Shown piece by piece: positions 1 through 64,000 of a DNA stretch of 64,000 nucleotides. The notes under the pieces were generated by a model. It searched no databases. It was not told where the DNA came from and saw only the letters and a list, made by a program, of their open reading frames with translations. A program made the translations under genes and the position numbers. Source of the stretch: Mycolicibacter virginiensis (lineage in GTDB: Bacteria; Actinomycetota; Actinomycetes; Mycobacteriales; Mycobacteriaceae); assembly GCF_022374935.2 (NCBI RefSeq), contig NZ_CP092430.2, positions 1,178,001 to 1,242,000 on the forward strand. The letters run 5' to 3'. Numbering within the stretch: the first letter of the stretch is position 1; each line of letters starts with the position of its first letter.

Positions 1-360
1 GACTCGGGGGTGGAACTCATCGACGCGGTGGCGGCCAGTTGTGCGGTGCCGGGTGCCTGGCCTCCGGTGGTGCTCGGCACCCGGCGCTACATGGACGGCG
101 GGGTGCGCAGCACGGTCAACCTCGATGTGGCCGCCGATTGCGACGAGGCGGTGCTGCTGGTGCCCACCGGTGGCGGCGTCGACGGGGAGATCGCGGCGTT
201 CGCCGGTCGCGTATGCGCGGTGCTGGCCGACGATGACGCGATACGCGCCTTCGGCGGCAATCCGCTCGACCCGGCCTGCCGGTTGCCGTCGGCGCACGCC
301 GGCCGCGAACAGGGCCGACGGCAGGCCGGCGCCATCGCCGAGTTCTTGGCTAACGGCTAG
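1..360 (+). CDS. Patatin-like phospholipase, C-terminal part (5' end outside window)
   Basis: The frame is open from the first base of the window, so the gene is cut at its start. The visible 119 codons carry the downstream half of a patatin domain. The stretch CAVPGAWPPV is the conserved segment before the catalytic aspartate, and the aspartate lies in the DGG motif (MDGGVRS) near residue 33 of the fragment. Family members are serine lipases or phospholipases with a Ser-Asp dyad. The nucleophile elbow lies outside the window. Position next to a second, convergent patatin gene matches Rv1062 beside Rv1063c in M. tuberculosis. The substrate cannot be told from sequence. The TAG stop is fused to a dispersed repeat. 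Confidence 0.85.
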   Translation, partial: DSGVELIDAVAASCAVPGAWPPVVLGTRRYMDGGVRSTVNLDVAADCDEAVLLVPTGGGVDGEIAAFAGRVCAVLADDDAIRAFGGNPLDPACRLPSAHAGREQGRRQAGAIAEFLANG

Positions 361-412
361 CGACGATCGCAAGCGCGACGGAGTCGGGCGCTGCGGGTCG
401 TCGCCATGGGCT
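355..412 (+). repeat. Dispersed repeat family 2, copy A
   Basis: The block starts with the stop codon of the upstream gene (CTAGCGACGATCGCAAGCGC) and continues with an imperfect hairpin region GTCGGGCGCTGCGGGTCG. Related blocks occur at 26986-27048 (opposite strand) and 56953-57003, also directly at gene 3' ends. It looks like a REP-type 3'-end element. A terminator or mRNA-end function is inference. Confidence 0.6.
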
Positions 413-417
413 AGCGC

Positions 418-1485
418 CTACAGCGATTTCGCGGCGTCGAGAGCGCGGGCGGCAAGCTCGCGACCCACGTCGATCAGCTCCGCGGCGCGGTGGAAGTCCA
501 GGCTGCGGCAGGCCACGCGAGGCACCTCGATCAGCAGATCGGGCGGGTGCGACGCGAGCTGATGGCGGGCCAGTGCTGCCTGGGCGATATCGATGGTTCG
601 GTTCATTACCTCGAAGCTGCCGAGCTTGGGCACCACCTCGGGAGTGGCGTCCTCGTCCTCGCCCGGCCCATGCGGCGGTCCCAGCTTCGCATCTCCTGCG
701 TCGAGACTCGCTGAACCGCCCGGTTCGGACTCGCCACTGCTGAACCGGTCCAGGATCGCCCGTGCCGTCGGCCGGTCCAGCAGAGACCGTGCTCCGCTGG
801 TGTCCAGCAGCGCAGAGGTACTGCGCCACATGCGATTCAACCGGCCAGCCGGCACGTCCCGCTCGGAATCTTGGGCAGCAGGGCCGGCGGCAGTCGGGTC
901 GCCGCCGTTGAGGCTGACGGCCAAGGTCAGGTCGGCGTTGACGGCGCTCAGCGGGGCCATCGGCAGCGGGTCGAGGATGCCGCCGTCAGCGAGCAGGCGT
1001 CCATCGACCACGTGCGGTGCGATCACGCCGGGGATGGCGATCGAGGCTCGGATGGCGGTATCGACCGGGCCGCGCTGCAGCCACACCGATCGGCCCGCGA
1101 TCAGATCGGTCGCCACAGCGGTATAGGGAATCGGCAGCTCTTCGATGTCGATGTCGCCCAAGATGTCGCGGACGACATCGAGAATCTTCTCCGCTCGCAG
1201 CACCCCTGCCGCGGTGAACGACGGATCCAGCAGCCGCAGGACCGCGCCCTGGGTCAGCGACTTGGCCCATTCGGCGAAATCATCGAGTCGATCGGCAGCC
1301 TGCAGCCCGCCCACCAGCGCACCCATCGACGATCCGGAGATCCCCACGATGTCGTAGCCGCGGTCGCGCAGCTCGGCGATCACCCCGATGTGGGCATAGC
1401 CGCGCGCACCGCCGCTGCCCAGCACCAGCGCCACCCGGGGCGCCCGGTGCGCGCGGGATTCCGCAGCAGAGGTCATATCCACCAT
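418..1485 (-). CDS. Patatin-like phospholipase (Rv1063c homologue)
   Basis: A 355-residue patatin-domain protein. The oxyanion-hole motif GSGGARG is at residues 23-29, the nucleophile elbow GSSMG at 51-55 (Ser53) and the DGG catalytic aspartate at about 167. A complete Ser-Asp dyad predicts a serine esterase or phospholipase. No signal peptide is seen. Two close ATG codons (1485 and 1476) could start it. The frame stays open further upstream, but patatin homology begins here. It converges on the partial patatin gene at its 3' end. The linker after about residue 250 is encoded partly by a dispersed repeat (672-727), giving a Gly/Ser/Asp-rich insert away from the catalytic core. Cellular substrate unknown. 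Confidence 0.85.
   Translation of the reverse strand: MVDMTSAAESRAHRAPRVALVLGSGGARGYAHIGVIAELRDRGYDIVGISGSSMGALVGGLQAADRLDDFAEWAKSLTQGAVLRLLDPSFTAAGVLRAEKILDVVRDILGDIDIEELPIPYTAVATDLIAGRSVWLQRGPVDTAIRASIAIPGVIAPHVVDGRLLADGGILDPLPMAPLSAVNADLTLAVSLNGGDPTAAGPAAQDSERDVPAGRLNRMWRSTSALLDTSGARSLLDRPTARAILDRFSSGESEPGGSASLDAGDAKLGPPHGPGEDEDATPEVVPKLGSFEVMNRTIDIAQAALARHQLASHPPDLLIEVPRVACRSLDFHRAAELIDVGRELAARALDAAKSL
672..727 (+). repeat. Dispersed repeat family 1, intragenic copy
   Basis: The segments CCCAGCTTCGCATCTCCTG and CGTCGAGACTCGCTGAACCG match the core of the tandem arrays at 11640-11769 and 41892-42066. This copy lies inside the patatin gene, in frame, and encodes part of its low-complexity C-terminal linker on the minus strand. 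Confidence 0.6.
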
Positions 1486-1640
1486 TTTGCGGGCTGTACC
1501 CCGCCGGTTCTTTCCGTCATTGCGATTACAACCGTAATACCGACAGGAAACAGCAGGTCGCAGTGGGTATTTCTGTGCTGGGTGGGCCGGAACCTCCGCC
1601 CCGCAACTGACGCGCCGGTGCGTGCGGCGCGGCGCCCGGA

Positions 1641-1646
1641 TAGCAT
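1641..1646 (+). promoter_or_regulatory. -10 element (TAGCAT) for leaderless cysteine leader peptide
   Basis: TAGCAT fits the mycobacterial TANNNT -10 consensus. It ends 7 nt before an in-frame GTG-ATG at 1654-1659, so transcription should begin at or beside the GTG and give a leaderless message. Confidence 0.6.
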
Positions 1647-1653
1647 GGCCGCT

Positions 1654-1698
1654 GTGATGGAGCACGTCGGATTCCAGGGTTGTTGTTGCCGCAGCTGA
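1654..1698 (+). CDS. Polycysteine leader peptide (candidate cysteine attenuator)
   Basis: A 14-codon ORF reading M-MEHVGFQGCCCRS ends 55 nt before the thiol dioxygenase gene. Three consecutive Cys codons (1681-1689) in so short an ORF are characteristic of attenuator peptides. Leaderless polycysteine sORFs acting as cysteine-responsive attenuators have been described in mycobacteria upstream of sulfur-metabolism operons. Here the downstream genes are a cysteine-dioxygenase-type cupin and a rhodanese, which fits cysteine sensing. A segment just before the Cys codons (1671-1679) can pair with the downstream ribosome binding site. Translation and regulation are inference. Confidence 0.7.
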   Translation: MMEHVGFQGCCCRS

Positions 1699-1746
1699 AT
1701 GCTGCCGCCGATCCCTTTCTCGAATCCAGCCCATCCTCTTTGGAGT
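1671..1746 (+). promoter_or_regulatory. Possible SD-sequestering pairing in the cysteine leader
   Basis: ATTCCAGGG (1671-1679) can form nine pairs, three of them G-U, with CTTTGGAGT (1738-1746), which contains the Shine-Dalgarno sequence TTTGGAG of the ATG at 1754. A ribosome halted on the Cys codons at 1681-1689 would cover the upstream strand and free the SD. The pairing was found by eye and not folded. Confidence 0.35.
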
Positions 1747-1753
1747 TCTCACC

Positions 1754-2299
1754 ATGGTTATCGCCGATCCCATCGCGCTGCGGCGCCCGGCCGCCCGGCC
1801 GCGCGCGTTGCGCCTTCCCGACCTCTTGCAGACCACCGACCTGGCCGCCGACGCGGTATTGCAGGGCCGCTACAACCACCTGCTGCCCGCCTCCGGCCTG
1901 CCCGACGACCAGCGTTGGTTCGCCCGAATCCACGGTGACGAGCGGCTCGACATCTGGCTGATCAGCTGGGTCCCGGGGCACGCCACCGAACTGCACGATC
2001 ACGGTGACTCGCTGGGCGCGCTGACCGTGCTGTCCGGCTCATTGGACGAGCTCCATTGGAATGGTCGCGAGCTGGCGCAACGACGCCTGGACGCCGGGGA
2101 CCAGGCCGCGTTCACCCAGGGCTGGGTGCACGACGTCGTCTGGGCGCCACCGACCGCCCCGCTCGAACCGGCCGCCCCGACGCTGAGCGTGCACGCATAC
2201 TCGCCACCACTGGTGGAAATGTCCTACTACGACGTCGCGCAGGACCATACTTTGCGTAGGCAGCGCACCGAACTCACCCAGCACCCGGAGGCGTCATGA
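1754..2299 (+). CDS. Cysteine dioxygenase-type cupin (Rv1065-like)
   Basis: A 181-residue cytosolic protein of the cysteine dioxygenase superfamily. The iron-binding three-His triad is visible as H81 and H83 (HDHG) and H126 (WVHDVV). Family enzymes oxidise the thiol of cysteine or a related small thiol to a sulfinate with O2. The start has a good SD (TTTGGAG, 1739-1745) eight bases upstream. It overlaps the rhodanese gene by ATGA, so the two are one translationally coupled operon. Together they suggest cysteine sulfur oxidation and sulfane-sulfur handling. The polycysteine leader upstream suggests control by cysteine supply. The exact thiol substrate (cysteine, mercaptopropionate or other) is not determined by sequence. 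Confidence 0.8.
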   Translation: MVIADPIALRRPAARPRALRLPDLLQTTDLAADAVLQGRYNHLLPASGLPDDQRWFARIHGDERLDIWLISWVPGHATELHDHGDSLGALTVLSGSLDELHWNGRELAQRRLDAGDQAAFTQGWVHDVVWAPPTAPLEPAAPTLSVHAYSPPLVEMSYYDVAQDHTLRRQRTELTQHPEAS

Positions 2300-2772
2300 C
2301 CGCAACGCACGTCACCAGCCGCATCGATCTGCTCCTCGAATCGGCTCGAGCCAAGCTGCACCGGCTGACCGCAGATGAGGTGCCCGAGGCGCTGCGCAAC
2401 GGCGCACACCTGGTCGACATCCGGCCGGCGGCCCAGCGCGCGGAGGAAGGCCAAGTGCCCGACGCGCTGGTGATCGAACGCAACGTGCTGGAGTGGCGCT
2501 GCGACCCGACCAGCGACGCCCGGCTGCCACAGGCGGTCGACGACGACGTGCAGTGGATCATCTTGTGCTCGCAGGGCTACACCTCGAGCCTGGCCGCGGC
2601 GGCGTTGCAGGACTTGGGGCTGCACCGCGCCACCGACGTCATCGGCGGCTATCAGGCCCTGGCTGCGGTCGGGGAGCTGGTGGAGCCGGCCCCGCTGGCC
2701 GCGCTAAGCGTTGGAGTGCAGCAGGGGGCGGAGCCGTTCAGTCTTCTCCGGGGTCCACGACGCTGGATGTAG
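2296..2772 (+). CDS. Rhodanese-like sulfurtransferase (Rv1066-like)
   Basis: A 158-residue single-domain rhodanese. The start of the domain has LVDIRP (residues 39-44), the usual CH2A-type motif. The active-site loop is CSQGYTS with the persulfide-carrying Cys91. It overlaps the dioxygenase by 4 nt (ATGA). Rhodaneses move sulfane sulfur between thiosulfate or persulfides and acceptors, which fits a dioxygenase partner. The last 23 codons overlap the 3' end of the convergent hydrolase gene, so that C-terminal tail may be a non-conserved extension. Confidence 0.85.
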   Translation: MTATHVTSRIDLLLESARAKLHRLTADEVPEALRNGAHLVDIRPAAQRAEEGQVPDALVIERNVLEWRCDPTSDARLPQAVDDDVQWIILCSQGYTSSLAAAALQDLGLHRATDVIGGYQALAAVGELVEPAPLAALSVGVQQGAEPFSLLRGPRRWM

Positions 2773-4404
2773 GATCGCCGCCCACGCATCGGCGGCGTCG
2801 GCGACGTAGCTGTGGCCATGACCGTCGGGCACGTCGATCGCCACCGCCATGTCGGCAGAGACCTGCAGGAACGTCACGATCGGGGTCCAGTGCACCTGCG
2901 GCAGCACGTCGTAGCCGCGTGGCTCTCGCAGCCAGTCGGGCTTGTGGTACAGCAGATCCGGATGCCACCAGGCGATCGGGTCGGAGGCGTGCTGTAGGTA
3001 AACCACTCGCGGCGTATCCGGTGCGCCCCAAGGGGTGTCGGGACGGGCCAGGTCTTGCGGGCGAGCGACGAACCGCACGGCGCGGCCGTCGTGGTAGATC
3101 GGCAGCCATTGCGGGGACCCAGGATCGCGGTTGATGGTCAGGTCGGTCCAGATGGTGTTCTGAAAGGTCGGACCGGAAAACAGCGCACCGTCGGTACGCG
3201 CCAGCACATTGTTGAGGCTCATGAAGGAGGCCTCGCCGCCGAAGGAACCGAGGCTTTCGCCGAACACCACCAGTTTGGGGCGCTGGGCCTCCGGCAGGGC
3301 CCGGATCTGTTTGTCGACGGCTTCGAACAGGGCCTGGCCGGCCTGGCGCGCGTTCTCCTTGTCGACCAGGAAGGACAGCCAACTGGGCAGGAACGAATAC
3401 TGCATGCTCACGATCGCGGTGTCGCCGTTGAACATGTATTCCAGGGCCGAGGCCTCCGCCTCGTTGATCCAGCCGGTGCCCGTCGTGGTGGCCACCGCCA
3501 CCACCGCGCGGCTCAGCCCGCCGGTGCGGGCCAGCTCGGCTGCGGCCAGCTCAGCGGTCTCCTTGATTCCGTGGGCCGAATTCAGGCCGGCGTAGGCACG
3601 AATCGGTTCGGTGGCCGGTGCGCCGTTGAACGCGCTGAGCTGGGCGACGGTGGGCCCGTTCGCGACGAAGATGCGGCCCTGATGGCCCAGCGACTCCCAG
3701 GACGCCAGCGACTCCGGTCCGCCCGAGCGCAGCCGGGTCGACGGGGCGGCCCGGTCGGGGCTGGTCTCCTCGTTGACCGAGGCGAAGGTGCTGTTCATGA
3801 CGTGCATAGCGGTCTTGAGCACCAGACCGTTGAGCACCGCCACAACCAGAGCCACCAGTAACGACACTGCGACCACGGCCGAAACCCGCGGCGGGGCAAC
3901 GCGTTCGAGCTGGCGCACCAGAAAGCGGATCAGCATCCGGATCAGTTGGCCGATCTCGACCAGGATGAACAGCGTGACCACCGCGATCGCGCCGGCTTGC
4001 GGGTAGTTGTACCAAGTCAGGTGCGGCACACCCATCAGGTCGCGCATCTGGTCCTGCCAGCCGTGGATCGTCCACACCACCCAGAGATGGATGACCGCCG
4101 CGACGGGAATCAGCACCCGCCACGCCCACCGCGGGGCCGGCGGGCTGGTGTCCTTCGAGCGCATGTAGCGGACCAGCCAGACGCTGAACACCCCCAGGGC
4201 ATAGCCGATGGCCCCCGAGCCGCCGCTGACCAAACCCTGGAACAGCGGCCCACGGGGCAGCAGCGACGGCGTCAGCGACAGCCACAGAAACACCAGGCCC
4301 ATCGCGGTGCCGGTGAACGTGTAGTGGCGGACCCACCAGGGTGCGCGCGCGATCGCCTCCGGGGGTGTTTCCGCGGTTGCGGTGTCGGTGGCTGTCGCGC
4401 TCAT
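2704..4404 (-). CDS. Alpha/beta-hydrolase with N-terminal membrane region (Rv1069c homologue)
   Basis: A 566-residue protein. The first 200 residues hold about four hydrophobic segments (around 31-50, 57-80, 96-112, 137-153) plus one near 173-195. The C-terminal half is an alpha/beta-hydrolase-like domain with nucleophile motif GESLG (Ser384) and a late histidine in the DGHGHSYV stretch. It is the last gene of an echA9-echA8 operon, starting 10 nt after the echA8 stop. Family function is uncharacterised; location with beta-oxidation genes suggests a membrane-anchored ester or lipid hydrolase, which is inference. Confidence 0.8.
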   Translation of the reverse strand: MSATATDTATAETPPEAIARAPWWVRHYTFTGTAMGLVFLWLSLTPSLLPRGPLFQGLVSGGSGAIGYALGVFSVWLVRYMRSKDTSPPAPRWAWRVLIPVAAVIHLWVVWTIHGWQDQMRDLMGVPHLTWYNYPQAGAIAVVTLFILVEIGQLIRMLIRFLVRQLERVAPPRVSAVVAVSLLVALVVAVLNGLVLKTAMHVMNSTFASVNEETSPDRAAPSTRLRSGGPESLASWESLGHQGRIFVANGPTVAQLSAFNGAPATEPIRAYAGLNSAHGIKETAELAAAELARTGGLSRAVVAVATTTGTGWINEAEASALEYMFNGDTAIVSMQYSFLPSWLSFLVDKENARQAGQALFEAVDKQIRALPEAQRPKLVVFGESLGSFGGEASFMSLNNVLARTDGALFSGPTFQNTIWTDLTINRDPGSPQWLPIYHDGRAVRFVARPQDLARPDTPWGAPDTPRVVYLQHASDPIAWWHPDLLYHKPDWLREPRGYDVLPQVHWTPIVTFLQVSADMAVAIDVPDGHGHSYVADAADAWAAILHPASWTPEKTERLRPLLHSNA

Positions 4405-4414
4405 CGGGAGCTAC

Positions 4415-5188
4415 TCAGCGGTGGGTGAAATTCGGTGCGCGCTTCTCGGTGAACGCCGCCATGCCCTCGGTCTGGTCGTCGGTCGCGAACGCCGAGTGGA
4501 ACAGACGGCGCTCATAGAGCAGCCCTTCGGCCAGGGTGGACTCGAAGGCCCGGTTGACGGCTTCCTTGGCCATCCGGGCCGCCGACAGGCTCATCCCGGC
4601 GATGGTGGCGGCGACCTGGCCGGCCTCGGCCAGTAGGTCGTCGGCCGGCACCACGCGGGACACCAAGCCGGATCGCTCGGCCTCGGCGGCGTCGATGGTG
4701 CGGCCGGTCAGGATCAGGTCCATCGCCTTGGCCTTGCCGATGGCCCGGGTCAGGCGCTGCGAGCCGCCCATGCCGGGCAGCACACCCAGCTTGATCTCCG
4801 GCTGGCCGAACTTGGCCGTGTCGGCGGCGATCAGCAGGTCGCACATCATCGCCAGTTCGCAGCCGCCGCCCAGGGCGTGCCCGGCCACCGCGGCGATGGT
4901 CGGGGTGCGTACCGCGGCCAGCTTGGACCAGGCGGCGAAGAAGTCGGCGGCGAACACCTCGGCGAAGCTCAGATCGGCCATCTCTTTGATGTCCGCTCCG
5001 GCGGCGAACGCCTTGGCGCTACCGGTGATGATGATGGCTCCGATGCCGGGGTCTGCGTCGAATTCAGCTGCGGCGGTGGTGACTTCGTTCATCACCTGGC
5101 TGTTGAGGGCGTTGAGTGCCTGCGGCCGGTTCAAGGTGATGGTGCCGACGCGTCCATCGCGGTCGACAAGAATGGTTTCGTAAGTCAT
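4415..5188 (-). CDS. echA8: Enoyl-CoA hydratase
   Basis: A 257-residue crotonase, the usual length. It hydrates 2-trans-enoyl-CoA to 3-hydroxyacyl-CoA in beta-oxidation. The oxyanion region GADIKEM follows residue 64, and both catalytic glutamates are present: E111 in GGGCELAM and E131 in QPEIKLG. The ATG has a strong SD (AAGGAG) nearby. It sits 9 nt after echA9 and 10 nt before the Rv1069c-like gene, so the three form one operon. Gene order and sequence match Rv1070c. Confidence 0.95.
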
Positions 5189-5197
5189 GGGTTCTCC

Positions 5198-6235
5198 TTA
5201 GAAGGTCAGGTCGGGTTCGGCGGGAACGAAGTAGCTCTCGATATCGGCGGCGCTCACCTCGGCCAGCGTCGCCGGGGACCACTGCGGATTCCGGTCCTTG
5301 TCGACCAGCTGGGCGCGGATGCCCTCCACCAGATCATGCGAGCGCAGCGACGCGCACGACACCCGGTATTCCTGGATCAGAACGTCTTCCAGGGTGGTGA
5401 GCCGGCCCGCCCGGCGCACCGCCTCCAACGTCACCGCGCACGCGACCGGGGAGCGGGTGCCGATCAGTTCGGCAGCGGCGTTGGCGTCGGGGCTGGCGTG
5501 GCCGGCCAGCGCATCCACGATCTGCGCGACGGTGTCGTGCGCGTAGCACTCATCGATCCAGTCGCGGTGTGCGGCAAGCTGACTCGCTGGCGCGTCGGTT
5601 GCGTGTGCGGCCAGGGCGCTGTCCACTCCATCGGCGATGATCGCCGCGGTGAAGGCCTCCAGTGCCGCGTGCGGCACGTAGTGGTCGGCGAAACCCAGGG
5701 CGATGGCGTCCGGGCCGGAGAACGGTGCGCCGGTCAGGGCTACGTGCAGACCGAGCCGGCCGGGGGAGCGCGAGAGCAGATAGGTGCCGCCGACATCGGG
5801 GATGAAACCGATACCGACCTCGGGCATGGCCATCTTGGTGGTGTCGGTGACCACCCGGGTGTTGGCGTGCGCCCCGACTCCGACACCGCCGCCCATCACG
5901 ATGCCGTCCATCAACGACACGTACGGCTTTCCGAATCCGCCGATCCGCGCATTGAGCAGGTACTCGTCGTACCAGAATCGTCGCGCATCCGCGCCGTCGG
6001 ATTTGGCGCTGTGATAGATCGCGACCACGTCGCCGCCGGCGCACAGTCCGCGCTCACCGGCCCCGGTGAGTACCACCGCCGTGACCGCCGGATCCTCGGC
6101 CCAGATGGACAGTGCCGCGGTCATGGCGGTCACCATCGGAAGGTTCAGCGAGTTGATCGCCTTCGGACGGTTGAGTGTCAGCAGGCCGACCCCGTTGTCA
6201 ACGTGGGCCAGGACCTCGTCAGATTCACCTGTCAC
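5198..6235 (-). CDS. echA9: Enoyl-CoA hydratase/3-hydroxyisobutyryl-CoA hydrolase family protein
   Basis: A 345-residue crotonase-superfamily protein, the same length as Rv1071c. The motifs GGGVGVGAH (116-124) and MPEVGIGFIPDVG (137-149, Glu139 and Asp147) are the signature of 3-hydroxyisobutyryl-CoA hydrolases, used in valine breakdown. The long C-terminal region also fits that group better than a true enoyl hydratase. The GTG at 6235 was chosen because a -10 element TACATT ends 8 nt upstream, giving a leaderless start. It is the first gene of the echA9-echA8-Rv1069c operon. Confidence 0.85.
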   Translation of the reverse strand: MTGESDEVLAHVDNGVGLLTLNRPKAINSLNLPMVTAMTAALSIWAEDPAVTAVVLTGAGERGLCAGGDVVAIYHSAKSDGADARRFWYDEYLLNARIGGFGKPYVSLMDGIVMGGGVGVGAHANTRVVTDTTKMAMPEVGIGFIPDVGGTYLLSRSPGRLGLHVALTGAPFSGPDAIALGFADHYVPHAALEAFTAAIIADGVDSALAAHATDAPASQLAAHRDWIDECYAHDTVAQIVDALAGHASPDANAAAELIGTRSPVACAVTLEAVRRAGRLTTLEDVLIQEYRVSCASLRSHDLVEGIRAQLVDKDRNPQWSPATLAEVSAADIESYFVPAEPDLTF

Positions 6236-6243
6236 GCCTTCGC

Positions 6244-6249
6244 AATGTA
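6244..6249 (-). promoter_or_regulatory. -10 element (TACATT) for echA9 operon
   Basis: TACATT on the minus strand matches TANNNT and ends 8 nt before the GTG start at 6235, consistent with leaderless transcription. Confidence 0.5.
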
Positions 6250-6393
6250 GATCCCTACGCGCGGTCACTGATCCGCGGGTAAGGTTTGGCAGCAGAGCGG
6301 CCTGAACGCCGTCGGGAACTCCGGCGGGTCGGGAAACGTTGATTTGAGTATTCGTAACCCTTCGCTTCACAGCCCCAAGAGAGGATCGGGACG

Positions 6394-7248
6394 GTGCGGG
6401 AGACCAGCAACCCGGTATTTCGTTCGTTGCCCAAACAGGGCGGCGGCTACGCGCAGTTCGGAACCGGTATGGCCGGTGCGACTCAGCAGGTGGGCCAGAC
6501 CTACCAGGTCGACCCGTCATTGGCGCAGTACCAGCAGCGGGAGGTCACTCGCCCGCTGACCATCGATGACGTCGTCACCAAGACCGGCATCACGCTGGGT
6601 GTGCTGAGCGTGGCGGCGATCATCTCCTTCTTCATGGTGTCGGCCAATCAGGCGCTGGCCGGGCCGCTGACCTTCGTCGGCGCGTTCGGCGGCCTTGCCG
6701 TGGTGATGGTGGCCATGTTCGCCCGCAAGCAGGACAACAAGGCGGTGGTGCTCAGCTACGCGGTGCTCGAGGGCCTGTTCCTCGGCGCCATCTCCTGGGT
6801 GCTGACCGCCTTCACGGTGGGGACCGGCAACGCCGGCTCGATGATCGGACAGGCCGTGATGGGCACCCTCGGGGTGTTCGGCGGCATGCTGGTGGTCTAC
6901 AAGACCGGCGCCATTCGGGTCACGCCGAAGTTCACCCGGATGCTCGTCGCCGGCATGTTCGGTGTGCTGGCCCTGATGATCGGCAACCTGGTGCTGTCGC
7001 TGTTCGGCGTCGGCGGCGGTGAGGGCCTGGGCCTGCGCAGCGGCGGGACGCTGTCCATCATCTTCTCGCTGGTGTGCATCGGGATCGCCGCGTTCAGCTT
7101 CCTGATCGACTTCGACGCCGCCGACCAGCTGATCCGCGCCGGCGCGCCGGAGAAGGCGGCCTGGGGCATCGCACTGGGCCTGACCGTGACCCTGGTCTGG
7201 CTGTACCTGGAGATCCTGCGGCTGCTCAGCTACTTCCAGAGCGAGTGA
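6394..7248 (+). CDS. Bax inhibitor-1/YccA-like membrane protein (Rv1072 homologue)
   Basis: A 284-residue membrane protein. A soluble N-terminal tail of about 65 residues is followed by seven hydrophobic segments between about 68 and 280. The actinobacterial Bax1-I family has this layout. The C-terminal pair of acidic residues in FLIDFDAADQLI resembles the pH-sensing Asp pair of YetJ/BI-1 calcium-leak channels. A role in ion leak or stress tolerance is inference from the family. The GTG start has a GGGAC-type SD. The gene is divergent from the echA9 operon and converges on the DUF559 cassette hairpin. Confidence 0.8.
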   Translation: MRETSNPVFRSLPKQGGGYAQFGTGMAGATQQVGQTYQVDPSLAQYQQREVTRPLTIDDVVTKTGITLGVLSVAAIISFFMVSANQALAGPLTFVGAFGGLAVVMVAMFARKQDNKAVVLSYAVLEGLFLGAISWVLTAFTVGTGNAGSMIGQAVMGTLGVFGGMLVVYKTGAIRVTPKFTRMLVAGMFGVLALMIGNLVLSLFGVGGGEGLGLRSGGTLSIIFSLVCIGIAAFSFLIDFDAADQLIRAGAPEKAAWGIALGLTVTLVWLYLEILRLLSYFQSE

Positions 7249-7259
7249 CCCGCTAGCTT

Positions 7260-7323
7260 TTCCCGTTGACTCTGCGCTGACCAGGCAACCTACTCGCACT
7301 TTTGCCTGGTACGCGCAGAGTCA
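7260..7323. repeat. Left hairpin/terminal repeat of DUF559 cassette
   Basis: Arms TGACTCTGCGC (7267-7277) and GCGCAGAGTCA (7313-7323) pair perfectly. Inner arms ACCAGGCAA (7280-7288) and TTGCCTGGT (7302-7310) pair after a 2-nt internal mismatch. Loop is 7289-7301. A T-run at 7324-7329 follows, so this copy also resembles an intrinsic terminator for the Bax1-I gene. Confidence 0.8.
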
Positions 7324-7358
7324 TTTTTTGTGTCGGTGGCCCCGGGCAGCATGCCGAC

Positions 7359-8204
7359 ATGGGACAGCCATTCATCGGTAGTGAGGCATTGGCGGCCGGG
7401 GCGGTCACCTGGCACGAGCTGGAGAAGTACTACCGCTCGATCGCGCCCAACGTGTATCTGGACAAGCGCGTCACACTCGCGCTGCGACACCGCACTGAGG
7501 GAGCCTGGCTGTGGTCGCATCGTCAGGGGGTCGTCTCCGGCTTGGCGGCATCCGCCTTGCACGGGGCGAACTGGGTGGACGACGACGCCACCGTCGAACT
7601 GATCTGGCGTAACGCGCGAGCCCCGCACGGGATCAAGACGCGTGCTGATTTGATCCTCGATGGCGAATCTCAGCACCTCGCCGGCGTCGTCGCCACCACT
7701 CCCGAACGCACCGCTTTTGACCTGGGCCGCCGCGGCCCGTTGCGTCAGGCGGTCGCCAGGCTCGACGCGCTGGCCAACGCCACGCATTTCAAGATCGACG
7801 ATGTGGCGCGGCTGGCGTCGCGGCATCGTCATACCCGCGGCCTGCGCCAACTGGAAGCCGCGCTGTACCTCGTCGATGCCGGTGCGCAGTCACCGAAGGA
7901 GACCTGGCTGCGGCTGTTGCTCAGCGACGCCGGGTTCCCTAGACCCCAGACCCAGATCCCGGTGCTGGGCCCCGACGGTTATCCGAAGTACTTCCTCGAC
8001 ATGGGGTGGGAAGACGTCACGCTCGCGGTCGAATACGACGGCGATCAGCACCGCACCAGCCGCTCACAATTTGTGAAGGACGTCGAGCGTCTGGAGTACA
8101 TCCGACAGGCGGGCTGGACGCACGTCACGGTGCTCGCCGAACACCGGGGCTACGACGTGGTCCGCCGCGTCAGGGAAGCCTGGGATGCCCTAAAACGACG
8201 TTGA
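7359..8204 (+). CDS. DUF559 (Vsr-like) endonuclease with AbiEi-like N-terminus
   Basis: A 281-residue protein. The N-terminal ~60 residues resemble the winged-helix domain of AbiEi-type antitoxins. The C-terminal region (about 178-275) is a DUF559 / restriction-endonuclease-like fold: E181 in SPKETWLR, D214 in YFLDMGW and the E225-x-D227 pair in AVEYDGDQH. These are the residues expected for metal-dependent DNA cleavage. It occupies the slot of Rv1073 in M. tuberculosis. The ATG at 7359 was chosen because the upstream codons run into the left hairpin. Its stop is in the right hairpin. Biological role is undescribed; nuclease, antitoxin-like repressor or selfish gene are all possible. Confidence 0.7.
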   Translation: MGQPFIGSEALAAGAVTWHELEKYYRSIAPNVYLDKRVTLALRHRTEGAWLWSHRQGVVSGLAASALHGANWVDDDATVELIWRNARAPHGIKTRADLILDGESQHLAGVVATTPERTAFDLGRRGPLRQAVARLDALANATHFKIDDVARLASRHRHTRGLRQLEAALYLVDAGAQSPKETWLRLLLSDAGFPRPQTQIPVLGPDGYPKYFLDMGWEDVTLAVEYDGDQHRTSRSQFVKDVERLEYIRQAGWTHVTVLAEHRGYDVVRRVREAWDALKRR

Positions 8205-8265
8205 CTCTGCGCTGACCAGGCGAGTTACTCGCACATTTGCCTGGTAGGCGCAGAGTCAACGGGAA
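8199..8265. repeat. Right hairpin/terminal repeat of DUF559 cassette
   Basis: Arms CGTTGACTCTGCGC (8199-8212) and GCGCAGAGTCAACG (8248-8261) form a 14-bp stem, continued after a short mismatch by ACCAGGC / GCCTGGT. It overlaps the TGA stop of the DUF559 gene (8202-8204) and lies 8 nt from the fadA3 stop, so it may also terminate both convergent transcripts. Confidence 0.8.
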
Positions 8266-8273
8266 TACGGGAA

Positions 8274-9491
8274 CTAGGAGAGCCGCTCGACCACCATGGC
8301 CATGCCCTGGCCGCCGCCCACGCACATGGTCTCCACGCCGAACTGCTTGTCGTGGGTCGCCAGGTTGTTCAGCAGGGTGGCGGTGATGCGGGCGCCGGTC
8401 ATACCGAACGGGTGGCCCAGGGCGATCGCCCCGCCGGACACGTTCAGCTTGTCCTCGTCGATGCCCAGCTCGCGAGCCGAGCCCAGCACCTGTACCGCAA
8501 AGGCCTCGTTGATCTCGAACAGGTCGATGTCCGAGACCGACATCTTGGCGTTCGCCAGCGCCTTCTTGACGGCTTCGATCGGGCCCAGACCCATGATCTC
8601 CGGCGACAGGCCCGACACCCCGGTGGACACGATCCGGGCCAGCGGCTTGAGACCCAGCTCCTTGGCCTTGGTGTCGCTGGTGATGATGACCGCGGCGGCG
8701 CCGTCGTTCAGCGGGCAGGCGTTGCCGGCGGTGATCGTGCCGTTGGGCCGGAACACCGGCTTGAGCTGGCTGATCTTCTCGTAGGTGGTGCCGGCGCGCG
8801 GGCCGTCGTCGGTGCTCACCACGGTGCCGTCGGGCAGCGTGACCGGGGAGATCTCACGGGCGAAGAAGCCGCTGTTGATGGCCTCCTCGGCGCGGTTCTG
8901 GCTGCGCACGCCCCAGTGGTCCTGGTCCTCGCGGCTGATCCCGGTGTGCAGTACCACGTTCTCGGCGGTCTGGCCCATCGCGATGTAGACGTCCGGCAGC
9001 AGTCCGTCGGCGCGGGGGTCGTGCCACTCGGTGGCACCGGCCGCGGCGGCCTCCGAGCGGGCCATCCCGTCGTTGAACAGCGGGTTCTTGCTGTTCGGGG
9101 CGCCGTCGGCAGCACCGATGGCGAACTGCGAGACGGTCTCCACACCGGCGGAGATGAACGCGTCACCCTCGCCGGCCTTGATCGCGTGGAACGCCATCCG
9201 GGTGGTCTGCAGCGACGACGAGCAGTACCGGTTCACCGTGGTGCCGGGCAGGAAGTCGTAGCCGAGCAGCACCGAGACCACGCGGCCGATGTTGTAGCCA
9301 GAGGCGCCGCCCGGCTGGCCACAGCCCATCATCAGGTCGTCGATCTCGCGCGGGTCCAGCGCAGGCACCTTGTCCAGGGCGGCCCGCACCATCTGGGCGG
9401 CCAGGTCGTCGGGCCGCATGGTGACCAGGGATCCCTTACCGGCCCGGCCGATCGGCGAACGCGCAGTTGAGACGATTACAGCTTCAGGCAC
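8274..9491 (-). CDS. fadA3: Acetyl-CoA acetyltransferase (thiolase)
   Basis: A 405-residue thiolase that catalyses thiolytic cleavage or condensation of 3-ketoacyl-CoA. The acyl-accepting Cys90 is in NRYCSSSLQ, His360 in ALGHPFGMTG and the second cysteine Cys390 in MCVGGGQG, so the active site is complete. NEAFA is present near residue 330. The GTG start follows an AAGGAG SD. Synteny points to Rv1074c. Probably acts in fatty acid or sterol side-chain oxidation with the nearby echA genes, but it is a separate transcription unit. Confidence 0.93.
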   Translation of the reverse strand: MPEAVIVSTARSPIGRAGKGSLVTMRPDDLAAQMVRAALDKVPALDPREIDDLMMGCGQPGGASGYNIGRVVSVLLGYDFLPGTTVNRYCSSSLQTTRMAFHAIKAGEGDAFISAGVETVSQFAIGAADGAPNSKNPLFNDGMARSEAAAAGATEWHDPRADGLLPDVYIAMGQTAENVVLHTGISREDQDHWGVRSQNRAEEAINSGFFAREISPVTLPDGTVVSTDDGPRAGTTYEKISQLKPVFRPNGTITAGNACPLNDGAAAVIITSDTKAKELGLKPLARIVSTGVSGLSPEIMGLGPIEAVKKALANAKMSVSDIDLFEINEAFAVQVLGSARELGIDEDKLNVSGGAIALGHPFGMTGARITATLLNNLATHDKQFGVETMCVGGGQGMAMVVERLS

Positions 9492-9526
9492 TTCTGGCTC
9501 CTTGAGATCGGGTAATAGAGCCGAAT

Positions 9527-10381
9527 CTAGCCCGACGAGGCCACCACGCGGGAATCGGGCCGGTCCAGCACAGCGCAGAGCGCCGGGATCATTTGGCCCG
9601 CCGCCAGGGCGTAGCCCGCCGCCGACGGGTGGTACTGGTCGGCGGCGAACAGCAGTTGCGGGCTGTCATGAAATTCTCGTGCCCGGAAGTCGGCGAAGGG
9701 CACGGCGATACCGCCGGCTGCTTTCACCGCCAGGGTCTGCGCCCGGGCCAGCTGGCACGCCCGGGCGTGTGCGACCCAGCGCAGCGGTCGCGGTATCGCG
9801 CTGATCGCCCCGAACTTGGGGCAGGTGCCCACGATCACCACCGCGCCGCTGGCGCGCAGTCGCTTTACCGCGGCGCGCAGGCGCTGCACCGAGCCGGCGA
9901 TGCTGTGCAGTGCGGTCACGTCATTGGCGCCGATCATGATCACGGCAACGTCCGGTGGCGGACCCGCGACAAACATCGCGTCCACCTGGCCGGCCAGGCC
10001 TTTAGAGGTGGCGCCCACAATTGCCTTAGTGCTCAACCGAATCCGCATACCGGTGCGCTCCGCCAGTGCTTTGGCGATCAACGCGCCGGGAACCTCTGCC
10101 CCCGAATGGCAGCCATACCCGGTCGCGGTGGAGTCGCCGAAAATCATCAGGTGCAGGTCGACATTCGCCCCGCGGCGAAAAGGCTGAACTTGCGCGTCGT
10201 CGGGACCGTATAAACCGTCAGCACGCGGTGGAAGATCCCAAGCCTTGGGGATCGTCTGACGGGCCCGGTCGGCCTGGCCCGCCAGAAGATTGCGCACACC
10301 CAGATAGAGGGTGCCGCCAAAAGCGACCACGCCCGCAGTGGCCAGCGTGACCGTCGACTGTCGCGTTGCCCCGATCGCCAT
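9527..10381 (-). CDS. SGNH/GDSL-type esterase (Rv1075c homologue)
   Basis: A 284-residue SGNH hydrolase. A hydrophobic segment at about residues 11-30 looks like an uncleaved signal anchor. Block I is FGDSTA with nucleophile Ser84, block III GAND with Asn153, and block V DQYH with Asp248 and His251, so the triad is complete. Expected activity is carboxylester or acetylester hydrolysis at the cell envelope. The ATG at 10381 is 7 nt downstream of a -10 element TAAAAT, indicating a leaderless message. Divergent from lipU. Confidence 0.87.
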   Translation of the reverse strand: MAIGATRQSTVTLATAGVVAFGGTLYLGVRNLLAGQADRARQTIPKAWDLPPRADGLYGPDDAQVQPFRRGANVDLHLMIFGDSTATGYGCHSGAEVPGALIAKALAERTGMRIRLSTKAIVGATSKGLAGQVDAMFVAGPPPDVAVIMIGANDVTALHSIAGSVQRLRAAVKRLRASGAVVIVGTCPKFGAISAIPRPLRWVAHARACQLARAQTLAVKAAGGIAVPFADFRAREFHDSPQLLFAADQYHPSAAGYALAAGQMIPALCAVLDRPDSRVVASSG

Positions 10382-10388
10382 GTCGGTG

Positions 10389-10394
10389 ATTTTA
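10389..10394 (-). promoter_or_regulatory. -10 element (TAAAAT) for the SGNH esterase gene
   Basis: TAAAAT on the minus strand ends 7 nt before the ATG at 10381, the leaderless spacing. Confidence 0.55.
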
Positions 10395-10563
10395 GGGAAA
10401 GGACGCCCGTGTCACCTGAGCGCAGCAAACAAATATGGTCACGAAGCGGACCCGATGCAGTATCGGAACGAATCATAAGATTTCTTCTCAATTTTTCGCG
10501 TGTGACGATAAGTGGTACCGCGTTGGCTGTGCCGGCCCGGGCCGGCTGGAGGGAGTGTCCATC

Positions 10564-11616
10564 ATGACCGCACCCGACACAATTCCCAGCTCCTTACGTG
10601 TTCGCACCCGCCTGTATCCCAGTCCGCGACCCTACCGTTACGGCCGTCACGACGGGCTGCCCGTCGAGGTTTCCGAGGAGTCGACCAGCGTCGAGGGCCG
10701 GATGGCATGGCTGGCGGCCCGGGCCACGATTCGGCCGGTTCTCTCGGTCGGCAGCTACCTTCCGCGGATGCCATGGCCGTTCGGATTGCTCGACTTCGCC
10801 GCTAAGGCGATGTTGCCGGCGCCGGGCACCATCCGCGCCACCATCCGGCTGCCGCGTTGCAAGGCGCAGATGGTGCGCGCTGCCGGTGTCCTACCTGCCG
10901 ACGGCACTCGTCGCGTCGTGCTCTACATGCACGGCGGGGCCTTTCTGGCCTGTGGGGCCAACACCCACGGCCGGCTCGTCACCAAGCTGTCGAAGTACGC
11001 CGACAGTCCGGTCTTGGTGGTCGAGTACCGGATGATCCCCAAGTACTCCATCGCCGACGCGGTCGACGACTGTTACGACGCCTACCGCTGGTTGCGCCGT
11101 CAGGGCTACGAGCCGGACCAGATCGTGCTGGCCGGTGACTCGGCCGGCGGTTACCTGTCGCTGGCGCTGGCCGAGCGACTGTTGGACGAAGGCGACGAGG
11201 AAGTGCCGGCCGCGATCGTCGCGATGTCGCCGCTGCTGGAGATCGCCAAGGAAGCCAAGAAGGCACACCCCAACATCCACACCGGTGCGATGTTCCCGCC
11301 CAAGGCATTTGACGCGTTGGTGGAACTGGTGGAAGCCGCGGCCCGCCGCGACCGCACCCACGGCAGTGAAGTTCTCGAACCACTGCAGCACGTCCGGCCG
11401 GGACTTCCACGCACCCTGATCCACGTCTCCGGCTCCGAGGTGTTGCTGCACGACGCCCGTCTCGGCGCCAACGTCCTCGCGGCCGCCGGTGTACCGGTGG
11501 AGCTGCGGGTGTGGCCCGGCCAGATTCACGTCTTCCAGCTCGCCGCCCCGTTCGTGCCCGAGGCGACCCGCTCATTGCGTCAGATCGGCGAATACATCCG
11601 GGAAGCCACCGGTTGA
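10564..11616 (+). CDS. lipU: Hormone-sensitive-lipase family esterase
   Basis: A 350-residue alpha/beta-hydrolase of the HSL family. The oxyanion motif HGGAF is at 123-127, the nucleophile motif GDSAGG at 191-196 (Ser193), the acid Asp297 in VLLHDAR and the base His322 in GQIHVF. The ATG at 10564 follows a clear SD (GGAGGGAG). A longer upstream frame lacks an SD and was rejected. No signal peptide is seen. Synteny matches Rv1076. It probably hydrolyses short to medium acyl esters; the natural substrate is unknown. Confidence 0.9.
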   Translation: MTAPDTIPSSLRVRTRLYPSPRPYRYGRHDGLPVEVSEESTSVEGRMAWLAARATIRPVLSVGSYLPRMPWPFGLLDFAAKAMLPAPGTIRATIRLPRCKAQMVRAAGVLPADGTRRVVLYMHGGAFLACGANTHGRLVTKLSKYADSPVLVVEYRMIPKYSIADAVDDCYDAYRWLRRQGYEPDQIVLAGDSAGGYLSLALAERLLDEGDEEVPAAIVAMSPLLEIAKEAKKAHPNIHTGAMFPPKAFDALVELVEAAARRDRTHGSEVLEPLQHVRPGLPRTLIHVSGSEVLLHDARLGANVLAAAGVPVELRVWPGQIHVFQLAAPFVPEATRSLRQIGEYIREATG

Positions 11617-11639
11617 TCCGCCCGGTTGATAAGGCCCGT

Positions 11640-11769
11640 CTCGCTGAACCGCTGGATCGTAGGGCGGTTCCAGCTTCGGCTCTCCTCCGTCGAGCCTCGC
11701 TGAACCGCCGGGTCGTGGGGCGGTTCCAGCTTCGGCTCTCCTCCGTCGAGCCTCGCTGAACCGCCGGGC
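11640..11769 (+). repeat. Dispersed repeat family 1, 56-bp tandem array
   Basis: Two full 56-bp units start with CTCGCTGAACCGC at 11640 and 11696, and a third partial unit starts at 11752. Each contains TTCCAGCTTCGGCTCTCC followed by TCCGTCGAGC. The array fills the space between the lipU stop and the cbs promoter. It is a possible variable-number tandem repeat. Confidence 0.8.
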
Positions 11770-11772
11770 AAA

Positions 11773-11778
11773 TAACCT
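11773..11778 (+). promoter_or_regulatory. -10 element (TAACCT) for cbs
   Basis: TAACCT ends 6 nt before the ATG at 11785 and lies directly after the 56-bp repeat array. It indicates a leaderless cbs transcript and supports that start codon. Confidence 0.5.
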
Positions 11779-11784
11779 GAGACG

Positions 11785-13188
<1,404 letters not shown>

Positions 13189-13255
13189 GGCGTTCACGTT
13201 CACTGTCCTGCGGTAGCGTTTGGACCGTTCACCGACACGACCCGAAAGGGTGGAG

Positions 13256-13975
13256 ATGACCGATTTTCCGCCGCCCCCGCAGGGCAACTACCCACCCCCG
13301 TCCGGTGACTTCCCGTCGCAGGGCAACTACCCGCCGCCACCTCCCGGCAATTACCCGCCGCCTCCGGGTAACTACCCCCCGCCGCCCCCTGGCAACTACC
13401 CGCCCCCGCCGCCCGGGAACTACCCCCCGCCGCCGCCGGGCAATTACCCGCCCCCGCCTCCGGGCTACGGCGCGTACCAGGGCGCAGCCGGAAACCCGGT
13501 GGGCCAGCTGCCGCAAGAGGCCTACACCTCGTGGCTGACTCGCGTCGGCGCCTACTTCATCGACTTCCTCCCGATCCTGGTGCTCTACGGCATTCCGTCG
13601 ATGATCGCCGGAACCACCGCCGACAAGGAGTGCATCACCAGCTCCGACGGATTCGCCTGCACGGTCACGCCGTCGAGCACCGGCGCGGCACTGATGTTCG
13701 TCGGCTGGTTGGCCGCACTCGCCTACGGGATCTGGAACTACGGCTATCGGCAGGGCACCACCGGATCGAGCATCGGTAAGTCGGTGCTGAAGTTCAAGGT
13801 GGTCTCCGAACAGACCGGTCAGCCCATCGGGTTCGGGATGTCGATCGTGCGCCAGTTGGCACACATCATCGACGGCGCGATCTTGTGCATCGGCTACCTG
13901 TTCCCGCTGTGGGACGCCAAACGCCAGACGATCGCTGACAAGATCATGACCACCGTCTGCTTGCCGATCCGTTGA
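13256..13975 (+). CDS. pra: Proline-rich antigen homologue, RDD-family membrane protein
   Basis: A 239-residue protein, close to the 240 of Rv1078. Residues 1-80 are a low-complexity tail built from repeated GNYPPPP units. Residues 90-239 form an RDD domain with hydrophobic segments near 97-118, 144-166 and 198-220, and the Arg-Asp motif region is recognisable at TRVGAYFIDFLP. RDD proteins are integral membrane proteins of mostly unknown function. The ATG is preceded by GAAAGG/TGGAG. Its TGA stop overlaps the TTG start of metB, so the two are co-translated. Confidence 0.88.
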   Translation: MTDFPPPPQGNYPPPSGDFPSQGNYPPPPPGNYPPPPGNYPPPPPGNYPPPPPGNYPPPPPGNYPPPPPGYGAYQGAAGNPVGQLPQEAYTSWLTRVGAYFIDFLPILVLYGIPSMIAGTTADKECITSSDGFACTVTPSSTGAALMFVGWLAALAYGIWNYGYRQGTTGSSIGKSVLKFKVVSEQTGQPIGFGMSIVRQLAHIIDGAILCIGYLFPLWDAKRQTIADKIMTTVCLPIR

Positions 13976-15132
13976 GTCAGAAACAACCCCACAGCAATAC
14001 GGGCCTGTCCACCACGGCGATCCATGCCGGGTTCCGTCCGGATCCGGCAACCGGGGCCGTCAACGTACCGATCTACGCCAGCAGCACCTTCGCCCAAGAC
14101 GGCGTCGGCGGCCTGCGTGGCGGATTCGAGTACGCGCGCACCGGCAATCCGACCCGGGCCGCACTGGAGACCGCGCTGGCCGCGGTGGAGCGCGGCCGAT
14201 TCGGTCGGGCATTCGGTTCGGGGATGGCTGCCACGGACTGCGCGTTGCGGTCGATCCTGCGCCCCGGCGATCACCTGATCATTCCCGACGACGCCTACGG
14301 GGGCACCTTCCGGCTGATCGACAAGGTCTTCACCCAGTGGGGTGTGGCGCACACCCCGGTGGCGCTGTCCGACCTGGACGCGGTCCGCGAGGCGCTCACC
14401 GACAAAACCAGGCTGATCTGGGTCGAGACTCCTACCAACCCGCTGCTGTCGATCGCTGATATTGAAGCCATCGCAGCGATAGGCCACGGCGCGGGCGCAA
14501 AGGTACTGGTGGACAACACCTTCGCCTCGCCCGCGCTGCAGCAGCCGCTGACGCTGGGCGCCGACGTGGTGTTGCATTCGACCACCAAATACATCGGCGG
14601 CCACTCCGACGTGGTGGGTGGTGCGCTGGTCACCGACGATGAAGAACTCGACGCGGCTTTCGCGTTCCTGCAGAACGGGGCGGGCGCCGTACCGGGTCCC
14701 TTCGATGCCTACCTGACCCTGCGCGGCCTGAAGACCTTGGTGCTGCGGATGCAGCGGCACAGCGAGAACGCCGCCGCCGTCGCCGAATTCCTCAACGGGC
14801 ATCCCGCGGTGAGTCGAGTGCTCTACCCGGGCCTGGCGGAGCACCCCGGCCACGATGTCGCCGCGGCACAGATGCGCGGGTTCGGCGGCATGGTGTCGGT
14901 CCGGATGCATGGTGGCCGGGCTGCCGCCGAGAAGCTGTGCGCCGGAACCGAGATCTTCATCCTGGCCGAGTCGCTGGGCGGGGTGGAGTCGCTGATCGAA
15001 CTACCCGGCGCGATGACGCATGCGTCGACGGCGGGTTCGCAGCTCGAGGTTCCCGACGACCTGGTGCGCCTGTCGGTGGGCATCGAGGACATCGACGACC
15101 TGATCGACGACCTGAAGCAGGCGCTGGACTAA
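13972..15132 (+). CDS. metB: Cystathionine gamma-synthase
   Basis: A 386-residue Cys/Met-metabolism PLP enzyme. It makes cystathionine from an activated homoserine ester and cysteine. The PLP lysine is K206 in LHSTTKYIGGH. Tyr and Arg of the SGMAATDC region match the family. The best start is TTG at 13972, overlapping the pra stop as TTGA. No later start keeps the conserved N-terminus. It sits in a cbs-pra-metB cluster as in Rv1077-Rv1079. Homologues often also show gamma-lyase activity, which cannot be excluded. Confidence 0.93.
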   Translation: MSQKQPHSNTGLSTTAIHAGFRPDPATGAVNVPIYASSTFAQDGVGGLRGGFEYARTGNPTRAALETALAAVERGRFGRAFGSGMAATDCALRSILRPGDHLIIPDDAYGGTFRLIDKVFTQWGVAHTPVALSDLDAVREALTDKTRLIWVETPTNPLLSIADIEAIAAIGHGAGAKVLVDNTFASPALQQPLTLGADVVLHSTTKYIGGHSDVVGGALVTDDEELDAAFAFLQNGAGAVPGPFDAYLTLRGLKTLVLRMQRHSENAAAVAEFLNGHPAVSRVLYPGLAEHPGHDVAAAQMRGFGGMVSVRMHGGRAAAEKLCAGTEIFILAESLGGVESLIELPGAMTHASTAGSQLEVPDDLVRLSVGIEDIDDLIDDLKQALD

Positions 15133-15138
15133 AGCGAC

Positions 15139-15157
15139 GAGCCCCGAATCGGGGCTC
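15139..15157. terminator. Hairpin between convergent metB and greA
   Basis: GAGCCCCG (15139-15146) and CGGGGCTC (15150-15157) form an 8-bp GC stem with a 3-nt loop, directly after the metB stop and before the greA stop. There is no T-tract, as is common for mycobacterial terminators. Confidence 0.65.
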
Positions 15158-15163
15158 AGGGGC

Positions 15164-15658
15164 TCAGGAGTGGTAGGGCTCCGCGCTGACCAGGGTCACC
15201 TTGACGGTCTTGCCGCTGGGCACCGTGTAGCTGCGCTCCTCGTCGACCTTGGCGCCCAGCAGGGCGTGGCCAAGCGGCGAGTTCGGTGAATACACCTCGA
15301 GCTTGTCGTCGTTGACGCCCTCCTGGCGGGTGGCGATCAGGAACGTCTCGGTGTCGGACTTGTCGCCGTCGTAGAAGACCTTGACGACCGAGCCCGGCAA
15401 TGCCACGCCGGACTGCGTCGGAGCCTCACCGACCTTGGCGTTGTTGAGCAACTCCTGCAGCTGCCGGATGCGGGCCTCCTGCTGGCCCTGCTCCTCACGT
15501 GCGGCGTGATAGCCGCCGTTCTCGCGCAGGTCGCCCTCTTCGCGGCGGTCGTTGATCTCCGCGGCGATCACCGGACGGTTCGCGATCAGCTGGTCGAGCT
15601 CCGCCTTGAGCCGGTCGTGTGACTCCTGCGTCAACCAGGTCACCTGGGTGTCCGTCAT
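15164..15658 (-). CDS. greA: Transcription elongation factor GreA
   Basis: A 164-residue GreA. The N-terminal coiled coil (about 10-80) ends in the acidic tip [15 protein letters not shown], which enters the RNA polymerase secondary channel and promotes cleavage of backtracked RNA. The C-terminal FKBP-like domain follows, including [12 protein letters not shown]. The length matches Rv1080c. The ATG has the SD AAGGAG. The C-terminus faces metB across a hairpin. Confidence 0.96.
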
Positions 15659-15741
15659 CTCACTGTGCTCCTTGTGTCGTCGGATCCGGCGCCATTGGGC
15701 AGCGGGGCGACATCGTTCTCGTGCATCGTTCTAATGCAGCA

Positions 15742-15769
15742 ATACACGGTCCCAGCTGGAACCGTGTAT
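15742..15769. promoter_or_regulatory. 28-bp near-perfect palindrome upstream of greA
   Basis: Outer arms ATACACGGT (15742-15750) and ACCGTGTAT (15761-15769) flank the perfect palindrome CCAGCTGG (15752-15759), with one mismatched pair between them. It lies between the stop of the DUF4307 gene and the greA start. It could be an operator for greA or a terminator of the gene before it. Confidence 0.5.
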
Positions 15770-15792
15770 CCGTACAGGGTACCACCGCGGCA

Positions 15793-16215
15793 TCATGGCG
15801 ATCGTAAGTAATCGGGGACGTCGCTGCCGCAACCGTAGACGTCGCCCATGACAGGTTGCTGGGAGGATTTCACGGTCGTGGTCACCTGCACGGTGGCCGA
15901 CTCCGACGGCGGAATCAGCACTTCACGGCGGCCAGTCTCGCTGCCGTCGCTGGATCGGACCCGCACGATGCAGGCCGCCGGAGTCGACGGGTCTGATCGA
16001 GTCACGCTGAACTTAACCGAGACCGTCTGGTCGTCGAGCACCTCATAGCCGTACAACTCGCCCTTGACCTCGGCGGTTGCGAAGCGCTGGTAGCCCACTA
16101 CCGCGATGGCGGCGACAGTGGCGATCGCCAGCGCACCCAGGGCGATCGCCAGCAACCGACGGGGCAGGGCACTGCCCTGGGTATCCCCGTATCGGGCCGG
16201 CTTGGAGTCGGTCAT
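15793..16215 (-). CDS. DUF4307 membrane-anchored protein (Rv1081c homologue)
   Basis: A 140-residue protein with one transmembrane helix at about residues 22-44 and an extracytoplasmic beta-rich domain containing two cysteines (C82 and C129 approximately) that could pair. This fits DUF4307, found next to greA in mycobacteria. Function unknown. The ATG start at 16215 is the only one before the helix. It is divergent from mca. Confidence 0.8.
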   Translation of the reverse strand: MTDSKPARYGDTQGSALPRRLLAIALGALAIATVAAIAVVGYQRFATAEVKGELYGYEVLDDQTVSVKFSVTRSDPSTPAACIVRVRSSDGSETGRREVLIPPSESATVQVTTTVKSSQQPVMGDVYGCGSDVPDYLRSP

Positions 16216-16370
16216 CGTGAGGTGTGTCCCATGGTCAACGGTGGATTCGGGAGCGATTACCGCGCCCGCCGCAGGTGGTGTAACGATGGGGGCCGGAAAC
16301 CATCTGGAACTATAGGCGTCCGGTCCGGGGTTCCGGCAGGAGGAACCTGGAGGGAACGGGGAATGTGCGC

Positions 16371-17243
16371 ATGAGTGGACTGCGGCTGATGGCGGTGCAT
16401 GCCCACCCCGACGACGAGTCCAGCAAGGGCGCGGCCACGGTGGCCCGCTACACCGCCGCTGGGCACCGGGTGATGGTCGTGACCCTGACCGGTGGCGAGC
16501 GCGGCGACATTCTCAACCCCGCGATGGACCTGCCCGATGTGCACGGCAACATCGCCGCGGTCCGGCGCGACGAGATGGCGAAGGCCGCCGAGATCCTCGG
16601 GGTGGAGCACCACTGGCTGGGCTTCGTCGACTCCGGCCTGCCCAAGGGCGACCCGCTGCCGCCGCTGCCCGAGGACTGCTTTGCGCTGGTGCCGCTGGAG
16701 GTGTCCACCGAAGCACTGGTGCGGGCCGTGCGCCAGTTCCGTCCACATGTGATGACCACCTACGACGAGAACGGCGGCTACCCGCACCCCGATCACATCC
16801 GTTGCCATCAGGTATCGGTAGCCGCGTTCGAGGCCGCCGGCGACCACCGCCGCTACCCGCAGGCCGGTGAGCCCTGGAATGTCTCCAAGCTCTACTACAA
16901 CCACGGGTTCTTGCGGCAACGAATGCAGCTGTTGCAAGACGAGTTCGCCCGCAACGGTGAGGTCGGCCCGTTCGCGAAATGGCTCGAGCACTGGCAGCCC
17001 GACCACGACGTGTTCGCCGACCGGGTGACCACCCGCGTCGAATGCGCGGACTACTTCAGCCAGCGTGACGACGCACTGCGTGCGCACGCCACACAGATCG
17101 ATCCCAACGGCGACTTCTTCGCCGCGCCGATCGAGTGGCAGCAGCGGCTCTGGCCGACCGAGGAGTTCGAGCTGGCTCGGTCCCGGGTGCCGGTTACTCT
17201 GCCGGAGACTGACCTGTTCGCCGGGATCGAGGACAACGGATGA
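16371..17243 (+). CDS. mca: Mycothiol S-conjugate amidase
   Basis: A 290-residue zinc amidase of the LmbE/PIG-L family. It cleaves mycothiol S-conjugates of toxins and drugs to release a mercapturic acid and GlcN-Ins. Zinc ligands are visible as His12 and Asp15 (AHPDD) and His142 (PHPDH). The segment [15 protein letters not shown] matches Mca rather than MshB. ATG 16371 was preferred to GTG 16365 because M. tuberculosis Mca begins MSELRLMAVH. It overlaps the next gene by ATGA. Confidence 0.95.
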
Positions 17244-17548
17244 ACCATGCTGTGCTGACCGTGTTGTGGATGGCGGCGGACGACATCTTGGCCGATGGCG
17301 TGCCGCGCGACACCGGGCCGGACTTCGGTAAGGCCAGCCCGTTCGGGCTGTTGGTCATCGTGCTGCTGATGCTCGGCACATTCGCACTGGTGTGGTCGAT
17401 GAACCGGCAGCTCAAGAAGTTGCCGGAATCGTTCGACCGCGACCACCCGGCCGCCGACCAAGCCGCCGACGAGGGGACCGTCGGGTCCGCTTCGCCCGAG
17501 GATCTCCCGGGCGACGACGAGCCGGGATCGCCGCCGCGGCAGTCGTAG
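17240..17548 (+). CDS. Small single-pass membrane protein (Rv1083 homologue)
   Basis: A 102-residue protein translated from an ATGA overlap with mca. A short N-terminal segment is followed by a transmembrane helix at about residues 33-53 and a polar, acidic C-terminal tail ([20 protein letters not shown]). It corresponds in position to Rv1083. Function unknown; coupling to mca suggests a link to mycothiol metabolism only by context. Confidence 0.75.
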
Positions 17549-17697
17549 CGCTAACAGCTCCCCAACACCGGGTATCGCGTATGCGACTGCCGGATTAACC
17601 TTTGCCCCTTCAGGTTTCGTCACTATCGCGGCTGTCGCCGACCCTAGCGCCGCGTGAGATGATTGCCCTGCCCGCGGATTGGGAGGAAGGTTCGGGG

Positions 17698-18027
17698 TTG
17701 GCCATGCTCGCAGATCGCTCACCAGGGTTGGCGGTATCGCCGGTCATCTTGATGGTGTTACTGGTCGGCCTGCTCAAGGTTCCGGCCGTGCACGCCGACG
17801 CGGTCGACACCACGTTCCTAGGCGCACTCAACTCCAAGGGCATCGACTTCGCCAACGGCCAGTCTGCGGTCATCGCCGGGCATGAGGTCTGCGACGAGCT
17901 CGACAGTGGCCGGCAGAAGAACGACGTGGTGTCCGAGGTGATGCAGAGTAGCCAGCTCGACGGCTATCACGCCGGCTTCTTCGTGGGGGTCAGCGTCAGC
18001 GCGTTCTGCCCGCGGCATCACGGCTAG
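17698..18027 (+). CDS. DUF732-type secreted small protein
   Basis: A 109-residue exported protein. An N-terminal hydrophobic stretch ends in VHA-DA, a good signal-peptidase site at about residue 35. The mature part (ALNSKGIDFANGQSAVIAGH, CDEL, FCP) matches the DUF732 pattern of small mycobacterial secreted proteins with two cysteines. The TTG at 17698 is 7 nt after GGAGGAAGG (17682-17690); ATG 17704 is the alternative. It ends a few bases from the convergent PPE gene. Not part of the M. tuberculosis Rv1083-Rv1084 junction as I recall it, so probably inserted here. Function unknown. Confidence 0.7.
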   Translation: MAMLADRSPGLAVSPVILMVLLVGLLKVPAVHADAVDTTFLGALNSKGIDFANGQSAVIAGHEVCDELDSGRQKNDVVSEVMQSSQLDGYHAGFFVGVSVSAFCPRHHG

Positions 18028-18033
18028 TTCTGC

Positions 18034-19146
18034 TCAGCCCGCCGAGGGCGGCTTGGGCATCACCGGGCCTCGCAGCTCCAAACCCACTTCCAGGTCCTCG
18101 TACTTCTGCTGTTTGCGCTTGCGCCAGCCACTGCCCGCGGAATTCGATGGCGGCACCATCGGCGGCATGATCGGCGGGACGCCGGCGAACGTCGTGGACT
18201 GGCTTGCCGGCAGCGGTGTCGCCGAGGACGCCAACTGCACCGGTGCCTGTGTCGCGGCCAGAAACCCCGCCGCGGCGGGTGGCACGGTCAGTGGGCCCAG
18301 CTTCACCCCGACACCGATTGCCGCCGCGGGCATTTCGGTGAGGCCGGCGGCGCCCAGCGCGCCCAGCCCCCCGAGCGGCATCGCCGGGATCAAGGCGGAC
18401 TCGCCCTCGGCCAGGCCCTGCGCCATGGCGGTGTTGACGTTCTGCAACGCCTGCGCTGAGGTGTTCTGGGCGAGGTAGCTGAGCAGGTTGATCGGGAAGC
18501 CGGACGACACGAACTGGTTGGCATAGGTGTTCGCCAGGCCCGTCCAACTTGCGTTGGGGTCGAATGCGGGCAGTGGCGACTCCAATGACGCCAAAGTCGA
18601 AGCAGCAGAAGTAGTCCCACTACTGGCTGTCGCGGGCTTCGGGGAGCTGAACGCGGGAAGTGTGGTGGCTTGCGCCGAAGCCGCCTGATAGCGGGTCATC
18701 GCGGCAGCGTTGTTCGTCCACATGCCCAGATACTGGCCCTCATTCTCCGCGATAGCCGCGGAGTTGGTCCCGAATCGATTGGACGCCAGCAGTTGCACCC
18801 GGCGAGTGCGGTTGGCCTTGATTGCTGTGGTCGGGGCCACCGCCGTGCGGACCGTTTCGAAAGCGGCGGCGGCTTGCTGCATCGAGGCGGCGGTGCGCCG
18901 GCACTGCTGTGCCGTGGCACGCAGCCACACCAGGTAGGGCTCGACGGATTGCACCATTGCAGCCGCGGAACGGCCGCGCCATGAGTCCACCAACGACGAC
19001 AGGGCGGCGACATAGTCGTCGGCGTATTCGTCCAGATAGGTGCCGAGCTGCCGCCACACCCCCGACGCCTCGATGAGGGATCTCGCGCCGGGTCCGTTGT
19101 GGACCAGCGCGGAGGTGACCTCGGGGGGAGCGGTTACCGACTGCAT
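18034..19146 (-). CDS. PPE family protein
   Basis: A 370-residue protein. The N-terminal ~165 residues form a PPE-type helical domain: APPEVTSALVHNGPGA at 6-21, a central long hairpin, and MWTNNAAAM near residue 142, the WxG-like turn. The C-terminal half is Ala/Gly/Pro-rich and ends in a basic GWRKRKQQ stretch. PPE proteins are secreted by ESX systems, usually with a PE partner, and some act in outer-membrane nutrient uptake. No PE gene is adjacent. It follows pstS by 19 nt on the same strand, so it is probably co-transcribed with a phosphate-binding lipoprotein. Confidence 0.85.
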   Translation of the reverse strand: MQSVTAPPEVTSALVHNGPGARSLIEASGVWRQLGTYLDEYADDYVAALSSLVDSWRGRSAAAMVQSVEPYLVWLRATAQQCRRTAASMQQAAAAFETVRTAVAPTTAIKANRTRRVQLLASNRFGTNSAAIAENEGQYLGMWTNNAAAMTRYQAASAQATTLPAFSSPKPATASSGTTSAASTLASLESPLPAFDPNASWTGLANTYANQFVSSGFPINLLSYLAQNTSAQALQNVNTAMAQGLAEGESALIPAMPLGGLGALGAAGLTEMPAAAIGVGVKLGPLTVPPAAAGFLAATQAPVQLASSATPLPASQSTTFAGVPPIMPPMVPPSNSAGSGWRKRKQQKYEDLEVGLELRGPVMPKPPSAG

Positions 19147-19165
19147 ACCCGTGGTGGCGGCTCGT

Positions 19166-20278
19166 TTAGGCGATCGCGCTGATGGCGGCCGAGAGGCGTG
19201 ACTTCAACGCATCGGGGATGGGGACGTAGCCGTGATCCGCCAGGTCGTTCTGGCCGTCGCCGATCGCGCTCTGCAGGAAGGCGCGCACCGCGCTTCCGAC
19301 CTCTGGATCGGGATACTTCGAGCAGACGATCTCGTAGGTGGCCAGCACGATCGGGTAGGCGCCGGGCTGGTTCGGCCGATAGAAGGAGATGGTGTCCAGC
19401 GCCAAGTCGTTGCCTTCGCGGATGAACCAGGCCGACAGGATGGTCTTGCCGACGGATTCCGCACTGATCGACACCGGATTCGGGCCGGCTGAGGTGATGA
19501 CGTTGGCCATGCCCAGGTGGTGGCCCTGGGCGAAGGACCACTCGGTGTAGGTGATCGACCCCTCGAGGTCGGCCGCAGTCGCGGCGACTCCTTCGTTGCC
19601 ATGGGCGCTCTGGCCGGCAGCGCCGTTGAACGTCCGTCCGGCCCCCTTGCCCCAGGTGCCCGCGGATGCGGTGTCCAGGTAGCGCTGGAAGTTGTCCGTG
19701 GTCCCGGACGCGTCGCTGCGCGACACCACCCGAATCGGCAGGGCAGGCAGGTCGGTGCCGGTGTTCAGGGCGGCGATCGCGGGATCGTTCCAGGTGGTGA
19801 TGGTGCCGTTGAAGATGTTGGCGGCGGTGGGGCCGTCCAGGTTCAGCGATGTCACGCCGCCCAGGCGGAATGCGATGGCAATGGGCCCGAACACCAACGG
19901 CAGGTTCCATACCGGCGCACCGCAGCGCTGCTGGGCGCGGTCGTATTCACCCTTGCTCAGCGGCGAATCAGATCCTCCGAAATCCGTTTGGGCGGCCATG
20001 AACTCGTCGATACCCGCACCGGATCCGTTCGCATGGTAGGTCAGGCTCTGGCCGGGGCAGGCTTGGCTGAACGACGCGACGAACCGCGTCATCGCGTTGG
20101 ACTGAGCGGTGGATCCGCTGGCCGTCAGGTTCGCGCGCCCGCCACAGTCCACGCCGGACGACGGGGCTGGTGCCGCGTGGCTCGGTGCGGTCGCGTCATG
20201 GCCCCCGCCGCACCCGGACAGCAGCGCAGCGCCCACGGCCAGCAAGCTCGGTACGGCACGTCGATTGATGTCAATCAC
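19166..20278 (-). CDS. pstS: Phosphate-binding lipoprotein PstS
   Basis: A 370-residue lipoprotein. The lipobox LLSGC puts the lipid on Cys23. The mature region has the PstS signatures: ASGSTAQ (phosphate P-loop-like), [13 protein letters not shown], and [12 protein letters not shown]. It binds inorganic phosphate outside the membrane and delivers it to an ABC permease. No pstC, pstA or pstB is nearby, so it is a stand-alone receptor. The GTG start at 20278 has a GAGGG SD. It is the first gene of a probable pstS-PPE operon and divergent from the thioredoxin-domain gene. Confidence 0.9.
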
Positions 20279-20443
20279 ATCCCTCGGGTCGTCTCATCGG
20301 CGAATGCTAGCAATGGTGTCGCCCCTCAACATTGGTGCTCTACAGGAGAATTCAAGAGTTCAGCAACCGTTTTCGAACTTGTCATGAGTTGTACGGACAT
20401 CGTCCGCGTGTGGGGCTCAGCGCCAACTGGCGTCGAACAGGAT

Positions 20444-20449
20444 TAGCGT
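20444..20449 (+). promoter_or_regulatory. -10 element (TAGCGT) for the Rv1084-like gene
   Basis: TAGCGT ends 6 nt before ATG 20456; leaderless spacing. Confidence 0.4.
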
Positions 20450-20455
20450 GGATGG

Positions 20456-22462
<2,007 letters not shown>

Positions 22463-22472
22463 CGTGCGGCAC

Positions 22473-22856
22473 ATGACGAGCGCACCCGAGCGGGCACAGG
22501 CCATCACCGAGACCGTCCACCGCTACATCGAGCTGGTCGGCGGCGGCGACGCCGATGCGCTGGTCGAGCTCTATGCCTCCGACGCCACCCTGGAGGACCC
22601 GGTCGGCGGCGAGGTGCACATCGGCCACCAGGCCATCCGCAACTTCTACTCGGCCATCACCGGGCTGGACCGCAAGTCCGAGCTGGTGACGCTGCGGGTC
22701 GCCGGCAACGAGGCGGCGTTCCACTTCGCGCTGACCATCACCAACGGTGACCACCGGATGCGCATCGAGCCGATCGACGTGATGGTGTTCGACGGCGACG
22801 GCAAGATCGCCGGGATGAAGGCCTACTGGTCGGCGGAGAACATCACCCAGTTGTAG
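22473..22856 (+). CDS. Ketosteroid isomerase-like protein
   Basis: A 127-residue SnoaL/KSI-fold protein. It aligns along its whole length with bacterial delta5-3-ketosteroid isomerase: Tyr18 in HRY, Asp42 in TLEDPVG and Asp102 in EPID match the catalytic Tyr14, Asp38 and Asp99 of the Comamonas enzyme. All three being present makes true steroid delta5-delta4 isomerase activity plausible, which would complement the 3-beta-hydroxysteroid dehydrogenase at 52575-53684. It starts 10 nt after the upstream stop and converges on hemolysin III. Confidence 0.8.
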   Translation: MTSAPERAQAITETVHRYIELVGGGDADALVELYASDATLEDPVGGEVHIGHQAIRNFYSAITGLDRKSELVTLRVAGNEAAFHFALTITNGDHRMRIEPIDVMVFDGDGKIAGMKAYWSAENITQL

Positions 22857-22869
22857 GCCCGCGCGGCGA

Positions 22870-23580
22870 CTACAGCACCGCGAACCAGATCGCGATGTAC
22901 TGGCAGATCGCGGCCACAGCGGTGCAAGCGTGGAAGAACTCGTGGTAGCCGAACGTCTCGGGCCACGGATCCGGCCACTTCAGCGCGTACATGATCGCGC
23001 CGATGCTGTAGAGCGTTCCACCGACGGCCAGCAGCACCATCGCCGCGACACCGGCGTTGTGCATGATCGTCGCGATGAAAAAGGCTGACACCCAGCCCAG
23101 CAGCAGGTAAAGCGGCACTCCGACCCATTTCGGGGCGGTCGGCCAGCACAACTTGAGCACCACGCCGGCCAAAGCGCCACCCCACACGATCGCCATCACC
23201 AGCCGTTCCTGGGCGCCGTGGTCCATCGCCAGCAGGGCGAACGGGGTGTAGGTGCCGGCGATGAAGATGAAGATCATCGCGTGGTCGAGCCGCTTCATGC
23301 GGATTCGGGCGGCGACAGACTTCCAGGTGATCCGGTGATAGGTCGCGCTGACCGCGAACATGCCCACCACCGAGATGGAGTAGGCCAATGTCGCCAGGCC
23401 GGCTTCGAGCCCGGCCAGCGACCAGGCAACCGCGGTCAGGGTGATCCCGGCGATGACGGCAACGATGGCCGACACCAAGTGGATCCACCCGCGTGCCCGC
23501 GGTTTGGTGTGCGGCGCGGTGAGGTCCGCCGGCAGCTCGTTCGGATTCGGCTCGGCGATGGTGTCGGTGTGGGTGCTCAT
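22870..23580 (-). CDS. Hemolysin III/PAQR-family membrane protein (Rv1085c homologue)
   Basis: A 236-residue seven-helix membrane protein. The conserved polar residues of the HlyIII/PAQR superfamily are present: SATYHR in helix 2, [18 protein letters not shown] in helix 3 and the C-terminal HEFFHACTA, whose histidines bind metal in PAQR hydrolases. Proposed activity is metal-dependent amide or ester hydrolysis of lipids; toxicity to red cells is not implied. ATG 23580 has the SD AGGAAGG. Divergent from the Z-FPP synthase gene. Confidence 0.9.
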
Positions 23581-23641
23581 GGGCCTTCCTGAACTCCACG
23601 CGGATCCCGGACTGATTCCCGTCATTGCTTTCAGATCACAG

Positions 23642-23647
23642 TAGTCT
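23642..23647 (+). promoter_or_regulatory. -10 element (TAGTCT) for Z-FPP synthase
   Basis: TAGTCT ends 8 nt before GTG 23656; leaderless arrangement. Confidence 0.5.
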
Positions 23648-23655
23648 GGGTTTTT

Positions 23656-24456
23656 GTGGCAATCATCCCGGCGCGCTTGAAAGAGCCGCTGTACCGGATC
23701 TACGAACTGCGTCTCCGGCAGGGCCTGGCGGCGTCGCGGTCGAACCTGCCCCGCCACATCGCCGTTCTCTGCGACGGTAACCGCCGGTGGGCGCGCGATG
23801 CCGGCTACGACGATGTCAGCTACGGCTACCGGATGGGTGCGGCCAAGATCGCCGAGATGCTGCGCTGGTGCGCCGATGCGGGCATCGAGATGGCCACCGT
23901 CTACCTGCTGTCCACCGAGAACCTGCAGCGTGACCCCGCCGAACTGGCTGCGCTCATCGAGATCATCACCGATGTGGTGGAGGAGATCTGCGCGCCCGCA
24001 AACCGGTGGAGCGTGCGCACGGTGGGGGATCTGGCGCTGCTGGGTGAAGAACCAGCTCGTCGCCTGCGTGAGGCTGTCGAGAGCACGGCGACCAACGATG
24101 GCGTGGCCTCGCGCCTGCACGTCAACGTCGCAGTCGGCTACGGCGGCCGGCAGGAGATCGTCGACGCCGTGCGTGGCCTGCTCGGCAAGCAGCTAGCCAA
24201 CGGCGCCACGGCCGAGGAGCTCGTCGACGCGGTGACCGTCGAAGGCATCTCGGAGAACCTCTACACCTCGGGCCAGCCGGACCCGGACCTGGTGATTCGC
24301 ACCTCCGGGGAGCAGCGGCTGTCCGGTTTCCTGCTGTGGCAGAGCGCCTACTCGGAGATGTGGTTCACCGAGGCGCACTGGCCGGCGTTTCGCCGGGTCG
24401 ACTTCCTGCGCGCGCTGCGCGACTACAGCGTGCGGCACCGGAGATTCGGGCGGTAG
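23656..24456 (+). CDS. Short-chain Z-isoprenyl diphosphate synthase (Rv1086 homologue)
   Basis: A 266-residue cis-prenyltransferase (UppS family). Asp40 in [10 protein letters not shown] binds the Mg-diphosphate, and [10 protein letters not shown] (215-224) with [10 protein letters not shown] is the IPP-binding region. Rv1086 makes omega,E,Z-farnesyl diphosphate, the precursor that Rv2361c extends to decaprenyl phosphate for arabinogalactan synthesis. The GTG start is leaderless. The downstream membrane protein begins 6 nt after its stop, so they are likely one unit. Confidence 0.9.
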
Positions 24457-24462
24457 CGAGCC

Positions 24463-25830
24463 GTGGTGGTGTTGTCGGCGCTGGTCTTCACCCTGAGTTG
24501 GTGGCTCGGGATGTATCTGTTGGCGCGAGACCCGCGCAAACCGGTGCTGGTGCTGGCCGCGGTCGGGTTGTGCGGCTTTGCCGCCGTGGTGGCCGCCGAC
24601 GCGGTCCGGGCGGTGTGGCATCCGGTGCTGCTCGGGCGGGTGGAGATCTACCTGGCGGTGGTTCCCGGGGTGGCCTGGTTCGCGGTGCTGCTGGAGCTGG
24701 CCCGGCCATGTGATCGCTGGACCGGCCGGGCGCGCGACGCGACGTTCATCGGCGCGGTTGCGGCTGCGGCACTGGTCGGAGCGACCTGGGCCGGCAGCGT
24801 CGAAGGTCCGCCGGGGGCCGGACATTGGCTGCTGTTCGTAGTGATCTCGGTCTCGACGCTGGCGGCGATGGTCAAGGCGCTGATCCGGCCTGCGCAGCCT
24901 GGTTCGGTGCTTGGGGTGGCCGCCGTCGCGACGCTGTTCTTTGCCCTCGCCAACGCGATCCTGATCATCCCGCTGGGCATGGTGCCCAGCGGCATCGCGC
25001 TGGCCAGCACCGGCGTCGACGTGCTTCTGCTGGGCCTGGCGGTGGCGCTCTGGGATGCCTTCGACGAAGGCCAGGCGCTGCGGCTGGACATGCTGCGGTC
25101 GTTTCTTGCCTGCGTCGCGATGGCGGCGTTGCTGGGTGGGCAGGCGTTGATCGGCTTGTGGTTGACCCGGCCCGAACCCGTGGCGCAGACCGCGCTGACG
25201 GTGCTGCTGTTCACCACGATCGCGGTCGGGATCGAGGTCCAGGTGTTCGTCGACCGGCTGGCCGGGCTCTGGGACCGGCTGGCGTTCTGGCGCTCCCCGG
25301 CGTTGCGCGCCGACCGTGCCGTGTTGCGCGGCACCGAGGCGGCGCTGGCGCTGCGCTCGACCGGCCCGCTCGACGACCTCGACGAGGAGACCTTCGTCCG
25401 GCTGACCCGCCGGGCGTTGGGGCACTACGGGGACCTGTCGAAGCTCGTCGCCAGCCCGCTGACCGCGCTACCGGTCATCGACGAGCGATTGGCTGCCCGC
25501 GGCGCGCCCGATGCGCCGCTGGAACGAGCCAACGAACTCAAGGCGCTGCTCGCCGACCGGATCGCCGCGCTCAAGCCCCGTGACTGCGGCGAATTCGGCA
25601 CCACCGAACAGTGGCGGCATTACAACGCCCTGTATTTCCCCTACGTGGTGGGCGTGCGCGCCTACGCGCAGAACGCCACCGCGGCCGGCCTGGACCCCAC
25701 GGCGCGCCAGGCCTGGCAGTGGCTGGTCACCGAGGTGCCGCAGCGTTCGCTGCACAACTGGCAGAACGCCGGGGCCCGCGTGATCGCCGCCGACCTGCGG
25801 GGCCGGATGACGGTGTCGCCGGCTCTCTGA
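24463..25830 (+). CDS. Polytopic membrane protein with soluble C-terminal domain, unknown
   Basis: A 455-residue protein. Roughly eight hydrophobic helices cover residues 1-255 (about 2-20, 27-45, 63-80, 95-112, 122-140, 150-170, 178-197, 213-255). Residues 270-455 are soluble and helical, with a conserved-looking segment around WRHYNALYFPYVVGVR and WQWLVTEVPQRSLHNWQNAG. The N-terminus resembles the 7-helix sensor domains of actinobacterial kinases, but no kinase domain follows. It starts (GTG) 6 nt after the Z-FPP synthase, suggesting co-expression. I do not recognise the family. Confidence 0.65.
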   Translation: MVVLSALVFTLSWWLGMYLLARDPRKPVLVLAAVGLCGFAAVVAADAVRAVWHPVLLGRVEIYLAVVPGVAWFAVLLELARPCDRWTGRARDATFIGAVAAAALVGATWAGSVEGPPGAGHWLLFVVISVSTLAAMVKALIRPAQPGSVLGVAAVATLFFALANAILIIPLGMVPSGIALASTGVDVLLLGLAVALWDAFDEGQALRLDMLRSFLACVAMAALLGGQALIGLWLTRPEPVAQTALTVLLFTTIAVGIEVQVFVDRLAGLWDRLAFWRSPALRADRAVLRGTEAALALRSTGPLDDLDEETFVRLTRRALGHYGDLSKLVASPLTALPVIDERLAARGAPDAPLERANELKALLADRIAALKPRDCGEFGTTEQWRHYNALYFPYVVGVRAYAQNATAAGLDPTARQAWQWLVTEVPQRSLHNWQNAGARVIAADLRGRMTVSPAL

Positions 25831-25929
25831 CCTGCGCTTGGCAGTGCTTGGCAGTGCCACGGGTCGATGTGGCAGCGGTTGCGCCGCAGGGTCGAGGGTG
25901 TCCGCACCACACTCGAAGGGAGTTTCCTC

Positions 25930-26337
25930 ATGACCGCCATCACCACCCCGGTCCTGTCCGACTCGACCGACTCGCTGTTGCGCTTCGCACTCCGCGCCGA
26001 CGCCGCCATCATCGGTGCCGTCGGTCTCCTCGGAGTGATCGCCGCCCGGCCGATGGCGGCGCTGGAGGGCCTGACCCCGGCCCACGAATACGCGCTGGCC
26101 GCGTTCTGCGTTCTCTACGGCGCCGTGGTCTATTTCCTGTCCGCGCTGCCGGACCTGCGTCGCGCGGGTATCGCTGTGATCGCCGCCAATGTGGTGTGCA
26201 CTGTTGCGGCTATCGCGGTGGTGGAGGCCGGCGTGCTGCCGCTGACCGGAATCGGTGTGGTGGCGACGTTGGTCAGCGCGGCCTACACGGCGTTCATCGG
26301 GTGGGTGCAGTACCGCGGGCTGCGCCGCCTGGGCTGA
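25930..26337 (+). CDS. Four-helix integral membrane protein, unknown
   Basis: A 135-residue protein with four hydrophobic segments at about 22-42, 54-73, 79-98 and 105-125 and short loops. The ATG at 25930 has GAAGGGAG nine bases upstream; upstream in-frame codons lack an SD. It resembles the many small mycobacterial four-helix proteins with no assigned role. No strong link to neighbours. Confidence 0.65.
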   Translation: MTAITTPVLSDSTDSLLRFALRADAAIIGAVGLLGVIAARPMAALEGLTPAHEYALAAFCVLYGAVVYFLSALPDLRRAGIAVIAANVVCTVAAIAVVEAGVLPLTGIGVVATLVSAAYTAFIGWVQYRGLRRLG

Positions 26338-26377
26338 GTTGCCGCCCACTCAACGTGTCGCTGCGGCCGTCACCGTC

Positions 26378-26383
26378 TACAGT
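26378..26383 (+). promoter_or_regulatory. -10 element (TACAGT), leaderless
   Basis: TACAGT ends 8 nt before ATG 26392. Confidence 0.45.
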
Positions 26384-26391
26384 TCACTCCC

Positions 26392-26985
26392 ATGAAGTGG
26401 CGGCTGGCGGCGACGACGCTGATCCCCGGAATCCTGATCTACGCCGCGGCGCCGGCGCAGGCCGACGAGAAGACCTACCTCAGTTACCTTGAGTCGCACG
26501 GCTTCAAGTATCAGAACAGCCCTGGCCTGACCACCCCGTCGGGGGCGGTGCAATTCGGCAAGATCATCTGCGAGAACCTGCGGAAGGGGCGCCCGGCCAA
26601 GGACCGGTTCGGCACGAAGGTCGCCGACGGTGTCACCAAGGTCATGATCGACGGGGCGCAACGTGAGATGTGCCCGGACACCTTGGCGGCCGCCGCCAAC
26701 CCGACACCGACGCCGGCGGTGCCGCCGCCGGGTGCCGGCGAACCGCCGTCGCCGGGGCCTGAGGTTCCGCCGCTGGCCGACCAGGCGCCGCCGCCCGGCT
26801 TCCCGCCGCCCCCGGGCTTCCCGCCCCCGCCGGGTTTCCCACCGCCGCCGGACTTCCCGCCGCCGCCGGGTTTCCCGCCGCCGCCGGAGCCTGCACCCGC
26901 ACCCGCCGGGGAGCTGCCGCCACCGCCGCCGGAGCCGGCGCCCCCGCCGGGACAGCCGCAGCCGGGCACCGCGACGCAGCCCTAA
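26392..26985 (+). CDS. Secreted DUF732 protein with proline-rich tail
   Basis: A 197-residue exported protein. A signal peptide ends around AQA-DE (residue 25). Residues 25-105 form a DUF732-like domain with ICENL and EMCPDT cysteines that may form a disulfide. Residues 106-197 are a long Pro-rich tail with repeated FPPPPG units, as in cell-wall-spanning or surface proteins. Function unknown. The stop is followed at once by a family 2 repeat shared with the convergent coaA gene. Confidence 0.72.
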   Translation: MKWRLAATTLIPGILIYAAAPAQADEKTYLSYLESHGFKYQNSPGLTTPSGAVQFGKIICENLRKGRPAKDRFGTKVADGVTKVMIDGAQREMCPDTLAAAANPTPTPAVPPPGAGEPPSPGPEVPPLADQAPPPGFPPPPGFPPPPGFPPPPDFPPPPGFPPPPEPAPAPAGELPPPPPEPAPPPGQPQPGTATQP

Positions 26986-27048
26986 CGCCGCGCAGACGGC
27001 GGCGACCCGCAGCGCCCGGCTCCGCCGCGCTTGCGATCGCCGCTAGAG
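26986..27048 (-). repeat. Dispersed repeat family 2, copy B
   Basis: Read on the minus strand it starts at the coaA stop codon (CTAGCGGCGATCGCAAGCGC) and continues with CGGAGCCGGGCGCTGCGGG. It is the counterpart of 355-412 and again provides the stop codon of the gene it follows. It fills the gap between two convergent genes. Confidence 0.6.
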
Positions 27049-27990
27049 CTTGCGCAGCCGAAGCCTGTTGATGGAGTGATCGGCGTCCTTGCGCAGCACC
27101 AGGGTCGCTCGCGGCCGGGTGGGCAGGATGTTCTCGATCAGGTTGGGCCGGTTGATCGAGCGCCAGATGTCGCGCGCCGCGGCCACCGCCTGCTGGTCAT
27201 TCAGGGCCGCGTAGTGGTGGAAGTGCGAGTCAGGGTTGGCGAACGAGGTGGAGCGCATCGCCAGGAAGCGCGAGACATACCAGTGCTCGATGTCTTCCAC
27301 CCGGGCATCGACGTACAGCGAGAAGTCGAACAGGTCGGAGATCATCAGCGTCGGCCCGGTCTGCAGCACGTTGAGACCTTCGAGGATCAAGATGTCGGGG
27401 TGGCGGACCACCTGCTTGGCACTGGGCACGATGTCGTAACTCATGTGTGAGTAGACCGGCGCGCACACGTAGTCCGCACCGGACTTCACCGAGGTGACAA
27501 ACCGCATCAGCGCGCGACGGTTGTAGCTTTCCGGGAACCCCTTGCGGTGCATCAGGTTCCGGCGCTGCAACTCGTGATTGGGGTAGAGGAACCCGTCGGT
27601 GGTGACCAGGTCCACCCGCGGGTGGTGGTCCCAGCGGGCCAGCAGCGCCTGCAGCACGCGGGCCGTCGTCGACTTACCGACCGCCACGCTGCCGGCTACT
27701 CCGATGACGAAGGGCACCGGCCGATCGGGATTCTGGTCGTTCTCGGCACCCAGGAACTCCGCGGTGGCGGCGAAGAGCTGTTGGCGGGCGGCGACCTGCA
27801 GGTGCAACAGACGCGCGAGCGGCAGATAGACCTCTTCGACCTCCAACAGGTCGACCTGCTCGCCCAGGCCGCGCAGCGCGACGACTTCTTCTTCGGTAAG
27901 CGGCATCGGCGTAGACATACGCAGTGTCCGCCATTGACGTCGGTCGAACTCCACGTAGGGAGTCGGCTCGCTAAGCCGCCGCATGACCAT
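27043..27990 (-). CDS. coaA: Pantothenate kinase, type I
   Basis: A 315-residue type I PanK that phosphorylates pantothenate with ATP, the first step of CoA synthesis. The P-loop GSVAVGKS (100-107) and the following [12 protein letters not shown] (catalytic Asp) are intact, and the C-terminal [26 protein letters not shown] region is nearly identical to Rv1092c. ATG 27990 or 27984 could start it. Divergent from the peptidase-like gene with only 39 nt between them. Confidence 0.96.
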
Positions 27991-28015
27991 ACAGTCTTGC
28001 AGTAGCCGCGACGGT

Positions 28016-28021
28016 TAGCCT
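28016..28021 (+). promoter_or_regulatory. -10 element (TAGCCT), leaderless
   Basis: TAGCCT ends 8 nt before ATG 28030 within the 39-nt gap between coaA and the DUF885-like gene. Confidence 0.5.
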
Positions 28022-28029
28022 GATCGGGT

Positions 28030-29229
28030 ATGGAGCCCGCCGAATTGATCCGTGAATACCTGTTGCTCGGTCTGCGCTTTGACCGCATCGAGCAGGGTTA
28101 TGTCGACGCCTTCACCGGCGATCCCGAGCTGCAGCGGCTTGTCGCCAACGAGCTGATGCCCAATCCGTCCGACCTGGCCCGCCAGGCCGAGAAGCTGGTT
28201 GCGGCACTGCCCGGCGGTCTCGATCCGGCACGTGCTGAGTACTTGCGGGTGCACCTGCGGGCGCTGGCGTGCGCCGGGCGCAAGTTCGCCGGGGAGCAGG
28301 TCGGCTTCATCGAGGAGGTGCGCGACTACTTCGACCTGCCGGTCATCGTCAAAGGCGACACCGACCGCTACCGCCAAGCCCACGCCCGGCTGGACGAAGC
28401 ACTGGGCGGCACCGGACCGCTGGCGGAGCGGATGGCGGCGCACCGGCGGGCCGAGGAGATTCCGCCGGAGCGGTTGGAAGCGGCCATCCACGCGTTCTCC
28501 TCGGCACTGCGTGACCGGGTGCGGGTGGACTTCCCGCTGCCGGAGTCCGAAACCATCACCTACGAGGTGGTCACCGACAAGCCGTGGTCAGGATTCAACT
28601 ACTACCGCGGCGACTACCGCTCCACGGTGGCGGTCAACGCCGACCTCAAACAGCTGATGTCGAACCTGCCGCGGTTGGTGGCCCACGAGTCCTACCCGGG
28701 TCATCACACCGAGCACTGCCGCAAGGAGGCCGGGCTGGTCGAAAAGCTCGGTCAGGCCGAGCAGACCATCTTCCTGGTCAACACGCCGCAGTGCCTGATG
28801 GCCGAGGGCTTGGCCGACTTGGCGCTGTATGCCGCGGTCGGGCCGGGCTGGGGTGCCTGGGCCGCGGAGATCTACGCCGATCTGGGTCTGCAGTTCGACG
28901 GTGTGCGGGCCGAAGCAATCTCTGAGGCGGCCGCGGCGCTGGCCGACGTCCGGCAGGATGCGGCGCTGATGCTGCACGACGAACATCGCGACGCCGACGA
29001 GGTGGCCGACTACCTGCGCCGCTGGCTGCTGGTCACCGATGACCGGGCTCGCCAGAGCATGCGGTTCCTGTCCTCACCGCTGTGGCGGGCCTACACCTCC
29101 ACCTACGTGGAGGGCTACCGGCTGCTGCGCGGCTGGCTGGACGCGGCGCCGCCCGGGGTGAGCCTCACCGAGCGGTTCCGGCGGCTGCTCGACGAACCGT
29201 TGACGCCGTCGACCCTGCGGGCCGACTGA
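28030..29229 (+). CDS. DUF885-like zinc metallopeptidase family protein
   Basis: A 399-residue soluble protein. The motif HESYPGHH (219-226) is the variant zinc site typical of DUF885-type proteins, with His219, Glu220 and His225/226, and a downstream Glu259 in MAEGLADLAL as the likely third ligand. This is a gluzincin-like layout, so peptidase activity is probable but unproven. No signal peptide, hence cytosolic. Divergent from coaA, leaderless start. No operon partner. Confidence 0.7.
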   Translation: MEPAELIREYLLLGLRFDRIEQGYVDAFTGDPELQRLVANELMPNPSDLARQAEKLVAALPGGLDPARAEYLRVHLRALACAGRKFAGEQVGFIEEVRDYFDLPVIVKGDTDRYRQAHARLDEALGGTGPLAERMAAHRRAEEIPPERLEAAIHAFSSALRDRVRVDFPLPESETITYEVVTDKPWSGFNYYRGDYRSTVAVNADLKQLMSNLPRLVAHESYPGHHTEHCRKEAGLVEKLGQAEQTIFLVNTPQCLMAEGLADLALYAAVGPGWGAWAAEIYADLGLQFDGVRAEAISEAAAALADVRQDAALMLHDEHRDADEVADYLRRWLLVTDDRARQSMRFLSSPLWRAYTSTYVEGYRLLRGWLDAAPPGVSLTERFRRLLDEPLTPSTLRAD

Positions 29230-29269
29230 CGCCCCCCGGACCGGACCAGACCGGGCCGGTCGGGTGAGT

Positions 29270-29314
29270 GTGTGGATTTACACACCGGACCTCGTGATTT
29301 GCGGATAAATCCGC
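29270..29314 (+). other. Mutually exclusive hairpins upstream of glyA1
   Basis: GTGTG/CACAC can form a small stem at 29270-29285, and GCGGAT/ATCCGC another at 29301-29314. Alternatively GTGGATTTA (29272-29280) pairs with TAAATCCGC (29306-29314). The choice of two structures resembles an attenuator, but I recognise no known riboswitch and did not fold it. Confidence 0.25.
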
Positions 29315-29386
29315 ACCGTCGACGCCAGGGGAGCGTTCGCTGGCCTGCGGCAATCGAGCGAAGGTCCGCGTGCCAAACTGGAGTGC

Positions 29387-30697
29387 GTGACTGCCGCACC
29401 GAACACCCGCCCCGCATCCACCATGTCGACCCCGCTGGCCGACCTCGACCCCGACATCGCCGAGCTGCTCGGCAAGGAGCTGGGGCGTCAGCGCGACACG
29501 CTGGAGATGATCGCCTCGGAGAACTTCGTGCCGCGGGCGGTGCTGCAGGCACAGGGCAGCGTGCTGACCAACAAGTACGCCGAGGGCCTGCCGGGCCGGC
29601 GCTACTACGGCGGGTGCGAGCACGTCGACGTGGTGGAGAACATCGCCCGCGACCGTGCCAAGGAACTGTTCGGCGCCGACTTCGCCAACGTCCAGCCGCA
29701 CTCGGGTGCGCAGGCCAACGCCGCGGTGCTGCAGGCGCTGATGGAGCCCGGCGACCGCCTGCTGGGCCTGGACCTGGCCAACGGGGGACACCTGACCCAC
29801 GGGATGCGGCTGAACTTCTCCGGCAAGCTGTACGAGAACGCCTTCTACGGGGTGGACGCGGTCACCCACCGCGTTGACATGGACGTGGTGCGCGCCCAGG
29901 CGCTGGAGTTCAAGCCGAAGGTGATCATCGCCGGCTGGTCGGCCTACCCGCGCGTCCTCGACTTCGCGGCGTTCCGGTCCATCGCCGACGAGGTCGGCGC
30001 GACGCTGTGGGTGGACATGGCGCACTTCGCCGGGTTGGTGGCCGCGGGGCTGCACCCGTCGCCGGTGCCGCACGCCCAGGTGGTGTCCACCACGGTGCAC
30101 AAGACCCTCGGCGGCCCGCGGTCCGGTCTGATCGTCGGCAAGAAGGAGTTCGCCAAGCAGATCAACTCGGCGGTCTTCCCGGGCCAGCAGGGCGGCCCGC
30201 TGATGCACGTCATCGCCGCCAAGGCCGTCGCGCTGAAGATCGCCGGCACCCCGGAGTTCGCCGAGCGCCAGCAGCGGGTGCTCTCCGGCGCGAAGATCAT
30301 CGCCGAGCGGCTGCTGGCCGCCGACGTGGCCAAGGCGGGTGTCTCGGTGGTCAGTGGCGGTACCGACGTGCACCTGGTGCTCGTCGACCTGCGCGACTCG
30401 CCGCTGGATGGCCAGATGGCCGAGGACCTGCTGCACGAGGTCGGCATCACCGTCAACCGCAACGCCGTCCCGAACGACCCGCGGCCGCCGATGGTCACCT
30501 CCGGGCTTCGGGTGGGCACCCCGGCGCTGGTCGCTCGTGGTTTCGGCGACGCCGAGTTCACCGAGGTCGCCGATGTCATCGCTACCGCGCTGGCGGCAGG
30601 TTCGGCCGCTGACGTGCCGGCGCTGCGGGCCCGGGTCGCCAAGCTGGCGCAGGACTTCCCGCTGTACGACGGCCTGGAGGACTGGAAGCTCGCCTGA
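29387..30697 (+). CDS. glyA1: Serine hydroxymethyltransferase
   Basis: A 436-residue PLP enzyme converting serine and tetrahydrofolate to glycine and methylene-THF, the main one-carbon source. PLP lysine K239 lies in [14 protein letters not shown], and ENFVPRAVL and VNRNAVP are conserved active-site segments. The GTG at 29387 gives 12 residues more than an ATG at 29423; either is possible. Synteny with Rv1093 upstream of desA2. Confidence 0.95.
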
Positions 30698-30743
30698 CAG
30701 CACGGGGTCGCCCGCGTTTGGCGGGAACACGCCGTACCCCGAG

Positions 30744-30774
30744 TTGACAGGATAGTGTGAATTCGGGTTACAGT
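30744..30774 (+). promoter_or_regulatory. SigA-type promoter of desA2
   Basis: TTGACA (30744-30749) and TACAGT (30769-30774) are separated by 19 nt, and the -10 ends 7 nt before ATG 30782, so the transcript should be leaderless. It is the clearest -35/-10 pair in the core part of the window. Confidence 0.6.
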
Positions 30775-30781
30775 TACTTTC

Positions 30782-31609
30782 ATGGCTGAACGTCCCGTTG
30801 CTAATGCACTGATCCGCGAGCTGGAGCCGGTGGTCGACGCGAACTTGGTCCGACACATCGACACGGTCGACCCGTGGTACGCGCACGACTTCGTGCCGTT
30901 CGAGCAGGGCCAGAACTTCGCGTTTCTCGGCGGCAAAGACTGGGACCCGTCGCAGGTCACGCTGCCCAAGCTGATCACCGACGCCTGCGAGATCCTGCTC
31001 GTCGAGAAGGACAGCCTGGCCGGCTACCACCGTGAGTTGGTCGAGCACTTCATCCTCGAGGACAAGTGGGGGCGCTGGATCGGCCGGTGGACCGCCGAAG
31101 AGCACCTGCACGCCATCGCACTGCGCGAGTACCTCATCGTGACCCGGGAGATCGACCCCGACGAGAACGAGCGGGTGCGCATGGAGCACGTGCAGAAGGG
31201 CTACCGCGCCGACCGTTACAGCCAGGTCGAGACGCTGGTGTTCATGGCCTTCTACGAGCGTGCCTGCGCCGAGTTCTGCCGCAACCTGGCCGACAAGACC
31301 GATGAGCCGGTGCTCAAGGGGCTGATCGGGCGGATCGCCGGCGACGAGGAGCGTCACGAGGAGTTCTTCGCGAACCTGGTCGCGCACTGCCTGGACTTCG
31401 TGCACGACGAGACGGTGGCCGCGATCGCGGCCCGGGCCGCCGAGCTCAAGGTCGTCGGCGCCGACATCGACGCCTACGCCGACCGGCAGGCCGAACTTGC
31501 CGAGGCCGGCATCTTCGGGCCCGACCAATTGCGTCGGGTGATCTCCGACCGAATCAGCGCTTGGGGCTTGGCCGCCAACCCCGACCTCAAGCCGTTCGTC
31601 ATCGGCTGA
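30782..31609 (+). CDS. desA2: Acyl-ACP desaturase-family diiron protein
   Basis: A 275-residue protein, the same length as Rv1094. The soluble acyl-ACP desaturase diiron ligands are visible: Glu107 and His110 in AEEHLH, Glu159 in FYER, and Glu189 and His192 in GDEERH. The family introduces a double bond into ACP-bound acyl chains; in mycobacteria DesA2 is linked to mycolic acid synthesis. It has its own strong promoter. Confidence 0.93.
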   Translation: MAERPVANALIRELEPVVDANLVRHIDTVDPWYAHDFVPFEQGQNFAFLGGKDWDPSQVTLPKLITDACEILLVEKDSLAGYHRELVEHFILEDKWGRWIGRWTAEEHLHAIALREYLIVTREIDPDENERVRMEHVQKGYRADRYSQVETLVFMAFYERACAEFCRNLADKTDEPVLKGLIGRIAGDEERHEEFFANLVAHCLDFVHDETVAAIAARAAELKVVGADIDAYADRQAELAEAGIFGPDQLRRVISDRISAWGLAANPDLKPFVIG

Positions 31610-31651
31610 AAACTCCGGCGCGCCTGCGCAGCGCGCACGCGCCGACGGGGG

Positions 31652-31657
31652 TACCGT
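31652..31657 (+). promoter_or_regulatory. -10 element (TACCGT) for the phoAT-like ORF
   Basis: TACCGT ends 8 nt before ATG 31666 and gives a leaderless start for the small ORF that overlaps phoH2. Confidence 0.5.
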
Positions 31658-31665
31658 CGCAATCG

Positions 31666-31809
31666 ATGGCTAGCCACACGCTTCGCTGTCTCATCGGCAC
31701 CACCGGTCGTGATTACGACAGGACCGGCCCCGGTTCTGTGCCGTGCCCCCCGTCGAAATGTTCGCGCGGGGTCGCGCGTGCCCTCACCGCTGGAGCGCTT
31801 AGTGCCTGA
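31666..31809 (+). CDS. Small ORF overlapping phoH2 (candidate phoAT antitoxin)
   Basis: A 47-codon ORF ([14 protein letters not shown]...) that overlaps the GTG start of phoH2 by 8 nt in another frame. In mycobacteria, PhoH2 PIN-helicase toxins have been reported with a short upstream, overlapping antitoxin gene, phoAT. Position, overlap and a leaderless -10 element eight bases upstream fit that role. The protein is basic with two cysteines and no recognisable domain. I cannot confirm homology to known PhoAT. Confidence 0.5.
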
Positions 31810-33109
31810 AATCCGGACGTACGTGCTCGACACCTCCGTACTGCTATCGGACCCGTGGGCTTGCACCCGGTTCGCCGAACACGAGGTTGTCGTCCCACTG
31901 GTGGTCATCAGCGAGTTGGAGGCCAAACGCCACCATCACGAGCTCGGCTGGTTCGCCCGCCAGGCGCTGCGCATCTTCGACGACATGCGGCTAGAGCATG
32001 GACGGCTTGACCAGCCCATTCCCGTTGGGACACAGGGCGGTACGTTGCACGTCGAGCTCAATCACAGCGACCCGGCGGTGCTGCCGACCGGGTTCCGCAC
32101 GGACAGCAATGACTCCCGGATCTTGACCTGTGCGGCCAACCTGGCGGCAGAGGGACGCCGAGTCACATTGGTGAGCAAGGACATTCCGCTGCGGGTCAAG
32201 GCCTCCGCTCTCGGTCTGGCCGCCGACGAATACCACGCCCAGGATGTCATCGTCTCCGGCTGGACCGGGATGGACGAGGTCGAGGCGTCTGTCGAGGACG
32301 TCGACGCGCTGTTCGACGAGGGCGAAATCGACCTGGCCGTTGCTCGGGACCTGCCGTGCCACACCGGAATCCGGCTTCTGGCCGGCAGCTCACATGCCTT
32401 GGGCCGGGTCAACGCGGCCAAGCGGGTGCAGCTGGTGCGCGGCGACCGGGAGGCGTTCGGACTGCGTGGACGTTCCGCCGAGCAGCGGGTGGCGCTGGAT
32501 CTGCTGCTCGACGAATCGGTGGGCATCGTCTCACTCGGCGGCAAGGCCGGCACCGGCAAGTCCGCGCTGGCGCTGTGTGCCGGCCTGGAAGCAGTCTTGG
32601 AGCGGCGCACCCAGCGCAAGGTGGTGGTGTTCCGCCCGCTCTACGCCGTCGGCGGCCAGGAACTGGGCTATCTGCCGGGCAGTGAGAACGAGAAGATGGG
32701 GCCCTGGGCTCAGGCGGTGTTCGACACCCTCGAGGGGCTGGCCAGCCCGGCGGTGCTCGAAGAGGTGCTGTCGCGCGGCATGCTCGAAGTCCTGCCGCTG
32801 ACGCACATCCGGGGCCGCTCGCTGCACGACTCCTTCGTGATCGTCGACGAAGCGCAATCGCTGGAGCGCAACGTGCTGCTGACCGTGCTGTCGCGCCTGG
32901 GCACCGGCTCGCGGGTGGTGCTCACCCATGATGTGGCGCAGCGCGACAACCTGCGGGTCGGGCGGCACGACGGGATCGCGGCGGTGATCGAGAAGCTCAA
33001 AGGCCACCCGCTGTTCGCGCACATCACCCTGCTGCGCAGCGAACGCTCGCCGATCGCCGCCCTGGTCACCGAGATGCTCGAGGAGATCAGCGGACCCGAC
33101 ATGGGCTGA
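31802..33109 (+). CDS. phoH2: PhoH2: PIN RNase fused to PhoH ATPase/helicase
   Basis: A 435-residue two-domain protein. Residues 1-150 form a PIN domain starting with VLDTSVL (Asp10) and carrying acidic residues at E38/E40, D104 and D127. Residues 225-435 form a PhoH ATPase with Walker [10 protein letters not shown] (246-254) and Walker B VIVDEAQS near 343. Mycobacterial PhoH2 unwinds and cleaves RNA and behaves as a toxin. The GTG at 31802 leads directly into the PIN domain; an upstream in-frame extension overlaps the small ORF and was rejected. Matches Rv1095. Confidence 0.9.
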
Positions 33110-33117
33110 GCCCCCGG

Positions 33118-33123
33118 TAGGCT
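33118..33123 (+). promoter_or_regulatory. -10 element (TAGGCT), leaderless
   Basis: TAGGCT ends 6 nt before GTG 33130, just after the phoH2 stop. Confidence 0.4.
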
Positions 33124-33129
33124 GCCGGG

Positions 33130-33978
33130 GTGGCAAAACCCTGGCATGTCGGTGTTGTTGCGATGGCCGTTGCGGTGCTCGGCGCCTGCACCAGCCATGT
33201 CCATGAGGCGTCGGCCGAGCCGGTGGACTGCGCCGTGGACAAGTGTGTGGCGCTGACGTTTGACGACGGTCCCTCGCCCTACACCGATCGGCTGTTGGGG
33301 ATCTTGAACGACGCCGGTGCGCGCTCCACGTTCTTCCTGATCGGCAACAAGGTGGCGGCTGATCCGGCAGGCGCCAAGAGGATCGCCGATGCCGGCATGG
33401 AGATCGGCAGTCATACCTGGGAACACCCGAACATGACCACGATCCCGGCTGCGGATGTGCCCGCGCAGTTCTCCAAGGCCACCGACGCGATCCGCTCCGC
33501 CACCGGCATCACGCCGACGCTGTGGCGCCCACCGGGAGGGCTGACCGATGCGGCGGTCAACGCGCGGGCCGCCGAGGCCGGGCAGGCCGCGATCCTGTGG
33601 GATGTCATCCCGTTCGACTGGATCAACGACGCCGACACCAATGCCACCCGCTACATGCTGATGACCCAGATCAAGCCCGGGTCGGTGGTGTTGTTCCACG
33701 ACACCTACTCGTCCACCGTGGATCTGGTCTACCAGTTCCTGCCGGTGCTCAAAGCCAATGGCTACCACGTGGTTACGGTCAGCCAGCTGCTCGGCTCGCG
33801 CACGCCGGGCAGCGTGTACGGGGGCCGGGAGAACGGCCCGCCGGTCAACGCACTGCATGACATCCCGCCGGCCGACATCCCCGGACTGCCCGCGACGCCG
33901 TCGCCGCCACCGATGCCGAACTTCCCGATCACCGACATTGCCGGGGCCAATTCCGGGGGACCCAACAACGGGGCGTGA
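33130..33978 (+). CDS. Polysaccharide/peptidoglycan deacetylase lipoprotein (Rv1096 homologue)
   Basis: A 282-residue CE4 deacetylase. Lipobox VLGAC places lipidation at Cys20. NodB motifs are complete: TFDDGP (Asp45, Asp46), SHTWEHP (His95, His99), RPPGG (133-137) and LFHDT. Family enzymes remove N-acetyl groups from peptidoglycan or chitin-like glycans; Rv1096 has been described as a peptidoglycan deacetylase. The C-terminal 40 residues are a Pro-rich tail. Leaderless GTG start. Confidence 0.9.
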   Translation: MAKPWHVGVVAMAVAVLGACTSHVHEASAEPVDCAVDKCVALTFDDGPSPYTDRLLGILNDAGARSTFFLIGNKVAADPAGAKRIADAGMEIGSHTWEHPNMTTIPAADVPAQFSKATDAIRSATGITPTLWRPPGGLTDAAVNARAAEAGQAAILWDVIPFDWINDADTNATRYMLMTQIKPGSVVLFHDTYSSTVDLVYQFLPVLKANGYHVVTVSQLLGSRTPGSVYGGRENGPPVNALHDIPPADIPGLPATPSPPPMPNFPITDIAGANSGGPNNGA

Positions 33979-34107
33979 CCGTGGCCCCGATCCGAGTCTT
34001 GTCGGTGTGCGTCTCGCGGACCGACATTGGGCGAAGAGCCGTTGTGCTTGCGGCACATCGGCTGTACTGGCGGATGAGGTAACTCAGAACGACAGGACGG
34101 AGCCGAA

Positions 34108-34572
34108 GTGAAGGTATCCCGGTCGCAAGGCAAGGTGCGCCAGGCCCTGGTCCTATTCGGCGCGGTGTTCGGTATCGCGGTGCTGAGCAATGGTGAGGCA
34201 AGTGCCGACGGCCCAATTCAGCTGAGAAGCCGGCTAGGAGATGTGTGTCTGGACGCCCCGGGTATGGGCATTTTCAGCCCGGTGGTGATCAACCCTTGCA
34301 ATGGGATGGACTCCCAGCGCTGGAATCTCACCGATGATGGACGACTCGAGAGTGCGGCTTTCCCCGGGCAGTGCCTGACTGTGGAAGGTTCGGCGGCGGC
34401 GCATGTCCTGGCCTGTTGGAACAGTCGGCGTTGGACCATCGAGCCCAACGGTCAGATCACGGCCGTTCTTGGTGGTTGCCTCGCGGTCCTCGGCGGCCCG
34501 GGTCCTGGGACTTGGGTGTCCACCCGCATCTGCAATGGCGCACCCGAGCAGGGGTGGGATGCCGCTACGTGA
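34108..34572 (+). CDS. Secreted ricin-type beta-trefoil lectin (sMTL-13/Rv1419-like)
   Basis: A 154-residue exported lectin. A signal peptide precedes ASA-DG (residue ~34). The mature part is one beta-trefoil with QxW-type repeats: SQRWNL, SRRWTI and EQGWDA, and paired cysteines (VCLDAP, NPCNG; QCLTV, ACWN). SRLGDVCLDAP and LGGPGPGTWVSTR closely recall the M. tuberculosis secreted lectin sMTL-13 (Rv1419), whose gene is elsewhere in H37Rv. Expected to bind a carbohydrate outside the cell. Appears inserted here relative to the Rv1096-fum junction. Confidence 0.82.
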   Translation: MKVSRSQGKVRQALVLFGAVFGIAVLSNGEASADGPIQLRSRLGDVCLDAPGMGIFSPVVINPCNGMDSQRWNLTDDGRLESAAFPGQCLTVEGSAAAHVLACWNSRRWTIEPNGQITAVLGGCLAVLGGPGPGTWVSTRICNGAPEQGWDAAT

Positions 34573-34615
34573 GTTGGGGCGCGACGACCCGCTCTCGTCT
34601 AGCGACGTGGACCTA

Positions 34616-34652
34616 TTGACACTTTGACACAAAAAACTATTCTTTGTGTCAA
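34616..34652 (+). promoter_or_regulatory. Promoter and TetR-type operator of the DUF2236-tetR operon
   Basis: TTGACA (34616-34621) and TATTCT (34638-34643) are 16 nt apart. Over this promoter lies a perfect inverted repeat TTGACACAAA (34624-34633) / TTTGTGTCAA (34643-34652). A repressor bound there would block the -10. The operon's second gene is a TetR regulator, the obvious candidate. Confidence 0.7.
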
Positions 34653-34672
34653 GCGAGCCGAGGAGGCCACAG

Positions 34673-35629
34673 ATGACGGCAGTGATCAGTCATGTCACCA
34701 GCATCGACCCTGCCGCTCGGGTTCGGCCCGAGGTGATGGCCCAGTTCCGCAGGCACTCCGGCAGCGTGCTGTCGGGCCTGTTCGGCGCCGCGGCGTTCGA
34801 CGAGGTGGCGTTGGTGCCGGTGGCCGCCGCGGTGGACAAGACCGGGCGCTTCGAACGCAACTTCACCGACCGCGCCATCCGCAGCGGATTCTCTGCCCTG
34901 CTTGCCATCTGGGGTGATGCCGAGGACCGCGCGGCCGAAGGCGAGCGACTCAAGCGGATGCACCGCGACGTGCACGGCCACGGCAAGGGCGACTTCTCCG
35001 ACGTCCGCTACAGCGCGCTGAACCCGCGGCTGTGGAACTGGATTGCCGTCAGCGGCATGTTCGTGACCCTCAATTCGTTCACCCCCGTCACCGGCATCAA
35101 ATGGAACGACGCCGAGCGGGAGGCGGCCTACCAGCAACTGGTCGAGGCGTTCAGCGCTCTCGAGCTGCCCGGCAAGGCCGGCAAGTTCCCCGTGACCTAT
35201 GTCGAGGCCGCCGAGTACTACGACCAGATGGTGCAGACCGACCTGGCGGCCAACCCGTTCTTGGATCGGGTCACCGCCGGGCTGGGCAAGTTGCCGTTGC
35301 CGTCGGCCCTGCCGGCCCCGGTTCGGGCCGCGGCTGCTCCGCTGTGGTCGGTCCTCAGCGCGGGAGCCGGCCGCGTGGTCAAGATCTGTTCGTTCGGGAT
35401 CATGCACCCCGGGGTTCTGGAGCTGACGGGTTTCCGGTGGCAGCCGCACCACGACGTCGAGTTCAACTTCTACACCCAGCTGCTGCAGATGGCGTGGCGG
35501 GTGTTGCCCGATCGCGTCGTGCTGGTGCCGCTGGCCTACAACCGGTTGCAGTACGAGAAGCTGGTGAAGATGCACCGCTCGGTCGCGCTGGATTCCTTTG
35601 CGCCGCCCGGCGGCTGCCCGATGGGATGA
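34673..35629 (+). CDS. DUF2236 oxygenase-family protein (MpaB/latex-clearing type)
   Basis: A 318-residue protein of the DUF2236 (MpaB) family, related to latex-clearing heme oxygenases. RMHRDVHGHG (about residues 98-107) carries the conserved histidines, and FRWQPHHDVEFNFY is the second conserved block. Members are thought to oxidise hydrophobic substrates; specificity is unknown. ATG 34673 has the SD GAGGAGG. It is followed by a tetR gene and preceded by a clear operator, so it is probably induced by a small hydrophobic ligand. Confidence 0.75.
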   Translation: MTAVISHVTSIDPAARVRPEVMAQFRRHSGSVLSGLFGAAAFDEVALVPVAAAVDKTGRFERNFTDRAIRSGFSALLAIWGDAEDRAAEGERLKRMHRDVHGHGKGDFSDVRYSALNPRLWNWIAVSGMFVTLNSFTPVTGIKWNDAEREAAYQQLVEAFSALELPGKAGKFPVTYVEAAEYYDQMVQTDLAANPFLDRVTAGLGKLPLPSALPAPVRAAAAPLWSVLSAGAGRVVKICSFGIMHPGVLELTGFRWQPHHDVEFNFYTQLLQMAWRVLPDRVVLVPLAYNRLQYEKLVKMHRSVALDSFAPPGGCPMG

Positions 35630-35642
35630 CACACTGGTGCCG

Positions 35643-36230
35643 ATGACATCGCGACGCAGTACCGCGAGCCCAGCCGAGCAGGAGGCGGCCATCCTCAAAG
35701 CGGCCGCCGAAGAAGTCGGGCTGGTCGGGGTGGGCCGCGCCAGCCTTGATGTCATCGCCCGCCAGGCGGGGGTCAGTCGCAGCACCTTGTACCGGCGCTT
35801 CCCGACGCGCGACGCACTGATCACCGAGCTCGGTCGCCGGGCCTTTGACAATGCGATGGTTCAGCTGCGCACCGTCGCGGTGGACTCCGGGCCGAAGAAC
35901 GCGGCGGTTGCGGCGTTTCGCGCCGGATTGCGGCTGCTCACCACCGATCCGGTGGTGCGGAAGCTGCTGCGGCTGGACGCCGGTGTGCCGACGATGGCCG
36001 GGATGTACCAGGAGGCCGAGGCATTCCTGGACAGCGCGTCGAGCGCGATGGCCAAGGCGCTACGCGCCGCCGGAGCCACCATGCCGGACACCGACTTGGT
36101 GGCTGCCGCCGAACTGCATGTGCGCCTGGCCGCTTCGATCGCCCAGGTGTCGACGTCGGTGCTCGACCCGGCTGACGAGCAGGCGGTCAGCGCTTACGCG
36201 AAAAAGTATCTGGCGCCGCTGGTCTGGTAG
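35643..36230 (+). CDS. TetR-family transcriptional regulator
   Basis: A 195-residue regulator. The N-terminal helix-turn-helix is at about 12-60, with SLDVIARQAGVSRSTLYRRF matching the TetR signature. The C-terminal ligand domain is helical with no assigned effector. It lies 13 nt after the DUF2236 gene on the same strand, and the palindrome at 34624-34652 is its likely operator, giving negative autoregulation. Confidence 0.85.
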   Translation: MTSRRSTASPAEQEAAILKAAAEEVGLVGVGRASLDVIARQAGVSRSTLYRRFPTRDALITELGRRAFDNAMVQLRTVAVDSGPKNAAVAAFRAGLRLLTTDPVVRKLLRLDAGVPTMAGMYQEAEAFLDSASSAMAKALRAAGATMPDTDLVAAAELHVRLAASIAQVSTSVLDPADEQAVSAYAKKYLAPLVW

Positions 36231-36452
36231 TGCTAGCGCGCACTTAATGACCTGAATGCGACGGCAGGGACAGCGCTACGGCCGTGCTCGTGGTCCAGGT
36301 TCGGGTGCCGAGCAAGGCATCGAGGCAGCGCAACACGGATGCGTTCTGAAGTGCTGGAGCTATTTGCCGTTTTCGCGAGGTGTTATGGCGATGAAGATTG
36401 CTGCAATCCTGATAACATGTCTGACATTTAATATAAATGGGTTCGGAGCCAG

Positions 36453-37283
36453 ATGGAGGCCACATTGGCGAAAAAGCGGACTGGTATTCGCGAGGCAAGT
36501 CGGGTGCAATGCATCTTTTGTAGAGCCAAACCGCCCCTTACGCGTGAGCATATCTTCGGGGACTGGCTCCGAGGCCTCGGCTACTCCGGTGAAGGTATCC
36601 ACGAGATCCAGCGGGACGATGGCAGCCAGCCGATTATTCAATACGCAGGAGTGTTCAATAAGAAACTCAAGATAGTATGTGCCAAGTGCAACAACGGATG
36701 GATGAGTCTGGTTGAAGAGCGCGCGAAGCCGCTGTTCATAGAGATGTTCAACCGGGCTTCTCTGCCTGATGAGTCGCAGTCGCGAATTGTATTCAATAAT
36801 GCCGACCAACTCACTCTTGCCCGATGGGCATTTAAGACGGCAGTTGTGTCCCATTATGTCAATGGGCGATTGCGATTTCCGGTCGAACATCGTGACGAAT
36901 TCTATTTGACAGGAAATCCGCCCCAGCATGCTCAAATCTGGATCGGCGCTGCTTCCATCCCAGATGACCCGGTTCGCGGTGAGCATCTTGCCGAGGTGAA
37001 ATACAAGCCGGTGGAGTTAACGGTACGGCAAGGCGCGTCAGCGAGCGTCCAGGCCGCCTACGAATGGCAGCTACGATTGCTTAATGTCGTCTTTGTTGTG
37101 ATGGGCAGTGTCAAAGACGCGCGTACGGGTATCGCCGCAAAGATCAGCCCGTCTGAACTGCTTGGACTTGTGATCACCCCGATCTGGCCAGCGAATCAGG
37201 GTGACATCATGTGGCCGCCGCCAGTCAGTGTAGACGGTATTGGCGGTATGGCCGTGCTTACTCAGGCTCCCGTGATCAGCTGA
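36453..37283 (+). CDS. HNH-type zinc nuclease-like protein, low-GC orphan
   Basis: A 276-residue protein. The N-terminal region has CIFC (Cys20, Cys23), REH (Glu32, His33) and CAKCNNGW (Cys76, Cys79, Asn80), the layout of a treble-clef HNH nuclease with a zinc knuckle. The C-terminal 190 residues are unlike anything I recognise. The gene is visibly AT-richer than its neighbours, with TTTAATATAAAT just upstream, which points to recent transfer. It stands alone. A defence or mobile-element nuclease is plausible but inferred. Confidence 0.65.
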   Translation: MEATLAKKRTGIREASRVQCIFCRAKPPLTREHIFGDWLRGLGYSGEGIHEIQRDDGSQPIIQYAGVFNKKLKIVCAKCNNGWMSLVEERAKPLFIEMFNRASLPDESQSRIVFNNADQLTLARWAFKTAVVSHYVNGRLRFPVEHRDEFYLTGNPPQHAQIWIGAASIPDDPVRGEHLAEVKYKPVELTVRQGASASVQAAYEWQLRLLNVVFVVMGSVKDARTGIAAKISPSELLGLVITPIWPANQGDIMWPPPVSVDGIGGMAVLTQAPVIS

Positions 37284-37395
37284 GGCACCCTCTGACCAGG
37301 GAGGACCTTCACTGCCGTGTGGCCAGCGCGCCGATATCCGCTTTCGCCGCAAGTGCCTATCGGCCCCAGCTCTGATTCCGTCGAGTCGACTAGCG

Positions 37396-38730
37396 CTAGC
37401 GCGGGATCTGCCTGTGCTGAGCCGGTTTCGGGGCGGAACCGAGCCGGAGAACGACGGCGGCCGAGGCCAGCGAGAAGGCCCCGACCACCCAGAGCGCGGC
37501 CTTGCCGTCGCCGGTCAGATCGGTCAGCCAACCCGTGACGTAGGGCCCGCCGAAACCGCTGATGTTGCCCAGCGAGTTGATCAGGGCGATGCCACCGGCC
37601 GCCGCGGTCCCGGTGAGAAACGTCGAGGGCAGTGCCCAGAAAACCGGCATGGCGCACATGATCGAGCACGTCGTCACGGTGATCGCGACCATGGCCAGAT
37701 ATGGGTTGGACATATACAGCGCCGCCGGAATGCTGATCCCGCCGGCGATCGCGGGGATCGCCACGTGCCAGACACGCTCGCCCGTCCGGTCGGCGTGGCG
37801 TGCCCAGGGCACCATCACGACCGCGGCGATGGCGTAGGGGATGGCGGTCACCAGACCGCGCCCGATGATGCTCAGGTGGCTGCCGTACTGCTGCTGAAAT
37901 CCCGAGATGATGGTCGGCAGGAAGAATCCAACGGCGTACAGCCCGTAGACGATTCCGAAGTAGACGAACGCCAGGGCCAGGATCCTGGGGTGGCTGAGCG
38001 CCTTGCGCAGCGGCCAGTGCTGACCGGCCTCGGCCGCCGCTCGCTCGTCGGCCAAGGTGGATTCCAGCCACCGCCGCTCGTCGGCGTCGAGCCAGTCGGC
38101 TTGAGCGGGGCGATCAGTCAGGTAGAGCCAGCACACGAACGCCAGCGCAATGGCCGGCACTCCCTCGACAAGGAACATGAACCGCCACCCGGCCAGGCCG
38201 AAAACACCGTGGCCCCAGTCGATGACGAGCGCAGACAGGGTGGCGCCGATGGCCGTCGACACCGGCACCGACACCATGAACAGCGAGACCGCCCGGGACC
38301 GGTGCTTCGCCGGGAACCAGAAGGTGAGGTAAAGGATGATGCCCGGGAAGAAGCCGGCTTCGGCCACGCCCAGCAGGAACCGCAGCGCGACGAGCGTCGC
38401 GACGTTGGGCACGAAAGCGATTGCAGTGCTGACGATTCCCCAGGTCAACATGATGCGGGCCAGCCAGCGTCGACCACCGAACCTGTGCAGCGCGATGTTG
38501 CTGGGTATCTCCAGCAACAGGTAGCCGAAGAAGAAGATCCCCGACGCGAAGCCGAAAGTGGTGGCGGTCAGGCCCAGTTCGGCGTTCATGCCGTTGGGCC
38601 CGGCGAAGCCGATATTGACCCGGTCCAGGTAGTTGACGAAGAACAGCAGCGCCAGGAACGGGATGAGCCGACGAGAGACTTTCGCCAGCGTCGCCCGGCC
38701 CAGCGCGGCCGCGGCGGGGTCAGGGTTCAT
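37396..38730 (-). CDS. Major facilitator superfamily transporter (ACS/anion-cation symporter type)
   Basis: A 444-residue protein with twelve predicted helices. The N-terminal FFVNYLDRVNIGFA and helix 2 region FFFGYLLLEIPSN are typical of the ACS family (4-hydroxyphenylacetate, phthalate, tartrate and glucarate symporters). It probably imports an organic acid with protons. It begins 15 nt after fum on the same strand, so may be co-transcribed with fum and glpX, suggesting a dicarboxylate or sugar-acid substrate. This is context inference. Confidence 0.85.
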   Translation of the reverse strand: MNPDPAAAALGRATLAKVSRRLIPFLALLFFVNYLDRVNIGFAGPNGMNAELGLTATTFGFASGIFFFGYLLLEIPSNIALHRFGGRRWLARIMLTWGIVSTAIAFVPNVATLVALRFLLGVAEAGFFPGIILYLTFWFPAKHRSRAVSLFMVSVPVSTAIGATLSALVIDWGHGVFGLAGWRFMFLVEGVPAIALAFVCWLYLTDRPAQADWLDADERRWLESTLADERAAAEAGQHWPLRKALSHPRILALAFVYFGIVYGLYAVGFFLPTIISGFQQQYGSHLSIIGRGLVTAIPYAIAAVVMVPWARHADRTGERVWHVAIPAIAGGISIPAALYMSNPYLAMVAITVTTCSIMCAMPVFWALPSTFLTGTAAAGGIALINSLGNISGFGGPYVTGWLTDLTGDGKAALWVVGAFSLASAAVVLRLGSAPKPAQHRQIPR

Positions 38731-38745
38731 CCGCGGCCTGGCGGA

Positions 38746-40140
38746 TTAGTCCTTTACCTTGGCCATGGCCAACACGTCGAGGCGCTTGTCCAGCTCGGCC
38801 TCCGACAGGTTCTCGCCGATCAGGCCGCGGTCGATCACGGTCTGGCGAATGGTCTTGCGCTCCTTGAGGGCCTGCTTGGCCACCGCGGCGGCCTCCTCGT
38901 AGCCGATCGCGGAGTTCAGCGGTGTCACGATCGACGGGCTGGACTCGGCCAGTTCGCGCAGGTGCTCCTCATTGGCGACCAGTCCGACGATGCAGCGCTC
39001 GGCGAACAGGCGCGAGACGTTGGACAGCAGCGTGAAGGACTCCAGCATGTTGCGGGCCATCATCGGGATGTAGACGTTGAGCTCGAAGGCACCGTTGCCG
39101 CCGCCCCAGGCGATCGCCGCGTCGTTACCGATCACCTGCGCGGCCACCTGGGTGACCGCCTCGGGCAGAACGGGATTCACCTTGCCCGGCATGATCGAGC
39201 TGCCCGGCTGCAGATCGGGCAGCTGAATCTCGGCCAGGCCGGTCAGCGGACCCGATCCCATCCAGCGGATGTCGTTGGCGATCTTGGTCAGCGACACCGC
39301 GATGGTGCGCAGCGCGCCCGATGCCTCGACCAGGCCGTCGCGCGCCGCCTGGGCCTCGAACGAGTTTGCGGCGGTACGCAACTCGGTGATCCCGGTCTCG
39401 GCGACCAGCACCTCGACCACCTTGGCGCCGAAGCCGTCCGGGGCGTTCAGGCCGGTGCCGACGGCGGTGCCGCCGATGGCCAGCTCACCCAGGCGGGGCA
39501 GGGTGGCCTGCACACGCTCGATGCCGGCGGCGATCTGGCGGGCATAGCCGGAGAATTCCTGACCCAGGGTGACCGGGACGGCGTCCATCAGGTGGGTGCG
39601 GCCCGACTTCACCACGGTGCGCCACTCGACGGCCTTGGCGGCCAGCGCGTCGTGCAGCACCTGCAGCGACGGAATCAGGTGGCGCACTGCGGCTTCGGTG
39701 GCCGCGATGTGGGTGGCGGTCGGGAAGGTGTCGTTGGACGACTGCGACATGTTCACGTCGTCGTTGGGGTGCACCGTTACGCCGTTGGCGGCGGCGATCG
39801 AGGCGATCACCTCATTGGTGTTCATGTTCGAGCTGGTGCCCGAGCCGGTCTGGAACACGTCGATGGGGAACTGGTCGTCGTGCTTACCGTCGGCGATCTC
39901 GGCGGCGGCGGCCTTGATGGCGGCGGCCTTCTCCGGGGCCAGCAGACCCAGGTCGGCGTTCACCTGCGCACACGCGCTCTTGAGCAGGCCGAGCGCCCGG
40001 ATCTGGGTGCGCTCCAGGCCACGCCCGGAGATCGGGAAGTTCTCCACCGCGCGCTGGGTCTGTGCGCGCCACAGCGCGGTCACCGGTACCCGGACCTCGC
40101 CCATGGTGTCGTGTTCGATGCGGTATTCGATCTCGCTCAT
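38746..40140 (-). CDS. fum: Class II fumarate hydratase
   Basis: A 464-residue fumarase C interconverting fumarate and malate. The signature [11 protein letters not shown] (313-323) with catalytic Ser, plus SGRTHLMDA with His183, are intact. It is iron-independent. Lies between glpX and the MFS gene in one probable operon, spaced 25 and 15 nt. Equivalent to Rv1098c. Confidence 0.96.
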
Positions 40141-40165
40141 AGCTTTTCCGGTCCTCGCTTGACGG

Positions 40166-41197
40166 TTAGGGCAGGGGGTAGGCGGCGTGGGAGTCGCCGG
40201 TGAAGTCGACGGCCGAGTACTCGTTGAGCTTCGACAGCCGGTGGTAGGCCTCGATCATCCGGACGGTGCCGGACTTGGAGCGCATCACGATCGATTGGGT
40301 GGTGCAGCCGCCGGGGTAGTAGCGCACGCCCTTGAGCAGGTCGCCGTCGGTGACGCCGGTGGCACAGAAGAAGACGTTCTCGCCGGAGACCAGGTCCTCG
40401 GTAGTCAGCACCGCGTCCAGGTCGTAGCCGGCGTCGATGGCCTTCTGCCGCTCGGCGTCATCGGTGGGCGCCAGCTGGGCCTGGATCGCTCCGCCCATGC
40501 AGCGGATCGCGGCGGCGGCGATGATGCCCTCGGGGGTGCCGCCGATGCCGGCGAGCATGTCGGTGCCCGAGTTGGGCCGGCACGCGGAGATCGCGCCGGC
40601 CACGTCGCCGTCGGTGATCAGCCGGATGCGGGCGCCGGTGGCCCGTGCGTCGGCGATGAGCTGGGCGTGCCGGGGCCGGTCCAGGATGCAGACCGTCATG
40701 TCGCGGGCGGACAGGCCCTTGACCTTGGCGACCGCAGCGATGTTGTCCGCGATCGGCTTGGTGATGTCGAGCACGTCCGCGGCCTCCGGGCCGACGGCGA
40801 TCTTGTTCATGTAGAACACCGCCGACGGGTCGAACATCGCGCCGCGCTCTGCCACCGCCAGCACCGAGATGGCGTTGGGCATGCCCTTGCTCATCAGTGT
40901 GGTGCCGTCGACCGGGTCGACGGCGAAGTCGCAGTCGGGGCCGTCGCCGTTGCCCACTTCTTCGCCGTTGTAGAGCATCGGCGCGTGGTCTTTCTCGCCC
41001 TCGCCGATCACCACGACGCCGCGCATGGACACCGAGTTCACCAGTTCACGCATCGCGTCGACGGCCGCGCCGTCGCCGCCTTCCTTGTCGCCGCGGCCCA
41101 CCCAGCGGCCGGATGCCATGGCACCGGCCTCGGTCACCCGCACCAGCTCCAAGGCCAGGTTGCGGTCTGGGGCTTCGCGTCGCGTGGGTCCCGTCAT
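40166..41197 (-). CDS. glpX: Class II fructose-1,6-bisphosphatase
   Basis: A 343-residue GlpX enzyme for gluconeogenesis. It hydrolyses fructose-1,6-bisphosphate to fructose-6-phosphate. The metal-binding DPVDGTT, the [11 protein letters not shown] stretch and GGTPEG are present. ATG 41197 was chosen; GTG 41206 three codons earlier is an alternative, and the frame stays open further. Matches Rv1099c. First gene of the probable glpX-fum-MFS unit and divergent from the DUF4245 gene. Confidence 0.94.
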
Positions 41198-41262
41198 GCC
41201 AGTCACGGCTGTTGATTCTCCCAGAACCAGATCAGCACTAGCGAGCTGGGATACTGGCGTCC

Positions 41263-41892
41263 GTGACCACAGAGCCCCAACCGGCGCCCAAGCCTGCCAA
41301 ACCACGCATATTGCAGGACTGGCGCGACATGTTCTGGTCGCTGGTGCCGCTGGTCTTGGCCTGCGTCGCGCTGGCCGGTCTGGCCGGGACGTGCGCGTTT
41401 CGGCCGGGTGGCATCACCGCCGGGCCGGTGCCCTCCTACGACGCCGTCGCCGCACTCAAGGCCGATGCGCAGACCCTGGGATTCCCGGTCCGACTGCCGC
41501 AGCTGCCGGAGGGCTGGCAGCCCAACTCCGGCACCCGCGGCAGCATCACCGACGGGCGCAGTGACGCTAAAGGCCAGCGTTTGCGGGCGGTCACCTCGCG
41601 GGTGGGCTACGTCAGCCCGACCGGGATGTATGTCAGCCTGACGCAGAGCAACGCCGACGAGGTCCCGCTGGTCGCCTCCATCAGCCCCGGACTACACCCG
41701 ACCGGGTCCGAGGACGTCGACGGCACCCGCTGGGTGGTGTACCAGGGCGACGGCGATCCGGTGTGGACCACCCGGTTGGCCGGAAAGGCCGGGGCGGCCC
41801 AGCTGGCGATCTCCGGTGCTGGCGGCCCGGAGCTGTTCCGGACCATGGCGGCGGGCGTGCAGTCCCAGCCGCCGCTGCCGGCGACGCGGTAG
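41263..41892 (+). CDS. DUF4245 membrane-anchored protein (Rv1100 homologue)
   Basis: A 209-residue protein with a cytosolic N-terminus, one transmembrane helix at about 27-46 and an extracytoplasmic domain rich in short beta strands. The sequence fits DUF4245, found next to glpX in mycobacteria. Function unknown. GTG 41263 lies 7 nt after a -10-like GATACT (41250-41255), so probably leaderless. The stop codon is the first element of the 57-bp repeat array. Confidence 0.78.
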
Positions 41893-42066
41893 CTAACTGT
41901 CTGAGATCGCGACGCCGGTCCAGCTTCGCCTCTCCTCCGTCGAGGCTCGCTAACTGTCTGAGATCGCCACGCCGGTTCAGCTTCGCCTCTCCTCCGTCGA
42001 GGCTCGCTAACCGTCTGAGATCGCCACGCCGGTCCAGCTTCGCCTCTCCTCCGTCGAGGCTCGCTA
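41892..42066 (+). repeat. Dispersed repeat family 1, 57-bp tandem array
   Basis: Three consecutive 57-bp units begin at 41892, 41949 and 42006 (GCTAACTG or GCTAACCG), with the start of a fourth at 42063 that includes the stop codon of the convergent gene. Each unit contains CCAGCTTCGCCTCTCC and TCCGTCGAGG. The array exactly fills the gap between two convergent stops. Units differ by 1-3 bases, so it is a VNTR candidate. Confidence 0.9.
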
Positions 42067-43152
42067 ACCGTCGGTCAACAGTTCCTCGCCGGTCTCCTCA
42101 CTGGAGAACGCCGCCAGGTACACGTCGATGGTGGTGACGATGATGATCATCAGCACCGGACCGATCACGATGCCCCAGAAGCCGAACATGGCGATCCCGG
42201 CGAAAACGGCGAGCAGCATCAGCGCGGAATTGAGCCGGGCGTCGCGCGGCACCAGCACCGGGCGCAGGAAGTTGTCGATGTTGGTCACCACGATCAGGTG
42301 GAAGAAGAACACGAACAGTCCGCCGATGACGTTGCCGAACAACGCCATGCCGATGCCGAACGGCATGGTCACGATGCCCCCGCCGAGCGGGATGACCGAC
42401 AGCGCGGTCAACAGGATCGCGAAGATGAAGAACGCCTGGTGGAATCCGCCGATGTAGATGGAGGCGGCCCCGGCGACGCCCTGGCAGAAGGCGATGACGA
42501 ACTGGCCGCCGACGGTGCCGCGCACCATCGAGCCCATCTTGGCCAGGTAGAGGTCGGTCACCTCGCCGCCGAGCGGGTTGAGCCGCCGGATCAGGGTGTG
42601 CAGTTCCTCGCGGTGGGTCAACAGCGCCAGGAACACATATAAGAAGATGATCGCCGAGGTGACCGCGCCGACCACCCCGCCGACGGCGCCCTGCAGCACA
42701 TGCAGCAGCAGCTCGCCGCCCTTCTGCGCCACGTTCACCATGGCGCCGCGCAGCGATTCCATGGTGAGCTCGACGTGCACGAACGGCACCTTGGCCAGCG
42801 CGCCGTTGATGAACTTCAGCACCTTGTCGCCCAGGGCGTTGGGGTCGGTGGCCTGCACCCATTCGGCGACCTCGCCGACGGTGCGTGATATCTGCACGAC
42901 GGCCAGAAAGACCGACAACCCGACCGGGACGATGACGGCGACCAGGGCCGCCAGCAGGGTCCCGGTGGCGGCCAGTCCGGTAGACACCTTGCGGTTGAGC
43001 AGCCGGAACAGCGGGTTGAACAGGTAGGCGCCGACCGCGGCCACCACGATCAGCACGAAGTAGGTGCGCAGGAAATAGGCGCCGAACATCAGCGCGATCA
43101 CGGTGAAGACAGCCAGCGCGCGTCGTTGGGTGGGAGTGAATTCGTGGTTCAT
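42064..43152 (-). CDS. AI-2E/PerM-family membrane protein (Rv1101c homologue)
   Basis: A 362-residue polytopic protein. The family arrangement is clear: three N-terminal helices, an amphipathic middle section (about 80-150), then a cluster of helices including the PLGGGIVTMPFGI segment. Bacterial relatives export autoinducer-2 or ions; function in mycobacteria is unknown. Its ATG overlaps the stop of the epimerase gene (ATGA), so the two are co-translated. Confidence 0.85.
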   Translation of the reverse strand: MNHEFTPTQRRALAVFTVIALMFGAYFLRTYFVLIVVAAVGAYLFNPLFRLLNRKVSTGLAATGTLLAALVAVIVPVGLSVFLAVVQISRTVGEVAEWVQATDPNALGDKVLKFINGALAKVPFVHVELTMESLRGAMVNVAQKGGELLLHVLQGAVGGVVGAVTSAIIFLYVFLALLTHREELHTLIRRLNPLGGEVTDLYLAKMGSMVRGTVGGQFVIAFCQGVAGAASIYIGGFHQAFFIFAILLTALSVIPLGGGIVTMPFGIGMALFGNVIGGLFVFFFHLIVVTNIDNFLRPVLVPRDARLNSALMLLAVFAGIAMFGFWGIVIGPVLMIIIVTTIDVYLAAFSSEETGEELLTDG

Positions 43153-44219
43153 GGGCGTGGGTCACTCCACTTGTCGGCGATGGCCCGCCACGGGTCGGCG
43201 AACCGCTTGCCGCTGCGGTAGTAGGGGGAGCGGGTTCGCAGTATTGCGCGGGCCAGGGGAGCGACGGGTCGCAGCAGGTGACGCTGTGCGCCGGCTCGGG
43301 CCGCGGTCTCGGCCAGCATGTCCGGCCAGGAGTGGTGCTGAAAGCCCAGTGCCTCTTGGGCTCGGCTGGAGTCCATCCAGTCGGTGTTGAACCAGTCGTC
43401 GTCGCGATCGGGGTTGCCCGGCAGGCCAGCGGGTAGGCCGTTGACCAGCCCCATCGCACCGGCCATGGCCGGCGCGACGTCGCCCTGGACCTGGCGGTGC
43501 GAGTCATCGCCGCCGATCAGCAGGGTTTCCCCGACGACGGGCGCGGTAGTGGCCGCGACGAACGCGGATGCGACATCGCGGACATCGACGGTCTGCAGCC
43601 TGCCGTCGGTGGGGAGCAGCTGCTCGAAATAGAGGTTGTCGAGCTTCATGTAGGAGCCCGGGTCCACGGTGATCACCCCGCCCAACCGCAGGATCACCCA
43701 GTCCAGCTGCGAGGCACGCACCAGCTTCTCGGCCTGGACTTTGTGGTCGCCGTAGACGTCGGCGGGGTTGGTCGGGGTGTCGGCGGTCAGCACGCCCGAG
43801 ACAGTGTGCGGGTTGCGCGACCCGTACACCGCGATGCTGGAGGCCTGTACGAATCGCGGCGGTTTAGCGAGGCTCGACGGAGGTTCGGGCTGCGCAGCGG
43901 CGGCCGCCAACAGGTGCCCGGTGGCCTCGACGTTGACGCGGCGCGCCAGGTCGCGGCGCATGTAGATGAACGGTGGGATCACCGCGGCCAGGTGGATGAT
44001 CGCGGCCGGCCGGACAGCGCCGACGAGAGCGTCGACCGCCACCGGATCGGTCAGATCGGCGTAGCGCACTTGTACCGATGCCGGCAGTGCGGCGACCGCT
44101 TTGCGGTTGGCCGGGATGTCGAGGTCGGTCGCGACCACGGCACGGCCCTGGGCGGCCAACTGCCGCACCACCGCGGAACCGACCAGCCCAAATGCGCCAG
44201 TGACGAGCACCGTGTCCAT
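43149..44219 (-). CDS. NAD-dependent epimerase/dehydratase (extended SDR)
   Basis: A 356-residue extended short-chain dehydrogenase. The Rossmann motif TGAFGLVGS is at 7-15 and the catalytic YGDHK (YxxxK) at about 166-170, with Ser in QASSIAVYG. Such proteins act on nucleotide sugars or hydroxysteroids. The insert PEPPSSLAKPP before the SSIAVYG strand is encoded by a family 1 repeat fragment. It is upstream of, and overlaps, the AI-2E gene. Confidence 0.85.
   Translation of the reverse strand: MDTVLVTGAFGLVGSAVVRQLAAQGRAVVATDLDIPANRKAVAALPASVQVRYADLTDPVAVDALVGAVRPAAIIHLAAVIPPFIYMRRDLARRVNVEATGHLLAAAAAQPEPPSSLAKPPRFVQASSIAVYGSRNPHTVSGVLTADTPTNPADVYGDHKVQAEKLVRASQLDWVILRLGGVITVDPGSYMKLDNLYFEQLLPTDGRLQTVDVRDVASAFVAATTAPVVGETLLIGGDDSHRQVQGDVAPAMAGAMGLVNGLPAGLPGNPDRDDDWFNTDWMDSSRAQEALGFQHHSWPDMLAETAARAGAQRHLLRPVAPLARAILRTRSPYYRSGKRFADPWRAIADKWSDPRP
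43858..43883 (-). repeat. Dispersed repeat family 1 fragment inside the epimerase gene
   Basis: On the minus strand the sequence CTCCGTCGAGCCTCGCT followed by AAACCGCC matches the repeat core. It is in frame and encodes a short PPSSLAKPP loop. Confidence 0.5.
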
Positions 44220-44424
44220 GAGCCCCCTCTATTGGAAAGTGTTCTCGCGATTTTGCAATACGTAGCTGGTCAGGGTGGATAAGTCTATTCTTTTCCGGTC
44301 GGATGAAATTCCGGATCGGCGGCGTAGCGATGAGCGGGACAATCACGTGCCGGACCTGCGGCAGGCAACCGCTGGGGGATGCGCGGTTTGCGTTGGCTGA
44401 GACGGTCAGGTCAGGGCGGAAGTC

Positions 44425-46512
44425 GTGCGTTTGTCGTGGCCTTTGACCGCCCGTCCTGCGGCGATGCGGACCCTCGAGACCGCCATCGTGGCCTCGGATG
44501 TATCCGGAATCGTTGTCCATGGTGCCTCGGGTGTGGGGAAAAGCCGGATCGCACGTGAGGCACTGTCTGCCGCCGAGTCGCGGGGCAGTGAAACTCGTTG
44601 GGCGGTAGGCACATCTTCGGCCCGCGCCATTCCACTCGGTGCGTTCGCGGCGTGGACACCGCCGGGCGTCACCGACACGGTTCAGTTGTTGCGGGAGGTG
44701 ATCGAATCGCTGGTCTCCGCCCCTACCGGCGCGACGGTTGTGGTGGCAGTCGATGACGCGCATCTGCTCGACGACCTGTCGGCCTTCGTCGTGCACCAGA
44801 TCGTGCAACGGGGCATGGCGAAGGTGGTTCTCACCGTGCGCGACGGTGAATCCATTCCCGCTGCGGTGCACGAGATTTGGGCGGCTAGCCGGTTCGAACG
44901 GCTCGACCTGCAGCCGTTGTCGATCGAGGAAACGACCACGCTGCTATCGGTGGCTATGGCGGGACCGGTGGACCTTGACGCGGTTCAGCGACTCTGGAAG
45001 CTGACTCGCGGCAACGTGTTGTATCTACGTCATATCGTCGAGCAGGAGGTGGCCGACGGCCGGATCGTGCAACAGCGCGGCTACTGGCGGTGGATCGGGG
45101 ATCCCATCATGCCGCTCAGCTTGGTCGAACTCATCGAATCTCGCTTGGGAACCTTGCCCGGCCCGATCAGCGATGTGATCGACACACTGGCAGTTGGGGA
45201 GCCAATCGATCTGGCCACCCTGACCCGGGTCACCAGTCCTGTCGCGGTTGAGGAGGCCGATACTCGAGGCCTGATCACGTTGGAGTCCATCGTCGGCGGT
45301 GTTCAGGTACGGGTCGCGCATCCGCTCTACGGTGAAGTGCGCCGCACCCGCGCGCCGGCCACCCGGCTGCGGCGGTTGCGTGGAGTGGTGGCCGCTGAAC
45401 TCGCCGCGGCCGATGATCGAGACGACATTCAGGTGGTGGTGCGCCGCGCCACCCTGAGCCTTGACTCCGACCTCGTCCCTGACGCCGAATTGCTGGTCAG
45501 GGCGGCTAGTGGCGCCGTCTGGTTGGCGGACCTGGCCCTCGCCGAACGGCTCGCCGGAGCGGCGATCCGTGCCGGCGCCGGACCGGAGCCGAGTTTCGTT
45601 CGTGCACACGCGCTGTCGTGGCTGGGCCGTGGACAAGAGGCTGACACTGTGCTTGCCGAGATCGCCGTCAGCGACTTGGCCGACGGCGAGCGCGGCAGGT
45701 TGGCGTTTCTGCGGGCCAGCAACATGCTCTGGGCACTCGGTGAGCCAGAGCGCGCGAAGCAAATCATCGATGAGGCGTCGCGCGACGTACCGCAGCAGGC
45801 TCGCAGCTACGTCGATGCCTTCCTCACGGTGTACTGGTTTGCCGTGGACCGCCCGGATATGGCCGGGCAGGCCGCCGAAGTGTTTGACATAGAGAAGTTG
45901 CCCGCGGTTGTCGGCGCTGAGATTGCTTGGGTGCTTGCCGCCATCGCCGCGGACGCGGGGCGCACGGCCGAGGCCGTAGCCACTGCCGAGGCCGGTTATA
46001 GCGTCGCTGCCCGTTCTCTTGACGCTCCGCAGATGAGTTTCAACATCGCCGATGCACAAATCGGCGCCTTGCTGATGGCGGGACGGATCGGCGATGCCGT
46101 TGAGGCGGCCGAACGGGTCGGCCGGCAGGCCGCCCAGCTACCGGGGGCCGCGCAATCGCTTGGTGTCGCCGTGGGGGGTCTGGCGGCCCTGGGTGCCGGC
46201 CGTCTCGACGCCGCGTGCCGACTGCTGGAGCAGGCGGAGGCAGGATTGTCCGCCAGCCATGCCATCGGTTGGGGATACCGCTATCTCGTGCCGGGAATCA
46301 CCGCGTTGGCCATGCGTGGTGCCACCGACGAGGCTGCCGCTGCCCTGGCCACGCTCGACAAGCTGCCACGTCCGTTCCGCTTGCTCGATTGTGACCGGAG
46401 CCTGGCCCGGGCGTGGGTGGTCGCCGCCCAGGGCACAGTCAAGGAGGCCATCGCCGTCGTAAGGTCGGCGGCCGAAAAGGCCGCGTCCAAGGGCAATTCG
46501 CGGCGGAAGTGA
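44425..46512 (+). CDS. LuxR-type ATPase regulator, N-terminal ATPase/TPR part
   Basis: A 695-residue protein. Residues 25-200 form an AAA/NB-ARC-like ATPase with Walker A GASGVGKS (33-40) and VVVAVDDAH (Walker B). The rest is helical repeats like the TPR region of MalT/LuxR large ATPases. The expected C-terminal LuxR helix-turn-helix is not in this frame but begins in the -1 frame immediately after (see 46509-47033). The GTG start has GCGGAAG. The switch is either a one-base deletion near 46491-46495, a sequencing error, or a real split with GTGA overlap. Confidence 0.75.
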   Translation: MRLSWPLTARPAAMRTLETAIVASDVSGIVVHGASGVGKSRIAREALSAAESRGSETRWAVGTSSARAIPLGAFAAWTPPGVTDTVQLLREVIESLVSAPTGATVVVAVDDAHLLDDLSAFVVHQIVQRGMAKVVLTVRDGESIPAAVHEIWAASRFERLDLQPLSIEETTTLLSVAMAGPVDLDAVQRLWKLTRGNVLYLRHIVEQEVADGRIVQQRGYWRWIGDPIMPLSLVELIESRLGTLPGPISDVIDTLAVGEPIDLATLTRVTSPVAVEEADTRGLITLESIVGGVQVRVAHPLYGEVRRTRAPATRLRRLRGVVAAELAAADDRDDIQVVVRRATLSLDSDLVPDAELLVRAASGAVWLADLALAERLAGAAIRAGAGPEPSFVRAHALSWLGRGQEADTVLAEIAVSDLADGERGRLAFLRASNMLWALGEPERAKQIIDEASRDVPQQARSYVDAFLTVYWFAVDRPDMAGQAAEVFDIEKLPAVVGAEIAWVLAAIAADAGRTAEAVATAEAGYSVAARSLDAPQMSFNIADAQIGALLMAGRIGDAVEAAERVGRQAAQLPGAAQSLGVAVGGLAALGAGRLDAACRLLEQAEAGLSASHAIGWGYRYLVPGITALAMRGATDEAAAALATLDKLPRPFRLLDCDRSLARAWVVAAQGTVKEAIAVVRSAAEKAASKGNSRRK

Positions 46513-47033
46513 TCTGTCTGCAGACCGCCGCTCAGTTCGGGGATCGCACTGGTGCCGACCGATTGCGTGAACTCGAAGCTGTCGTCGAGGGGCCGCGGGT
46601 AGGTCTGGCCGCACGGTTTGCCGCTGCGCTCCGCGACGGAGATGCCGCGGAAATGGCCCTGGTGTCGCAGGACTTCGAGCGGATGGGGGATCTGGTTGCC
46701 GCGGTCGATGCTGCCGCCCAGGCAGCGATCGGGTATCGCCGCCAAGACCTGCGGGGAACAGCATTGGTCTGCGCGACCCGCGCCGCTGCCCTGGCCGAAC
46801 AATGCGGAGGCGCGAGCACCCCGGCGCTGCGCCAGGCCGCAGAACCCCTACCTCTGACCGATCGTGAACAAGAGATCGTCATGTTGATCGGCGCGGGATT
46901 GTCCAATCGGGAGATTGCCGAGCGACTGACCGTCTCCGTTCGTACTGTCGAAAGCCACATCTATCGAGCCATGTTGAAGACGGACACCAATGGCCGTGAC
47001 GAACTCGCCGCGCTGCGACCCCGCCGTAGGTAG
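46509..47033 (+). CDS. LuxR-type HTH part of the split regulator
   Basis: 174 residues starting with GTG 46509 that overlaps the previous stop as GTGA. The first 110 residues continue the helical repeats (TAAQFGDRTGADRLREL). The C-terminus from about 46854 is a LuxR helix-turn-helix (LTDREQEIVML, SNREIAERLTVSVRTVESHIYRA), intact for DNA binding. Together with 44425-46512 it equals one normal LAL-type regulator. If translated separately it would be a small DNA-binding protein coupled to its ATPase partner. The palindromes at 47046 and 47490 are candidate targets. Confidence 0.7.
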   Translation: MICLQTAAQFGDRTGADRLRELEAVVEGPRVGLAARFAAALRDGDAAEMALVSQDFERMGDLVAAVDAAAQAAIGYRRQDLRGTALVCATRAAALAEQCGGASTPALRQAAEPLPLTDREQEIVMLIGAGLSNREIAERLTVSVRTVESHIYRAMLKTDTNGRDELAALRPRRR

Positions 47034-47045
47034 ATCGGAAGTCTG

Positions 47046-47061
47046 CAGTAGTGCACCACTG
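47046..47061. promoter_or_regulatory. Operator-like palindrome, copy 1
   Basis: CAGTAGTGCACCACTG is a 16-bp palindrome with one mismatched pair, 75 nt before the 60-aa ORF and 13 nt after the LuxR stop. Its counterpart is at 47490-47505. Confidence 0.55.
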
Positions 47062-47135
47062 AACTACACCCGCCCTGTGCCCGTGATGATTGGTATGGAG
47101 GGGTCGATACCAGGTACAAAGCGGGGAGGATTGAC

Positions 47136-47318
47136 ATGATTGCCCCACGATCGTCCGGTCACGATTGGGCCAAAGACGGCACCTTGCTGCGCGTTGACTG
47201 CGAGCCCGGTATCGGCTGGGTCGCAACGCACTATGACCTGAATCTGCAAGTCATCGAGCTGTACAGGGGCTCCGTTGAAGACGTGCACCGGACCGCGTTG
47301 CGGTGGGCGCAGGCATAG
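47136..47318 (+). CDS. 60-residue hypothetical protein
   Basis: A short ORF with a strong SD (GGGGAGGA) seven bases before its ATG. The sequence (SSGHDWAKDGTLLRVDCEPG, WVATHYDLNLQVIELYRG) looks like a compact beta-rich domain. I recognise no family. It lies between the LuxR-type regulator and the PE-PPE gene and follows one copy of a shared palindrome, so it may be part of that regulator's regulon. Confidence 0.6.
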   Translation: MIAPRSSGHDWAKDGTLLRVDCEPGIGWVATHYDLNLQVIELYRGSVEDVHRTALRWAQA

Positions 47319-47489
47319 CTGGTTAGCCGTGGACCCGGGTATTGGGGCATGACGCCACCTCGAATTCGTTCGGCGCCAATGACGTCTGCAAGATCAGTTC
47401 GCTGCGCTTCGCGTGTGCGCCCCAGCGGAATCGTCGCGCGGAAGCCTGGGCGGAGTTCCGTACTGCGCTAGTGCAACCGGGGGAGATTG

Positions 47490-47505
47490 CAGTGGTCCAC
47501 TACTG
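47490..47505. promoter_or_regulatory. Operator-like palindrome, copy 2
   Basis: CAGTGGTCCACTACTG is, in reverse orientation, nearly identical to the palindrome at 47046-47061 (reverse complement CAGTAGTGGACCACTG, one base different). It lies 64 nt before the His-rich ORF. Confidence 0.55.
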
Positions 47506-47569
47506 CGTTCTCTGTGTCGGATACGAGTCACGATTCTCCGATCACAGCGCAGCAGAAAGAAGACCCATC

Positions 47570-47755
47570 ATGTCCACGTTGTCTGCGGTACACGCCCATC
47601 CGTTGCACATGCCGCACATCAAGCACTTTCATGCGATCGAAGCCGTCGGCGCGATGTTCCACATTGGAACTCGGCCGGAACGGATCCACTACCCGCCGGA
47701 CCTGAACTCGTTTCTCGAGAATGCCGCGTTGGCACGAGAGATGCGCCGACTGTGA
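47570..47755 (+). CDS. 61-residue histidine-rich mini-protein
   Basis: ATG 47570 has GAAAGAAG upstream. The peptide contains eight histidines in its first 40 residues (8, 10, 13, 16, 19, 21, 31, 40), suggesting metal binding. Its TGA overlaps the GTG start of the PE-PPE hydrolase, so the two are translationally coupled. It follows palindrome copy 2. No family recognised. Confidence 0.6.
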   Translation: MSTLSAVHAHPLHMPHIKHFHAIEAVGAMFHIGTRPERIHYPPDLNSFLENAALAREMRRL

Positions 47756-49296
47756 CGGCGCGAAGGACGATGAGGGGGACACCGACCTCGCCGGTCGCGA
47801 TGCTCACCGTAAGTGCGATGGCGGCCGGCGCCAGTGTGATCGCCGCCCCCGCAGTGGCGGCACCGCCAGACTTCCAGGACCGCGACATCCAACTCGCCAG
47901 CGGTGGAACGGCGTTGGTGTACGACGGCAGCGGTGGCCCGATGCTGCCGCCGCCGCAGTTTCTCGATGCGATCAACACGCTGTATCTGCAGCCTGGCGGA
48001 TTCACCGGCACGATGCAGGCCGCGTTGCTGCCCAACGAGCTCTATCCGATCACCGGTGTCAAGAGCATGGGATTCGGGGCGTCGGTGAGCCACGGACAAC
48101 CGATCATGCTCTCCGACATCCAAAACCAGATCGCCGCAGGCGGGGTGACGTCGGAGAATCCCCTCGTGGTTTTCGGCTACTCGCAGAGCGCCGCGGTGGC
48201 CTCGCAGGTCATGCCGCAGCTTCGCGACGCGGGCGTCCCCAGCGACCTGGTGCACTTCGTGCTGGTGGGCGATGTCAACAACCCAAACGGCGGCCTGTTG
48301 AACACCTTCGATTCTCCGGCCGGAAATAGCTGGGCCTTCACCGCCGCGAACTTCCCGTTCAGCCCACCGACCCCGTCGGATCTGTATCCGACCGACATCT
48401 ACAGCCTCGAATACGACGCCAGCGCCGACTTTCCGCATTACCCGCTGAATCTGTTGTCGGTCCTCAATGCCCTGATCGGAAACTTCACCCAGCACTTCAT
48501 CTATGCCAACCTCACCCCGGAGCAGATCGATAGTGCGATTCTGCTGCCGGGTTCCGCGGCGCTGTCCGGGGAAGGCCTCACCGACTACTACATGATCCCG
48601 AGCGAGAACCTGCCGTTGCTGATGCCGCTGTTGTTTCTCCCAGGGATCGGCAAGCCCCTGTATGACCTGCTGGAACCCGTCACCCGGATCCTGGTGAACC
48701 TGGGCTACGGCAGCATCGACGAAGGATGGAATCAGGGGCCGGCGAATGTCCCCACGACGTTCGGGTTGTTCCCGCAGATCGACCTGGGGCAGCTTTCTAC
48801 GGCACTGGGCAACGGCTTGCAGCAGGGAATCAACGACGCCCTCAACGCCATTGCGAATCCGGTCAGCTATGAAGAGCAGGTCGCGCCCTGGCTGCCGTTC
48901 GCGGAGTCGATCTACACCCACGGATTCGCGCCGGAGAACCCGACATTTGAGGATGTGATGGAGGGCATTCTCACGCTCGCCGGCTTCCCGGTTTCCGATG
49001 TGACGCTCAATTCACCGGTGGCCGACATCATCACCATGATCAACAGCACGCTGGCCTACGACTACTCAGCGCTGCTGCCCGCCGCCGACGCGGTCGGTGC
49101 GCTGTTCACCAGCCTCCCGGCGTACGCCGCGAACATCTTTGTCGACCAGCTTCTGGCCGGTGACCTTCTTGACGCGATCGGGCTTCCGCTGGCGGCTTAT
49201 TCAGGTCTGGTCCCGTTCGATCTGTTGCTCGGTGCTCCACCGGCGCTGTTCGCGGCGATCGGCACCCTGGACAACTTCATGGAGCTGTTCTCGTAA
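47752..49296 (+). CDS. Secreted PE-PPE-domain serine hydrolase
   Basis: A 514-residue protein. A signal-like hydrophobic stretch ends in VAAPPDF (about residue 40). Residues 45-280 form the PE-PPE alpha/beta-hydrolase domain with nucleophile motif GYSQSA. The C-terminal 230 residues are hydrophobic helical segments rich in PxxLL. PE-PPE domains are esterases related to cutinases, some with trehalose-lipid acyltransferase activity. No PE or PPE N-terminal domain is present. GTG 47752 overlaps the mini-protein stop; an ATG at 47770 is an alternative. It overlaps the convergent cyclase gene by 20 nt. Confidence 0.78.
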   Translation: MTARRTMRGTPTSPVAMLTVSAMAAGASVIAAPAVAAPPDFQDRDIQLASGGTALVYDGSGGPMLPPPQFLDAINTLYLQPGGFTGTMQAALLPNELYPITGVKSMGFGASVSHGQPIMLSDIQNQIAAGGVTSENPLVVFGYSQSAAVASQVMPQLRDAGVPSDLVHFVLVGDVNNPNGGLLNTFDSPAGNSWAFTAANFPFSPPTPSDLYPTDIYSLEYDASADFPHYPLNLLSVLNALIGNFTQHFIYANLTPEQIDSAILLPGSAALSGEGLTDYYMIPSENLPLLMPLLFLPGIGKPLYDLLEPVTRILVNLGYGSIDEGWNQGPANVPTTFGLFPQIDLGQLSTALGNGLQQGINDALNAIANPVSYEEQVAPWLPFAESIYTHGFAPENPTFEDVMEGILTLAGFPVSDVTLNSPVADIITMINSTLAYDYSALLPAADAVGALFTSLPAYAANIFVDQLLAGDLLDAIGLPLAAYSGLVPFDLLLGAPPALFAAIGTLDNFMELFS

Positions 49297-52200
49297 ACGC
49301 CCTCGCGTGGTCGATGTGTCCTTCGTAGCCCAGCGATTCCGCCATGGCGCGGTAGCGGGTCGCCAGTTCGGAGTAGGCGACTTCGTCACCGCGCGTACGG
49401 GACAGCAGTGCATTCAGTCGCAGCAGCGTGATCTCGCACATCGCCGAGCCTTGACCTGCCGGCAGGTTCGCCAGCCAGCCGACTATCTCTTCGGCTTCGG
49501 CCAGGTCGCCCTCGGCGCCGCGCTCCAGCAGGGTCTCCACCAGGACGCCGGCGCCCCAAACTCCGTAGAAAACGTTGCCGGCATTGCGCAATTCGTCGAC
49601 CGCTGAGCGCATCGCCGCGATGGCAGCATCGCGGTCGCCGCTATGCGCGGTCTCTCGGGCGGCCCACACGTCGGTCACCGGGATGAGGAAGAGTGCGCGC
49701 TTGCGCAGCCAGATGGCGCGGCTCTGAAGGATCAGTTCCAGCCCCCGATGACGGTCAGCTGCGGTGTCCCGCGTGATGAGCACGACACCTAACGCGTAGC
49801 CGGCCAAACCCATTGCCCGATCGCTGCTGGCCCGTTGGGCGGATTGCACCGCCTCCTCGCACGCGCGTTCCGCCGAGGCGCTGGGCCGAAGCGTCCCGTG
49901 TTGCATCGCGAAACCGTAGGTCCAGGCGACGGTGCTGCCGAGGGTTTCCGCATTGCTGCGTCGGGCCATGTCGACCGCTTCGTCAAGGTCTTGCGACCAA
50001 CCGGGAAGGCCCAGCCACCATCGGGCGGTACCGCGCCATGCCGACGCGATCGCCAGGGGTGATCCCACACCGAAGTTGGCGCCCCTGGCGGGATCTCCCT
50101 CGGCCAAGTCGACGATGGTCTGCGACCAGCGCAGGATCTCACCGAACTCACCGACACAGAGCCAGTTGACGAAAGCCATGAACGCCAAGCCCATAGTCGG
50201 GGAGCGATCGCCCATCGACTCGAACAGGGCCATCTGTTGCGATGCGAGCAGCGCGCCCTCGCGTGAGCGGCCCGCGTAGAGCAGTTCGGTGGCCAGCGCG
50301 GTCATCCCGATGGCCAGCGACGCCTGGTCCCCGGCCGCGCCGCATAACTCTTGCAGTTCCTCGAAGCGACTGCGGCTCTCTTGGACTTCTCGGGCTTGCC
50401 AGTCGGTGGCGCACAACATGGTTCGCGGGGCGATGCGCATCGACAAGTGTTCGGGGTCCTCGGGAGGCAGTGCATCGGCGATGCGGCGCGCCCGCTCCCA
50501 GCTACCTCGGGCCGCGACCAGATCGCGGTTAGTGGACCACGCCCCGGCCCGCATGTGCCAGGTGTACGCCTCGCGCAGCTCGCCCGCAGCCTGCAGGTGT
50601 TCGGCTATTAATGCCGCGTTGTCGTCCATCGATCCAGGCGCGCGCTCTTGGATCGCTGCGGCCAGCTTCCGGTGCCATCGGGCGCGATCGGACTTGAGCT
50701 GCGATTCGTAGACCACCGTGCGGATCAACGGATGCCGAAAGGCGTACTCGGCACCCGCGGTGAGATCAACCTCGTCGATCAGCTCCGTCGCGAGCAACTC
50801 GTCGAACACCGCGTCGACGCCCAGTGCGGGCAACAGCTCCGCGCCGAAGCGCGCCCCGATCACCGAGGCCGCGTTCAATGTTCGTTTGGCCCCGGTGCTG
50901 AGCTGGTCGGTGCGCGCCTCAATGGCCGCCTGCACCGTGGGTGGCACCGTGACGTCCGCGGCCCTCGTGCGGCAGACGTAGCCACCGTGTTCGCCGGACA
51001 GCGCTCCGCGCTGGGCTAGCTCGCGCACCATCTCCTCGGCGAAGAACGGATTCCCGGCGGCTCGCCCGGCGATGATCGCGGCCAGCTCGCCGACCGACGG
51101 ATCCGATCCCAACAGCTCGCCGGTCAACGCCGTGATGTCCGAATCATCCAGCGGGGCAAGGACTATCTTCTGTGCATCGGGTAGCTGTGTCAGCGCGCCG
51201 CGGTAGTCGGGGCGGTAGGTGATCAGCACCATCGAGGGGGTGCGGGGGAGAACCGCCAAGAAGTCCGCGATCAGAGAATCGCTGACGGCATCGATCCAGT
51301 GCGCATCCTCGATGATGAACAACGTCGTTTCGGTGCGGGCCAACGACGCGGCGTTGATCAGCGCGGTCAGTCGGCTGCGTCGCGTATCCGGGTCCATCTG
51401 GGGCAGTGCCACATCGGGATCGGCAATGCCCAGCAGATCGTCGAGCAGCAGCAGGTCCTGCGTATCGGCGTGCCCAAAGCGGTCTCGGACCCGCGTGCGG
51501 GCGTCCTCGCCGCGTCGCCCATCCACGCCGACGCTCGCCCTCAGCAGCCTCGATACGGCGTGGAACGGGATGCCGCCGGCATGCGACTCGCAGAACGCCC
51601 ACACCACCTTCACTCCTCGATCGGCTGCGGCCGCCGCGACCTCCCGGGCCATCCGGCTCTTCCCGAGGCCTGGAGCTCCCACCACATTGGCCACTCCGCC
51701 GTGACCGTGGATAGCGCGGTCCACCATCGCCGCGACGGCGGCCAACTCTCCGTGCCGGCCGATCAGGCTGGACTCCGCACGCCGGATCACGCGATGCCGC
51801 TCGGCCATGCCCAACAGCCGTCGGGCGGGTACGGGTTCTTGGGTGCCTTTGATTCGAACCCATTCGACATCACCCAGTTCGGCCGTGCTTTCGACGAGCG
51901 CGGCTGTCGACGTGCTCAGCATGATGCCGCTTGGTGGCGCGACCGACTCCATCCGTTGGGCTATCCCGACCTGTTCACCCACCGCGGCGTAGCCAAACTG
52001 TCCCGACCCGATCCCGCCCCCGATCACCTCGCCGGAGTTCAACCCGACCCGCAGTCGTAGCTCGATACCGTCGCGTTCGGCGACCTCGACAGCAAGCCGC
52101 TTGGACTCCTCTTGAACATCCAAAGCCGCCAGACAGGCCCGCACGGCGTGGTCTTCCACGGCGACGGGGGCCCCGAACACCGCCATGATCCCGTCGCCCG

Positions 52201-52486
52201 TCCACTGTGCGAGCGTGCTCCCGTAGCGCTGTACCACCGCCGCGCAGCGGTCGGCGAGGTCGGCCATGATCTCGCGCAAGCGCTCAGAACCCACCGCCGC
52301 GGCGATGTCCATCCAGTGCACCACGTCGGCGAACAGCACCGTTACCTGCTTGTATTCGGCAGGTGCCGGTGCAGTTGCAACTGCCGTTCCGCACTCGTGG
52401 CAGAACTTGAAGGCCGCGGGCAACCCAGTGCCACACGAACTGCACACCAAGGCTGGCAGTTCCGATAGCGGCCCAACGCCGTTCAC
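49277..52486 (-). CDS. Class III adenylate/guanylate cyclase fused to AAA ATPase and TPR region
   Basis: A 1069-residue multidomain protein. A zinc ribbon (Cys15, 18, 29, 32) opens it. A class III cyclase domain follows (about 45-200) with metal-binding Asp54 (FADVV) and Asp98 (WTGDG). Then an ATPase with Walker A GAPGLGKS (270-277) and IIEDAHWID, and about 500 residues of TPR-like repeats. M. tuberculosis has several LuxR regulators of this build, but here no C-terminal helix-turn-helix is present. It may be a nucleotide-controlled ATPase sensor. Start is GTG 52486. Its tail overlaps the PE-PPE gene end. Confidence 0.85.
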   Translation of the reverse strand: MNGVGPLSELPALVCSSCGTGLPAAFKFCHECGTAVATAPAPAEYKQVTVLFADVVHWMDIAAAVGSERLREIMADLADRCAAVVQRYGSTLAQWTGDGIMAVFGAPVAVEDHAVRACLAALDVQEESKRLAVEVAERDGIELRLRVGLNSGEVIGGGIGSGQFGYAAVGEQVGIAQRMESVAPPSGIMLSTSTAALVESTAELGDVEWVRIKGTQEPVPARRLLGMAERHRVIRRAESSLIGRHGELAAVAAMVDRAIHGHGGVANVVGAPGLGKSRMAREVAAAAADRGVKVVWAFCESHAGGIPFHAVSRLLRASVGVDGRRGEDARTRVRDRFGHADTQDLLLLDDLLGIADPDVALPQMDPDTRRSRLTALINAASLARTETTLFIIEDAHWIDAVSDSLIADFLAVLPRTPSMVLITYRPDYRGALTQLPDAQKIVLAPLDDSDITALTGELLGSDPSVGELAAIIAGRAAGNPFFAEEMVRELAQRGALSGEHGGYVCRTRAADVTVPPTVQAAIEARTDQLSTGAKRTLNAASVIGARFGAELLPALGVDAVFDELLATELIDEVDLTAGAEYAFRHPLIRTVVYESQLKSDRARWHRKLAAAIQERAPGSMDDNAALIAEHLQAAGELREAYTWHMRAGAWSTNRDLVAARGSWERARRIADALPPEDPEHLSMRIAPRTMLCATDWQAREVQESRSRFEELQELCGAAGDQASLAIGMTALATELLYAGRSREGALLASQQMALFESMGDRSPTMGLAFMAFVNWLCVGEFGEILRWSQTIVDLAEGDPARGANFGVGSPLAIASAWRGTARWWLGLPGWSQDLDEAVDMARRSNAETLGSTVAWTYGFAMQHGTLRPSASAERACEEAVQSAQRASSDRAMGLAGYALGVVLITRDTAADRHRGLELILQSRAIWLRKRALFLIPVTDVWAARETAHSGDRDAAIAAMRSAVDELRNAGNVFYGVWGAGVLVETLLERGAEGDLAEAEEIVGWLANLPAGQGSAMCEITLLRLNALLSRTRGDEVAYSELATRYRAMAESLGYEGHIDHARAFTRTAP

Positions 52487-52574
52487 GTCGCTATCGTGTC
52501 ACCGCAGACCCTTGGCTGGGTACCGCGTTCAGCAAGAAACTTCCCACCAGAAACTTCCCCGTGGTGACCTGGGA

Positions 52575-53684
52575 CTACTCCGGGTGCGGCTCGGCGACCA
52601 CCGTCGCCAGGTGCGGATGCGCCTCGGCCTTGACCTGCTGGAAGAGCTTCTTGTAGTACGGCATGCAGTCGGCCATCGCCTGCTCGGTGGTGAACAGCGG
52701 CTGGTAGCCGAGGTCGCGGCCGGCCTTAGCGATCGAGAAGTAGTTGTTCAGGTAAAGCCGTTCCACCGCACCGGGTTCCAACATGGGCTCGGGCAGGCCG
52801 AACCGGAAGTGCAGCCACTGCCAGGCGAACATCGTGTCGCGCACCATCCGGCCGGAGACCCGGATCTTGGGCCAGCGCTCGCCGCACGCCTCCATGACCG
52901 GTCGAGCGAACTCGAACATGTTGATCGGTTCACCGTCGTTGATGAAGTAGGCCTGGCCGGGCGCCGATCCGCCGGGCACCAAGTGCTGAGCGGCCAGGAT
53001 GAAGCCGTGAATCAGGTTGTGCACGTAGGAGTTGTCGAGCTTGGCGTGCTTGCTGCCGACCAATACTTTGACGTGACCGGCGACCACGCTTTCGAACAGC
53101 TTGCGGAACATGGTCTGGTCACCGTCGCCCCAGATGCCCGACGGCCGGATTGCACAGGTCAGCATGCCGTCGATGCCGTTCTCGCCGAGCACGAACTTCT
53201 CCGCGACCACTTTGGTCTCGGTGTAGAGGTCGTTGAACTTGGTGGTGTAGGCCATGGTTTCGTCGCCGCCCGAGATGGCCTTGCCGCCCATCACAACACT
53301 GTTGGAGGCGGTGTAGACGAATCGCTTCACCCCGGCCCGCTGTCCGGCCTGGACCAGGTTCTTGGTGCCGTCGACGTTGACCGCGAAACTGCGCCGGCGG
53401 ATCTCGTCGGTGACCTTGGCGCCGCCCTGCAGATCGATGATGGCAGCGGTGTGGAACACGGTGTCGATGTTGGCGACCGCCGCGGCCACCGTCTGCGGGT
53501 CGCAGATGTCGCCTTCGAGCTTCTCCAGGTTGGGGTGGTCGGGGAGGCTCGACGGCGCGCGGTCGAAGGAGCGCACTTGGTAGCCGCGTTCCAGCAGCGT
53601 CTTGACGAAGTTGGTTCCGACGAAGCCGGAGCCCCCGGTGACCAGTACCCGGCCGAGTTCAGTAGTCAGTGCAGGATCACCCAT
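52575..53684 (-). CDS. 3-beta-hydroxysteroid dehydrogenase (Rv1106c homologue)
   Basis: A 369-residue extended SDR. NAD-binding TGGSGFVG is at 16-23, and the catalytic YTETK (YxxxK) is near residue 154. Rv1106c oxidises the 3-beta-hydroxyl of cholesterol and related sterols and isomerises to the 3-keto-4-ene. A KstR-type operator and -10 element lie just upstream, so sterol induction is expected. The KSI-like gene at 22473 could assist in the isomerisation. Confidence 0.92.
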   Translation of the reverse strand: MGDPALTTELGRVLVTGGSGFVGTNFVKTLLERGYQVRSFDRAPSSLPDHPNLEKLEGDICDPQTVAAAVANIDTVFHTAAIIDLQGGAKVTDEIRRRSFAVNVDGTKNLVQAGQRAGVKRFVYTASNSVVMGGKAISGGDETMAYTTKFNDLYTETKVVAEKFVLGENGIDGMLTCAIRPSGIWGDGDQTMFRKLFESVVAGHVKVLVGSKHAKLDNSYVHNLIHGFILAAQHLVPGGSAPGQAYFINDGEPINMFEFARPVMEACGERWPKIRVSGRMVRDTMFAWQWLHFRFGLPEPMLEPGAVERLYLNNYFSIAKAGRDLGYQPLFTTEQAMADCMPYYKKLFQQVKAEAHPHLATVVAEPHPE

Positions 53685-53690
53685 CGGGCG

Positions 53691-53714
53691 AGCATAACTG
53701 AACGTGTTTCAGTT
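53691..53714 (-). promoter_or_regulatory. Leaderless promoter with KstR-like operator
   Basis: On the minus strand TATGCT (53691-53696) ends 6 nt before ATG 53684. Upstream is the perfect 7-bp inverted repeat AACTGAACGTGTTTCAGTT (53696-53714, + strand), whose centre is AACACGTT, the core of the KstR motif TNNAACNNGTTNNA with one flanking mismatch. KstR controls cholesterol catabolism in mycobacteria. Confidence 0.6.
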
Positions 53715-53738
53715 CCCGTGGTCTTGTAAAGAGGGAAG

Positions 53739-53981
53739 TCACGCGCGGTCGTCGTCGGCGGGCTCGGCGTCCAGCGCTTCCTGCACCCGGCGCCGGGCTC
53801 CGGCCAGGTGCTCTTCACACCGCTTGGCCAGCTGCTCGCCCCGTTCCCACAGGCTCAGCGACGCGTCGAGATCCATCCCGCCCTGCTCCAGGCGCTGCAC
53901 CACGTCGATCAGCTCGTCGCGGCATTGCTCATAGCCAAGCTCACTAACGGGTGTCACCGGATCGGCTTGCTCAGCTGCCAT
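53739..53981 (-). CDS. xseB: Exodeoxyribonuclease VII small subunit
   Basis: An 80-residue helical protein with [20 protein letters not shown] and [14 protein letters not shown], the XseB signature. It forms the small subunit of Exo VII with XseA. The ATG at 53981 lies inside the end of xseA (11-nt overlap). Upstream in-frame codons lie in xseA and were rejected. Matches Rv1107c. Confidence 0.93.
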
Positions 53982-55227
53982 CGCTGGGTCCTTCAAGAAG
54001 TCGCCCCTCACTCGTCGCCGCCACGGCCCCGTCGGCCACCCGGATTCGCAGTCGGGTCCCGGCCGCCGCATCGTCGACCGAGCGCAGTACGCGCGGCCCC
54101 GCTGCGCCGACAGTTTGGACGACCGCGTAGCCGCGCGCCAACGTCGCGGCCGGGCCCAGGGTAGCCAGCCGCGCCGCCAGATGGCCCACCCGTTCGCTCT
54201 GCACGGCGATCAGCCGGCTGACATCACGCCGCACCGCGGCCAGGGCGCGCTGGACCTCTTCGCCGCGCTCGGTCAGGGCGCGCAGCGGGTCGGCCAGCAC
54301 CGGTCGGCTACGCAGCTGCATCAGCACGCGGTCCTCACGCACCACCCAGTTACGTACCGCCTGCGCGCTGCGTCGCCGCAGGTCATCGACCAGCGCCTGC
54401 TCGGCCGCGGCGTCCGGAACGATCCGCTTCGCCGCATCGGTGGGGGTGGCCGCGCGCAGGTCAGCGACCAAATCGCACAACGGGCTGTCGGGTTCGTGCC
54501 CAATAGCGCTGACCACCGGGGTCCGGCACGCCGCGATGGCCCGGCACAGGGTTTCGTCGGAGAACGGCAGCAGGTCCTCGACGCTGCCGCCGCCGCGGGC
54601 CAGCACGATCACCTCCACGGCTTCGTCGGCGTCCAGGTCGCGCAGTGCCTCGACGATCTGGGCGACGGCGGTCGGTCCCTGCACGGCGGTATTGCGCACC
54701 GCGAAGCGCACCGCCGGCCACCGGGTGCCGGCCACCGTCATGACATCGCGCTCGGCGGCGCTGGCGCGCCCGGTGATCAGCCCGATCGTGCCCGGCAGGA
54801 ACGGCAGCGGCCGTTTGAGGCGCGGATCGAACAACCCCTCGGCGTCCAGCAGCCGCCGCAGCCGCTCGATGCGGGCCAGCAGCTCACCGATGCCGACGGC
54901 GCGGATCTCACTCAGGCGTAGCGAGAAGGTGCCGCGGGCGGTGTAGAAGTTGGGTTTGCCGCAGACCACCACCTGGGTGCCTTCGGTCAGCTTGACCGGC
55001 GCTGAAGCCACCATTTCGGGGCTGCACGTCACCGTCAGGGACATGTCGGCGGCCGGATCGCGCAACACCATGAACACGGTCCGCACGCCCGGGCGCAGAT
55101 TGATCTGGGTGAGCTGCCCTTCCACCCACACCGAACCCAGCCGGTCGATCCAGCCCTTGACCCGGATGGCAACCGCGCGGACCGGGAACGGGTTTTCGGC
55201 GGATTCGCCCGGCGCGGGGTCGGTCAC
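53971..55227 (-). CDS. xseA: Exodeoxyribonuclease VII large subunit
   Basis: A 418-residue XseA. An N-terminal OB-fold (about 20-115) is followed by the nuclease domain with [21 protein letters not shown] and [22 protein letters not shown], and a C-terminal coiled region. It degrades single-stranded DNA into oligonucleotides. It starts with GTG overlapping the Rv1109c-like gene (4 nt) and ends overlapping xseB, so the three are one tight operon. Confidence 0.95.
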
Positions 55228-55823
55228 TTCGCGGTGGTGCGGGTGATCCTGTTGGCCAGCAGCGTCTGGAACGGTGCCCGGGCCTTGGTGGCCTCTTCGT
55301 AGGCGAGCAAGGTCTCCAGCTCGTCGAGGCTGAGCGACGCCAGCCGGGCCCGCAGCTGGGCCAGGGTCAGCGAGCCGTAGTCGAGCTCGTCGACCAGGTC
55401 GGGGGTAGGCACCGTCGGGTCCGCGGCACCGTTGCGGCCGGCCGGGGCCTCATTGTCGGCGGATGCGTTCGGCGGGGTGGCCCCGTCTTCGCTGAACGAA
55501 TAGAGGGCGAAGCGGCCCTCGGTGCGCGGGTCGGTGTCGTCGTCGAAGGTCGCGGCACCGCCGTCGAAACTGTCCTCGATGTCGTCATCGAAGGTTGCCC
55601 ACTCCGGCTGCTCATCCTTCGGCGGGAACAGCGACTCGAGAGTGGTGTCGCCCTTGTTGACCAGATCAGCGACGCCTTGCTGCCAGCGCATCACCGCGTG
55701 CGCGGCCTGGCTGGCCAGCGTCATCGGGTAGGTCAGGATGGTTTGCGGCAGCTTCAGGGTCTCCTCGACCGCGACGGTGGCCGCGCCGACCAGAAGCCGG
55801 ACTCCAAAAGGTGCAGTTGCCAT
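55224..55823 (-). CDS. Lipid droplet-associated protein family (Rv1109c homologue)
   Basis: A 199-residue protein. A hydrophobic N-terminal region (about 5-50, [25 protein letters not shown]) is followed by an acidic linker and a helical C-terminal domain ([27 protein letters not shown]). This matches Rv1109c-type proteins annotated as lipid droplet-associated in mycobacteria. It is first in the operon with xseA and xseB and divergent from ispH. Function is not well established. Confidence 0.8.
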
Positions 55824-55906
55824 GGCCCCCAGCCTGCCTTACCTGCCGGTCATCTCCAAGTATTGACCGGCATGACGCGAGCTGGCGGTCTCGTGTCGGC
55901 AGACCG

Positions 55907-55912
55907 TACGCT
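55907..55912 (+). promoter_or_regulatory. -10 element (TACGCT) for ispH
   Basis: TACGCT ends 7 nt before ATG 55920 and supports that start and a leaderless message. Confidence 0.5.
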
Positions 55913-55919
55913 GGTTGCC

Positions 55920-56933
55920 ATGCCCCAGACCGTCGACGTGGAGATCGCCTACAGTTCAGCCGCGGTGGGCGGCGCCCCGGTCGGCAAGCGGGTGCTGCTG
56001 GCGGAGCCACGCGGGTACTGCGCGGGCGTGGACCGGGCGGTCGAGACCGTCGAGCGGGCCCTGGAGAAGCACGGCGCCCCGGTGTACGTGCGTCACGAGA
56101 TCGTGCACAACAAGCACGTGGTGGACACCCTGACCAACAAGGGTGCGGTCTTCGTGGACGAGACCGATCAGGTGCCCGAAGGCGCGATCGTGGTGTTCTC
56201 CGCCCACGGCGTGGCCCCGACGGTGCATGAGACGGCCGCCGAACGCAGCCTGCGGGTGATCGACGCGACCTGCCCGTTGGTGACCAAGGTGCACAACGAA
56301 GCCAAGCGATTCGCCCGCGACGGCTACGACATCCTGCTGATCGGTCATGCCGGCCACGAAGAGGTCGTCGGGATCATCGGCGAGGCCCCCAACGACGTGC
56401 AGCTGGTCGACGGCTTAGATGCTGTAGCCGCCGTGACCGTCCGCGACGAGAACAAGATCGTGTGGCTGTCGCAGACCACGCTCAGCGTCGACGAGACCAT
56501 GCAGACGGTGCTCAAGCTGCGCGAGCGATTCCCGAACCTGCAGAATCCGCCCAGCGACGACATCTGCTACGCCACCCAGAACCGCCAGACCGCGGTCAAG
56601 GCGATGGCCCCGGAGTGCGAGCTGGTGATCGTGGTGGGTTCGCGGAACTCCTCGAACTCCTGCCGCCTGGTCGAGGTGGCGCTGGGCGCCGGTGCCCGCG
56701 CTGCCCACCTCGTCGACTACGCCGAGGATATCGACCCAGCCTGGCTGGCTCCCGAAGCAGGCGAGGTGCAGACCATCGGCGTCACGTCGGGTGCGTCGGT
56801 GCCGGAGATCCTGGTCCGCGGGGTGCTGGAGCGGCTTGCCGAGTATGGCTACGGCACGGTGTACCCGGTGGCCACCGCCAACGAGACCCTGGTGTTCGCC
56901 TTGCCTCGCGAGATCCGGCCGGATCGCCGGTAG
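55920..56933 (+). CDS. ispH: 4-hydroxy-3-methylbut-2-enyl diphosphate reductase
   Basis: A 337-residue [4Fe-4S] enzyme, last step of the MEP pathway, giving IPP and DMAPP. The three cluster cysteines are Cys34 ([11 protein letters not shown]), Cys118 (DATCPLV) and Cys216 ([11 protein letters not shown]). HNKHVVD and [10 protein letters not shown] are also intact. Longer upstream frames (M at 55872 etc.) were rejected in favour of the leaderless ATG. Matches lytB2, Rv1110. A second homologue may exist outside the window. Confidence 0.96.
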
Positions 56934-56952
56934 ATCGGATCGCCGTCGGGCG

Positions 56953-57003
56953 GCGTCGATCGCAAGCGCGGCGTCAGCCGGGCGCTGGGGGTCGGCGCCA
57001 TCG
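56953..57003 (+). repeat. Dispersed repeat family 2, copy C
   Basis: CGTCGATCGCAAGCGCGGCG followed by AGCCGGGCGCTGGGGGTCGG matches copies at 355-412 and 26986-27048. It lies between the convergent ispH and Rv1111c-like stops. This copy is more diverged. Confidence 0.55.
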
Positions 57004-57010
57004 GGCACAG

Positions 57011-58192
57011 CTAGACGTCGTACTCCCAGGAGTCGACTTCATCGCGCGGTGGACGGGAGCGGCCGCGGGTCGCCGCATCGGACTCGTTGCCTCCTGACCC
57101 GCGGTAGCGCACCTGGGAAACGGGGTGGCGAGTGCCGGTTCCGTTGCCGCGCCCCTCGGCGCCAGACGGCGCCGGTCGGCGCCGGGGCATCGACTCGGGC
57201 GCATCGGAGGGGCGGTAGCTGCGCGGATGCGGATCCCGATTAGTCCTCGACAGTGAGTCAGCTGAGCGCGACCCGTCTTGGGGCGGACGCGGCCTGCGTC
57301 GCGGCTCGTCTTGCCAGTCGGGCGCCGGACGCCGGCGGGGCTGGCGCTCGTCGTGCGCCTCGGGAGCGGGGCGTCGCCGCCGCTGCATGGGCTCGTCGCG
57401 TCCCTCGGCTGCCGGACGGCGACGCGGGCGCGGGTGCTCCGCGGCGCGGGCGGCGTCGATGTCCGGCCGAACGTGCCGGGAACGCGTCGGCGCCGAGCCG
57501 TTGGCCGCGGCGCGCCGCTCGGTGGAGCGGGTCCGGGATCGGGACCCAGAACCCTGGCGCGCGGCTCGGCGGGCTTCCGCGGTGGCGCGGCGGGGACGCT
57601 GACCCGGGCGCTCCTCGCGGGAAGCCGGCTTCTCGATGGCGTGCGCGGGGTTGCGGGTGAGGGCGGAGGTGAGCATGGCGCCGATGCGGTCGCTGAGTGT
57701 GGCCGCCTTCGGGGTGGCGTCGTCTTCGGTATCGCGGGCCTCGCGCTTCGCGGTTCCGCTCAGCATCCCGAGGTACCAGCGGACCATCCCGATCAGCAGC
57801 ACGGCCGCCGCCGTGAAAAGCATCAGTGGGAATCGTTCGATCAGGGGATAGCCGCAGTTGATGACGATGGCCTTGAGGCCGGGGAACCCGCCGCCGCGCA
57901 GCATCCAGTACGCGCTGGGCACGCTCACGAACAGGATCAACGGGGGTTGGACCACCGTCGTGAACACCGCCGATTGCTGCACCATGAGCACCGCGGCGAT
58001 ACAGCCCATCGCGTAGAGGGCGGAGAAGACGATGGTCAGTTCTTTGTCGCCGGAGCCGGCGTCGAACGCCACTCCGATCGCGGTCGCGACCACCGCCACC
58101 GCCACGGCACTCCACCACGGCAAACCGGCGATGCTCGGCAAGATCGAACGGTGGTCAGCGGCCACTGCCGACTTCTCCCGCGCTACTGCCAC
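57011..58192 (-). CDS. DUF6542 membrane protein with Arg/Pro-rich tail (Rv1111c homologue)
   Basis: A 393-residue protein. Residues 20-150 hold four transmembrane helices (about 22-44, 50-70, 78-96, 115-137), matching DUF6542. Residues 150-393 are a disordered, strongly basic tail with repeated RRRPAP units (around 250-310), which could bind acidic partners. Function unknown. GTG 58192 lies 6 nt after a -10 element TACCGT; the longer frame upstream was rejected. Confidence 0.72.
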   Translation of the reverse strand: MAVAREKSAVAADHRSILPSIAGLPWWSAVAVAVVATAIGVAFDAGSGDKELTIVFSALYAMGCIAAVLMVQQSAVFTTVVQPPLILFVSVPSAYWMLRGGGFPGLKAIVINCGYPLIERFPLMLFTAAAVLLIGMVRWYLGMLSGTAKREARDTEDDATPKAATLSDRIGAMLTSALTRNPAHAIEKPASREERPGQRPRRATAEARRAARQGSGSRSRTRSTERRAAANGSAPTRSRHVRPDIDAARAAEHPRPRRRPAAEGRDEPMQRRRRPAPEAHDERQPRRRPAPDWQDEPRRRPRPPQDGSRSADSLSRTNRDPHPRSYRPSDAPESMPRRRPAPSGAEGRGNGTGTRHPVSQVRYRGSGGNESDAATRGRSRPPRDEVDSWEYDV

Positions 58193-58198
58193 ACACTG

Positions 58199-58204
58199 AC
58201 GGTA
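58199..58204 (-). promoter_or_regulatory. -10 element (TACCGT) for the DUF6542 gene
   Basis: TACCGT on the minus strand ends 6 nt before GTG 58192. Confidence 0.4.
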
Positions 58205-58263
58205 CCGGCTGGCGGCGGCGGGGGCGCACGGCGGCACGCCCCGGGCCTTAGACTTGGCTACCC

Positions 58264-59355
58264 GTGAGCCTGAGTCTCGGAATCGTGGGGTTGCCCAACG
58301 TTGGTAAGTCGACCCTGTTCAACGCGCTGACACACAACGATGTGTTGGCCGCCAACTACCCGTTCGCGACGATCGAGCCGAACGAGGGTGTGGTGCCGCT
58401 GCCCGACCCCCGGCTGACCAAGCTGGCCGAGATATTCGGCTCCGAGCGGATCCTGCCCGCGCCGGTGACGTTCGTCGACATCGCCGGCATCGTCAAGGGC
58501 GCCTCGGAGGGGGCCGGGCTGGGCAACAAGTTCCTGGCCAACATCCGCGAGTGTGACGCCATCTGTCAGGTGGTGCGGGTCTTCGCCGACGACGACGTGG
58601 TGCACGTCGACGGCAAAGTGGACCCCGAGGCCGACATCGAGGTGATCGCCACCGAGCTGATCCTGGCCGACATGCAGACCCTGGAGAAGGCGGTCCCGCG
58701 GCTGGAGAAAGAAGCCCGCAACAACAAGGACCGCAAGCCCATGCACGAGGCCGCGGTGGCCGCCGCGGCGATCCTCGACACCGGCAAGACCCTGTTCGCC
58801 GCCGGGGTGGACACCGCGCCGCTGCGCGAGCTGAACCTGCTGACCACCAAGCCTTTCCTCTACGTGTTCAACGCCGACGAGTCGGTGCTCACCGATGCCG
58901 CGCGGGTCGCCGCGCTGCGCGAGCTGGTGGCCCCGGCCGACGCGGTGTTCCTCGACGCCAAGATCGAAGCCGAACTCGCCGAGCTCGACGACGAGTCGGC
59001 CATGGAGCTGCTGGAGTCGATCGGGCAGAGTGAGCGCGGTCTGGATGCGTTGGCGCGGGCCGGTTTTCACACGCTGAAGTTGCAGACCTACCTGACCGCC
59101 GGGCCCAAGGAGGCGCGGGCCTGGACCATCCACCAGGGCGACACCGCGCCCAAGGCGGCCGGGGTGATTCACACCGACTTCGAGAAGGGCTTCATCAAAG
59201 CCGAGGTGGTCTCCTACGACGACCTGGTCGAGGCCGGATCGATGGCCGCCGCCAAGTCCGCCGGCAAGGTGCGCATGGAGGGCAAGGACTACGTCATGGC
59301 CGATGGGGACGTGGTGGAGTTCCGGTTTGGAACAACGTCTACGTCCAAGGGCTGA
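58264..59355 (+). CDS. ychF: Obg-like P-loop ATPase/GTPase YchF
   Basis: A 363-residue YchF (OLA1) protein. G1 is GLPNVGKS (9-16), G3 is DIAGI, and the NxxE-type NADE replaces NKxD, consistent with ATP preference. The C-terminal TGS domain (about 278-362) carries [18 protein letters not shown]. It binds ribosomes and is linked to stress and translation control. GTG 58264 lies 9 nt after TAGACT. Last gene with synteny to the M. tuberculosis interval (Rv1112). Confidence 0.95.
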
Positions 59356-59492
59356 GTCGTCACCCGCCGTCCCAGCGTCTCGGTCTCATTGACGGAGTGT
59401 CACGACCACGACAAGACGCCGCCGCGACGGACGGCGCATGCAATGATCCACACCTGTAGTCGAAACGGGACGGCAGAGGGAGGGACGCAGCG

Positions 59493-59984
59493 TTGCCGAT
59501 TCCAGCTACGAGCGGTCAGTACGCGGTACTGCCTGCCGGTCGGCACGCCGCCACCCTCGATGAGGTCTACGAGGCGTTCGTGGTGAACGCGCCGTTTCGT
59601 CCACGCCGCGAGCTGATCTTCCGTGCGTTGACGCTGTACATCGACCTTGTGTCACCTCAATTCAGCACCTGCCGGTTCTGGATCAACGGCGGGTTCGTCA
59701 CCCACAAGACGTGGGCTGAACCGGAGGACGCCGACGTGGTTGTTGTCGTACCTTCAGGAGAACATTCCAAGGTGACACAGCCCACCTTCATGCCGCTGCT
59801 GACGTTGGGCAGTAACGCGGGCGACAAGGTGCATCCGATGGGCGGGTTGATCGATGGCTTCGTCGCCGCAGCGGACAACCCGGCGGCACTGATGACGTGG
59901 GATCTCATGTGGTCATCGGTGCGGGATGAGCAGCACAATGTCGTTACGGGCGTCAGCAAGGGGTACTTGGAGGTGAGCGTGTAG
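59493..59984 (+). CDS. Minimal nucleotidyltransferase-like protein (DUF6932 type)
   Basis: A 163-residue protein. The core INGGFVTHKTWAEPEDADVVVVV carries the pol-beta nucleotidyltransferase pattern: Gly66-Gly67 followed by Asp79 and Asp81 spaced x-D-x-D. Such minimal nucleotidyltransferases occur in toxin-antitoxin and phage accessory loci. The start is TTG with a strong SD (GGGAGGGA). Its TAG stop shares one base with the GTG of the next gene, so the two are a coupled pair. It is the first gene after the core gene ychF. Function undescribed; an AMP/UMP-transferring toxin or antitoxin is inference. Confidence 0.6.
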   Translation: MPIPATSGQYAVLPAGRHAATLDEVYEAFVVNAPFRPRRELIFRALTLYIDLVSPQFSTCRFWINGGFVTHKTWAEPEDADVVVVVPSGEHSKVTQPTFMPLLTLGSNAGDKVHPMGGLIDGFVAAADNPAALMTWDLMWSSVRDEQHNVVTGVSKGYLEVSV

Positions 59985-61024
59985 TGGCAACCAATGACGA
60001 ACTGGTGGCGTCGCTGGTGGATGCACTGCGCTACACCTCGGGTGACCCCAGGTCAGACCGCGTGCTGCATGAGTCCATACGCGCGGGAATCGTCCGCGAC
60101 GACGCCAAGCTCCTCGACATCTTCGAGCGTGAGGTGGGGCCGGAGCAGGCCGAGGTTGACTTGCACCTCGCTGGCCCCGGCATAGAGCACAACGCGGCCA
60201 ACGCCCGGCAGTTCTCTCGGTTCGTGAGCGGCATCAGCGATGCGGTCAAGGAGACCGCCAAGGCCCGAGTGGGCCGAAACCGCTACCGCGACAACCTGAT
60301 GATCGAGGGTGCGACTCCAGGCAGCGTGAGGGTGGTGCTTCGTGTGGCGACACCGGAGTTGCCCGAGGGCCAGGTGGCGGATGCGGAGACCGTGGCTTTG
60401 GCGTCCAGCGTCGACTCGGACGCGCTGCGCACCGTGGCGTCGATCCTTGCGCACGCCAGCGACCCCGACCTAGACACACCGCTGGCCGCCGAGATTGCGG
60501 AGTTGCCGATCAAGGCCAGGACCGCCCTCAAGCGGGTGGCGAACGCTTCCCAGCACGGCGGCTGGACGGTGCAGGGCATGATTCGCCAGCGTCACGTGGG
60601 TGCCGCCGACCTGGCGCTGACCAACGACGGTGCGATTCGGCTGCGAATCGAACTGGAGGTGGCCCAGGAGACCCGCCGCCGCGAGACGCTCACCGGCACC
60701 ATCGACGGGTTCCGGTGGTCGCTCGGCACCTTCTACTTCGAGCCGCTGGATGCACCTCGGATTACCGCTGGCGTGACGGAAAGCCGTGTGGCGCAGGAGG
60801 TCACCCGCCTGATGGAGGATCCGAACCTGCGCATCTCGGCGGACTTCGACGTGGTGGAGTCCTACCTGCCAGGCGACCAGACGCGCTCACGCATCAGCCG
60901 AGTGCTCACCGGAATCCGACCTCTTGGTGAGCAGGGACTCATGGGGTTCGAGGTATCGCCTGATGCGGAAATCAGCCACCGCGCCGACGAACCGCCAGCG
61001 CTCGGTCCCGGTTCCGCGACCTAG
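59984..61024 (+). CDS. Partner protein of the nucleotidyltransferase, unknown
   Basis: A 346-residue soluble protein with no family I recognise. Features: a helical N-terminus (1-50), a segment LHLAGPGIEHNAANARQFSRF (57-77) followed by NLMIEGATPGSVRVVLR (104-120), a helical middle part, and a C-terminal small beta-barrel-like part with LTGTIDGFRWSLGTFYF (about 235-251). It overlaps the upstream gene by 1 nt. The pair is isolated between ychF and a convergent phage module. Confidence 0.6.
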   Translation: MATNDELVASLVDALRYTSGDPRSDRVLHESIRAGIVRDDAKLLDIFEREVGPEQAEVDLHLAGPGIEHNAANARQFSRFVSGISDAVKETAKARVGRNRYRDNLMIEGATPGSVRVVLRVATPELPEGQVADAETVALASSVDSDALRTVASILAHASDPDLDTPLAAEIAELPIKARTALKRVANASQHGGWTVQGMIRQRHVGAADLALTNDGAIRLRIELEVAQETRRRETLTGTIDGFRWSLGTFYFEPLDAPRITAGVTESRVAQEVTRLMEDPNLRISADFDVVESYLPGDQTRSRISRVLTGIRPLGEQGLMGFEVSPDAEISHRADEPPALGPGSAT

Positions 61025-61147
61025 CCGCGACCCCACCGCTGTGCGCTCCCGCTCGCGCGCGAACGCCACCACGGCGGTTCGTTGCATGGCCTGGCGGCGT
61101 TCGCTCGGCACAGCGGCACACAGCTGCCAGATTGGTGTACGCCCTGC

Positions 61148-61486
61148 TCAGCTGTGGCAGCAGCCATCGCAGCCGTGAATCCCGATGCCGTCGTACGGGT
61201 TCTGCGGCGGGTGCGGGTCGTCCATGACATCAGCGCTCAGGGCCGGACGCCACCGCTTGCGCGCCTGCGCCCAGAACTCGAATTGATCAGGATCGGGGTG
61301 CCCGATGCCGTGCGGGCACCGTCGCTCGAAGATGCCCCGGTCATTGCGCCACACCAGCGGCCAATCCCGCATGTGGTGGTCGCTGGGGTTGTGCACCACG
61401 CACCGACGACCGGCGCAGTTGTCCATCGGGTGCACGTTCTCCAACAGCACGCCGCCAACGTCGGTGATGAATGGCTCCACGGTCAC
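61148..61486 (-). CDS. Cys/His-rich phage protein
   Basis: A 112-residue protein translated from a GTGA overlap with the terminase gene. HPMDNCAGRRCVVHNPSDHH (24-43) and RRCPHGIGHPDPD (about 59-71), with a C-terminal HGCDGCCH cluster, suggest zinc binding. The pattern of CAGRxCxxHNPSDHHMRDWP and CPHGIGHPDPD is common in mycobacteriophage and prophage proteins. Function unknown. It is the last gene of the minus-strand phage module. Confidence 0.65.
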   Translation of the reverse strand: MTVEPFITDVGGVLLENVHPMDNCAGRRCVVHNPSDHHMRDWPLVWRNDRGIFERRCPHGIGHPDPDQFEFWAQARKRWRPALSADVMDDPHPPQNPYDGIGIHGCDGCCHS

Positions 61487-63000
61487 CGCCCGCCGATCCG
61501 GCGCGTCATCCAGCTCGGCGGCGGTGGCATCCGGCCCTCGCGGGCGCGGCGCATGGCGTCGATGGGAGTCACGAATCCGCACTGTTGCCCGGCGGAGCGG
61601 GCAAGGACATCGAAGGCCACCACCGCCGCGGCCACCCTGTCGGGCTGGTGCTTGCCTGCCTCCCACGTCACGGCCTGGTCCTCCAGCGCGGGCAAGAAGC
61701 CAGCGACCCGGCACCGGCCGGTCTCCAGCGCGGCCAGCAGCTCCGCCGAGCGGGCCACCGCATCGCCTTTGCCACGGCCAGAGCCTTTCGGCGGCCAGCC
61801 GGTGACCTTGATGGGCCGGTCCAGCCTGGCCCGCCGCAGTGCCTCGGTGACAAGCCGGACGTAGGTAGTCCCGGCGGCGAACGCCTCGACCGCGATCTCG
61901 CTGGCTCCGGTGTCCATGGCCAGGTCCACGGCGCGGCGCGCCCACTGGTCGCTGGTGAAGTGCCCCGAAGTGTCGGCGATCAGTGCAACGGAGCCGTCGG
62001 CGCTCAGGCTGGCGGCGATGATGCCGGTCTCGTCGCCCTCGCCGGAGTCGGCTGGGTCGACGCCTACGACGACCTTGACGGGTCCACGCGGTGCAGCCGG
62101 TAGCCGCCAGTCGTCAAGCCATTGTCGCCTGATCAGCCCGCCTTCCGGCTCGGAGGGCACGCCGAGATACAGTGCGGCCCAGGCCCGGCCGCCGACGGCG
62201 CGCTTGATCTCGGCGAACTGCTCGGCGGTGCGTCCGATGGCCGAGGTCATCGCCACGCCCGGCGGGCGGCCCAGGGCATCGGGCACGCCCGCTGCGCTGA
62301 TGGCAGGGACGTTGACGTGCCGCCAGCGGCTACCCGGTTCGGCCAGCAGTTCGCCGGCCAGGTCGAACTCGCTCCACCTGGTCATCACGATCACCGCCGA
62401 CCCACCGGGCATTAACCGGGTCATCAGGCTGGAGCGGAACTCGGCCAGCAGCCGCCGCCGGTAGGCGGGCGAGTCGGCCTCAGCCGCGCCCTTGACGGGA
62501 TCGTCCACGCACAGCACACCGGCCCCGAAACCGGTTGTTGCGCTCAGGATTCCGCCTGCCAACATGCCACCACGGTGACCGGACACCCGCCAGCGGCCCA
62601 CCGCCTGCTTGTCCTCGGCCAGCTCGATGCCCAGCTGGTCGCGGTGCTCGGCGATCAGCCGCCGCGCCTCCCGTGAATGCTCCTCGGCCAGGGCGTCGGC
62701 GTAGCTCTTGACGATGATCTCGGTGTCGGGGTTGCGCGACAGCAGCCAGACCGGGAACACCTGACTGACCAGCAGGCTCTTGCCGGTACGCGGTGGACAG
62801 CACAGGATGAGCCGCGAGTCCGGCGTCTGTACGGCGCGCACCAGCTCGTCGCTGATCAGCCGGATGGTCGGGGTCACGTGATAGCCGGGGATCAACCGGC
62901 GGGCCAGCTCGGCCGGTGAATCGGGGCGCTGTCGCCCCCGTGCGGCCTGGAGGGCGCGGGCGGCGGCCAACGCGGCTACCGGGTTGGCAGCGGTGGTCAC
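61483..63000 (-). CDS. terL: Phage terminase large subunit
   Basis: A 505-residue TerL. The ATPase has Walker A PRTGKS (70-75) and a VLCVDDPVKG block; motif TRWSEFDL is the coupling region. The C-terminal nuclease domain starts with VVVGVDPADSGEGDETG, carrying the metal-binding Asp. It packages DNA into proheads. GTG 63000 overlaps the previous stop as GTGA, so it is preferred over a longer start at 63081. No portal gene follows within the module, which is unusual. Confidence 0.88.
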   Translation of the reverse strand: MTTAANPVAALAAARALQAARGRQRPDSPAELARRLIPGYHVTPTIRLISDELVRAVQTPDSRLILCCPPRTGKSLLVSQVFPVWLLSRNPDTEIIVKSYADALAEEHSREARRLIAEHRDQLGIELAEDKQAVGRWRVSGHRGGMLAGGILSATTGFGAGVLCVDDPVKGAAEADSPAYRRRLLAEFRSSLMTRLMPGGSAVIVMTRWSEFDLAGELLAEPGSRWRHVNVPAISAAGVPDALGRPPGVAMTSAIGRTAEQFAEIKRAVGGRAWAALYLGVPSEPEGGLIRRQWLDDWRLPAAPRGPVKVVVGVDPADSGEGDETGIIAASLSADGSVALIADTSGHFTSDQWARRAVDLAMDTGASEIAVEAFAAGTTYVRLVTEALRRARLDRPIKVTGWPPKGSGRGKGDAVARSAELLAALETGRCRVAGFLPALEDQAVTWEAGKHQPDRVAAAVVAFDVLARSAGQQCGFVTPIDAMRRAREGRMPPPPSWMTRRIGGR

Positions 63001-63272
63001 GCGACGCTTCGCCGTGCGCTGGAGTCGAAACCGGCGCTCGCGGCGTCCCAGAGGTCCGACCGCCGCCACTGATGGCCGCATCGGTCACAGCAGTATTCGC
63101 AGATCAGCCGCTTACCGCCGTTCCAAATCACGGCGTCCGGCTCGGTCATTGCGGCCAGGCGGGTGCAACGGTCGGCCTGGTCTCCTGGCGGGCAGCACGC
63201 CGGGCAGTAGTCGCCCATCCACGTGTCGTAGAACGGATCGACGTTCGGTGTGGTGCTGGTCGTGCCGCTCAT
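62997..63272 (-). CDS. Zinc-ribbon phage protein
   Basis: A 91-residue protein with CPACCPPG (25-32), DRCTRL and the pair CEYCCDRCGHQW (57-68), giving two CxxC knuckles typical of a zinc ribbon. ATG 63272 has GAGGGAGAA upstream. It overlaps terL by GTGA, so it probably acts in DNA packaging or late regulation. Exact role unknown. Confidence 0.65.
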   Translation of the reverse strand: MSGTTSTTPNVDPFYDTWMGDYCPACCPPGDQADRCTRLAAMTEPDAVIWNGGKRLICEYCCDRCGHQWRRSDLWDAASAGFDSSARRSVA

Positions 63273-63364
63273 GGTGTTCTCCCTCGGTGGTTTTCGTTGG
63301 GGCTGGTGTCGTTGGCCGGTACACCGCGCCCCCGAGGCCAAGGGGCGCAGTGAAACCGGCTGCA

Positions 63365-63946
63365 TCAGGCGGGCGCGGCCTGCTTGGCGGTGTCGTGGGC
63401 CAGCGGCGGCACCGAGCGCAGACCGGCGCGCAGGTTGGCCAGCTGTGTGCTGGTGCTCCCACCGCCGTCATCGACCCCCAGCGCCGCCAGAACGTCGGCC
63501 TCGAACACCTCGCCGTCCCGGTGGAGTTGCTGGGCGGTGCGGATGACTGCGTGCCAGCACCGCTCAAGCAAGGGCGTAATCCCGGTGCCCAGATGCGTTC
63601 CACCGGAGGCGATCAGCACCTGGTCGTCCTTGTAGCCGCCACGCGACAGGACGGCATACGTCTCGGCCTGCGTCGGGCGGCGACCGGCACGCCAACGGGC
63701 CACTGCCCACGGCCCGGCGTAAGCGATCTCGGGGTCGCGGCCGTGGGGGCGGTCAGCGAACGTGGTCGTCCCTTGCTGGCCCCACACACGGCTGTCTGAG
63801 GCCACCGCGCTGCGCAGCTGCGCACCGAGCACCACTCCGGCGACGGCATGGGCTGATTCGTGAACACACAGCTCCAAGTGCCCACGCTCGCGGGCGGTCA
63901 GGTCGGCCAGGGTAAGCCGCCGCCGGGGTTGTCCGGTTCCGGTCAT
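63365..63946 (-). CDS. HExxH metallopeptidase-like phage protein
   Basis: A 193-residue protein. VHESAHAVAGVVLG (28-41) has the HExxH zinc motif (His29, Glu30, His33) in a context like the M41/FtsH peptidase helix, and YAGPWAVARWRAG matches the downstream conserved part. Similar small proteins occur in mycobacteriophages. No ATPase is present. The ATG has GAGAGGAA upstream. Peptidase activity is inference. Confidence 0.62.
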   Translation of the reverse strand: MTGTGQPRRRLTLADLTARERGHLELCVHESAHAVAGVVLGAQLRSAVASDSRVWGQQGTTTFADRPHGRDPEIAYAGPWAVARWRAGRRPTQAETYAVLSRGGYKDDQVLIASGGTHLGTGITPLLERCWHAVIRTAQQLHRDGEVFEADVLAALGVDDGGGSTSTQLANLRAGLRSVPPLAHDTAKQAAPA

Positions 63947-64000
63947 CGGGTGTTCCTCTCGGGGGTTAGTTGGTCGATGGGCTGCGGAGTTGGGTCAGCG

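Follow-up and report, generated by a model that had tools for sequence, protein, structure and literature searches.

A candidate two-part element in a Mycolicibacter genome: a dispersed palindrome of about 63 bp and the nuclease gene that two of its copies frame

The DNA considered here, a stretch of 64,000 nucleotides from Mycolicibacter virginiensis that we refer to as the window, carries a gene for a 281-residue protein between two copies of one long palindrome. We read this cassette, with a probability of roughly 0.58, as belonging to a two-part element that consists of a dispersed palindrome of about 63 bp and the gene for a dedicated nuclease framed by two palindrome copies, a REP-like arrangement in which a homing-type nuclease would recognize the palindrome that belongs to it and would probably cut it as well.

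The cassette lies between a Bax inhibitor-like gene (PF12811), which ends at 7248, and a thiolase gene on the opposite strand, which ends at 8274. Its left palindrome covers 7264–7323 of the plus strand, with a 55-mer at 7268–7322 and the loop TACTCGCACTTTT; the gene runs on the same strand from an ATG at 7359 to a TGA at 8202–8204; and the right palindrome, a full 63-bp unit in the same orientation as the left (8199–8261, plus strand, 55-mer at 8203–8257), contains the stop codon, as the initial annotation had recorded. That annotation had also described 60-nt hairpin ends with 55 identical positions and an outermost 18 bp in perfect inverted repetition, and both descriptions hold: 7264–7323 and 8199–8258 are 92% identical (55/60) in direct orientation, and the outer arms at 7260–7277 (plus strand) and 8248–8265 (minus strand) are perfect inverted repeats of each other. 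In both copies the palindrome arms are 22–23 nt long and 91% complementary, and folding of the four single DNA strands gave z-scores of −6.8 to −8.9, with none of 200 shuffles of each folding equally well. The left copy is without the usual AACG end and terminates in ATTTTTT, where the right copy has AACG. The view of the repeats as transposon-type terminal inverted repeats is not supported; one palindrome is present here twice in the same direction. When the two flanks are compared with each other, the cassette gene reaches a match score of 48–50, whereas none of the 44 other window genes compared exceeds 18; three ORFs that overlap the gene have no Pfam family, and Rfam returned a chance match only (E 0.24).

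As modelled, the 281-residue protein is an AbiEi-like part fused to an EDxHD/Vsr-type nuclease domain with nearly invariant active-site residues. Residues 1–173 of the model take an AbiEi-like fold and residues 40–173 a MenT1-like fold, and the closest solved fold for the modelled nuclease domain is that of the homing endonuclease I-Bth0305I; Foldseek by itself gave no match at E ≤ 0.001, and the assignment comes from re-alignment of its candidates together with a profile match to 3hrl (E 0.0037). PADLOC adds AbiEi matches with E values of 5e-4 to 9e-3. The AbiEi link proposed earlier is thus borne out by the modelled combination of AbiEi-like and Vsr-like parts, and the Vsr-like label by the modelled nuclease fold; the DUF559 label falls short, with 16.7 bits against the Pfam cut-off of 20.6, and the better Pfam match, REase_MTES_1575, is likewise below its cut-off (26.4 against 38.2 bits). 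PF18741 is listed for the protein in a protein database. Residues E181, D214, H231, and D241, which we take to be those behind the letters of the EDxHD motif, are jointly kept in 117 of 125 relatives. In one relative (L122), substitutions have removed two of the putative active-site residues (D214 to A, E225 to V), yet a matching repeat pair with a score of 39 is still present. Pfam gave no transposase family for the gene. It agrees with the early description of a transposase-free element that none was found within it and that the Y1/HUH family (PF01797) is absent from all 12 palindrome-bearing genomes searched, compared with 5 of 14 control genomes that have it. No methyltransferase was found among the four neighboring genes scanned, and no AbiEii (DUF1814) toxin gene adjoins the nuclease gene, its direct neighbors being BaxI_1 and the thiolase.

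Relatives of the nuclease are carried by 146 of the 148 genomes of the genus, with at least 1 to 12 genes each at E ≤ 1e-20, counts that are lower bounds because scoring stopped at the 16 best candidates in many genomes; 6429 of the 7998 scored candidates matched the family, and the database names among the relatives listed include hypothetical protein, DUF559, and very-short-patch-repair endonuclease. In two small genomes of the genus (G074 and G114, 3.3 Mb) the TTGACTC palindrome is absent, and the nuclease is represented by a single weak relative (E 3e-36) or not at all. For the comparison of flanks, 152 relatives were collected (97 from the window's own genome and from high-scoring matches elsewhere, 37 from the thiolase locus, and 18 from named loci), a set that leans towards the window's clade because its loci are mostly best-scoring matches; removal of 24 duplicates left 128, of which 126 had enough flank. 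In 87 of these 126, the upstream and downstream flanks were more similar than in any of 630 shuffles, against none of 44 control genes, and 39 had no significant flank pair. Among the 87 paired relatives, a stem score of at least 12 was reached by at least one copy in 77 and by both copies in 54, and by no shuffled sequence; the direct-orientation match equaled or exceeded the inverted one in 67. At many loci the upstream palindrome lies about 35–65 nt ahead of the gene.

Different clades of the nuclease are paired with different palindromes. The repeat words vary among relatives (TTGACTCTGCG, GAGTGTGCG, GAGACTGCG, GAAACTGCACAC, GAGTCAGACC, GAGATTGC, and others), and when, within the window's own genome, the upstream flanks of eight genes are set against all eight downstream flanks (an 8 × 8 matrix), the row maximum falls on the diagonal for six of the eight genes. 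A cross-score, in which the upstream flank of one gene is compared with the downstream flank of another and shared host sequence is thereby removed, tracks protein identity over 125 relatives (Mantel 0.50; the largest of 2000 permutations reached 0.138); for pairs of one gene at the thiolase locus and one elsewhere, it was at least 20 in 54% of the pairs at 60–70% identity and in 1% at 50–55%. Since the score tracks protein identity even between the thiolase locus and other places, the palindrome goes with the protein and not with the place. A distant relative in the same genome (L036, 22% identity) has similar palindromes on both sides, with the word GAGCAGACA, at 1045–1102 and about 80–150 nt after 1971; words like GAGCAGACA are also seen solo at L181, L187, and L318 (the last in G072, at the site of L273).

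The family extends through the order, where a relative at E ≤ 1e-15 was found in 163 of 200 genomes (own genus included) and in 48 of 60 genera. Outside the genus, 20 genomes were picked for strong matches and the 32 returned loci were read: at 15 of them the flank pair scores higher than any of 640 shuffles (maximum 29), the words being unrelated, and at 10 of the 15 a stem score of at least 12 is reached by both copies. One of the words, GATCTTGCACTT, is present in 34 copies in G220, the genome whose gene it frames; five other genomes of that genus hold 6 to 19 copies, and the remaining 13 of the 19 genomes searched hold none. No relative of the nuclease turned up among 50,697 phage records, and 72,556 plasmid records gave six weak matches, all below 46% identity.

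The palindrome is also dispersed apart from the gene. The pattern GACTCTGC-N-GCAGAGTC, which misses degenerate copies because it demands exact outer 8-mers, has 18 sites in the window's own Mycolicibacter-like genome; 55 of the 148 genomes of the genus have one site or more, the reversed control pattern occurring in 1 of 148. With the outer words included, 16 of the own copies measure 55 nt and two 57 nt, and one (L283) is without the usual loop. Across 92 distinct oriented copies, conservation ends four bases beyond the 55-mer, at the consensus CGTT-55-mer-AACG; what is dispersed is therefore a unit of 63 bp rather than a piece of some larger duplication. Within the family, conservation extends to the outer arm and to the loop, which reads TACTCGCACTTTT or a variant of it; stem columns 13–18 are variable in sequence, yet paired in 64 to 82 of 87 copies. 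Two of the 18 own copies surround the window's gene, two surround a second cassette at C1:4742744-4743571, in which a broken relative persists as three separate protein pieces, and 14 are solo.

These solo copies bear on an alternative that we regard as unlikely but worth weighing, in which the palindromes are autoregulatory sites of the AbiEi-like half, the nuclease is a defense or addiction enzyme, and the solo copies are leftovers or self-markers. It is favored by the AbiEi fold, the MenT1-like fold, and the PADLOC matches, by the position of the upstream palindrome ahead of the gene, and by the binding of AbiEi proteins to inverted repeats in their own promoters, as described in the consulted portion of PMC7319586. 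An operator, however, needs neither the downstream copy nor 14 solo copies, the toxin partner is absent beside the window's gene, and the fast replacement of solo copies described below would be left unexplained.

A reading of the palindromes as plain bidirectional terminators of neighboring genes, with the nuclease gene merely lying between two of them, is in our view very improbable. It fits the location of the solo copies at gene ends, where a rough gene model gives 5 convergent, 3 tandem, and 0 divergent sites, 5 with a gene recognized on one side only, and 1 unclear, and where a gene ends no more than 16 nt before the palindrome at 8 of the 14. However, TTTT is present in only 7 of 186 palindrome tails, and the mismatched pairs in columns 9–18 comprise 53 GT or TG against 57 AC or CA (17 against 20 once the mostly unpaired columns 10–12 are set aside); because G-T mismatches are as frequent as A-C and TTTT is this rare, there is no sign of selection on RNA, and selection as an RNA hairpin or classical terminator is not supported. 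Terminators, moreover, have no need to match a protein clade, and separate GC-rich hairpins with A/T runs stand beside the palindromes at several loci. The initial annotation had expected a plain terminator to occur widely without the gene: the palindrome does occur gene-free, yet it looks unlike a plain terminator.

The palindromes change faster than their flanks. In G129, which near the palindrome sites is mostly 95–96% identical to the window's genome (orthologous stretches 90–98%), 16 of the 18 own copies could be compared, L265 (contig ends) and L283 being left out. Three are kept (L276 unchanged, L271 and L267 slightly altered, the inner part of L267 being 89% identical); six retain a palindrome of this family whose core differs (L278, L279, L282, L285, L286, and L287, inner part 41–62% identical, the one at L285 degenerate); three are replaced by a different palindrome at the same spot (L280, L281, and L284, the last imperfect); and four are absent or decayed (L269, L273, L275, and L288). 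At L282, the adjacent 10–20 bp are altered too and not the core alone. At the window's locus, G129 has both palindromes with the same outer arms and different cores, the left loop being inverted, and has lost most of the nuclease gene. The spot of L281 holds four palindrome families across six genomes, within flanks that are 77–97% identical. Clean insertions or empty sites were found at none of nine solo sites in five genomes, some sites being unreadable in some genomes, and missing copies look like deletion or divergence. Other short GC-rich repeats lie beside or in place of palindromes at L270 and L274 in G129, those in L270 being of the GCGGAGCCGGGCGCAGCGGGTCGG type.

At 2 of 9 orthologous sites in G022, inserts of about 1.6 kb adjoin the TTGACTC palindrome; they had been suspected to be full cassettes, but hold IS110-family genes by Pfam (L305, 359–1024; L310, 302–1342). 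The palindromes may serve as targets of IS110 elements. These inserts are also what speaks for the idea that another enzyme, such as an IS110-type transposase, spreads the palindromes and that the nuclease gene is a passenger, a faint prospect given that Y1 transposases are absent from 12 of 12 genomes and that a passenger would not readily account for a separate palindrome in each nuclease clade. Self-turnover of the palindromes through template switching or ectopic gene conversion, with the nuclease only protecting or processing them, would yield core swaps with intact outer arms, and likewise the inversion of the core that G129 shows at the window's locus, as expected products of recombination between palindromes, but it is just as hard to credit, since the unrelated palindromes that replace one another at L281 cannot derive from short shared arms and the conserved catalytic residues require a role.

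The window's own cassette looks old and vertically inherited. Its closest named relatives, at 85–88% protein identity, are in Mycolicibacter arupensis, heraklionensis, kumamotonensis, and MYC340, followed at 74–76% by M. celatum, kyorinense, and talmoniae; those kept as tree rows are all marked as thiolase locus, the arupensis locus having no row of its own because it was merged as a duplicate. At 65–67% stand M. senuensis and M. algericus, the senuensis row (L255) lying at another locus. The thiolase locus was viewed in 90 of the 145 genomes with the neighbor gene (the 30 best and 60 further); 37 of the 90 have a relative at this position, and these relatives represent three or more protein clades whose words differ; none was found in 53. 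Some of the 53 hold one solo palindrome (L176, L217, L239, and L243). On a FastTree topology, with all loci except the thiolase locus lumped together, 11 locus changes are counted, a figure to which we give no weight. The notion of a mobile element, as first put forward, thus gains from the other gene loci, the solo repeats, the second, broken cassette, and the sites of relatives without a palindrome; it does not extend to the window's copy, whose mobility is unsupported because the nearest named relatives have it at the same locus.

In the mechanism that we envisage for the nuclease and palindrome pair, the AbiEi-like N-terminal part would bind the palindrome, whose length is close to the nearly 60-bp target reported for the dimer of the related homing endonuclease I-Bth0305I (consulted portion of PMC3943268), and the C-terminal EDxHD/Vsr-type domain would cut in or near the palindrome, or a rival one, or at the corresponding position where genes end. 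If the break were then mended from another copy, the cognate core would take the place of the resident one or of a rival palindrome; core swaps would occur between like outer arms, the gene unit would be copied along less often, and the solo palindromes would be non-autonomous copies. Recombination between direct copies would remove the gene and leave one solo palindrome, and the upstream palindrome may also control expression of the nuclease gene. What the sequences show is the architecture, the cognate pairing, the spread of a discrete unit, its rapid replacement at fixed sites, and the conserved catalytic residues, whereas binding, cutting, copying by repair, mobility, and autoregulation are inferences.

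The logic of such a system, a palindrome with a dedicated enzyme, is known from the REPtrons (RAYT/TnpA-REP), and here it comes with an unrelated enzyme. REPtrons likewise have dispersed intergenic palindromes, an enzyme gene between its own palindromes, and co-variation of enzyme and palindrome, according to the consulted portions of PMC8266576 and PMC3733652; the present unit differs in its enzyme and in being 63 bp long with a long stem, and it is set apart because Y1 transposases are missing from the 12 genomes and the REPtron tag GTAG is found within 12 nt of the palindrome in a single copy out of 92, the conserved flank being CGTT/AACG instead. With I-Bth0305I, it shares the closest solved nuclease fold and the conserved E, D, H, and D; unlike in systems of that type, no intron or intein is seen here, and the palindrome lies on both sides of the gene and recurs elsewhere in the genome. 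Where phage homing endonucleases have NUMOD-type parts, as the consulted parts of the review literature describe, the second part here is AbiEi-like. The AbiE type IV toxin-antitoxin systems are matched in the AbiEi-like fold of residues 1–173 and, by what is given in PMC7319586, in the binding of inverted repeats; they differ in that a nuclease domain is joined on here and that the window's copy has no neighboring toxin gene. Vsr/DUF559 endonucleases (VsrA, MTES_1575 REase) share the nuclease fold and family, but here no methyltransferase is among the four neighbors, and the consulted portions of PMC12907096 and PMC3710099 do not mention pairing with a palindrome. A cyanobacterial DUF559 gene has been assigned to the EDxHD family (PMC9403480, consulted portion), and families of mycobacterial stem-loop sequences were catalogued earlier, the enzyme not being named in the portion of PMC2267715 consulted. 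In the collection of papers searched, which leaves out most of the subscription literature, the titles and abstract openings of those that name DUF559 do not treat such palindromes, and none mentions DUF559 together with repetitive extragenic palindromic sequences or together with both mycobacteria and inverted repeats.

A wider proposal, which we advance tentatively and at slightly less than even odds, is that these cassettes form an unrecognized class of element widespread in the order, in which every AbiEi/EDxHD nuclease has a palindrome to itself that serves it as homing address and self-marker, rival families displace one another at gene ends, and the enzymes are the missing mobilizers of palindromic repeats in high-GC bacteria without REP transposases. 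Should the pairing have the meaning that it suggests, a large nuclease family (the 6429 matching candidates) would gain a function, and dispersed palindromes without a known transposase, a gap noted for the CGTC repeats in the consulted portion of PMC3733652, would gain an enzyme. The loci also offer many ready-made enzyme-target pairs for studying the co-evolution of nucleases and palindromes, and, with relatives in 146 of the 148 genus genomes examined, the cassette is not a one-off.
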